In this document: one piece after another, positions 1 to 47,305 of the stretch
Position numbering within the stretch: the first letter of the stretch is position 1
Layout of the letters: the number at the start of each line of letters is the position of its first letter
Assembly: GCF_019649055.1 (NCBI RefSeq)
Contig: NW_026570549.1
Coordinates: 1 to 47,305, forward strand
Source of the DNA: Paramacrobiotus metropolitanus
Taxonomy: Eukaryota > Tardigrada > Eutardigrada > Parachela > Macrobiotidae
Direction of reading: 5' to 3'
Length of the DNA stretch: 47,305 nt
Translations under genes and position numbers: made by a program
Notes under the pieces: model-generated
Seen by the model: the letters and a program-made list of their open reading frames with translations, nothing else
Told to the model about the DNA's origin: nothing
Database searches by the model: none

Positions 1-125
1 CGCTATCACTCATTTGAACATAACTCATTTAATTTGTGATCCGAGTTAAATTACGTAATAAAATTACGTTAATTATTATTACTCGTACGTCCAGTACCAT
101 GCATGGCGCTGTGCATGGTGCACTG

Positions 126-149
126 GAATCTGGCCATATGGCCAGATTC
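126..149. repeat. Perfect 24-bp palindrome
   Basis: The sequence reads GAATCTGGCCAT followed by its exact reverse complement, centred on CATATG. It lies in an otherwise featureless stretch (1-535) that holds only short similar-word repeats, such as a duplicated AAAAGCCAGTTTTCTA near 327-361. No gene is recognisable there. The palindrome could be a cruciform or a dimeric binding site; nothing in the sequence decides. Confidence 0.6.
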
Positions 150-539
150 TACATGCTGTACATCGTTCTTCTTTATCCCGTAAATATCGAACCCCAAATA
201 CCAGCAGCACTGCCACTATCAAGCCCGTCTCTAACTTTTTGGAAGGGATGTGTGCATGGCCTCGCGCCAGCTGCGCCAGTTAAATAATGGCCGAAAATTT
301 TAGGAAAACGTTGAAAAGTGGCTCAAAAAAGCCAGTTTTCTACACAAAAGCCAGTTTTCTATTGTAATTTTCGGTGCACCAGCGCCCGTGCGCCCGCGCC
401 AGTTCTATTTTCTAGCATTTTTTGCACCAGCTGCGCCAGCTCCCGTCACACTATTTTTCCGTTTTCTCCCTCCGGGATGGGGTGCGGGATCCAGTGCGCC
501 CCCTTAAAGACTGTCCTGGCTAAGATCGTACGAAGTGAT

Positions 540-1140
540 CATAAAAAAAGATGGACATTTGGATTGGGCAATGGTCTAGACGAAAACGAGTAGTACAGTA
601 AACATCGTATCTTCCTTAAATATCTATATATATAAAATAAATATCTCTTCCTTAAATATCTATATAAATATTTATACGAGTATATATAGAAAGAAATCGG
701 AATCCTGTTGCTGTAAGTAAGTATCTCTAGACGATCGTAATTGTGGACAAAATCCCGGCCTTTCGCGAACAGTGGGAGGTTGTATGTAGTTTTCTTCAGA
801 TAAATTTTACCATTCTCTTCCATAAGGGCCGCCAACGCTTCTGACAATGGCATCAATCACTGCTAAATCCTGCGCATTACACGATGAACACATCCATCAA
901 AACGGGCCAAATCCCAAAGAAAAAATGTTTCTGCATCCATTTCATTCCCCTAGTCGACATCACAATTTTTAATTGACTGCAAATAACTGTCAGGTTACCC
1001 CATGATATCTTGAACATAAGAAGGATGAACAAACTCCGATTTCCAGTTGTCTCTGTTAACATCCGCTCTGGTCGGAGCAGAGATCCACGACGACTTATCC
1101 GGTTTTTTCGTGTAGTTCGACTGCTTTATCTTCCTCCTGA
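540..1140 (-). pseudogene. Unrecognised coding remnant (PSYVQDI repeat)
   Basis: I do not recognise this protein. On the minus strand a stretch ending near 1010 reads KSEFVHPSYVQDIM, then meets stops in the same frame. Nearer 540-856 another open stretch begins MPLSEALAALMEENGKIYL and looks coding in composition. A second copy at 12430-12660 reads LELAYPSYVQDILQ in the corresponding position, so the peptide is conserved between copies while surrounding bases have drifted. That suggests both descend from a protein-coding sequence, either a duplicated gene or a transposon, now broken by stops. Function unknown. Confidence 0.3.
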
Positions 1141-1480
1141 AATTTTTTTTTAAATATTGAAACACAGCCATCTCAGTAAGAAAACGTACATTATGTTCGA
1201 ATAACTATCATAAAGACCATAAAGTGACAAAATTCCGTGATAGCCGCTACTGATGCTTGCGTTCACGAACGGTACATAAAAATAAAGAGATCTTTCGCCG
1301 AATAGGTAATTACCGTAAGAAATTTCAAGCTTTCTTGGGACTAACTAAGCGAGTACCGTGTGCCCATCAACTCTTTCCATTTCCATGTACCAACCTCGGC
1401 CGTGGTGCTTCGCGTGTATGGAATGAGTCAATTTCCTCAGAAACAGCACGTACATCCTCCTGGCGATCTCATCTCCCATT
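880..1480. repeat. Dispersed repeat A, copy 1
   Basis: This segment resembles 12430-12660 (its first part), 14905-15560 (its second part) and 21375-21560 (a short middle piece). Shared words include CTGGTCGGAGC, GGTTTTTTCGTGTAGT, TTGAAACACAGCCAT, TTCCGTGATAG and GATCTTTCG. Copies differ by substitutions and small gaps, so it is an old dispersed family. Copy 3 carries a hAT-type MITE that is absent here, making this copy a natural empty-site reference. Confidence 0.6.
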
Positions 1481-1484
1481 CTAG

Positions 1485-2892
1485 CCGCGTTATTTATATT
1501 ATTATTCTGTAAAACTTGCTAAAAATTTTACATAAAGTGCAAAACTTAATTCAACCTTTTGTACAACAAGGTGCCAAGTCGAAAATTATACAATGGACAT
1601 TTTAGCGTGAGCCGGCGGGCGTTTTCATTGAAAAATTGTTAAAATTTCCTTACGGGTTGTACGGTTAGCATGCAGCTGTATGCTATGCTGGGGTAAATAA
1701 ACCGGTAAAATGGATATCGGTTCCTTAAAGGGCGCATGTTATAGCTAAAAGGGTAAACACTACGCAGAGAACTGCCCCCGTGCTACAACCTACTGAACGT
1801 TCCGGTATAAAGCCTCGCGCATGCACTAAAGGGATTAAGGTTATTTAAGGGTGAATGTCATGAGAGTTTCACTGTAAAGGGCCATGCTGCTGACGACAAA
1901 GCGGCCACGTCGACGTAGTCATACTCATGCACACCGAATCACTGCCCGAAACTTCTGGGTTGAAGTTTCTGTCAGTGTCGGTGCCAAAGTATGGATATCT
2001 GCACATAACCTGCAATTGTCGTTTTTGAAGTTATAATCGAGAAAAATTCGGTAAAATGCGACTAGTGACACATATGACAATTTCCTTTTTCGTCTGTACT
2101 TTTATCATGTTTTATTACCTTCGTATCGCCATGGAAAATGTGGCACAGTCAACTTCGGAGATGATATTGGTGATCCCGCTCATTCTGTCAATCATCGCGG
2201 TAAACAAGGCGAAATCCGCTCTGCTCAGAGCAGGAAAAAAGGTAATCTGACACTTTCTGTCTGCTTTGAGCAGTGCAGGTTTCGTTTTTTAATTTTTTGT
2301 AGGTACTGAATACTGGACCAATCCAGTTCTGGAAAAAAAAATTATTAAGACTGCTCAAAAAGCAGCCTCCAATTCTGCCATCTTGAAGACCTCATTCTCA
2401 CTCTCCTTATCAGTTTCGTCATCGGCATCCCACAATCCCACAATCTGCGTCCCGAAAACGTTAATTACTGGTAGACGCTGTTAACAGTTTCCTCATCGTT
2501 TTATTCAGTTATCTCTAACTCGGAAAACAATTGCTGTAGAAAACTTATATTATGTTTGCAGTTAATCTATCTTTAACCACATCGCTGTTTTCCCAAAAAT
2601 AGACAAAAAAGCACTAAAAATAATAAATGACTCGTGCCGCTTGAAATTAAAGTTGTTTTCATAATGTGAATTTATGAGCACCTTCATCGTTAAAGTGAAG
2701 CGCAGCTTTTATACCTCTTTCTGCTGCGAAATGATGAGAACGTGCCAGTCCACGGTCACATTGTGGAACAACACTGTCACGAAGACATCGCAGCTCCAAT
2801 CAGTTTGTGATTTTTCCAAGTTCATAGAACGGATTGACAATCACGGTCGTTATCAATGGATAATCTTGATACCGTTACTCAGTGCGTTCGCT
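1485..2892. other. Intergenic, no supported gene
   Basis: I see no homology-supported feature. An ORF at 2056-2250 (plus, 64 codons) contains two hydrophobic stretches and is followed at its end by AAAAAGGTAATC, which could be a splice donor, so it might be a membrane-protein exon. I recognise no family and no partner exon. Confidence 0.3.
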
Positions 2893-3062
2893 CTCTTCCG
2901 GTGTCAGCCCGATTCTGGAGCATTCCTAGAACTGTACCAAAGAAGAACACGATATGATATATATAAGCTCGAATTCAATTTTTAATACGAAACGTGATCA
3001 GTCCTGAAGATCAAACGGTCGCGATTGTACAGGCGTATCTTGCAAGCAACAAATGTTGACAC
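2893..3062. repeat. Dispersed repeat B, copy 1
   Basis: Closely resembles 11845-11990: both contain GCATTCCTAGAACTGT, a run of AAGAACAC, and GAAGATCAAACGGTCGCGA followed by CAGGCGT. This copy has an extra AT-rich insert of about 50 bp in the middle. No coding potential is evident. The family is not identifiable from two partial copies. Confidence 0.55.
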
Positions 3063-3704
3063 TTTGTCACTCACCTTGAGATACTAAAATAAATTCTCAT
3101 TAAGCGACGGGCCATCGTTGAGGCTGACAAGATAACAGCGGCGCTGTTTAACTTCGATATTAGACGACTGAACGGAAATGCCCATCTACTCCAGCGCGTG
3201 CTTCCGGTCCTGTAATAAGAAAACCAAAATAATGAGTCGACAAAACGGAAGGTAATCAACAGGATAGATACATGTACAGATGAATGAGCAAGACAAAACT
3301 GAACTCACTGCGATGTGGTTGGGTAGAGGTCAGAATTGCCTGTTTTTTTATGCAAACATCTAATGTTCTTCCGTTTGCGTCGATAGCCATACAAATCCTT
3401 ACTCAGCCCTCCCGGCAAAAACATCCGTAGTTCAACGACTATCAAATATTCATAAAGCGTAATTCTGTGTATAATTTTTGAACTCGAAGTCTCAGGATAT
3501 CTTTAAGCTAAAGCAATGACAAAAACTGGAGAAAATTGACGGTCGCAGGGTGTGGAAAGGCAAAGGTTATGTGACAAAGGTTACACAATCTGACAACAGA
3601 CACAGAAATTAATGATGAGACATCCATCAATATATTATTATACAAGTTATTAATTTTATTGATAAATTACCACGTCAAGCTTTGTAAGTTTATTAGAAGG
3701 AAAT

Positions 3705-3756
3705 AATCACACTTTCCGTATGTTGATTTGAATCACACTTTCCGTATGTTGATTTG
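3705..3756. repeat. 26-bp direct tandem duplication
   Basis: Two identical head-to-tail copies of a 26-bp unit beginning AATCACACTTTCCG and ending GTTGATTTG. The absence of differences suggests a recent duplication or an assembly artefact. Confidence 0.8.
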
Positions 3757-3983
3757 ATCTCGGGGTGCGTTTCCGGTACGCGTCTCCGGGGGATTCTGTC
3801 GGTGGAGATGGGTGTCAGCATGGCGTGCAATTGTTACACAGATTTTGCGTTTTGCATCATACTTGTATACAGTAACATTCATCTATTTTGATATACTGCG
3901 CCGTCAACAATTAGTGCCGGCACGACATGAGTATCTACGAAAAGTTAAAAGTAATTTGCAATGTAACTACAAGCAAGTTTCGA

Positions 3984-4033
3984 GTGGATGTTTATTATTT
4001 AATAACACATGTTATTAAATAATAAACATCCAC
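3984..4033. repeat. Perfect 24-bp inverted repeat, 2-nt loop
   Basis: The left arm 3984-4007 (starting GTGGATGTTTATTATTTAAT) is repeated as an exact reverse complement at 4010-4033, separated only by CA. This is close to a perfect cruciform. Such arms can arise from template switching during replication or mark a tiny foldback element; no target-site duplication is evident. Confidence 0.85.
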
Positions 4034-4204
4034 CAGGGAGACTGAACGGATCATAGCTATCGTGAAAATTATACGAAAATCACCGTTTGCAAAAGAAAAC
4101 TATAAATGCGAGGAACGAACAAATCATTTTTTCTCTTAATTTATGCGGACTGTCATGGCATTTCCGGTGCCACACTACAGGCGTTGTAATAAAGACATAA
4201 AAAA

Positions 4205-4243
4205 GCGTAATGTGCAATATATATTGTTAATTGTACATTACGC
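4205..4243. repeat. Hairpin, 14-bp stem
   Basis: GCGTAATGTGCAAT at 4205 pairs with ATTGTACATTACGC ending at 4243, with one mismatch and an AT-rich loop of about 11 nt. There is no flanking context to assign a role. Confidence 0.6.
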
Positions 4244-5741
4244 AGATAACCCCAGTCAAAAACGTACATTTTCAGAAATTCATACTAGGAACACAACACT
4301 AAGGATTTGTAATTTTAGCGCGATTTATCTTTTAATTTTAGCGAATTTTAGCAGAGTAAAATGTCTGTACGATGGCATGGACGTTTCCTTCGCTGATAAA
4401 CCACTATTTATTCATCTCAACCAGTACGCTTCCGTTTCCGGATAGTCGATCACTGGCAAGAAATCTTGTACCAAGCTGATGATGCCATTTAATTCTCATG
4501 AATAGCATACGCATTTTCCTGTAACTGATATTTTCTGCCTCTTCCTCAATAGAAAAGCTGTGTAACCTGAAAAACGAAGAAAAAGTCCCTAATGCATCGA
4601 TCTGTTTGATAATTTATATTGCCTAAAAACGTCCGCTCAATTCGATACGAGTACTGCAAAATAGCCGGAACGATGCATGATGCATCATCAGTAATCACCT
4701 TATTTTTCTAACATAACATTTATTTTGCACTAAGCCACTAACATGCCTTTGCGAAATTACTTTTCTTGCTGAAGATCTTTTAAATAAAAGCAAACATTTT
4801 AGGAATTTTTCAACCGCTTTTCTACAGCTTTCAACAGACAGCATTCCCTGCAGATGACGCTTCCTTTCTCAGTAACGCTTTTAATTCGAACTTCGTCAAG
4901 GCCAGACCTTTGCAGTCATGTAGGTAAGCCGTGTTTGTTAACTTCGTGCGCTCCTGCTACGAGATCGCCGTTTCGATCGCGCCAAGTAACCACGCAACTC
5001 TTTCAATTTCATCCTCAATATCGTTTCCTTTCAAATTCAGTTACAGGAAATTCTGAGGCAAAATAACCGGCACTCGCTACTCGCTAGTGCTACGACAGCA
5101 GCCCACCATAGTAGCAGACGAACACCCAACGCACTTCGTCACAGATTGCTGCTGACTTTATTAAAGCCCGTAGCCTCTTTATAGCAGCAGCTGTCCAGAG
5201 TTTTTTGTGTTCGACTTCAAGAGCACTTAGCATTACAGATACAACGAGGAATCAATGCCGTTGACGCATCCTTAAAATTTATTAACTCCATTTCCCCACC
5301 AGTCATATTTTTACGTGAGTTTAATTCAAGCAGATGTCCGCCTGAATCTATTACATATTTGAATCGCACTACCCGTCGAATTTCGAAAATTATTTCCAAA
5401 AGAAACGACAAAAAGTGTTTTGGAACTACTCATTTTACACAACAAACTGGATCACGGCAATCTGATACTAACAGAATAAATTATAACGGTTCTAAAAAGC
5501 AATGAATTACAAAACTGAAACATTTTCACTTGTATTATTGTTTAAGGGATTTGGCCCGGAACATAGCACTACATTCACTACATTGACGGGAATATTCGCT
5601 TTCGTGCACTTCCAAACACTTTTTTGTGATGCTTTATGGTATACCGGAATGAATTTAAACTTTTTAGAATTTTGTTACCCTTGTGAGGTTGGAAGCGGCT
5701 CATGTACAGCGACTAAGTCTTTCAAGGATTTTTAACACTTT

Positions 5742-5812
5742 GCGCCGTGATGCAGTGGTACTGCCTACGCGGATCTTACGAAGTAGCCGGGTTCGATTCC
5801 CCCATCGGTGCA
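5742..5812 (+). tRNA. tRNA-like unit, probably pseudogene or SINE head
   Basis: A 71-nt segment has an A-box-like TGATGCAGTGGTA, a B-box GGGTTCGATTCCC, and ends that pair (GCGCCG with CGGTGC, one G-U). A run of five T directly follows the unit, as in a Pol III terminator. The D arm can form (GCA with TGC), but the anticodon arm does not make a clean 5-bp stem with a 7-nt loop, so I cannot assign an anticodon. It is best read as a tRNA pseudogene or tRNA-derived SINE head with intact internal promoter boxes. Confidence 0.4.
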
Positions 5813-8311
5813 TTTTTCGGCCGTTTCTTGGTTTCCCTCGGACGGCGCCCTGCTGAGACCCTCATAACTCCGCAACCGGATGTTACGCGCAAACGGATTT
5901 CACACATACGTATAGAATTCTTTCAGCTACAAAATACCATGAAGAAATACAAAAGCGTTTGCGAGTGCCCGTGGTACTATGTGCCGAGCCAAATCCTCTT
6001 AATCAGGCCATATCGTCCATCCTGTCCAGCATATCTAAGCAAATTTTTTGAAACTTTGTCTGAGTTTTCAGTTTAACTGCTTATTTAGATATCCAAGAGG
6101 CAACACGGGCAGCAGTCATTAAACCAGATCGCGGTATTTGTTCCAAACGAAACTGGGAATTCCGTGTCTGCGTTCGACAGATAAATACTAGTTTAACCCC
6201 AGTCAGTTGTCAATACGGTTGAAAGTTGGATAAAGAAAACAGCGGATTTTCTTAACCGGTAACCTGATACCGAAAAGTGCAGTTCAATCCAGTTTGAATC
6301 TATGTAATGTTATTCCGGCTGTATTGAGTCTGGATACTGCATATTAACGAACGAACGATCACATAATCAACAACATTCTAAGTCATGCATCTGATACCTA
6401 TTCGTACAGCCAAGAAGTTCCCAGTCGTGCGAATATGAAGTGACTATTCAGCGGGGTTGATGCCCCACTTGGACTCTTACAATGAATCTAGCCTTGCAAA
6501 CAGTTCGTGCATAATTTCAAAAATATTAATGCTTTGTCGGTTTCTTAATGGGACAATACGTTAAACAGCACAAAAATGCAATGCAGTCATTTCCGTAATA
6601 AAATTTGAATGGCGCACGGGACTCATGTCATATTCCATTGAGCACAAGCCATCTGTACAATAGGGGCACTCGACACACGCGATAAAGTGCTCTGTAAGTT
6701 AAAGTGCGATTTGGTTTATAAACCAGCCACCAGATTCGAAGTTTAAAGTGTTCTGTAAGTTAAAGGCACCCTCTGGGTTCCTTTAAGATACCGAACATCT
6801 ATACTTTAGCGCTCAGTCACAAAATACAAGCTAAACAAAAACGCTCTGTAATTAAGTTACAGAAAACTTTCATAGTGCCCATAATAAGGCTTGCACCGCC
6901 GGCGCCATGTAACCCTTCTTAAATAAAATAAGCAAAGAAAATTTCGAAATCGGGATCATAAAAATAAAATCGGTTCCAGCCGAAATAAATCAAGTAAATT
7001 TCAACAAGAAAATTTCGAATGAATATCAGATGGTCTTTTCCGCATACGCAGCTACGGAAGGCAGGTAATTATCGCTACAACAGCCAGCAAGCTAACTGGA
7101 AATAATATGTAGTCCTGAAATGAAACTCCATACGAATTTCCCATTACGCTCTATTTAAAGTACGAAATATCTAAAAAATATGTGTGCGAAGCTGGCCATT
7201 TTCGCATCCGGAAACTTATGCATGCTATTAATTCCCCATTCAGCGTAATAACCGCAAAAGTTACCCTAGATCACATTGTTCGATTACACCTCGCGGCACT
7301 AAAGGCTCCAATCACCACGAAAGCTCGTCTGGACATGCCAGGTATAAATACGTATTAACGTATACTGCACAAAAATCCTATTTTCAAGGATCAGCAGCGG
7401 TACGAGCACAACTACAAACCAAAGCTCGTACGCCGTTACGGATCAGTCAGCCGAAGTCATTAAAAACTTCGAAATAAACTTCGACAGCCGGTGTCAAAAA
7501 ATATCCTAGCCACTTTTTCATGGCACCAAGTTGGTAACATTCTGCTTCGATAAGTACCGACTGGAAATAATATTGGAAGATTGATGTTTGTAGCAATACA
7601 GTAAATTACCCAACGGGTTGGATTACGCATGCGGAATAACTACCGAAAAGGTCTGCCGTTCTTGCGGCGATTATTACGGGTTCGTCGTCAAGTTGCCACG
7701 GACAAAATACAGTAGTAAGCGTATCGAGATGCGGTTGTTTTAAACACAGCCAGTCATTCCCGTCCGCGGTAGGAAAGCGATATCCTCGCTTTCGAGGTTG
7801 CCCAAGTGGATGCACTTGGGCCACCATGTCTCTCCCTTCCCAAGAATAATATTTGTGTATCGATATTTCGCTAAGATAAAAGTGTTAGACTTATCCGTGC
7901 CCTCCATTTTTCTAGTGGGAGAAATATTGATTTAATGGGTGCACTCCCAGTTAGCACTACACAAAGTATCAAAGCTGTGATTTAACCGCTTAAACAATTC
8001 CCAGCGACCAAACCCATTTACTGTTGCCGTTTCCGGCATCAGTTTTTACATATCCTTTCTTAGAAAGAAAATCGAAGCACCAACTGAAGGTATAGCGGCA
8101 CGTTAGAGCGTCCATGAATTTCAGACTTCGTTGTAAGCTTTATGCTGGATGCATGGAAGCGAACTGGAAGGCAGAGTGGAAGTCGGTTGAGCAAGTGACA
8201 ACAAGGCCCCTTACCTTCCAAGTGGCTGTTACACCGTATCTATCGTATACTGTTGTCATTGGAGCTCTTCGGCAAACTGCATCCCAGCCTGTGCATTTCC
8301 TGGTGCATTTA
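5813..8311. other. Intergenic, no supported gene
   Basis: No transposon ends or recognisable proteins found. A 73-codon ORF on the minus strand (7606-7827) starts at an ATG and ends at GTTGGGTAATTT, which could be a donor site. Its sequence matches no family I know and no partner exon is apparent. Confidence 0.3.
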
Positions 8312-8571
8312 GGCGCCATCCATAAATTACGTCACGCGAGTAGGGGGATGGGGAAGGTACAGAAAGCGTTACTGTTTGTTACAAGGGGGAGGGGGGTTTT
8401 AAACATTTGTGACGATTATGACGTTACCATGCTATATCTATGGAGGGGTTTTAATTTTGTTACGTAACGCTCAGGGGAGGGGATCTCAGTTTGTTAGCAC
8501 TCGTGACAAAGGGGGAGGGGGAGGGCATGAAAATGTCGAATTTTTGCGTGACGTAATTTATGGATGGCGCC
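8312..8571. mobile_element. MITE with TA target duplication, 26-bp TIRs
   Basis: The ends are inverted copies: GGCGCCATCCATAAATTACG then TCACGC at the left, matched by its reverse complement at the right. TA flanks both sides (8310-8311 and 8572-8573). The 260-bp interior is G-rich on this strand and contains further CGTGACGTAA-like words. TIRs plus a TA duplication fit a non-autonomous Tc1/mariner- or ISL2EU-type element; no transposase is present. A Harbinger 3-bp duplication is less likely because the left flank reads TTA and the right TAA. Confidence 0.75.
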
Positions 8572-9214
8572 TAATACAGCTGGATTAACTAGAAGCTTGG
8601 CCAGTGCTCACTGTCGGAGATACTGATCTCTGTCATCTCCTCTACCGCCACAAGCTGATTACAACCGATCGCAACTTCATATTAAATAGAGCAAAAGACT
8701 CACAAAACCGCCACCAAAAGTGCCAGATGCAGCCCTTTATCGACAGATTTGCAACTTTGTATATAAATCTCTTTCGGTGTGGAGGTGCGTAATTAAAAAA
8801 AGAATAGAGCAACTAACTGTAAATTTCCGCTGCATAAAAACGAGTGGTGGGAAATTCGAATTTGGGGAGCAGATGTTAGGCAAGTAATCAAATGCAATCG
8901 TTCATACGATTCCAGTTACGGTTAGCAAACTAGCCACTGTGCAATAAATATAAGTTCAGACATGCCGACAGGCGTAAATTTTTAAAGAAAATTATAACTA
9001 CATTGCGGCAGGGCTTCTCAGCTAACCATAAACCGGTTACATTTTTTACAGAACCAATGGTGTTTGTGTCAGTTGAACAGGTGGATTACGCAGATAAAGG
9101 GTCTTCCAACGAAACTTCGCATTGAATTTAATATCCCGACAAAGCGTACGAAACGTTTGGCTTCTTCGGACAGAAGAAACACTGAATAATACATACTTTA
9201 TCGATACAGACAAC

Positions 9215-9375
9215 CAGGACCGTCGCGAGCTTTTCGGGAGGGGGGGGGCGCTATTGTTCTCTCCGAAGGCGAAGTATGGCGCCAAATGCGCCAGTCCCGA
9301 TTTTTGGAAATTTTATATGGGAAATTTAACACTTTTTTCCCGGGGGGGTGGCGCCACCCCCTCGCGACGGCCCTG
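9215..9375. mobile_element. hAT-type MITE, TSD CAGACAAC
   Basis: The element starts CAGGACCGTCGCGAG and ends with the near-exact reverse complement CTCGCGACGGCCCTG (one mismatch). An identical 8-bp direct repeat CAGACAAC flanks it at 9207-9214 and 9376-9383. An 8-bp duplication with CAGG..CCTG ends is diagnostic of hAT transposition. At 161 bp it has no coding capacity. The interior has G and C runs that make the overlapping ORFs on both strands meaningless. Confidence 0.85.
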
Positions 9376-9384
9376 CAGACAACA

Positions 9385-11844
9385 ATCATCAACGAACGCG
9401 ATCGAACAGACCATGCAGTCAGTAGTGCAGCAGAGTAAAGGCCTATTTTTACTCGGCTTTCGTCACATTTTTCTTAACGTCCGTCGAAATGGCAGAATAC
9501 GCACATGAACCTAGATGTCCATGAAATCTGACGACCGTGATAAAAGTCGGCACTAAGATCCGGCTTACAGCACGGACATGAGCAAAACGGCCTTCTGGTT
9601 ATAATCGAAAATCAGTTTCGCCAAACCTCGAAATTCCGAAACTGATTTCGACATAAATTACGACTGCTCTACTTCCTGTTGGATGGGATACATTCAGGAT
9701 ATTTCCAACAGGCGATATTTGTGCAACTTTGAGCCCTTCGGTTAATCGTTCATTTCGCGTTCGGCTGACTGATAGTTTTGCAACGATTTAGTATTTTTTT
9801 CGTATGAATTCTACATAATTCCGAAGATCACCCATGCAGATCGACGTTTCACCCGTGTATGAGGCCCAGAAGTAGGATATTGTCAAAATCAAATGTGCAG
9901 CTATATGCGAAATGGAAACTATTATTTATAAAGACTTAGTAGTCTTTCAAGTGTTGTAGGTAAATTAAGTACAATTGTGCCAGAAAGTGCGCTAACAGTA
10001 ACATACGCAGTGTTTTGTGTGCTAATATACGGTAAACATGCAGAACTTCACGATCGTGAAGTTTAAAAAATAGAACTAGTTCTATTTCCAAAATTTGACG
10101 AAAGAAGCCAGATTTTGACGAACGTAACCTTGACGAAACTAACTTACGGCAAGGTGACGTATGTGTAGTTTTACTTCACATATCAGTCACGGACATTGTG
10201 ACGGAGATGTGAATCAGTGAATGTATTTATACTCGCCGAAACAGCTCAGTTTCGCGAGATGTGACGATCCCGAGCCCGAGTAAAAATAGGCCTTAAGTAC
10301 AAAAGCAGAAAGGATAGCTGAAAATCATTCTGGAACACATATGTAACAATCCCGGCATCACAACAGGCGACTAGAGAGAAGAGATCACAGCAACAAAATC
10401 AATACGAGTTTACTAAAATAATTTGTATTAAATAGAATAAACAGTGACCAGTCAGTACCAGGCATAAAATCAATATTGCAATAACTAGATCACATCCAAT
10501 CGCATTTTGTCGTGCTAACAATAATTCATATTTACATAACCAGTGACAAATAATCACCGTATGTCGTTTCGATACACCATACGTGCACGCAGCCGGCAGC
10601 ATCTCTCGCTGTAGAGGGCGTGCCTAGTACTGCCTACATACTATCTGTAAGTATTAATACAATATATTCAAAATTTGATTGTACACTCTAACTACTAAAA
10701 TTACACAAGTTATTACACTCGTAACGAATCTGGGTAAATAACAATATCAAAGTCTTTTCAATTTCAAATGCAAAAAACCTCCTTAAAAAGTGTAAAATTC
10801 AGAAGCAAACGTTTTAAGAAAACCTCAAAATATTTATTTTCTGCCTTAACAGCAATGGGTAGGTAGCCTGCGTAATTTCTGCAATGCTAGAATGTCCGGT
10901 GTCGTATGACTTGTCGATAATTGTACAGTCATGAGCTGATAGCCTGATCGACAAAGATCAGACGGAAATCAGAATTCCGCGTTTGATCGATCATCACAAA
11001 TCAGGACGATGCAATCCAATGGCATCTGCCACCGACAACACTTTAACAATTTAGACCACAACGCTCTTTGCTCGAATTGTGCATTCTATCTACAAGTACT
11101 CGTACAATGCCTACGGCTAAAAGCAACAGATTTTTGCCAGAATCTGATATCAGCAGTCAACTAGCTGAGACTGTACTATTGTCTGACGGCAAATCGACCG
11201 GTACGGTAGCGTGATCTCTGACTGATTTTTTTACGAGCGGTGGTCAAGGCCTCTTGCTATCCGCAGTTTCGCTCCATAAATGTACAATTTCATGGAACGC
11301 ATAAATTTTATGGAGCGGCTCCATAAATCTACAGTTCTGTTTTTACGGAGGCCTAACAAAAATTTGCAGAAAATTTTAACTGCATGCGACAGGCGACGTA
11401 AAAAAAAACACAAAACGCCGGAAATCACAATGAAGTGTGGTTACCGTTCATGATTCCACGCTTCATACCTTATGATTCCATACGTTCCGCGATACGAAAG
11501 CCGTTGTTGCCCCAGCGATGTTACAACTGGACCGATACAGAAGATCCACGGATGAGCCGTAAACTCCAGGGGTGCTGGTCGACGTCCCGGCCACAGAAAG
11601 GTTACTCCGGTATTGTTCCTATAGTCTCAACTGTTTCTCATATTTTTTTAATCTAAGTCAGCAGTGCGGCTGCAAATACAAAAGCTGCACTAAAATTCCA
11701 TTATTTGCTAACAAATATCTCGTTGCCGCATCTTAAACTGTTTTTCCTCATCTTACTGTGACTCTAATGCATGACACAAACAGAGAGGCGGTGGCGGGAT
11801 CGCTCGTTTGTTGTGAAACAGCTTCTCCCTTCGGCGTGCTGATT
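9385..11844. other. Intergenic, no supported gene
   Basis: Apart from two adjacent palindromes at 10044-10087, no feature is supported. The frames here are short and unrecognisable. A small inverted word, TTTATGGAGC with GCTCCATAAA, occurs near 11310-11330. Confidence 0.35.
10044..10087. repeat. Two adjacent perfect 20-bp palindromes
   Basis: AACTTCACGATCGTGAAGTT (10044-10063) and AAATAGAACTAGTTCTATTT (10068-10087) are each exact self-complements, separated by four bases. Two unrelated perfect 20-bp palindromes side by side are unexpected by chance. They could be dimer-protein binding sites or remnants of a foldback element; no adjacent gene supports either reading. Confidence 0.75.
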
Positions 11845-11990
11845 CATAATTTACCGATTCTTCCGGCGTCGAGCCCGATTGTGCAGCATTCCTAGAACTG
11901 TGCTCAAAAAGAACACAACATGACAAAGTACCCGAAGATCAAACGGTCGCGACTGCGCAGGCGTCTTCCAAGCAATCCACTCCATTGACA
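11845..11990. repeat. Dispersed repeat B, copy 2
   Basis: Second copy of the sequence at 2893-3062, in the same orientation, sharing GCATTCCTAGAACTGT and GAAGATCAAACGGTCGCGA. It lacks the AT-rich insert of copy 1 and is followed by similar sequence around CTTCCAAGCAA. No coding potential recognised. Confidence 0.55.
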
Positions 11991-12429
11991 CATTCTAAAG
12001 CATGAATGGATTATACAAAGACATTAATAGCGCAGCTAGACACAACGAAGCACTTGGCATGGCATAACGGGGTCACATGCAGTTCCTGGGCTTCTATCAA
12101 GAGGACGGCGAGGTTGGGTCGGCCATGCCATTCTCCACTTAGCTGAATGTCAGGCTGCTCGTCCGATTCCGTGCGGCTAACGAAATTCTCGTCATTTGCA
12201 AACGTGCAACCTAAATTAAGCAACAACAAGAAGTATTGCAGTTTGTAGATTTTTAATTAAGTCTTGTAGTGTTCAAACTAAACAATCAACATTTCCACTA
12301 AAACGCGGTCCAACCGATTTAAAAATCTCAAGTTCACTGGAAAGAGTAAATTGTGCTTAACTTCCGCAAGTAAAAGTAATGAAGAAATTGTGTTCCAGAG
12401 CAAAATAACTCAAGCCTGGCAACTTGAAG

Positions 12430-12660
12430 GTATGTCGCGCATTTACTTATCGGTAACAAATTCATTTTACTGGCAGTAGCCACCCAATTAAAAGGTTGAA
12501 GGATGTCTTGGACGTAAGAAGGATAAGCAAGCTCCAGTTTCGAGTTGTTTTGGTAAACATGCTCCAGCACGCCCAATTTCCAGAAAAAGGCACTGCCTTA
12601 ATCCCAGAAATGCATGCCATGGTAGAAGAGATAGTTAATGGCATTCGCTTGTCGGTATAA
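12430..12660 (-). repeat. Dispersed repeat A, copy 2 (PSYVQDI remnant)
   Basis: Matches 880-1065. On the minus strand it reads KLELAYPSYVQDILQPF within a longer open frame (12334-12576), whereas copy 1 reads KSEFVHPSYVQDIM. Conservation at the peptide level with base divergence suggests descent from coding sequence. A neighbouring frame also looks protein-like (FYHGMHFW), so the ancestral frame may be broken here. Identity unknown. Confidence 0.4.
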
Positions 12661-12952
12661 ACTTTCTTATCCTAATTGCCACGAATGGGATACACCAGGG
12701 CCGGCAAACCAGAAAAGACTGACCAAAACCAATATTACATTTTGAAAGCCCGTACTCGAAAACCCGACCAGATAGCATTCATTTCTTTCAAAACCTCTGC
12801 CGCTTCGAACGCCAAAGCGGAAGAGTTTCGACACCTTCACCAAATGCAACCAAATTATTGGAATAATAATTACTTATCATCGTGGTATTTTTAACCAAGC
12901 AGTGTTGCTACGTAAACCAACTAAAATATAGCTAAATATTCAAAGTCAATTA

Positions 12953-13060
12953 TCAAAATGAATTTGATTAGCAGACCGTTATTACGAAAAGAACGACTAC
13001 ATAAGTAACTTTGTCATCGAGGACAATTTCTGCACGAGTGCCGGCCGACCAAGTGACCAA
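12953..13060 (+). repeat. Terminal-repeat sequence, left copy
   Basis: From GAATTTGATTAGCAGACC through GACAATTTCTGCACGAGTG this segment is closely similar to the reverse complement of 45380-45490. In both places similarity begins near TATCA and runs straight into the same ~60-bp minisatellite. It therefore behaves like one end of a repeat-bearing transposable element. No clear target duplication could be read at the outer edge. Confidence 0.7.
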
Positions 13061-13605
13061 GCTACCGGTACTATCCAGTGGACACAGCCCGTTAGGGGAA
13101 CGAGTGACCGAGCAGCCGATACTGTTCAGGGTACGGGACCCGTTAGGTGAGCGGGTGACCAGCTACCAGTACTGTTCAGTGTACGGGACCCTTTAGGTGA
13201 GCGGGTGACCGAACTACCGGTACTGTTAACTGCACAGAGCCGTGAAGCTAACGAATTACCGAGCAACCGGTACTATCCAGAGTACGGGGCCCGTTAGGTG
13301 ACCGAGCAACCGGTACTGTCCAGTGTACGGGACCCTTTAGGTGAGCGGGTGAGGGGTGACCGAGCAACCGGTACTGTCCAGCGCAAATAGCCCGTTAGGC
13401 AAACGAGCTAGAAGGGTGACCAAGCTAGCCGGTGCACAGAGCCCGTTAAGCGAACGAGTGAGCAAGCTACCGGTACTGTCCAGTGCACACAGCCCGGTGA
13501 GCGAGTGACCAAGCTACCGTTACTGTCCAATGTACGGGGCCCGTTAGGTGAGCGGGTGAGGGGTGACCGAGCTACCGGTACTATCAAGTACACACAGCCC
13601 GTTAG
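13060..13605 (+). repeat. Minisatellite, ~60-bp unit, about ten copies
   Basis: Degenerate head-to-tail repeats built around GAGCTACCGGTACTGT, CAGTGTACGGGACC and CGTTAGGTGAGCGGGTGACC. Units vary from roughly 40 to 65 bp. Two or three units of the same repeat occur inverted at 45275-45400. Such tandem repeats inside element termini are known from foldback elements of insects. It is not a CRISPR array: there are no constant repeats with unique spacers. Confidence 0.85.
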
Positions 13606-13609
13606 GCGT

Positions 13610-13662
13610 TAAAAATCCATGTTTTTAAATAAAATCCGTGTTTTTATTAAAATCCGTTTTTT
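13610..13662. repeat. ~19-bp AT-rich tandem repeat, three units
   Basis: Three imperfect copies of AAAATCCGTGTTTTTATT lie between the minisatellite and the hairpin at 13763. Short and low in complexity. Confidence 0.6.
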
Positions 13663-13762
13663 TAATCCGATGCACCCGGCAGGGCCGGTACCGATTATGT
13701 TTCGTCGAAATACGTTATTTTAATAAAACTTCATTGAAAACTAATTAAAGTGGCCGCTAACC

Positions 13763-13800
13763 ACAAGAAACGCGGAGGCGAAGCCGACGCTGTTTCTTGT
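13763..13800. repeat. Nested hairpin, covarying copy 1
   Basis: Outer stem ACAAGAAAC pairs with GTTTCTTGT; inside it GGC-GAA-GCC forms a second small stem. A second copy at 44130-44165 has the outer stem CAAGAAATG with CATTTCTTG, so bases adjoining the shared stem have changed on both sides with pairing kept. The loop GCGGAGGCG(A/T)AGCCGACG is conserved. Whether it acts as RNA or DNA is unknown. Confidence 0.6.
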
Positions 13801-13802
13801 AG

Positions 13803-14757
13803 TACCTGTACGGCCGCTCGAGCGGGCACCTATAGTAAGTGAATGGGAGATGGTCGTTCTAAGAAACCTAAGAAAACCGAAGTCCCATCGAACACAATTA
13901 AATGTTAGATTTCACAAACCGAATTCCTTAATTTCCTTTCGGTTCTTTTGCAGTACGTGATTCAGTAGATCACAGCCTATACAGAAAACTTGAATTTATA
14001 AAAAAGCTCAAAACGTTTTTGTCAAATCGGATTGTAAAAGAAAACAGCGACGAAACACTTGCAGCCAAGCCACCCGAGCCACTGCACTACACGATGATAT
14101 CTACAGCCACTGCCACACATGCGCGGCTGAGCCAAACTGCCAAACATACACACATTCGCATATCAAAAGAAAAAAACCTTAACACTTAAAATCAACCACA
14201 GTTCAGTACGCACAAGCAAAAAAGAAATATCACCGGTTAGTAAGCACAGGTTACAATTCAAAACCACCATTTGCGACAAAAGGCGAAGAATAAAAAAAAA
14301 TTCTTCACAAGCCGAGAGAAAACGCTTTTCATTTTGAGATGGTTTTTTAACATTCAGAAACCCACAGAGATTAATTTGGATAAATCATAAATCATTCAAA
14401 ATCAACTGAGTGGAATTTGAATACTTAGTTTCGAGCAGCCACATAAGCAGTGGCTACAGTCGTTATGGTGTAGTGCAGTGGCTCGGGTGGCGTGGCTTAA
14501 ACGTTTCGTCACTGTTTTTTTAATAATGCGATTACAAGAAAACGTTTAGAGCGTTTTTGTAAATTTCAAGCACTATACTTTGAACAGGTTGTGATCTACT
14601 AAATCACGTAATGCAAAACACTGGAAGGAATTCAGTTACTGGAATAAGTGGAATTTAACATTTAATTCTGCCTACTTGCACGGCCACCTTCCATTCACTT
14701 ACTATAGGTAATAGGTGCCCAGTGTGCCCACTCGAGTGACCGTACGAGTAGCTCTTC
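13803..14757. mobile_element. Foldback element, ~320-bp arms
   Basis: Sequence at 13803-14130 reappears inverted at about 14440-14757: CACCTATAGTAAGTGAATGG, TACGTGATTCAGTAGATCAC and CACCCGAGCCACTGCACTAC all have near-matching inverted partners. The ~310-bp loop between the arms has no recognisable gene. Arms differ by many substitutions and small gaps, so the structure is old. It lies directly inside the terminal repeat and minisatellite at 12953-13605. Confidence 0.75.
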
Positions 14758-14904
14758 GAAACTGCAAACGCTCCGGGCTTTCCTGAACCATTGCCAAGGA
14801 CTCCTCGTAAGTTAACTACACAAAAAATACCCGGACATCCTACCAGTTTCTGTCAAATGGGAAGTGAAATTTCACCTGCAGCACTTGGAGTATCCTCCAT
14901 GGAA

Positions 14905-15560
14905 AGGATTATGGAACGTCTGGTCGGAGCCAAGTTCCACGACTACTTCTCCGTTTTTTTCGTGCTCAACTACTTAATCTTTCCCAGAAAATTTCTTGAA
15001 ACACAGCCATACCAGTAAGAAGACGTATCTTTCGTTGAATCATAAAATGACAACATTTCCGTGATAGCTTACCTCGCGGCGTTTACGAACGATGCAGTAA
15101 CAGTAGATCTTTCGTCAAATAATACAGTAGTAGTAAATCATTACCGTCAAACAAGGACTTTTTTAGGATATTAGCAACTTCAGTTTACGGGCCAAGCACT
15201 TTTTTCTTACCAAAACGGATTGCAGATTCAGAATCAGCACATTTTTCTGACTTAGAAAACACTTTCTGACTGCCGGCCCCCCAGCGCCCCAGTGTGTCGT
15301 TATGACCCTTTCCACTTTTGGAAAGTGTTCTAAGTCAGAAAAATGTGCTGATTCTGAATCTGCAATCCGTTTTGGTAAGAAAAAAGTGCTTGGCCCGTAA
15401 ACTGAAGCTGCTAATATCCTAAAAAAGTCCTTGCCGTCAAATAAGTTCAAAGTCTTATTAGAATTAACTGAGAATACCGTATTCTGTCAAAGCATTCGTC
15501 AGAGCTTTCCGTAATCTCCATGAACCAACCTTGGCAGTGGCGCTTAGCCAGGGCTTCTCG
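14905..15560. repeat. Dispersed repeat A, copy 3
   Basis: Resembles 1065-1480: CTGGTCGGAGCC, TTTTTTCGTGCTC, GAAACACAGCCATACCAGTAAG, TTTCCGTGATAGC, GATCTTTCG, and, after an insertion, CCATGAACCAACCTTGGC. The match is interrupted only by the hAT-type MITE at 15152-15433, so that insertion is younger than the family's spread. Confidence 0.6.
15152..15433. mobile_element. hAT-type MITE, nearly full-length hairpin
   Basis: A 282-bp element starts CAAGGACTTTTTTAGGATAT and ends with its reverse complement. Arms of about 115 bp are almost identical (one clear mismatch) around a ~50-bp GC-rich centre. The 8-bp duplication CCGTCAAA flanks it (15144-15151 and 15434-15441). The length of the duplication and the terminal CAAGG point to the hAT superfamily. 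The near-perfect arms would give a double-stranded RNA hairpin if transcribed. Confidence 0.85.
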
Positions 15561-15948
15561 GCTAATATACAGCATATAAAAGAACTTTATGTTATATAGT
15601 ACATTCCGAATTACAAATACTGAATGTGCATCACTCACCTCGGCAATGATTCCCACCCGGCACACGCCCAGCAGTCACCGCGGCTCTGGCCTGTGTGCGC
15701 GATATTCTACCCAAACCGGATGTCCAGAACACCTTCCCGCGCAAACTATAAACGCTCAGATATTTCCGACTGGCATCCAGGTCAGATACTGGGATATTCC
15801 CGCAGATACATAACAATAACGCTGTGCGATAAAAAAACGCAATACACAATCCGTTGCGGGGAATGCGCCGTGCAACGGTATTCACAGGGGACCTCGACCC
15901 CCTCATACATTAAGGGAAATCTTGTTTCCGCCGCACAGCTGCCGCTTA

Positions 15949-16112
15949 GGCCTTGTCCCGAATTCAAAGCGAATCTCGCTATGGTACGGTTGCTCAACCG
16001 CACGAGGTGGCTGTATGCAGTGGCCACGCCTACAGATACGGTACGCGAAGCCACCTCGCGAGGTGGAGTTGCTGTATCGCAACGAGATTCGCTTTGAATT
16101 CGGGACGAGGCC
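15949..16112. mobile_element. Tourist/Harbinger-type MITE, TSD TTA
   Basis: Ends begin GGCCTTGTCCCGAATTCAAA and are matched by an inverted copy at the right end, with similarity extending about 60 bp inward. TTA flanks both sides (15946-15948, 16113-16115). A TTA duplication and GG..CC termini are typical of PIF/Harbinger MITEs. Its ends differ from those of the autonomous-type element at 33841-37629, so that element is not its obvious source. Confidence 0.8.
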
Positions 16113-16115
16113 TTA

Positions 16116-16809
16116 GTCGATTTAGGCTTAAGTTGTATGTTTAACCCTGAACATTCAAAATATAAAAAGGATATCCAATTACTGCATAATCATATGCATA
16201 TAGAAAAAATTATACACTCATGTAATAGTCTGTTAAAATTAATACAAGGTCTTGTGAAATTAGTTACGACTTAGGCGGCCGGCGGTCAAATACTGCAGAG
16301 TGCAGACAGAACTTCAGAGTTTCATGGTAACTGCGGACGCTCATACCATCACTGCCACATTTTTCGCAGTTTAGAATGCACGTAATTGAGGAAAATGAAT
16401 GCATACCGAAATGCCAATGAAGAACTCTACAGCCAATACTTGTAGTCAGTAGTGGTGGACATTCCCGGGACATTACTGCATGTACCATCCATGCCGCAAA
16501 TGGTGGCGTTCTCTCGCACTCGTTTAAAGTTGAATGGTTTCCGATGCTTTCTGCAACTGCAAGAACGCACCTGATTTTACTAAACATTCGAGGACGTTTT
16601 TATTTTCATGCCGGAGTAAAAAAAGCGAAGCCTTCAATAAATTAAGTGTCCTTACCAACACGAGCATCTTGCACAGAAGTATACTTGTGTCTTGTAAATT
16701 GTAGCCAATAGGGCATTAGCATCGGTACAAGTAACTTTCCGGTAAACATTTGCCTGGTAGACATGGATTAAATCACTTAAATACAAATTCCAAATCATAT
16801 TAGGTTCTC
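16116..16809. other. Intergenic; dispersed repeat C near 16520-16600
   Basis: A piece around 16530-16600 (GAATGGTTTCCGATGCTTTC, then GCAAGAACGCA and AAACATTCGAGGACG) resembles 20850-20930 (GAATGGTCTCTAATGCTTTC and AAACGTTCGAGGATG), so it is another dispersed family. Nothing else is recognised. The 3' end of the EGF gene may extend into the right edge. Confidence 0.4.
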
Positions 16810-19345
16810 CCGCAACTTTTCAGTTTTGAACTTTTTCAATTTTTAACTTCGGGTTGCGAAACAAGAATGCAGAACATCTTGTCATACTAATGCATATTCC
16901 TTTTGTAAGGTCATTTTCCATCCCGTCTGGAATACAACTTTTGCCGAAATCATGACGTAAAGCTTTTATTTCCACTGCTTTAAAATTAACACCCATACCA
17001 CATTGACGCAATGGTGGACTGCCTTCAATACCCGGACGGCATACGCAGGTGATTTTGAAAGCTGAAGCCACCACTTGGACATTGCAGACTGCAGTCAGCT
17101 TTTTGACCGCAGTCTCGAATGACCACACACGGCGGCGGGGCAACTGGTCACAAGCGCATCAGAATAATTATGTTAAGTACTTCTATAATGTTGGCAGAAT
17201 TTGTGGACAAATACTCACTGCATGCCACTGCACATGTGCAAACCGGCCCATCAATACTGTCAGCACATGTAGGCTCCACGGTTCACACCTGACATATTCA
17301 CAAGTGTTCGAACCTAAAGATGCACTCAATTACTGCTAGCACTTCTACAGATGGAATCAGTGTGACCTGACATTTAGCTTCCGACACATCTGGCACATCT
17401 TCCATCGATTCAGTCAAAATTAGTTGGACAGGTGCATCGATAGTTTCCCGGTGAGTTGACGCTGTACTACCGCCTGGACAAAGGTCACACAGGAATTCCA
17501 CGCATTCATTTCGGTCTTTGCAAAATTTCTGATCGAAGAAGAAAAATCCTTTGGGACATACACAAGAATACGAGCCTTCGGAGTTTACGTAGTTCCCGGT
17601 AACACAAGGATATGTGGAAGCCGCACACTCGTCAACGTCTACCAAAAACAGCAAAGTGATAACACCAAAACGAAATGGAGCAGCGTTATGCCCGATTATA
17701 CCTATGCACTGACCGTTGACGAATATATACCCAGCCAGACAGTCACAAATATACGATCCCGGTGATTTTCATTTCATTTCGTTTTCGTTTGTTTTCTTAC
17801 CGACACAGCCTCCCAGTGTATTATTGTAACTGGGTGGACAAGAGCATTCGTATAGGCCTTCTCCGGGTGAGCATGGTGGATCTGGAACAGCACACTCGTT
17901 GACATCTAACAACATCAAAGTTTGCATAAATTTCTGAGTCATACAGCAAGCAGAGCAAGCGGCGTACTAACACAATGTCCCGCTGCGGTATCAAATTGGA
18001 AAACTTTAGGACATTTGCAGGAATAGCTTCCCTTGGTGTTAACACAGTATCCGACCAAACAGGGATTGTACAGCACGCATTCATCGATGTCCAAGCACTT
18101 CGGAGGGTAACCAATCTTCTGCCAGCCTCTTGGACACTGGCAGTCGTAGGAGCCGTCAGTCATGGGACTCGTGGCAGTGCAATCTCCGGCTTCGCCACAC
18201 GGGTGTTTATTGCTTTAGCAGACACTAACGTGCAGATAGCAAACGCCAACTTTCAAAAAAACAACCAGCTAAGAATTTGAATGCAGTTGTGTTACCTATG
18301 CAGGCACCGTTGCCTTGATCACGGAAACCCGGTGCGCACTCGCAGCGCATCATCTGTTTATCCGGCGCAGAAATGCAACGCGAATTGGGACCACATCCCG
18401 CTTTTTCACAACCAGTGGATACAATTACCATTAAATATGTGATAATTATCTCGTTTTGTTTGTTATCATTATGTAGTCACGTACAGTCTTATTCAACCCT
18501 TCATAATTCACATTATCTTATAATTCTGCTTAAGCTTTGTTTTTTCAACAACACACCGCCCGTTAATTGTCTGGTAACCTTTGAGACAGTTGCAAATATA
18601 CGATTCAGGACGGTCCATACACGTTCTAGAGTAGGAGTACAGGGATTCATCGCGCATTCGTTGATTTCTATGAGGGAAACAAAAACAGAAAATTGTGTCG
18701 CTTCGAAATTTATGGAAATTGTGGATTTACCGTAAATTAAGCTTCACCAAACCAACTTACCAACACAGGCAGATCCGCGCACCGCCTGATATCCGACAGG
18801 ACAGTAGCATTGGGATGACGATCCAGGCTTCTCGTCCACGAGACACGCACACACCACAGATACCGGCAGATGACACTGGCGCACAGCCACACAGCTTCCA
18901 GGCGTGGATTGGAAACCCTTCGGACAGCGGCACTGATAGCTTCCCACGCTGTTAATGCATATCCCCGGGGAACACAGAGTTGGTGACTCAGCGCGCTCGC
19001 TGACATCTTCACACCGATTATTCCGATTATTTATGTATTCAAAGCTCTTTGGACACAGCAGACATGTGTATTTTGTAGCCTCCAACCATATCCTCCTGGC
19101 AAGTGCCGATCGTACAAGGATCGTACATGCACTGGTTGATTTCTGAAAATATGTAATTGCTGATTAAAGCCAATCTGCGGTCGAAGTATAAGCTGGCACT
19201 GATGGTGAACGAAAGCACTAACTTATACATTCCTGTCCGGCCATAAGATCATAATTGGCCGGAGACACGCAGGCGAAACTGTCCGGCAAGTTGACACATT
19301 GGCCTGGTTCGCATGGATTAGTCTTGGTCATGCACTCGTAGATAT
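16810..19345 (-). CDS. EGF-repeat extracellular protein, multi-exon
   Basis: Successive exons encode EGF modules, most calcium-binding (D-x-N/D-E-C starts). Exons I can delimit: 19223-19345 (IYECMTKTNPCEPGQC), 18761-19142 (INQCMYDPC, then GICINSVGSYQCRCPKGF and a third module), about 18552-18667 (INECAMNPC), 18296 to ~18414 (GPNSRC..CECAPGF), 17968-18212 (CLDIDEC..NTKGSYSCKCP), 17801-17905 (DVNECAVPDPPC), 17702-17763 (half a module, GSYICDCLAGY) and ~17380-17638 (DVDEC, DRNEC). Further cysteine-rich stretches at 17215-17290 and 16830-17110 may continue it. Intron phase is mostly 1, as is usual for EGF exons. Single-base frame breaks occur near 19080, 18630, the 18296/18212 junction and 17465, plus a TGA near 17407. 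No signal peptide or start was found. The family resembles fibrillin/fibulin-like matrix proteins; exact identity is open. Confidence 0.75.
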
Positions 19346-19841
19346 CTGGTCATATACATATTCATGATTAACAATTACTAACAACAGTAACAACTAATTA
19401 AAAATTAATATTTAAAGGGCAGATTCAGTTTATGGTGTCTGGAAAATTCAAGCATGTAGAAATCCAGTTGCTAACTATTAAAACAGCGTTTAACTTTGTC
19501 CGAACGATATCATGATGCATAACAAGCAGTTAATTTTAACTGTACCGTAGTTTATAGATGCATTTTTTGCAACTACAGTACATATCAGCAAAATGGCATA
19601 GAACGGTGGTGTTACGATCTGAATTTGGTGGTTTAATCCTTAATGTTAAGAATTTCCATGCCAAGCGTAACAAGTGAAATTTCCATCGGTTTCGCAAAAC
19701 AGCGAAAACATATACAGAACATTCCTCGATATCTGCAACGAAAGCGTTGTAGACGTACTGATTGGTTTGGTATTATAATAACAATAATGCACATTGTGTA
19801 ACGCAAAGATACCGCGGTGTGCGGCAAAAGTAATTACATAC

Positions 19842-20345
19842 CTCAAACGACTCAACCGCTGCTATAGTCAAGCCGTCCACGTAAGGACCCAAAATGTTGT
19901 GTTCCCGTACACACAAACTCTGAATGGTTCTACAAAAGTCGTACGACATGAGTAACACAATGCATAAGGACAATAAATCTGTGGACAAGGTAATATAATG
20001 AAGTAAGCCTTATGGTTAGCCTTTGCATCAAACAAAATTCAGATATTACTTCAACATCTCGAACTAAGCAGATCATAGACCTTCTCGTTGTAGATTTCGA
20101 TGAACGATATTCCACTTTGAACAGTACCTTTTTTCGAACATAATTCTCCACTCGCAGAAATAAATTATTACATAACCGCGGGACTATACCCGGCTGTTCT
20201 AGTGAGCCCATCATCGTGTAGGACTTCCCGGAACCTACAAATATTCAAGGCGAACTTGAAGCGACAGCCGTGATCATGTACTTCTTTGCTGAATAACTGC
20301 TACACACACCGGTATGTCCATATGCGAAGATGCAGGCATTACGAA
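19842..20345 (-). pseudogene. Kinesin motor-domain fragment (kinesin-3-like)
   Basis: Three exons give consecutive motor pieces. 20310 to ~20345 reads NACIFAYGHTG. ~20056-20234 joins in phase to complete the P-loop (GHTGSGKSYTMMG), then PGIVPRLCNNLF and, after a one-base shift near 20110, SFIEIYNEKVYDLLSS. 19842-19919 reads VREHNILGPYVDGL then AVESFE. The order and wording match the kinesin motor from the P-loop to just before switch I, closest to kinesin-3 types. GQTG is GHTG here. The upstream motor start and the downstream SSRSH and LAGSE regions are not found. The 5' edge coincides with the end of a SINE-like repeat and the EGF gene follows at once, so this looks like a stranded fragment rather than a working gene. 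Confidence 0.75.
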
Positions 20346-20640
20346 GACTCAGACATTCCCGTATCTTTCCAACGCCAGTTGGTTTTTTGTGCATAATGCG
20401 CAGTAGATAACGACGGGTAACGTGTGTCATCACGATCCGGAGCTTATCTGCGCTCCGAATGGTCAAAACAACTATACCGCACGTATTCAAGATACCGCGC
20501 TGCACAGCTCCGTTTTCTAACATACCCGTCCTTATCTCTATGAATCATAACTTATGCACCATAGTGCGCTGCACTGACCGTATACCAGCCAACACAGAAA
20601 AGATGTCTGACTTTTCGAATTGTATCCTTGAAAGGCATTC
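20345..20640 (-). mobile_element. SINE-like repeat, minus copy
   Basis: Matches the reverse complement of about 40440-40695: ATCTCTATGAATCATAAC, AGATGTCTGACTTTTCG, CTGCGCTCCGAATGGTC, and GCGTTGG followed by AAGATAC (minus strand) are all shared. The plus copy carries tRNA-like promoter words (see 40378-40700). The minus copy ends at ~20345, exactly where recognisable kinesin sequence begins. Confidence 0.6.
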
Positions 20641-20659
20641 TCCAAAACACGGCTTTCCA

Positions 20660-22740
20660 CTGCATTGTACACATCTTCCCGATCTGCAGCGGTCAAATCC
20701 ATCATACATCCGCAGCGGTGAATTACGAAATGTTAAAACAGTTAGAGCGCCAATTTTTCCTTACCCGCATAAATGGATTTGCGGAAGTCGTGTCGTTTTA
20801 AGCGTCGTCGAATCGTCGTGACGGCATGACCAGAAACAGTGATCAAAGGTGAATGGTCTCTAATGCTTTCTGCAAGAACGCATCTACAGATACATTAACT
20901 AAACGTTCGAGGATGCTATTTTTTAAGCAGAACAACAATGTGCAGTTTTTCCAGCCATCAAAGTACTATGTATTCTTAACTCTAGATTTATTGTCGGCCT
21001 ACTGATGTTATTTTCAAAATTGATATATCAACATTACTGGTACCAGATCACGGTAAGAAGAGCACGAACATGAGAATCCACGCTGCGTGCGGCATCTGGT
21101 TTAATTTTTTTAATCACTGTGTTTATTTTGCAGGCTGCAGACTCATTTGTAGAAGAAATCAAGGCTCCAGATTAGCCGTGAATACACACTAATGCCTAAG
21201 CAAAAACCAACCATATATGCAACTAACGAAAAACCGAGACGCGAGCGAAGTAGTGATTCAAATCCCTAATAAAAAGGAGAGGCCAAGTGCATCAGACGAA
21301 TGTGTGATGCTTTTTATAGCGACCATTAAAATTCGCCCAGCTTCACAAAAACAGCGGCCGCTGACCAATGGTAATCGACTACTGTACTTACGGAGAACTA
21401 CAGTACTTCTCCGGTTTTTTCGTGTAGTCCTAGTCCAACTAATTTGTCCTTCAAAAATTTTTTAAAAAAATTTGAAACGCAACTATCCAAGTCAGAAAAC
21501 GTATTTTCCGTTCGAATGAATACAATAAAGGGAAGACCAAAGAAGAATGGGCTTATGAGGCGCAGTACTGCAGGCTGTTATGAAATTTCTAGTATACGGT
21601 AACCAAGAAGAAAGCAAGAATTAGTACAGTAGCTTATATTTGATATACGAATACACAAGTACCTGTAAAGTTGTTAAAAACCTCTCAAAATAAAGCAGAT
21701 CTATTACTAGTATCTATCCACAGTTTGAGTGCCGAGCGCGATGCTGTTGTTAAAAATATTACTCACGGGTTGAAATGGAATCCAGTTCAGCCGACGGCGG
21801 ACACGCTATGCCCACGCTACACTTCTAACTGCATTGCGAAACTTCAAAGTTCAAAATCATTAAGGCAAAAAATCGCATATCTCGCTGCATCAAGCAAGAC
21901 CGTACCTTTTGACTCGCTCGTCCTTTGAACAAGGGTTCCCGAGTGGCATACGAGTGGACTTACTATGTTGGCATTCGTTTTCCTCGGATCCTAATTGCGG
22001 AAAATGACAAACTTGGATCAATGATAAAAGCAAAACCAAGACACGATTTTATACACAGATTCATGCTTAGCTTTCATCTCGTACAGCAGGTCGATGGGAA
22101 CCTCGCTTCCGGTTCGCTAGAAAACTTAGCTGTACCAGTTCGCTTTGGATGTGCGGTCAAAATCGAATTAGTAATGCTACGTGTAAAATTTCACTGATTT
22201 CACTAACCAGCGGAGCGCATAACTGTTCGGCACTTTGGCATACTCGTGGAGTCGGGCATTTGCCAGTTGACGATGTAGTCGACTGCAATGACAGCCACGC
22301 GGGTGTCCCGCGATCGCAGCGCCACAGTTGCAGTATAACACTCTCTTTGTAACATTCAACTCTTTATAGCCTTACATACGCTTTCCACGAAACTGAATGC
22401 AGTTTTATCAGTGTAGAGTTTGTAAAAGTGTCAGTGTCGAAATTCTGCTAAACTTGCTTGAGTTAGATACAGTTGCACACAGTATTACAGAGTCTGTAAG
22501 CCAGATGCAGTAAGATGCAATCATAACCTCGCCAAATTAATACTGTGATAACGAGCAACGTGGACTATTTAACGTTTACGTATTTAATTTACATATCTAC
22601 CTAATTACACTGCATTAACTAATTCATAGTTGTAATGCATCGCAGTTCAAAGCAGTGCCAGAAAATGAATTCATACTTTAGTAATTAATTGTGCTGCGTA
22701 ATTAATTAAGGTGAAGGCTCCGCATACAACCTTTATACCA
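20660..22740. other. Intergenic with repeat fragments
   Basis: Contains a second piece of dispersed repeat C (20850-20930) and a piece of repeat A (21375-21560). The remaining frames (for example 21671-21928 and 21925-22197 on plus) have no motif I recognise. The missing C-terminal exons of the peroxidase, which would carry a GGLSE..WYEN block, were looked for on the minus strand and not seen. Confidence 0.4.
21375..21560. repeat. Dispersed repeat A, copy 4 (fragment)
   Basis: CCGGTTTTTTCGTGTAGT, TTGAAACGCAACTATCCAAG and AAGTCAGAAAACGTA resemble 1095-1190 and 14960-15030. Only the middle of the family is kept. Confidence 0.5.
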
Positions 22741-22835
22741 CCTTTGGCTCCTAGTACCACCTTTTGCACACCACACACCACCATGATTTTTTTTAACTGA
22801 CCAAGCCAAACTGAAACTTTGGAAGTTGTGGGGTC

Positions 22836-23057
22836 GTGACGAGCCAAGAGAGCAGCTGCGACCTGCGGGTACGGTACGAGAACGTGCAAAATCAAAAAAA
22901 TGGTATTGACTGCGGGCCATTTGCTGCGGCATTTGCATATGGGTCTACAAAAGAAGCCCGGCCTAAACATCATATACCGGCAAAGGTGTCCGAAAATGCA
23001 TTTCAGAATGCTCTGAGAAAAAAGAAGTTTCCACTGAAAAGACGCGCCGGACGATAG
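22836..23057 (+). pseudogene. Ulp1/C48 peptidase C-terminal fragment
   Basis: The frame contains VQNQKNGIDCGPFAAAFAYG, the glutamine-plus-DCGxFA block that carries the catalytic cysteine of Ulp1-like (C48) proteases, followed by a spaced basic region ending KKKFPLKRRAGR. The upstream part with the catalytic His and Asp is not readable: stops occur just before 22836. C48 domains of this wording occur in DNA transposons of animals, so this is probably a transposon remnant rather than a SUMO protease gene. Confidence 0.55.
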
Positions 23058-23550
23058 GCCGACGATAGAATTACCAATCCGGGATTTGATTATTTTCATA
23101 TCCGCTATAGACGCGGCATTGTACTCGTACGAAGCCCAGCGTGCTGATATGGATGTAGCTGCGAAAGCTAATCATTCAACTACTACAGATATTAAAATTT
23201 AATAAAAATGGATAGACACTTAAGTAATAAATAAATAGTGGTAAGCAACAACTGATAGTGAGGGTTTGTAATAGGCGAATACCAAACTGTAAGTACACAT
23301 ATAATATTAAAATGGGCAATTTCGACTTATAACAACAGTTCTACTTCGCGGCTCGCAGGCTGACTTCTCTACTGTGATTAATACACTAAAATATATTGTA
23401 CTAGTGTCAGTGTCGAAATTATTTTACGGATTATGTGAATTGAATATAAAGCAAGAAGGGTATGAAGATGAACTGCGAATTTAGAGCGTAGTTTCTCTAT
23501 GGCTGTACTAATAGAGAAATATGTAATAATTACATAATATTATGTTAATC

Positions 23551-23620
23551 TGCTCATAGCCTGGTGGTAATACGTTCGGCTTTTGAACTGTATAGCCTGG
23601 GTTCGATTCGCAGATGAGTA
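23551..23620 (+). tRNA. tRNA-like unit, probably pseudogene
   Basis: The 70-nt unit has fully pairing ends (TGCTCAT with ATGAGTA, one G-U), an A-box-like TAGCCTGGTGGTAA and a B-box GGGTTCGATTCG. An anticodon stem GTTC/GAAC encloses GGCTTTT, which lacks the usual T33, so I give no anticodon. The T-stem has one mismatch. It may be a degenerate tRNA or SINE head. It resembles the unit at 5742 only in the promoter boxes. Confidence 0.4.
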
Positions 23621-24110
23621 ACTTTTATCTCATAAAATCAAACCAAAAAAAAGTATTGTGGTATCAAAATACCAAAAATAAATTCCAAATAGCCTTAAAA
23701 GTCTCCCTAGTGGAGTTTGGCTACTGTTGGTTCGATAATAATAATAATAATAATGGCGGATTGCATAACTGCTTAACGTTGAATATTACGCCCAAAAAAG
23801 AGCAACATCAAAATCACTTTTGCATTTGTTAATGAATTACCGGCAATCGCCATGACATGTTGCTAACAAAGCGAAAGTGTCACCTACCGCAACTGTTGTC
23901 ATTAGCACAGTCGTTAATCATATACCTCGGAAGTAGCCTTGGGCCAGCCATCAACAGTCGCTGCTGTTGATGGCTTCCGAAAGTAAACTCTTCCCATTCT
24001 CAAAATCAGTCATCCATAACTCATAAGCGACCTTCAAATCGCGCACACGTTAAAATATGTATAGTTTAAAAAAACTATGGCACCTACAAAATACTGAATA
24101 CCCAATGTAC
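23621..24110. other. Non-coding stretch 3' of the peroxidase exons
   Basis: Contains an (AAT)n microsatellite at about 23737-23756 and a small hairpin, GCCATCAACAG with CTGTTGATGGC, near 23955-23983. No peroxidase exon, poly(A) signal I would trust, or other gene is visible. Confidence 0.4.
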
Positions 24111-27100
24111 AGGTGAATGTCATCCACATGCTTGTAGACTTTTTTAAGCGCCTCCACAATTTCGTCCGGAATGTATGTAGTCAAATCACTGAAATCGGCT
24201 GCACGCGTCAAATTACAGTATTCGCGAAATTCATTGTATCCCGGGAGACCGCGATCCCGACCGCGCATTATGTTGATGGCCACCAGATCCTGTCCGCTGA
24301 ATTTTCTACTGCGGTCTTCGAACAAATGATCCGTCAGAGCTTTTGTCACAACAGAGTCCATGTTTTGCATCGGCTCCACAATTAAACCAATGAGCAACTG
24401 ATCGATTCCCAAATCCTCGTACAAGATGTCTCCGCGGGCAAAGTGCTCCATTAACTTCACCCGGCTGCGGTTGCCGGCGATAAAATTGTTGTCATACCGG
24501 CCGAATTCACTTGCACCAGCGTGTGTCCGAAACGGAACGCCGCGGCGGAAAACTCATTGACCAGCCTTGCGTCACAGTTTGGATCGTAGTTCGTGTAATA
24601 ACTGGAACGTCGGGATCGTAGATCGACTGCTTGAGTCAGTGCTTCGCCTAATATGCGTGGGAAGTACTCATTGAAGCTGATATGCTGCAGCACGGCAATC
24701 AGGATACGACGCGGTTCTTGAAACAATTGTTCGTCTTTCCAGTGACTGTTCACCCGTTTCAGCTCGGTGGCGATTTGGTTACGCAAACGCATCTGAAAGC
24801 ATTTCATTTATGGTAGAACGCTAAAGAATGCATAAAAGCATTAAAAGATTGTATGGAACACCGCTGATCGATAGAACAGCACATGCAACTTCCTCGTATT
24901 GCAGCTACAGTAAAATCTGTGAGATTGAACATCTGCGAATATTGAACAGGGCTCTACATTGAACGCCTGGCTAGGAACCGGCGCGCCTCGTTGACTATAA
25001 CACAGGGGGGCCACTGCGAACAGTGAACATCTGTGTAAAGTGAACATTGAACGCTTTACTCGGAACCGTACTAATTAAATCGCTCTGTTCAATGTGAACA
25101 AAGGTGCAAAATCCGGGTCCGGCGTGAGAATGAAAATGACATCACAAGAAAAACTTTAGCCAATTATTGGTTTAAATGCACATTTGACCATTTGTTAACT
25201 AAAATCTGGCTTTAATCTTACCGGTTAGTGTTGCCGTATCATTTTCGTGCGACCTCAAGATGAAACGAACATTTTGTATTCTAAAAATGGTTTTCGCATT
25301 TTTGGCGCTCTTTCTAACACCAAATTTACGAAAAGCCCGATCGCTGGGTCAAGAGATACGATAAGTCACAAAAAGTCAAAACGGCAACTCTGTTTAATCT
25401 GCAGTCTTCCCTTATCCAGCTACACAGTTGACTTGTCTTGGTCGCTCTAGAACATTCTCATATCCGAAAATGACACTCGAATGCCAAAAGTTGAGCTTAC
25501 CATAAAGCAAAGCCAAAACTTTGAACTAATTATATAACACAGCAAAACCTACATGTACTTGCTAAATGAACAGTACAATACGGGGCGCCCCACGTAGTTA
25601 CCCCGAGGGGCCCCCCAGGGGCAGTTACTGCGAATATCGAACACTCTTCTACATTGAACGCTTTTGATGGAACCACAGGTGTTCAATGTACATAGATTTT
25701 ACTGTAGTAGCTGCCACAGGCCTAACGTAATATTATCCATAAAAACCACCTCCTTGCAGATGACCTTCGCCTTGTTTATCGAATGCGACAAACCATTTTC
25801 ATGCGTTTGTCCACCCCACCTACCCATATGGTATGAGAAACAGTCAATCCAGGACTTTCGTTTTCGCGCGTATCTCCAGCCAAGAAGATTTCCAGGAACC
25901 GAATTAAGACATTCGATGAATTCTATATCAGTTGAGTCGATTGTGGTTGGCAGAAGATCTTTCAGACCGGCATTGGGGTTCTTTGTAGAATTCAGCTTGC
26001 CTGCATTTCCGAACCACAGCTACAAAGCGTGCATGATGCAAATCCGAAAACAAATTTACAGGTTACCGTCAACAAACGTCCGCAGACGTTGGGTCTTGCA
26101 GAGAGTGCTGCCGTACACCATACTGGCGTCCACATATGCCGTGTTCTGGTTCACCTGCTCCCGCGCTCCAAACGATGTGCGGCCGGTTGCGGAGCGGATA
26201 AAAGCCAAGCAGCGACGCTCCGTAGTATTGCTGATAAAAGGGGTCATACTTGAATCCGCCAGTGGAATCGGGATAGGCCGACAATTCGCACTGGTCATCT
26301 CCTGTGCGTTGCATGATCGACAGTTAAAATTGAACCCATTCAAAGCAGTTGCGATGGGCGTTAGTGTCATATCGTGATCCACAAACTGGCCATACTGCAT
26401 GAACATGTGCTGAAATAAAAAACAAAAACGGTATTAACAATGGCAGTACTTCAGCTGTACCGTGCACGCATAATGCAATCCTGCTCTAAGCATCTTTATT
26501 GTTATAGAATTTACAGTAAGTGCATCGAAGCTGGAATGTACGACAAGATCGGAGGGCACGGTGCTGCTGGTCTGTCGTCGGTGCATATTAATTAATCAGG
26601 CTATTCCAGTGAATGGAATACTGCTAAAATTTTAATAAGTGCATGTTTCAGTTTAAAAGTCGAAAAACAAAGTCGGGGGTGCGGCTTACGTGAATTCAAG
26701 ACTTCGATACGAAATAATTATCGTAGGGATCTTTTTTGTAAGAAAGCTTCACTCAAGCTTTTTGTAAGCAAGCTTCACTCAAGCTTTTTGTAAGCAAGCT
26801 TTGTAAGAAAGCGTTGGGTTTATACTTCACTCTTTTTTGTGAACTTCTACAAATTCTTCTGCAAGATTTCAAGTTATCATGATGCCTTAACTTTGTGCCA
26901 GATTGACGAATGTTAAAACACGCGACGTAGGTTGTGCATGAGCTAAAGCCAAATTATTGCTTAATGCTTATTACCTGTAACGAGGATGCGGCCGATCCAC
27001 ATCCTCTACGACTCCCAGTTGGACCTCCCGGGTGGACGGCAGAGGCACGCCTGTGACGCTCATGTTGCGAGGTTCGTCGACACCGTCAGCAAAGGCGGGA

Positions 27101-29830
27101 TCGAGCAGACGGCCGAATATCCTCTCCGATGATCCTCTTTCGGGGTGCTGGAGATTGTTACACCAACCCGAAATGCTGCGGTACCTACTGGTGTGATCGC
27201 ACGGGACGAAGCGTTCGGCGCATGTTAAGTATATTTTCCGTTGGTCCATCCAGTTTGGGTTTAATCAGTCCGTCAAAGCGCTTCAGCTTGGACATAACAC
27301 TTGACATATTGGTAATTGGAGGGTGTCCGGTTGACGAATTGGCGTTTAAGTATATGTTTGGTGCCCTGGATGAAGGCGTTGGACTCGAGATTCATGGCTC
27401 GGACGGCGGCCGTCGGGCTGTTGAATGCGGTACGAATGCGGCCGGATTGGCTGCCTTGAGCCTGTGCTCGGGCAAGATCAGCTAAGGCAGTGACGGTGAC
27501 TTCTTCGCGGGCCTTTTCCAAGATGTTCATCAAGATATCGGGTGAGATTTCGGGATCCGCAGGTATTGCTGTACCAGGAAAATTTTAAACTGATCACATT
27601 TGTTGGATTACATTTTCAGATATTTCGAAATCTCAAAACTTACCTGCTTTCCACAAGCTGAGATCTAAGGAAGCAGAAAATGGCGACCGACAAGGCATTG
27701 CCGCGTTCCTGTGACGAAATACAAGGAATACATTGGTACTTACTGCATTTAATGGCATCGCAATGTACTGTGTGTTGACTTATAGCAGCAAGTCAATGGT
27801 TTCTCGTAACTTTAGTACGGATAGCTGTACAGGGTAAGCGCCGCTCATTTTCTTTGTTAGTTTTTCTTCAGAAACAATCACGAAGATTGCTGCACTTAGT
27901 TTATTGCTCATAACCTTTGCTCAAAAGCATTTTTATTAGAAGTCGTCTAATCACAATGTAAGTTATCGTGATATGCCTGTCTTTTTCCACTGAAAAATTG
28001 TAGGAATTACGAGTTTCGGTTGCTTCCAGATTTCACTTACAGTAACGAATCTGGCAGCAGCATAACGTGAGGTTGAATAGACGGAATATTGTCGCCATTC
28101 TCACATAAAATTCTTGCCAAGGTTGTATTCGTATCTCCGTCAGCTGTTCTGTCAACAAAGAATACGTAATTAATGCCGAAACCCTTGATCGTAGTTTATC
28201 GTATGCATGTGCAACAAGGGGACATACCTGGCGTAAAACGGGTTTCCGGAAGATCATTTTCATACCAATATCGATCGCCCACTCTCAGATTACGATACTT
28301 TTTTGCAATAATACAGGAAAACACCGGCCCGACTAATGCCCCTGGCTCATGAATTTCGGATAGCCCTCCAGTGAAGAGGTCAATATCATGGACGGTACTG
28401 TGTAAACGAATAGAACTCATGAATGAATGATAGTAATGCCCTAGTTATGAAATTATCAGTGTCCTGAACAATACGGCAGTTAATGCGCATTATAACAAGC
28501 AGCAAATGGCTGACCACAGCGACCTTCGATCAGTTTTCAGTTCAAAGGAAGCGAGCTAGTGCGTGGTAGCGTGTTACGGCTGAAAACATGTGTACAACTG
28601 TACGCGGGACGATTCCCTTAAGCTGGAAGTGGTCGAAATTGGTTGCGGTCAGCTCATAGTGATTTGGCAGAATGCTAAAAGCCCAATGCAAATCATGATA
28701 GTATCCAGCGATTGACTTATTTAGTGTCAAAGCACTGCCGATAATTGAGGAGTATCGCACTTATGAATCCAGTTATATGGGTTTGCGTTGATCAGCCGAA
28801 GCTTTAGTTTATGCAAGAAGCAAGCAAAATTATTTAAAAAGCAAATCAGAACCACTAAAAAGACAATTCAAGATACAAAATACTGAAATTAATGGTGGTG
28901 AAACTATGTAAGATTTACTTACAGCAGGGGCGTCATAGAGGGGGTGTCTACCGGCAATTTTTCGGAGTTTGACTCCCCTTGTTTTTCAAAACCGATTGCC
29001 CCCGTCAAAATTTAGAAGAGAACAGACAGAGTAATATTGAAGAGAGCAGACAGAATATGTTTTTCAAAACCGATTGCCCCCCTTCAAATTTTGCCCCCCT
29101 GTCAAAATTGGACACCCCCCTTTTGCCGAACCTGTGACGCCCCTGACTTACAGTACATGTCATACTCGTACCTGTAAACAGCCGACAATATTTTAATATT
29201 GCTTTCACTGACGGAGTCTCTGAGATCGTCGAATGAAGTGGCCATCTTCAGACCGCACACACTCCGCCAGAAATCGTAGCTAGATAATCCATGATCCCGA
29301 CCACGCTGAAATTGTGTACAATAATACAGTTTTGTGTGGTTTTCAGTTTTCCTTTTGTATGCAACAATCAAGATACCTGAATAGTGAGAGCCGCCAAATC
29401 CAGCTTTTGTCCAACGTTGGCGGCCGGATCGTCCGCGATTCGTAGCCATCCGCTGTTGGTCAGCGCAGAGGTTATTGACTGGTCTCCCGGTCTAGCTGGT
29501 TGATCAGCAATGCCCCGAATAGTTCCATCCAGCACGCCCGAAAAATACACCTGTGATAGAAAATTAAAGGTGATTATTTTAAGTTTAAGCCCGCATATTT
29601 TAAAGCTCAAGCACATTGTAATGCTGGCATACTCTGTAGCAGGATACAGGCGTACGTAATAATAATTCTTACATCATAAGGTTGAAACCATTGGGTGTTA
29701 AACGGCTTGAAATTAACACGACCTCGTCTGTCGATAAACTGGGTACCATTTGCCATTAACGAATACCAGAACTTGGAAGCTGCAGTGGCAAACTCGTTCG
29801 TAATCCCAGGGTGTACGGCCGCGGAATAGC
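24111..29830 (-). CDS. Two-domain animal haem peroxidase (partial)
   Basis: Ten exons: 29673-29830, 29377-29550, 29172-29305, 28228-28397, 28041-28148, 27644-27708, 26975-27568, 26067-26409, 25824-26000, 24111-24792. The first six give the C-terminal half of domain A (GITNEFATAASKFWYSL, GRDHGLSSYDFW, DIDLFTGGLSEIHEPGALVG, GDRYWYEN, LARILCENGDNI, SLDLSLWK). The exon ending SLDLSLWK has a GTAAGT donor and joins in phase to domain B: YRSISGWCNNLQ, QYGQFVDHD (distal Gln, Asp, His), LAGDTRENESPGL (catalytic Arg, haem-ester Glu), AAFRFGHTLV (proximal His), GRDRGLPGYNEF, ending VDDIHL at a donor. Domain B thus keeps the residues expected for catalysis; domain A has Tyr (FWYS) where the proximal His should be. 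Domain A's N-terminal half and domain B's C-terminal exons were not found. Single-base frame breaks lie near 28127, 27290, 27262, the 26975/26409 junction, 25885 and 24497. No start or signal peptide seen. Intron MITEs at 24908 and 28925. Confidence 0.85.
24908..25704. mobile_element. pogo-type non-autonomous element in an intron
   Basis: Ends CAGTAAAATCTGTGAG and its inverted partner (CAGTAAAATCTATGTA read from the right) are each flanked by TA. CAGTAAAA-type termini with a TA duplication are typical of pogo/Tigger elements. Subterminal sequence on both sides repeats TTGAACGC, TTGAACA and related words in both orientations. No transposase frame is present in the ~800 bp. It sits between the exons at 24111-24792 and 25824-26000 of the peroxidase gene. 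Confidence 0.75.
26732..26812. repeat. 26-bp tandem repeat in a peroxidase intron
   Basis: About three copies of CTTCACTCAAGCTTTTTGTA plus AGCAAG run head to tail, the middle ones identical. It lies in the intron between the exons at 26067-26409 and 26975-27568. Confidence 0.75.
28925..29145. mobile_element. hAT-type MITE, TSD ACTTACAG, in an intron
   Basis: Starts CAGGGGCGTCA and ends TGACGCCCCTG. The 8-bp repeat ACTTACAG flanks it at 28917-28924 and 29146-29153. The interior duplicates the phrase TTTTTCAAAACCGATTGCCC and contains runs of C. It inserted about 20 bp inside the intron following the peroxidase exon 29172-29305, just downstream of its donor site. Confidence 0.85.
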
Positions 29831-30950
29831 CTGAAAATGTACACTCCTTGCACCATGGTGGAGTATAGAAATGGTTACACAACTCCTGATATGAAGGCCG
29901 GATTTTTAATACGCAGGCAACAGAGTTCGAGGTGGTAAACCTGTTAAACAGCACAGTATATTCTGACGAAACCGGTTCTCCCTCGATCTGATTACTTGTA
30001 CCGTTTGTGGGCATCTGTCGGCGCATCCCAGAGAAGGCAAAACGCAGTAACCACTTTTTACAAATTTTTAATAAATATCAGTTTCAGGATTTGAAAAGTT
30101 AGCACTGATGATTTTTCATAAAATCCGCAAGGTAAACATTTTCAAGCAACCTCGATGCGTTTCTTCGTTCGTCATCAGCCCTCCCGAAAACGGGTAAAAC
30201 AAGAGAGCAGGTCCTACTCTCAGAGGTCACGCGCCAGCTGCTTTTTGTACTGGTGATCTATCGCAACAAGTAACAAAATTGGAGTACACTGCCCACAAAC
30301 TGCAAGCGATTAAATATAGCTCAGCGTCTTAACGTTTTCGAAAACAATCTAGAGACCAAACTGGTTTAGAAGAAGTAAAATTTAGAGTAATAATTCTAAC
30401 TTCATATCCTACAGTACTTATGTTTTGTTGTTCTGTTTATGTAGCTATTGGGATACAGCACAAATTTCTAACTCTTTGCTTTGGTCCTGGCATTAGCAAT
30501 TTAAGCATTGATTGCAAACCAAACGGTTAAAATAACCTCGCGCACACCACTAAAACTTGACGCTTACCTATTTCAGTATGTGTAGCCTACGAGGAAGCAA
30601 ATGGCTAAGCATTTTGTTGCTGTTGTGCACGAGAAAGCAAATTAGCTGTTCATAAACAGCCACAGGTTTAGTATCAAAAGTTTAAAATTTTTTCTACACC
30701 TTTTGATATGCAACTAGTATAGCTGCACTTTGATATTCACGGAGCGCAGGCGTCTGAAAGTAGTGGTGGCGTGTCGTTGCGAGGTTATTTTGAACCGCGG
30801 ACCGACAGTTCAACCTCTTTTGTCGTACATTGTACCGGGTGGGCGGTTTGGGCATCAGACGCACTGAACGACTAGCTTCGGCATTCCTTGCCTCGGTCAA
30901 TTCGGTTCGCTCGCTGGTGCCACATATGACAGACCTGTACAGCGAAGCAT
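29831..30950. other. Upstream of peroxidase exons; no exon recognised
   Basis: The minus frame runs open from 29830 to about 30026 but its sequence does not match the peroxidase family and a good acceptor (TTTTCAG) lies at 29831, so I treat this as intron. The expected upstream exons of domain A (distal His block, GDxRxNE block, REHNR block) are not visible here or further upstream on the minus strand. Confidence 0.4.
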
Positions 30951-31800
30951 ATGCGACATGTGCGGAACAAGCTTGGAAATCAATGGGGCCGCGAACTCCC
31001 TGATGAAAATTTTCGTGCTTCGCAGCGTGCTTGGGACATCCCGGTCGTCCTTTACCAGAAAAAGAAGCAGTATTACGTCAAACGGATTCCGTTAACCAAA
31101 AGCCGGCTGCTAGCTGTGTCTCAGCCTGAGTCTGGGTTGTGGCTAAATGCAGTCCCAGTGGCGAGCCTCGGCACTACGTTGTCGAATACCAGTAAGGATA
31201 TCCATTGCGCAACGCATCGGCGCCCCAGTATGCGTTGAACGCGGTGCAAAATGCGGCAGCACTGTTGACAAATGGGATATCACGGGTTGGGATGCAAGCA
31301 CCTGAAAGCGAAAATTTCCCGTCATAACGAAATCAGAGATGTGATCCACCGCGCCTGTGGGTCAGCCAGTATCCCTTCCGTTCTCGAGCCACAGGCCTTT
31401 ACCGCGATACCCAGAAAGGCCAGATGGCATGACCTCAGTTCCCTTCAGTCAAGGAAATCCTGGGTGTGGGATGTCACCTGCACGGATACCATGGCCACCA
31501 GCTACATCATAGAAGACATCCCAGGAAGCCGGCGCTGCCGCCACCATGGCGGAGGCAAAGAGAAAACCACAAAGCACGGATATTTACGCGATAATTTCAA
31601 TTTCTCTGCTTTGGTTTTGAAACAATGGGTGTGTGGGGTAAAGAATCGAAATGTAAGATGTCTATACTCGGTAAGATGCTTTTTGAGAGGACACAGGAGA
31701 AACGATCCACTCAGTTTCTGAAGCAGAGAATCAGTGTTGCTTTAATGCGAGGTAATGCTGCTTGTGTTCAGGAAACGTTATGTATCGGTAAGAGACTGGA
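30951..31800 (+). pseudogene. Retroelement-like C-terminal coding remnant
   Basis: Across shifting frames the plus strand gives, in order: ESGLWLNAVPVASLGT, RISIAQRIGAPVC, SRHNEIRDVIHRAC, SIPSVLEPQ, ERPDGMT, KSWVWDVTCTDTMATSYI, then QRISVALMRGNAACV. This chain (sgaWLnAlP, LRLG, RH..iN, lEP, RPDg, WDvTc.DT, QRisvAlqRGNA) is the conserved C-terminal module found behind reverse-transcriptase-like regions in many invertebrate retroelements. The frame changes at least at ~31190, ~31275, ~31415, ~31450 and ~31620, so it is not translatable as read. No RT motif was found upstream. Assignment to a clade is not possible here. Confidence 0.6.
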
Positions 31801-31989
31801 CGAAGTGTATTATGTCATTTTATGTGTTGAAATGATGAACTGCGTAATTTTGTTTTTAATCTATGTTAACGTGAATAACCCAATTAAAGATCATCATTCG
31901 ACCACTAATGAAGAAAGAAACGACCCGACCCAGTTTTCATACAAGACTGGAATCGCAAAGACAATGACAACTCACCTGATGAAGAGATA

Positions 31990-33840
31990 ACATTAAAAAA
32001 CTGTCGTTGACAAGGGCGAAAGACTTTTGCCCGAAGAAGATTCCAGCATATTTTTTACAGAGCGATACAAAACACTACTATTAATTTGATCACTCTCTCT
32101 AACGGCTTCTTCTTATACTCGTACTACAAATAGTACTTACATGCAAACTTGTGTTTGTGCATGATGCGTTTTATTACAGCTTGTTTAACTGCGTGTGTGT
32201 GTGCATGGATGAGCACGTTATGGCTTTGGCCATAACGCTTGACAATCTAAGAGATTGTTCTCATGTTTATTGTTCTCATGAAAGTTACCGAACTTTCTAG
32301 AATCGTTGCAACACGGTTGCACTAAGATATAAGGTTTTACTTTGCTGTGAATGATATCGATCATTCCAGCGATCGGTCTACCATTTCCTGTTGCTTTCCA
32401 TCTCATTGTTATTCTTGCTTGTTGTGTGATTAAAGTTATAGGTAAGAACTATTACTTTCACTTTCCGTCAGCACAGTATATGAGTATATTACGCAGTCAT
32501 ATATGGCACTGGCCCCCTATTAAGCTGAACCTTGAAGTATCATTTGTCTTATTCCTTTTCCCCTTTGCTGCTTTCCGGTACGCTCATGCAAATCGTCTCG
32601 CCATAAATGGGCCAAGGTCAAAACGAGGAAGGAATAATTAAAAGAATGAAATTCCGTGGTCAAAAAGATGAAGGAAAAATTAAAGGAAGGAAGGTTATTT
32701 TAGTCCAAAAAAAGGAAGGAATTTCGTACGGTGAAGAAATTTTTCGTGCGGTGAAAAAATAAGAATTCATAGGGAGCAGAAATCGTACAGAGTGTGTTGA
32801 AATGTTCTTTTGTGATAGCGAAGAACACTGTATGCGGACTCTCGGTTTACTGCATTTTGCAAAAAGACTATTGTAAATTTTGCTTCTTCCGTACAAGTCG
32901 CCGTTAATGAGGACTAAATGAACGGTTTTTTTTCACGTATGTATTATTAGTGTGTCAATTTTCATCAGCACCAGTATAGGATATTACGTATATAGTGGTT
33001 TGCTCTGTTGTTAATGCTTCCAACATTAGGTAACAAGCAGCAAAAAAATGGTACGGTGCAGTTGAAATAAGCCGATTAGTACGGCGATTACTCACATATC
33101 AGGTGTGCATTATGTGCACACTTAATATTTATGATCAGTTCATTCTTACTTAAGCTATTCTGCTTTTAATAAATCCTGAAGTAGGCGCTTTTAAACTACA
33201 AAACATGAAATTAACGGACAACGGTATCATTACAGCTGTGGACGGGCACAAACGACCCCAACTTAATCTCCAGAATTTTTTTTAAGTTTGACGTCAAAAT
33301 AATGGTGATGCAGTTATCACTTGTCTTCAACGATTTGGCTGTTAAGTCTGTTATCATATTAAAATTTAAACTGCAAATTGCAAAACAGAAAGGTGTAGTA
33401 TTAAGAAAGGCAAAGCGTCATGATAAGAACGTGTTGTACTATGAGTAATGCATGCTGGCCACATGTATATCTCATGTACTCTAATGACGTCAATGCTGTT
33501 CTAGCTTATAAGCTGCTACTGCACATGCATTAGCAATCAATGTACAAATTTGTAGAACCATTCCACATCCGCGTTACTTTATCAATAAAGAACCCAGCTT
33601 TACAAAAGTAAGGAAAGTGTACACATGTTGGCCTGGCTTATTCTTCGTCATTATATCTAACCATTCTCATTTTATTTTATCTAACTCATTTTATTTAACC
33701 GGACTCATTTTATCTAACTAGCTGGGCACATAAACCTCCTCCAAATTAAATGCGTAAAAAAATATTTTCAGCCGCCATCGTCAAGAGGGTGTGGCCAGAG
33801 AACAATTAAAAGTTTACAAATTATCACAGATTTGATACTA
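31990..33840. other. Intergenic, no supported gene
   Basis: Purine-rich AAGGAAGG runs near 32665-32720 and short TCATTTTATCTAAC-type repeats at about 33655-33722. No exon, RNA gene or transposon end recognised before the Harbinger terminus at 33841. Confidence 0.4.
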
Positions 33841-33894
33841 GTGACGTTGCGCAAACACGCTTCTCGTGGCGGTTGCTACTTCTCGTCGCTTTTA
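33841..33894 (+). repeat. Left terminal inverted repeat, 54 bp
   Basis: Exact reverse complement of 37576-37629. Pairing resumes weakly outside (AGTA after one mismatch), which may be chance. Confidence 0.95.
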
Positions 33895-34048
33895 GCACTA
33901 GATGCGACGGGAAGCAAACACCGGTCACATTTGAGCTTGCGCAAAGCAAATGCTGTAGCTGGTAGGCTTTGAATTTTCTGCTGTATCAGTACACTACATT
34001 TGCGAAGCTATTGAATATTGCAAAATATTCATCTTAGAATATTGCAAA

Positions 34049-35115
34049 ATGAATAGACATTTAGAAGATTTATACCTATGTGATGCGATCGACGATGAAG
34101 AATTTCTCTTTCTTTCTGAACCGAATCGGCCGGTGTGGAATATCGAGCGAAAAACTAATTTTCGCCTTAATTCTTTCACTGATGATGAATGTATTGCGAA
34201 TTTCCGATTCAGCTTTCTGGATATTTATCGTTTAAAGACAGCTCTTTCCGTACCAGATATTGTTTATCTGGATAACAGGTCTGTTGTAAGCGGGATCGAA
34301 TGTTTATGTGTTCTACTGCGACGACTGGCCATTAAGGGACGCCTGATTGAAGTGTGCAATATATTTGGAAAACCAGAAAGCGCAATCAGCAGAATTTTTA
34401 CGTGGTGTGTTAATCATATATACGATACTTTTGTGGCCCGGTTGCTGCATACTTTTGTGTCTCCTTATCAAACTGAAGCGTTTTTCAAAGATTTGTGCCA
34501 GAAAAATGTTGAAAAAGGATGTCTATTCGATAACTGTATTGGATATCTGGACGGAACCCTGATTGAAGTTTGTCGCCCTCAAGGACCAGATGAAATTCAG
34601 AGACAGTTCTTTTCATACAAGAAATATCATGCCCTGAAGTTTCAATCCTTGCAAGCTCCGAATGGTTTGATTCTACAGTTTGATGGCCCGTGTCGGAAAA
34701 TTACACGACAGTACGGTATTTCGAAGAAGTCTCCTTGCTGATCGTATCCAGGACTTGAACAACAAATATGATATTGCTGCGGATAATCGCTTTATGGTGT
34801 ACGCTGACAGTGCCTATGCGAAAAGCCTGTACGTCATGCCGGTTTACAAAAACACAACAGTCGGCTCATGGCAAGCAAAATGAACGACGAAATGAAACCT
34901 CTTCGGATCTGTGTTGAATGGGGATTTAAAAAGTTAAACAGCTTTTTCGGTTTATAACAGACAGAGATAATATGAAAGTTTTTCTTACGCAGCCAGGTAA
35001 ATATGTTCCTGTTGCAGTAATTCTAGCGAATGCCCATACTTGTTTATACGGCAGTCAGACCGGCGACTATTTTGACAGTCATCCGCCAACCCTGGAAGAG
35101 TATTTTTCTGTATAG
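34049..35115 (+). CDS. HARBI1-like transposase, frame-broken
   Basis: This is the nuclease that cuts and joins the element ends. Starting at the ATG at 34049, the N-terminal helix-turn-helix-like region (FRFSFLDIYRLKTAL) leads into CIGYLDGTLIEVCRP (first catalytic Asp), HALKFQSLQAPNG, then VGKLHDSTVFRRSLL (second Asp), MVYADSAYAKS, MKPLRICVEWGFKKLNSFF (catalytic Glu) and PVAVILANAHTCLYG near the end, stopping at 35115. Length of about 350 codons suits the family. Three single-base breaks separate these blocks: near 34692, 34880 (in an A run) and 34947. All three catalytic acids are present, so an unbroken version elsewhere in the genome could be active. Confidence 0.85.
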
Positions 35116-35351
35116 AAGTTTCGTGATCTTGAAATCCATAAATTACCTGACAGTGGAAGTGCGCACTGGTCCTCGTGATCAAACACACTTGCTTATGATT
35201 TTCAGAGTATGTCAAGATTTTTCTATTCACTAATTTTGCTGCAATTGTGACCTCTAGATTGAAACTGAACATAAAACACCAAAAAACTTAATTCTTTTCA
35301 GCACTAGCATCATCATATCTCGCATAGTCTCCTGACTTTGTTGTAAAAGAG

Positions 35352-36656
35352 TTAACTGCGCATTTCTAGCTGTAGCATCACTTTCGTTCTTTTTCGTTCA
35401 ACGTCCAGCCTTTGTCGTTCTAACTGTCGATCCTTTTCTCTTTCCTCTCGATCGAATTCTCTGGCCTCTCGTTTATCTTGTAATTCTTCTTACGCACTTG
35501 CGCCTCGCGGAATTTTTCCTTGAATAACTGATCGCGATTTCTTCTGCCAGATCCCACACACTTTTTTAAACGGAGACGTATTTTAACTGGGGTAAAAACA
35601 TTCGACTCTTTTTTCTTGCGCGGTGTGCCAGTTGCTGAATACATCTCCGGATTTTCCTCTTCATGACGCACTCGGGCTTCTGTAAATTAAAGAAAACGGA
35701 GTGACGTTGCTGGTTTGTTAAACAATACATTAAATAAAATCACACAAAATATTCGCATTTTGTTGTGGCCAGTCGCATTAATCAATTTTGATTACAGTTA
35801 TTCACAACGCAGATAAGTTAAATAATTAACAAAATTACAAATAATTAACAAAATTACAAATAATTAACAAAATTACACAAGAGATATATTTGCAACCAAT
35901 CATTAGCAATAAGTTGACCAAGAAGCAATTTCGATCGCGTACAGACATTAACTCTACACCGCTAAAAAATTACCTTCATCCATCTCCCAGTCAAGATCGC
36001 TCGAATCTCCATTAGTCGCTGCTTTAAGGGCCATTCTTTGTTTGGCTTTCTCCTCCAGTTTTTCTACCAGCTTCTTGTTTTCTGACTCTTTCACTTTCTG
36101 CACTTCCGTCATTGATTTAGACTCTTCTTCAGCTGCATAAACAGTTTCCAAAAACTGCTCAAACTCTGAAGGCTCTGGTTGCTGTTCGTCACCAGTGGGG
36201 TCAACGTTAGGTTTTTTCAGCGCCTTGTATTCCAACAACAGTTTTCGCGTTCTGTCTCTACAGTACTTGGTGCTTCTTATCTGCTCAGGCTTGCTGATTT
36301 TCTCTGCAATCTTCTTCCAAACGGCTTCCCTTTTCAACTAATGGCATTGAGTAAACCAGCGAGTCCGCTACAGCCCGTATCAGCTCGAGATCGCATTCTT
36401 GCTGTTTAACCGATCGTTTACGCTTCTGTCGTTTCTTAGCAGGGGGGATCTGAAATGTTAAAAAAATTTCATTAAAAAAACTACAAGTATAGTTTCTATT
36501 GCGAGCGCCAATAGAATCTGTTCGTCAAGTTGGAAATGTACCTAAAGTAACGGAAGAAAGACAAGTCTGCGCTCCGTCGGCCTCATCCACTGCATCCCAA
36601 CCAGAAGCTACATCGGTGGCATCCCAACCAGAACCTGCATCGTCGACATCCCACAT
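35352..36656 (-). CDS. Myb/SANT-like DNA-binding protein of the Harbinger element
   Basis: In PIF/Harbinger elements this partner binds the element ends and helps bring the transposase into the nucleus. Exons: 36542-36656 (ATG, Trp/Asp-rich repeats such as GWDATDVASGWDAVDEA), 35974-36449 (PPAKKRQKRKRS basic stretch, LELIRAVADSLVY, then REAVWKKIAEKI and KYCRDRTRKLLLEYKA of the Myb-like fold, then acidic sequence) and 35352-35679 (GSGRRNRDQLFKEKFREA and a charged coiled coil, FDREEREKDRQLERQR). Splice phases match at both introns. Frame breaks lie near 36338 and 35488. It converges on the transposase, with ~240 bp between the stops. Confidence 0.75.
35820..35878. repeat. 19-bp tandem repeat, three units
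   Basis: AATTAACAAAATTACAAAT occurs three times head to tail in the intron between the second and third exons of the Myb/SANT-like gene. AT-rich; probably slippage. Confidence 0.75.
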
Positions 36657-37575
36657 GGTAACAGTTGTAGGTTTCACACGATGTCCAAAACCGAAACGCT
36701 CCAGAGAAATCCAGCAGCCTGCACGCAACCTTTTATATTACCTCACAAATTTAAAAAATATTTAAGTAAACCCTTCAAAAACTGCGATTCATTTACTGGC
36801 TTTGCAGAGCTTCGCTTACCGTGATTTGCTTTCCGCAACGATGACGACGTGAAGACAGCCGACAGAGAGAAATCCACAATTTTACCCTGCCAAATAAAAC
36901 CAATGCAACTCGTTCATACGAATAAATTATCCATTGTACTGTACAATAAGCAGATAATATTGATAACTCATTTTTGACCTCATTCTAAACACTAAACAAT
37001 TGGCGAAAAGCACAATAAAGGTCTTTTCATCGAGCAGCTCAGTAGCTGTAAGTGTTTGTGATAAGCACTTCACCTGCTCATCAGACCGTATAAAAAACAG
37101 TTGTCATCTGCCATACATACCGTTTACACAAGAGTAATAATAAATCTACACAATCTTCTCTCCTTTTATCATCCACTTTGGCAGGTTATAATTTAAGTCA
37201 AATTAAGAAATTAATTGTTTTGTTTATCGAGTGTTTACACAAAATTCTCAGGGCAAAGTGCCGTCGAACGCGAAGGTTCGCACGTTTAAACGCACTACTA
37301 CGGACTCTCACAAGTCTACCTTTCCTGAAGTTTATCCAGTATTGCACTAACCTCCCTAATATGGAACACTGATGGGATGTAGCTCCAAATATCCCAGTAT
37401 TTACAGGATGGGCAATGCCATCGGTGGCTATGTGAGCAAAGATACAAGCATGAACAAACAAATGCGGCGTTTCGGGAATAAAAAATTCACGAGCCAAAAT
37501 TGCAGCTACAAGATGAGATTCGATAAACGACGCCAAGTGTCTTTTACAGTTTCGAGAGGCGCGAAGAAACACACT

Positions 37576-37629
37576 TAAAAGCGACGAGAAGTAGCAACCG
37601 CCACGAGAAGCGTGTTTGCGCAACGTCAC
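37576..37629 (-). repeat. Right terminal inverted repeat, 54 bp
   Basis: Exact reverse complement of 33841-33894, closing the Harbinger element. The following bases are AAGTAAGCC. Confidence 0.95.
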
Positions 37630-40377
37630 AAGTAAGCCAAAAACACGGTTTTACAATTGGCTAGCCGTATACGGTACTGCCACATACGGTATACGGTACG
37701 GTCTATCCAATAATTTCCACCGTAACCGTACCGTACCCTACCCGTAGGAGCCGTAAGCGGAAACCGTACGAATTCTTATACCATTTATTTTTCTGTTATT
37801 CTTATGTTTTCTTAGGATTAGGAAAACCTTAGAGTTACGTAAGGAAACGCAAGAATTACATAAAAATGCAAAGGTTTTCAGAAAAAACACTCCAAACTTC
37901 AGGCATGTATGGGGTAAATTGGGCGGATTCCGTTCATGCTACGATAGCTGTTGGCAGTTTCGGAGGACGTGTTGGGATATCTGAAGCGCCCGATCGAAGG
38001 CAATTAGAAGACCATGCTGCAGCACGGTCCAGGCATGCCCTACAGAGCGCACCAGAGACAACCGCCGACCAATGCGAAGACATATTAAGTAGGTTGCGTT
38101 TTGCACGGCCTTATGATTAACGGCTAAATTAACGATGATTCTAGCGTTGTTAATTTAAACAATTTACTGTACTGCCCCTGATATTAACGGGAGGAACTGG
38201 TATCAAACAGTCCCCGTTCAATATTTTGTACCAATAAAAAATCATTTTGTTTACCAGCGTAAAAATAACAAAATGCAGTTTTTTTAAGTGGTATAAACAC
38301 GTTAGAAAGAACTGCGGTTTGAGTTTTCGCGCAGACGTTATAAAGATAAAAGATCTGTCATTTCATTTTGTAACTTAAAACATGATGAGTACATATGCAC
38401 AGTACAGGCTACAAAGTTGCTATAGACTATAGAGCTTTGGTTGCTGAAACAACAAAGTATTCCTACAACAGTGTTTAGTTTTTGCAATGATCTTCACATT
38501 TATGATAAAGTACAGTAAATTATTTTGCTTTCAAAGTGGCTGGCAAAAAATCACTGATAGAAGTTCAACTGTCGAGACTGGTAGGATTTTCAAAACTTCG
38601 AGTCGAGTGGGCAACTCAGGATTGAATGCCCAGGCATAAATTCACTGGGTGGACTGTTTTGCCTATACATTCTTCGTGCTGAATGGTCTATGTGAGCCCA
38701 GTCGTTCATTACTAGACCAGATGCGCATAGGCGCATCGCGCACTTACATCGAATTTCACCCTGCACTTACATACAAAGTAGGCAAAACCGCGCCTTTTTG
38801 CACAGCTTGCGTGTAAGTATATACGGGATAAACCTGACCGCGTGCGCACAACAGCCATGACGCACAGACTTCGATAAAAAAGCTGCGATGACAACGTGTT
38901 TTCAAAGTTCTACCACATCATTATCATATTTTCACCGTAAATAGTTCTATATGTACAACCTGATGAAAAACACTCAAACAAATTGCAATATGAATAATTA
39001 GAATAATTAAGAATAAAAAGTAAAGTTTCACAATTAGATTTAAGAACGCTTCTGGGTAGCCAGATCAAGCGGGAACCCGCAGCGCTGCTACACAGTGCAA
39101 CATATAAACTTCATGTCAGATTCAGTCAGATTTTGATTTTGAATACATAAATTTGAATTAAAAAAATTTATTATTAATGACTTACCGAACTTCGTACAGA
39201 GCTGTCCAGCAGTATGACTGGCAGTCGAGTGTTAAGTCAAATTCAGCAGAAAACACAAAAAGCAGTACCTACGGCTGGGTAGCCAGCAAGAAGGGTTCCC
39301 TGCGATGCGATGGCAATAAATGTCAATTAATATTACAAATCACACAGAAAGCCACATGGATTCTAAAACCTTGTGGCCTTTCTTAGTTAATTCGTAATAC
39401 TCCTGGCGATAATCAAGGACAGTGTTAAAAGATAATTAGGACATTCTGATGTGATCAGGGAGAAGGAACGCATCTGGGCCAAGCAGCAATATTCGCCACT
39501 AATATTCTGGGATCCCAGAACGTAGGCTTTCCTGCACTAGGACCTGATTAGTTAAACCTACAGTTACTTAAAAAAATTATTATAAATACTAATTTTTAAC
39601 AAGTTTAGAGCAAAAGTTTCTAAATAAGGCAAGAAAACTGGTCCCCGCATTGCGATAAATCCGTTGCTAACTTGAAGTATGGGGAAAAAATCACGTGGTT
39701 TCGAATTTTGCTATTGGCGGTGGGCAGCCTTGATCTAACTCAAAATGCTGACCCACCAATGAAAATCGCAGAAACGCGAAGTTTGTAAATAACTGGGCGT
39801 CGCTTAGACCTGTTACAAGGTACGCCCATCTTGGTAACGGTTTTCGTCGACGCCCACCGACAGACATCGAGCAAAAATCGACTTAGATCGAAGCCCAGCC
39901 AATTGGGACTTGGTACGCCTATTTCTCGTTTCGATGTAAGTCGCAGATGCTCGATGTAAGTCCGCGTTTTGACTCTGCGCATCCTCTGGACTAACGAGGG
40001 AGATACCCGAACACGTCCGCGGCAGATCACTGATCAGCATATGTACACTTGGTAACATTAAAATCCTTAGAAATTCAGCTATTTTCTTAGAAAATCAAAA
40101 CACCCCCAGATAAAGAAGTCGTGTTTAGGGATCCCTGAGAAACGAACACAGATATGATGGCTGACTTCCATCGAAACGTCAGCAGGCGCCATAAGACCAC
40201 ACTTCGCTATACCGCGCCATTGTACGGATGCGTGATTAATGATTACGCAAACGCCGTGCAGCAAGAAGCGCGAAGTACTGTATTGTAATCTCGATAGCTA
40301 TCGCCATAGGCGGCTGGAACCCCTCGGCCAGGGGGCCATGGCCCCCTCCAAAAAAATTTTTTAACATAGTGGTCTAT
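37630..40377. other. Intergenic, no supported gene
   Basis: Repeated TACGGTA words in both orientations fill 37665-37760. An 84-codon plus ORF at 37866-38120 has coding-like composition but no recognisable motif or splice partner. The remaining frames on either strand are unrecognised. Confidence 0.35.
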
Positions 40378-40700
40378 GGGCACGATAGTGCGCTGCACTG
40401 GCCGTAAACCAGCCAACAAAGAAAGATGTCTGACTTTTCGTATCATTAGCAAGATTTAGACATCTTTTCTCGGAGGCTGGTATAGGGGTAGAACGCTATC
40501 GCGCTGGGGTTATGATTCACAGAGATAAAAACGTTTTTTTTTTAAAAACGGAGCTTTCAGCGCGGTATGTTTAATAAGTGCCATATGGCTATTACGACCA
40601 TTCGGAGCGCAGATGGGCCCGGATTGTAATGACAGTTATCAGCCCGTATCTACTGCGCATTATGCACAAAAAATCTACATAGGCGTTGGAAGATACCGAA
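40378..40700 (+). mobile_element. SINE-like repeat with tRNA-like head, plus copy
   Basis: GGCTGGTATAGGGGTAGAAC followed by GCTATCGCGCTGGGGTTATGATTC looks like the A and B boxes of a tRNA-derived Pol III promoter. Downstream sequence to ~40695 matches the reverse complement of 20345-20530. The first part, 40378-40440, is an inverted partial copy of the head (AAACCAGCC, AAAGATGTCTGAC), giving a small foldback. A run of T after the head (40540) could terminate transcription. Confidence 0.5.
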
Positions 40701-41073
40701 GGTCTGAAACCATCTATTGAAAACACTGTATCCAAGAAGCTAAACTACTTACGGTCGCCAAATCAACGCAGTGCCACATTCGTAATAGTAGTGTGGTACC
40801 ATCTATTTTACTGCCACGCAGATGAACAAGCAGGTGCAGAATATGTCAGGAGGTTTTACCCCTGGAATAATTCCGCCCTAAGCAAGGTGCATTACCAGAA
40901 CAACGACACGGTCACACACGCGAAAACTGGTGCCAATGGCTGTTATTTCCAGCCGTAAATCAGAAAAGAATTCGCGAGGTATTAAATTGCTTTTTACATA
41001 CAATAATAAAACTCGATGTTAAAAACAGTGGTATACTGAAGTATTGCTTCAGTAACTATTCGTTGATATCAAC

Positions 41074-41580
41074 CAGACTTGACCCATTTTCGCTTTTCCC
41101 ACTTTCACCCCACCCCCACCTTCACAGTTTAATTCCCAGCCCAGCCCACCTCCGGCTACTTAAATTTTCAGCCCATCTCACCTTTTGGAGCTCATCTTCA
41201 TCCCCATTTTTTACAGGCTCCGCGCCGTTAATTTTGCAAGTTTTCCGCATACCATAGAGTTGCCGGGCGAAAAAAAATTTCGGTTCCCAAGAAAATATGT
41301 TCACTTATTAATAAAATCCGCGCGGAGCTCGGAAAATTTTTTGTTTTTGGAGCTCGAATGGTACATTTTTACATGCTCCTAGCCTGAAAAACAGATGAAA
41401 ATATCAACATTTTTTATTTTTATTTGTTTTCTGGATCCCATCCCATCTTTCAACAATCCCAGCCCATCTCACCTCATCTGCGGCTCTTTCCCACCTCATC
41501 CTCATTTTCGCCTAAAAGGTGAGATGGGCTGGGGAAAATGGGGAAAATTTTCACCTCACCCAAAAGATGGGCCAAGTCTG
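41074..41580. mobile_element. hAT-type non-autonomous element, TSD ATATCAAC
   Basis: Starts CAGACTTGACCCAT and ends ATGGGCCAAGTCTG; ATATCAAC flanks both sides (41066-41073 and 41581-41588). The 507-bp interior is built from words like CAGCCCATCTCACC in both orientations and is pyrimidine-rich in the left part. No coding sequence. Short ORFs on both strands here are products of this low-complexity sequence. Confidence 0.8.
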
Positions 41581-41837
41581 ATATCAACCCAAGTTGGATT
41601 ATAAAACTCTCGGTACAAAAGTTTCAAGAATTCATTCTTGAAAATCTTGATAAAAGTTTGTGTCACAATCTAACAAATCGCTGTACGGCTGAGCTGTGGC
41701 ACCGCCTGTACAAGGTATATCTAAAGTCCGCTGGCTGTGTTTACCGACGGCCAAGCGTTAAGAATAAGTAGTCTAGAGTCAATTATGGAAGGCGTCCATT
41801 TCGGCATAGGACGCTTCGGCTTTGGCATGGCAGTACT

Positions 41838-42052
41838 ATACTGACGAAGGCTTATTGCAGCACCTCGCGCTTCGCGCTCGGTGCAAACTAATAGTACAGT
41901 GGACGCCGCCAATGTGGCTACACCGATAGCTCTTTGCATGCATAGCGCTATCGGTGTAACCACACTTATGGCGTCCAGTGTATTAGTTCGCATTTGCATA
42001 ATAGTTTGCACCGAGCGCGAAGCGCGAGGTGCTGCAATAAGTCTTCGTCAAG
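41838..42052. repeat. ~215-bp imperfect palindrome
   Basis: GACGAAGGCTTATTGCAGCA, CTCGCGCTTCGCGCTCGGTG, ATTAGT, TGGACGCC and GTGGCTACACCGATAGC in the left arm all have inverted partners in the right arm, centred near 41942 on TGCATGCA. The outer ends belong to the repeat module shared with 44213-44345 and 45126-45262. It may be a small foldback transposon or a rearranged copy of the larger neighbouring palindromes. Confidence 0.75.
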
Positions 42053-42155
42053 AGCATAAAATTTGTCTGAAGCCACGAAGAGCGTACGTCACGCTTTTCA
42101 TTTCCACAATCCCAATACCATTTCCCAGTGGTGTTGGCGCTCGCGCTCGTGCAAT
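42005..42155 (-). repeat. Repeat module D, inverted copy
   Basis: Reverse complement reads ATTGCACGAGCGCGAGCGCC..CACTG..AAATGGTATTGG..GAAAAGCGTGACGTACGCTC..TGACGAAG. Direct-orientation copies occur at 44213-44345 and 45126-45262. The internal palindrome GCGCGAAGCGCGAGG recurs in each. Confidence 0.75.
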
Positions 42156-42889
42156 ATGTGTTTCGCAACCACCGCTAGTACGAGGACAATTGGGTGCTGT
42201 CAACATACCCTTCACGATTAGGGTGCGATGAACACCCGGGAACTAACTTTACAGAAAATTTTATTGTGATAAAAATATTATTCTCAAGTGTTTTCACCGT
42301 CTATTTCGACAAATTACGGTCCACAAAAAATTATCGTATCTTCAAACCACATCTTAGAAGATCAAACTGCTTCACAACAGTGGAGGAATAATCCGTTTTA
42401 ACAAGGGTTTATTCATAGAGGCACTCCCAAGTCTTGCAGTGTGCAGCATGGTGTCTGCAGTGAAGTACTCCTCAGGATCAGTAAATATCCGCTGCCATTG
42501 CCCATTCTATTGAGGCGAAGTTCCCTTCAGTCGCCTTCCTAGTGTCGTGCGATTAACACTATAGACCTCTGCGTCGGAAGCCTGCGATAAAATCCCTTTT
42601 GACATGACTTGATTGCTGCGTTCATAGCAGCATTACGACAAGCTCTAGCAGTAGCGACTAGATCCATAGCTGATGTTTGTGGACAGTTGGATTTACACGT
42701 AGAAAATTAGATTAATTAGTAGAAAGAGTAAAACAAACACCACTACAACAAATCTAGAATAGAACATAACAAAATACTGGAAATAAACAAATTTGTGCTC
42801 GTACTGGATGCTGTGCGTTTTAAAACTGGGATTTAATTTTAAAAACCCTAGCGGGGCGTCCCCCGTGGGGACTGTTCCGAAGGACGGGT

Positions 42890-43215
42890 TTTATTACATA
42901 ATAACTGCAAAAAACTTCTGTTGTGGAGTTGTTTACTGGGAAGATTGCCTGAGTGCAAGCTGGACGGCTATTTTAGCGAAATAGTCTGCGGCAAGTGCAA
43001 CCACCTCGCGTACGCGCATACGTGTATTAGTCTCGACTTTGGGTACCTGATTCCGACTGCCACTATCTCCAAAACTTGCAGCATCAGTTTTTCGTTGTCA
43101 CTTTAACGAACCTTCCCAGTTAATCTTTCAGAATAGAGAATAAAATTTTAGAATTTTTTGATATTTTGAAAGTAGGTTTTATGGAGAACCAAGAAAGTTA
43201 GTTTTGTTTTGGTTT
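42890..43215 (+). repeat. Repeat module E, copy 1, with inverted piece to 43450
   Basis: Shares with 43690-44010 the words TTGTTTACTGGG, TTTTAGCGA, CACCTCGCGTACGCGC, GACTGCCACT..ATCTCCAAAACT, TTTCAGAA and the AACCAAG-AAAGTTA end. The end of this copy is then inverted across a ~30-bp loop (43232-43262), with pairing partners running to about 43450. It is a foldback arrangement overlapping a direct repeat. No gene recognised; the ORF at 43243-43632 lies over this non-coding repeat. Confidence 0.7.
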
Positions 43216-43689
43216 CTCGTAGACTTAGCATAGGTCCGTCCGATGGAGGCGTTGCTTGCACCCTATGCTATATCTACGAGAAACCAAAACAAGCATAACT
43301 TTCTTGGTTCCCCACAAAAAAACACTTATCAGAGATCAAAAAGCGTCAAATTTTTCTTTCTATCTTCTGAGATGTTGGTTAGGAAGTTTTATGGAAAGGT
43401 AAACGAAAAACTAGTGCTTGAAACTTTGGATCAACTGACGATTACATTCAGTGCGTTCTTTCACTGTTCACATACATGCTCCACCTCTGCCTCTGCATCT
43501 CTGCCCATCCTGAGTTACAGCATTTCTGTCTCTCTTGAGTTTACAGTAAATTTCTCTCTATTGTCAGTAAACGTTCTGTCTGTCCTCAGTTACAAGCTCA
43601 GTTTTTCCCTATCCTGTGTTACAAACACTTAGCGTGGCGCGGCTCGTAGCCGCATTGCGAAGAAAATGGACGGTTTGATTACATATTTA

Positions 43690-44010
43690 AAATTGCAAAA
43701 AAATGTTGTTATGGAATTTGTTTACTGGGGAGTTCGCTTAAGTGCTTGGCTGTTGGCCCGTTTTAGCGAGCTGGTCTGCGGCAGCCACCTCGCGTACGCG
43801 CTTACATGTATTAGTCTGGCTAGTTGATCCAAGTCGCGACTGCCACTTGATCTCCAAAACTGGCAGCCTCCGTTTTTCTATGTCTCCCTAATGGAACATT
43901 CCAGTCAATGTTTCAGAACAGAGATTAAAATTTCAGAATTTTTTTGATGTCTTGAGAGTAGGTTTTTATAGCGAACCAAGGAAGTTATGTTCGTTTCGGT
44001 TTCTATTGCT
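43690..44010 (+). repeat. Repeat module E, copy 2
   Basis: Direct copy of 42890-43215 with many substitutions and small gaps (CACCTCGCGTACGCGC is kept exactly). It is followed by short TATTGCTTATAACTA repeats (44008-44055). Confidence 0.65.
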
Positions 44011-44129
44011 TATATTGCTTATAACTATAATATTGCTTATAACTATTGCTTATAACATTTGGGTACGTATGTTTTCGCTTCGGAAATTCAGTAATTTATC
44101 ATCATACTAATATAGACCGGCTGGGACCA

Positions 44130-44165
44130 CAAGAAATGCGGAGGCGTAGCCGACGTCATTTCTTG
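44130..44165. repeat. Nested hairpin, covarying copy 2
   Basis: CAAGAAATG pairs with CATTTCTTG around the loop GCGGAGGCGTAGCCGACGT. It is the counterpart of 13763-13800, in the same direct orientation, with changed bases on both sides of the stem. Confidence 0.6.
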
Positions 44166-44212
44166 CACTATACTATACTGGTGGTTAGTGGTTGACTGGA
44201 TGCGAACCACAC

Positions 44213-44345
44213 TATTGCACGAGCGCGAGCGCCAGTACCACTGCGAAATGGTATTGGAATAGTGGAATTGGAAAAGCGTGACGTACGCTCTTCGTGGCGT
44301 CAGACAAATTTTATGCTCTTGACGAAGGCTTATTGCAGCACCTCG
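44213..44345 (+). repeat. Repeat module D, direct copy 1
   Basis: Begins ATTGCACGAGCGCGAGCGCC and runs to TTATTGCAGCACC. Similar to 45126-45262 (direct) and 42005-42155 (inverted). Confidence 0.75.
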
Positions 44346-44356
44346 CGCTTCGCGCG

Positions 44357-45085
44357 GGCCCGCGCTGCGCTGGCCCGCGCTTACGCTCGGACTTGGACTC
44401 GGACTTGGACTTCTAAAACTTGGACTTGGACTTCACTTGGACTCTAAAACTCGGACTTCACTTGGACTTGGACTTCACTTAAAATTGGACTTGGACTTTA
44501 CTTCGGCTTTGAAACTTGGACTATATGACTTAAACTTCGATTTAGGCGTTTCTTTTGTTTTCCAACATTTCTTCAAGGTTTCTTAGGTTTCCCAGGTTTC
44601 TCAGGTTTCTTATGTTTCTCAAGTTTCTTAGGTCTCTTAGGTTTCTTAGGTTTCTTAGGCTTCTTAGGTTTCTTAGGTTTCTTAGAATGCTAACCAACAA
44701 AATCTTAGGAACCTCAGAAACCAAAGAACCCGAGAAACCTAAGAAACCTAAAAAACCTGAAAAACCTAAGAAATATTTAAGAACACCTAACAATAAACTA
44801 AGAATATCCTAAGAATTACCCAGGAATATCCTAAGAATAACCTAAGAGTATCCTAAGAATAACCTATGAAACCTAAGAAACCTGAAAAACCTAAGAAACC
44901 TTGAAGAAACGTAAGAAAACAAAAGAAACGCCCAAATCGAAGTTTAAGTCATAAAGTCCAAGTTTCAGAGTCCAAGTAAAGTCCAAGTCCAATTTTAAGT
45001 GAAGCCCGAGTCCAAGTCCAAGTGAAGTCCAAGTCCAAGTTTTAGAAGTCCAAGTCCGAGTCCAAGTCCGAGCTTGAGCGCGGGC
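44357..45085. repeat. Long palindrome of hexamer and 9-mer repeats
   Basis: Two ~345-bp arms meet near 44700. Read inward from the left: a GC-rich GGGCCCGCGC stretch, tandem hexamers GGACTT, the unique phrase CTTAAACTTCGATTTAGGCG, TTTCTTTTGTTTTC, then tandem TTTCTTAGG 9-mers. The right arm gives the same series inverted (CCTAAGAAA 9-mers, GAAGTTTAAGTC, then AAGTCC hexamers and GCGCGGGCCC). The ORFs on both strands are translations of these repeats, not genes. Unequal copy number at the centre suggests slippage. Confidence 0.85.
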
Positions 45086-45125
45086 CCTTCGCGCTCGGTG
45101 CAAACTAATACTACTAGCGGTCACA

Positions 45126-45262
45126 TTATTGCACGAGCGCGAGCGCCAGTACCACTGCGAAATGATATTGGGATTGTGGAATTGGAAAAGCGTGAGTGCG
45201 TGACTTACGCTCTTCGTGGCTTCAGACAAATTTCACGCTCTTGACGAAGACTTAGTGCAGCA
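45126..45262 (+). repeat. Repeat module D, direct copy 2
   Basis: ATTGCACGAGCGCGAGCGCC..GACTTAGTGCAGCA. It ends where the inverted minisatellite starts. Confidence 0.75.
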
Positions 45263-45274
45263 AATGTGCACTGA

Positions 45275-45400
45275 ACAGTACCGGTAGCTCGGTCACCCGC
45301 TTTCCTAACGGGTCCCGTGCACAGGCCAGTACTGGTAGCTCGGTTACCCGCTTACCTAACGGGTCGTGTACACTGGACCCTACCGGTAGTTTGGTCGGCT
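45275..45400 (-). repeat. Minisatellite, inverted copy, two to three units
   Basis: ACCGGTAGCTCGGTCACCCG and CTAACGGGTCCCGTGCAC are the reverse complement of the 13060-13605 repeat unit. Confidence 0.8.
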
Positions 45401-45490
45401 GTCACTCGTGCAGAAATTGTCCTCGATGACAACGTTACATATATAGTCGTTCTTGTCGTAATAACGGTCTGCTAATTAAATTCATTCTGA
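45380..45490 (-). repeat. Terminal-repeat sequence, right (inverted) copy
   Basis: The reverse complement reads GAATTTAATTAGCAGACC, TTATTACGACAAGAACGAC and GACAATTTCTGCACGAGTG, closely matching 12953-13060. Together with the minisatellite it forms inverted ends 32.5 kb apart. Confidence 0.7.
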
Positions 45491-45562
45491 TAGTTTAAAT
45501 TGTAGAAATGACTTTAGTAGATACAGCTGCCTCTATGCCGTAAGTAAACAAATCGTAAAAAC

Positions 45563-45708
45563 CTCTTTCGATAGGGAATCAGGGAGAAGTTCAAAGTCGT
45601 TAAATGTTCTTATGTAAACAAACTTTTGATAGGGAATCAGGGAGAAGTTCAAAGTCGTTAAATGTTCTTATGTAAACAAACTTTTGATAGGGAATCAGGG
45701 AGAAGTAA
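45563..45708. repeat. 58-bp tandem repeat, ~2.5 units
   Basis: GATAGGGAATCAGGGAGAAG, TTCAAAGTCGTTAAATGTTC and TTATGTAAACAAACTTTT repeat head to tail, with the first and second copies almost identical. It lies downstream of the LRR gene's stop codon. Confidence 0.85.
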
Positions 45709-46028
45709 AAAACACTATGTACACACACCTGTGCAAACACATTCCACATTTTATTACCGTACATTCCGTACTTTACGAGCACACTGACCGGCAAGAGACA
45801 CAGAACAGAGAGAAGATCATTTCAATGTCATAACACAAAATCGGAGAAGAGCGTAATTATCTTTTCACAACCATCAAGATCATAGAAGAGTAAAACTATA
45901 AAAAAACTAACAAAAAATCACAACTTCGTATGGCTAGCGGTGTAAAACAGAATACTGACTGTAATTTGGTCAACAGTTGAGATTCATAAAAGTAAAAATC
46001 TGTACATAAATCTTTTGTAAAAAAACAT

Positions 46029-46688
46029 CTACAATTCGTAAATGTTCTCATTACGGACGTGCATCTGTATCGCATCATCGGGTTCAGCAAGTCGCTCCAG
46101 AGCGGGGCCGTTCTGTTTCTTGGCACACTTTTCACCACAAAACAGGCACACGCAACGAAAGTTCCAACACAAGCAACCGCACCAACGCAGAAATACAAAA
46201 TGTTAGTGGTACTCATCTCCGCGTCTTCATCCACACTAGTGCTCGTCTCTGATGGCATGACATTTGCAGTTGATCCAGCAGTGTCGGTGGTGATGTAAGG
46301 AGCATGTGTAGTGGCTGGAATCGTCGGAGAACCAGTGCTAGCCGATGTGCCAGTTCCACAAACAGAGATGACACGAAATTTCACAAACGGTGGCGGAGTA
46401 ACGCACTCATCGATAGGATTTCCAGACAAATCAACAGACATCAGACCAGGAAAGTAAACGGACAGACCATAGTAAGGGATGACACGAACGGAATTTCCGC
46501 TGAAGGCAATATGACGAATCCAGGTTTCGGCTCGGTGGATAAGGGATCGCTGATAGTTCTCTACCTGTACAGTTCACAATACCAGTATCATAACTGCACA
46601 GACATTTCCCGTAACACTGGATCCATTTTCCGCACTCCACACCACTGCACAAGCACAGCAAGACGAACAAGACAGAAACAAACGCCAT
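46029..46688 (-). CDS. Small LRR single-pass membrane protein
   Basis: The frame starts at the ATG ending at 46688 with a clear signal peptide (MAFVSVLFVLLCLCSGVEC). An LRRNT-type cysteine cluster follows (KCLCSYDTGIVNCTGRELSA), then two to three leucine-rich repeats (HIAFSGNSVRVIPYYGL, FPGLMSVDLSGNPIDEC). Next come a Ser/Thr/Pro-rich stalk of about 50 residues, a transmembrane segment (ILYFCVGAVACVGTFVACAC) and a short cytoplasmic tail ending RNENIYEL at the stop 46029-46031. Two single-base breaks separate these parts: near 46531 (extra C) and near 46130 (missing A in an A run). Without the second, the frame wrongly runs on to 45896. Only two or three repeats is short for the family. Single coding exon; no partner recognised. 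Confidence 0.75.
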
Positions 46689-46965
46689 TTTCGGTAGAAA
46701 TCAGAAGATAACAAAGAACTGAAAAAATCACCACTAGTCACCACACACTGTCAGTACAAAACGCTAGTCCGAACAGTCATTGCATGTGCTGTATGGTATC
46801 GGCGCTGCCGGAAATGCATTTCGCACATCGTACTGCTGCCTAGTGGTAGGCCAATGCACACAGACTTCGTTTAGCGTCAAAATGGTAATGTTAATCAGTC
46901 AATATCATGGCGTCAAAATGGCGTCAAAACATAAATCGCATAAATCATTCATATTGATATATTTC

Positions 46966-47080
46966 ATGCAACAGTCGTTGCACTATCATAGTCCACAGTG
47001 GTGGCGACTTTCGAAATTTGTGCATGCAACAGCCATACGATCATGATCAGTTTTCCTATCCATGTATTTGTATTTGCCAT
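46966..47080 (-). other. Short ORF with hydrophobic start
   Basis: A 38-codon frame starting MANTNTWIGKLIMIVWLLHA looks like a signal peptide and ends in a stop after a short polar stretch. It lies ~280 bp upstream of the LRR gene on the same strand. It could be a first coding exon or a chance ORF; no other domain is visible. The rest of 46700-47305 shows nothing I can assign. Confidence 0.2.
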
Positions 47081-47305
47081 GGTATGCACCTCTATAAAAT
47101 AAAAAAGGAACACAGATGCCGCCTCGGAAGTCCGGTTATCCCAAACACTTCTGCCATAAAATAAAAATCGGACCATTCCATTATAGAGATGCCTTCCACG
47201 CCATATGCAGACGCATTTACCGTAATGCATCTCTGCAAACGAATGAAAAAACAATAGTTAACAATAATGGTGCCATCCACAAGTAGAATATCCTAAACAA
47301 TTTTG

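Follow-up and report, generated by a model that had tools for sequence, protein, structure and literature searches.

The window analysed here comprises contig C329 in full (47,305 bases), which belongs to a genome that was searched over 169.8 Mb in 533 contigs. Ten exons of an animal haem peroxidase gene lie on its minus strand, and the stretch 24101-29857 is colinear, introns included, with 888856-893694 of another contig, C5, at a DNA identity of 88-94% in five main blocks. Numbered after their counterparts in the C5 gene, the first six belong to a first peroxidase domain (A): exon 7 at 29673-29830, which has FWYSLM at the position of the proximal histidine, is 94.9% identical to C5 893666-893509 and is bounded by AG and GT sites; exon 8 at 29377-29550 (92.5%); exon 9 with the RGRDHG motif at 29172-29305 (98.5%); exon 10, reading DIDLFTGG ... 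WYEN, at 28228-28397 (95.9%); exon 11 at 28041-28148; and exon 12 at 27644-27708, where the domain ends with LDLSLW and a phase-1 GTAAGT donor leads toward a second domain (B). There follow exon 13 at 26975-27568, which encodes the linker and the N-terminus of domain B and has a Pfam match at 26974-27183, exon 14 at 26067-26409 with the distal histidine motif FVDHD (96.2%), exon 15 at 25824-26000 with the region of the distal arginine, and exon 16 at 24103-24792 with the proximal histidine in FGHTL (94.3%). Exons 7 to 16 were placed by alignment, with profile matches for exons 9, 10, 13, 14 and 16, and the window exons score above the Pfam curated cut-off for PF03098, the animal haem peroxidase superfamily.

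An earlier note on this DNA had described two peroxidase half-domains that are spliced in phase into one reading unit, and its junctions are found where it had placed them. On the minus strand, a GTAAGT donor closes exon 28148-28041, the middle exon 27708-27644 is preceded by CACAG and followed by GTAAGT, and TACAG precedes the next exon, which begins at 27568; the phases at the two junctions are 2 and then 1, the same as in the intact relative on C5. All ten acceptors of the window exons are AG and the nine donors before the break are GT. Profile matches also agree that exons 29830-28041 and 27708-27644 make up the C-terminal portion of an animal haem peroxidase domain, and that exons 27568-24103 supply the N-terminal and central portions of another. 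A phase match is weak evidence by itself, with a chance of about 1 in 3 per junction; two intact relatives make it convincing. The window junctions go back to a haem peroxidase gene that truly has two domains, and in that gene the junction in question is the ordinary phase-1 intron that links A to B, and the apparent half-domains are remnants after the loss of both gene ends. The claim of a single in-phase reading unit holds for the exon edges and phases and fails for the copy as such, which is frameshifted, truncated and rearranged.

Relative to C5, six frame-breaking indels are found in the window exons: -1 near 28127 in exon 11, +7 at 27313-27319, +4 at 27228-27231 and -1 at 26975 in exon 13, -5 near 25887 in exon 15, and -1 near 24510 in exon 16. 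When the exons are joined at the homologous boundaries, 13 stops result in 870 codons, and the frame is already lost at the A/B junction because the first indel sits in the exon just before it. At 24253, the RGRDHG motif carries a change from H to R. The N-terminal half of domain A and the end of domain B are missing, with no sequence from before exon 7 in place and with B stopping within exon 16 at 24103.

Displaced pieces of the same gene lie at both edges. Downstream of domain B, at 23359-24099 on the minus strand, there is a relic in four pieces that corresponds to C5 894550-895371 and consists of part of exon 5, the last 21 bases of exon 6 and parts of introns 4 and 6, all of domain A, while C5 894863-895222 is absent from it; it was placed by BLAST pieces and the C5 exon edges (a MAFFT alignment put its first part wrongly). 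Beside the upstream break at ~29857, BLAST matches and alignment place a relic of intron 6 of domain A (C5 893760-894309), in inverted orientation, at 29881-30384 on the plus strand, with 75% identity to C5 and 80% over the best part. The edge relics are 75-83% identical to C5 and thus less alike than the gene body, except for pieces at 90% and 97%, and therefore the rearrangement may have taken several steps. Along the window, the C5 segments come in the order 894550-895371, 888858-893694, and then 893760-894309 inverted, which corresponds to a single turn of a head-to-tail unit of 6.5 kb that is opened in intron 6 and has its last piece flipped. Such an order would result from a circle and also from a tandem duplication that had been trimmed on both its sides.

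The intron between exons 15 and 16 contains an interspersed element with 17-bp terminal inverted repeats (24905-25707, unstranded) that is absent there in C5; among the genome matches listed for it, 67 in number and mostly partial, one is near full length besides the window's own. Around the peroxidase copy there are further repeats, namely a multi-copy interspersed repeat of about 230 bp at 23524-23754, which by eye looks tRNA-like on the minus strand (SINE-like) although ARAGORN found no tRNA in the window, this repeat included, and multi-copy repeats at 30645-31600, upstream of the copy, that are at most 95% identical elsewhere. An open frame at 33959-34741 has a weak match to DDE_Tnp_4 (PF13359, E 0.001, under the cut-off), and we take it to be possibly a remnant of a Harbinger-type transposase. 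Pieces of a kinesin-like gene lie at 14500-22300 (PF00225, E 4e-8 for 19930-20244), with relatives on C5 at 1484-1488k, 1597-1608k and 2274k at 73-92% identity, which suggests that another duplicated stretch with relatives on C5 lies on the window contig. A lipocalin search of the genome gave two matches, and the one that was translated reads like an ordinary fatty-acid-binding protein.

The intact relative on C5 spans 888133-897791 and has 18 exons with an uninterrupted reading frame for 1565 amino acids plus stop; the 17 introns of this homology model have AG acceptors throughout, 16 GT donors and one GC donor. It comprises a hydrophobic start, a complete domain A, a junction intron of 77 bp in phase 1, a complete domain B and a Cys-rich tail. 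A second intact gene, on contig C42 at 733209-740921, has the same architecture in 24 exons and 1425 amino acids (homology model), and its junction includes one extra exon of 76 bases with the phases still compatible. Both models were built by eye from homology and splice consensus on genomic sequence alone. An alignment of the two proteins over 1403 positions shows 43% identity. Both have the Cys-rich tail, and of the 17 C5 introns 15, the one at the A/B junction included, have a C42 counterpart that agrees in column and phase. Pfam recognises two An_peroxidase stretches (PF03098) in each protein, and in both genes the two domains lie within one reading frame, which is not the case for the window copy. 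The reading of tandem domains, one of two that the earlier note had offered, is thereby borne out for the gene family by two single open reading frames, though not for the window copy itself. By eye, a hydrophobic, signal-peptide-like start precedes domain A in both proteins, and no second start of this kind was seen before domain B in the translated stretches of either gene. The C5 tail alone matches the VWC profile PF00093 weakly (E 0.038, under the Pfam cut-off), and with the joined C5 and C42 proteins no VWC row was obtained at E 0.1, a weak Fn1_2 row appearing for C42 instead.

Domains A and B of C5 share 230 of 670 aligned residues and two intron positions that agree in column and phase. 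A tree was computed from 22 rows, which are the four C5 and C42 domains, 17 further loci in the genome (joined tblastn pieces) and one myeloperoxidase. It groups C5 A with C42 A and B with B (100/99 in both cases), and therefore the two-domain form predates the split of C5 and C42. Of its 19 inner branches 9 are open, and two further rows are very long, which leaves the placement of A and B relative to the other peroxidases uncertain. Among the matches listed, with 81 of 122 candidates scored, each of the 17 other loci shows one domain's worth, and the pair at C10 2011-2022k reads as two separate genes. The C-terminal motif is recognisable by eye in seven of these 17, outside C5 888-897k and C42. 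A stop follows within seven codons at C10 2014k, C299 31k and C23, and the frame runs on past the motif at C20 97k, C3, C40 and C109 416k, so that the earlier expectation that domain A normally stops shortly after LDLSLW describes three of the seven loci and not the other four. The loci at C109 ~279k and C299 ~31k (L011 and L013) are nearly identical, with tree branch lengths of 0 and 0.026; lying on different contigs, they are perhaps a haplotig or a very recent duplication.

At the haem site, the two domains differ. Compared with myeloperoxidase, domain A of C5 has a tyrosine in the column of the proximal histidine and retains LDHD and GDRRVNE; these are lost as well in domain A of C42, which reads LEDD, lacks a GDxR motif and carries a leucine in the proximal column. 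Domain B of both proteins has DHD, AGDxRxNE and FGH. These residues are the catalytic ones in myeloperoxidase. A division of labour between a catalytic B and a non-catalytic A is likely, judging by these motifs.

The window copy and C5 differ by a dS of 0.197 and a dN of 0.0137 over 864 codons, a ratio of 0.069, and this ratio is alike in the two halves (0.066 for A, 0.071 for B). As A and B have been equally constrained, they were part of one gene until recently. If the copy had evolved neutrally since the duplication, about 180 non-synonymous changes would be expected (half of dS over 1992 sites) and only 27 are seen, on which ground an old pseudogene is rejected; from the low dN/dS of 0.07 against C5 it follows that the decay is recent, and on the assumption of an even clock at most about 14% of the branch of the window copy was neutral.

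It is thus very probable that an animal haem peroxidase gene with two domains was duplicated and that the window contains the resulting duplicate, which has recently decayed and is truncated and rearranged. That it is instead a working gene of this type, in which the frameshifts and breaks are errors of the assembly, is very unlikely, even if the low dN/dS and the intact splice sites would suit it. As the copy spent most of its history under constraint, assembly errors could indeed explain some of the indels, and the assembly was seemingly built from nanopore reads, as the Paramacrobiotus sp. TYO report describes nanopore reads with Illumina polishing for what seems to be the assembly used here (PMC8277472). 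Against this reading, both gene ends are absent, with displaced or inverted pieces of the gene's own introns and exons in their stead; indel lengths of 4, 5 and 7 bases are in our judgement untypical of homopolymer errors, the more so in an assembly polished with short reads, and the RGRDHG motif has a residue change.

Even less credence can be given to two separate tandem peroxidase genes with transcripts joined by read-through splicing, the other reading that had been offered for the junction. The halves could be old genes, seeing that the single-domain relative at C10 2014k stops soon after the equivalent motif (KENI, stop), but domain B of C5 and C42 has by eye neither a start nor a signal peptide of its own, the C5 junction intron measures only 77 bp, and A and B are still paired across the C5/C42 split. 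With the junction intron constant in position and phase and the domain pairing conserved in two paralogues, joined transcripts are not needed as an explanation, and this reading is rejected. An allelic haplotig of the C5 locus would explain the colinear match, introns included, and is the least plausible of the alternatives, as the flanks differ, and it is rejected on a dS of 0.2 together with the permuted order. The preferred reading of a decayed duplicate carries a caution for similar cases, since an in-phase junction may belong to a broken copy.

The working genes on C5 and C42 most likely encode one protein each, which their start would direct to secretion. Each protein would begin with a signal peptide, followed by a domain A with peroxidase fold, a domain B equipped for catalysis and a weakly VWC-like tail rich in cysteine; lacking the proximal haem histidine, domain A may have lost its enzymatic function and act as a pseudo-enzyme or regulatory domain, and catalysis would be left to domain B. 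The window copy probably stems from a sister of the C5 gene, 6.5 kb of which would have been joined end to end, from B exon 16 to A intron 4, and the joined unit would then have been opened in intron 6, with the outer parts lost and indels gathered afterwards, and the copy presumably yields no product. One possible but doubtful route is an excised circle of ~6.5 kb. It would have closed at B exon 16 and A intron 4, been opened within intron 6 of domain A and become part of another contig by insertion, leaving a permuted gene with pieces of domain A placed after domain B.

Two-domain peroxidases are known from insects and crustaceans. In insects they are termed DBLPX or DBLOX, examples being MpPxd14 and MpPxd23 of Myzus, where an N-terminal membrane segment accompanies the first domain and a VWC domain the second (PMC11673278), and the Anopheles DBLOX AGAP008350 takes part in making a haemocyte differentiation factor (PMC13043729). 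The salmon-louse protein LsPxtl-1 also has two peroxidase domains, with two-domain relatives in Tigriopus and Daphnia; its second domain has classical distal motifs and a proximal GHS motif and its first has deviating distal motifs, Prosite and InterPro disagree on which domain holds the haem site, and a low-confidence LDLRB repeat is placed at the C-terminus (PMC10579435). Animal peroxidases are reported to be expanded in tardigrades (PMC7730656), and a shallow literature check, which included parts of PMC7730656, PMC9145152 and PMC11313143, found no paper naming a two-domain peroxidase in this group; nor did the literature search find a phylogeny of DBLOX proteins, and the term DBLPX came up in a single paper. 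Two intact tardigrade double-peroxidase genes with shared introns and a deviating first domain would extend the architecture beyond arthropods, and would point to an origin before the arthropod lineage.

By architecture and motifs, the C5 and C42 proteins are probable members of this known double-peroxidase kind, and the window feature is a decayed copy of such a probable member. Like DBLPX and DBLOX, they have two animal peroxidase domains in one protein, but their N-terminus looks like a signal peptide where the Myzus proteins have a membrane segment, and the VWC match, seen in the C5 tail, is weak; the window copy differs from all of these in being broken. With LsPxtl-1 they share the two domains and the pattern of canonical haem motifs in the second and deviation in the first, though the first domain of LsPxtl-1 has GGxxAHD and RxxH, whereas that of C5 keeps LDHD and GDRRVNE and has its tyrosine at the proximal position. 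Both C5 domains also match PDB sequences of vertebrate myeloperoxidase and lactoperoxidase over nearly their full length (best E 1.1e-74 for A and 1e-90 for B), but these are single-domain enzymes, whereas the C5 protein combines two such domains.
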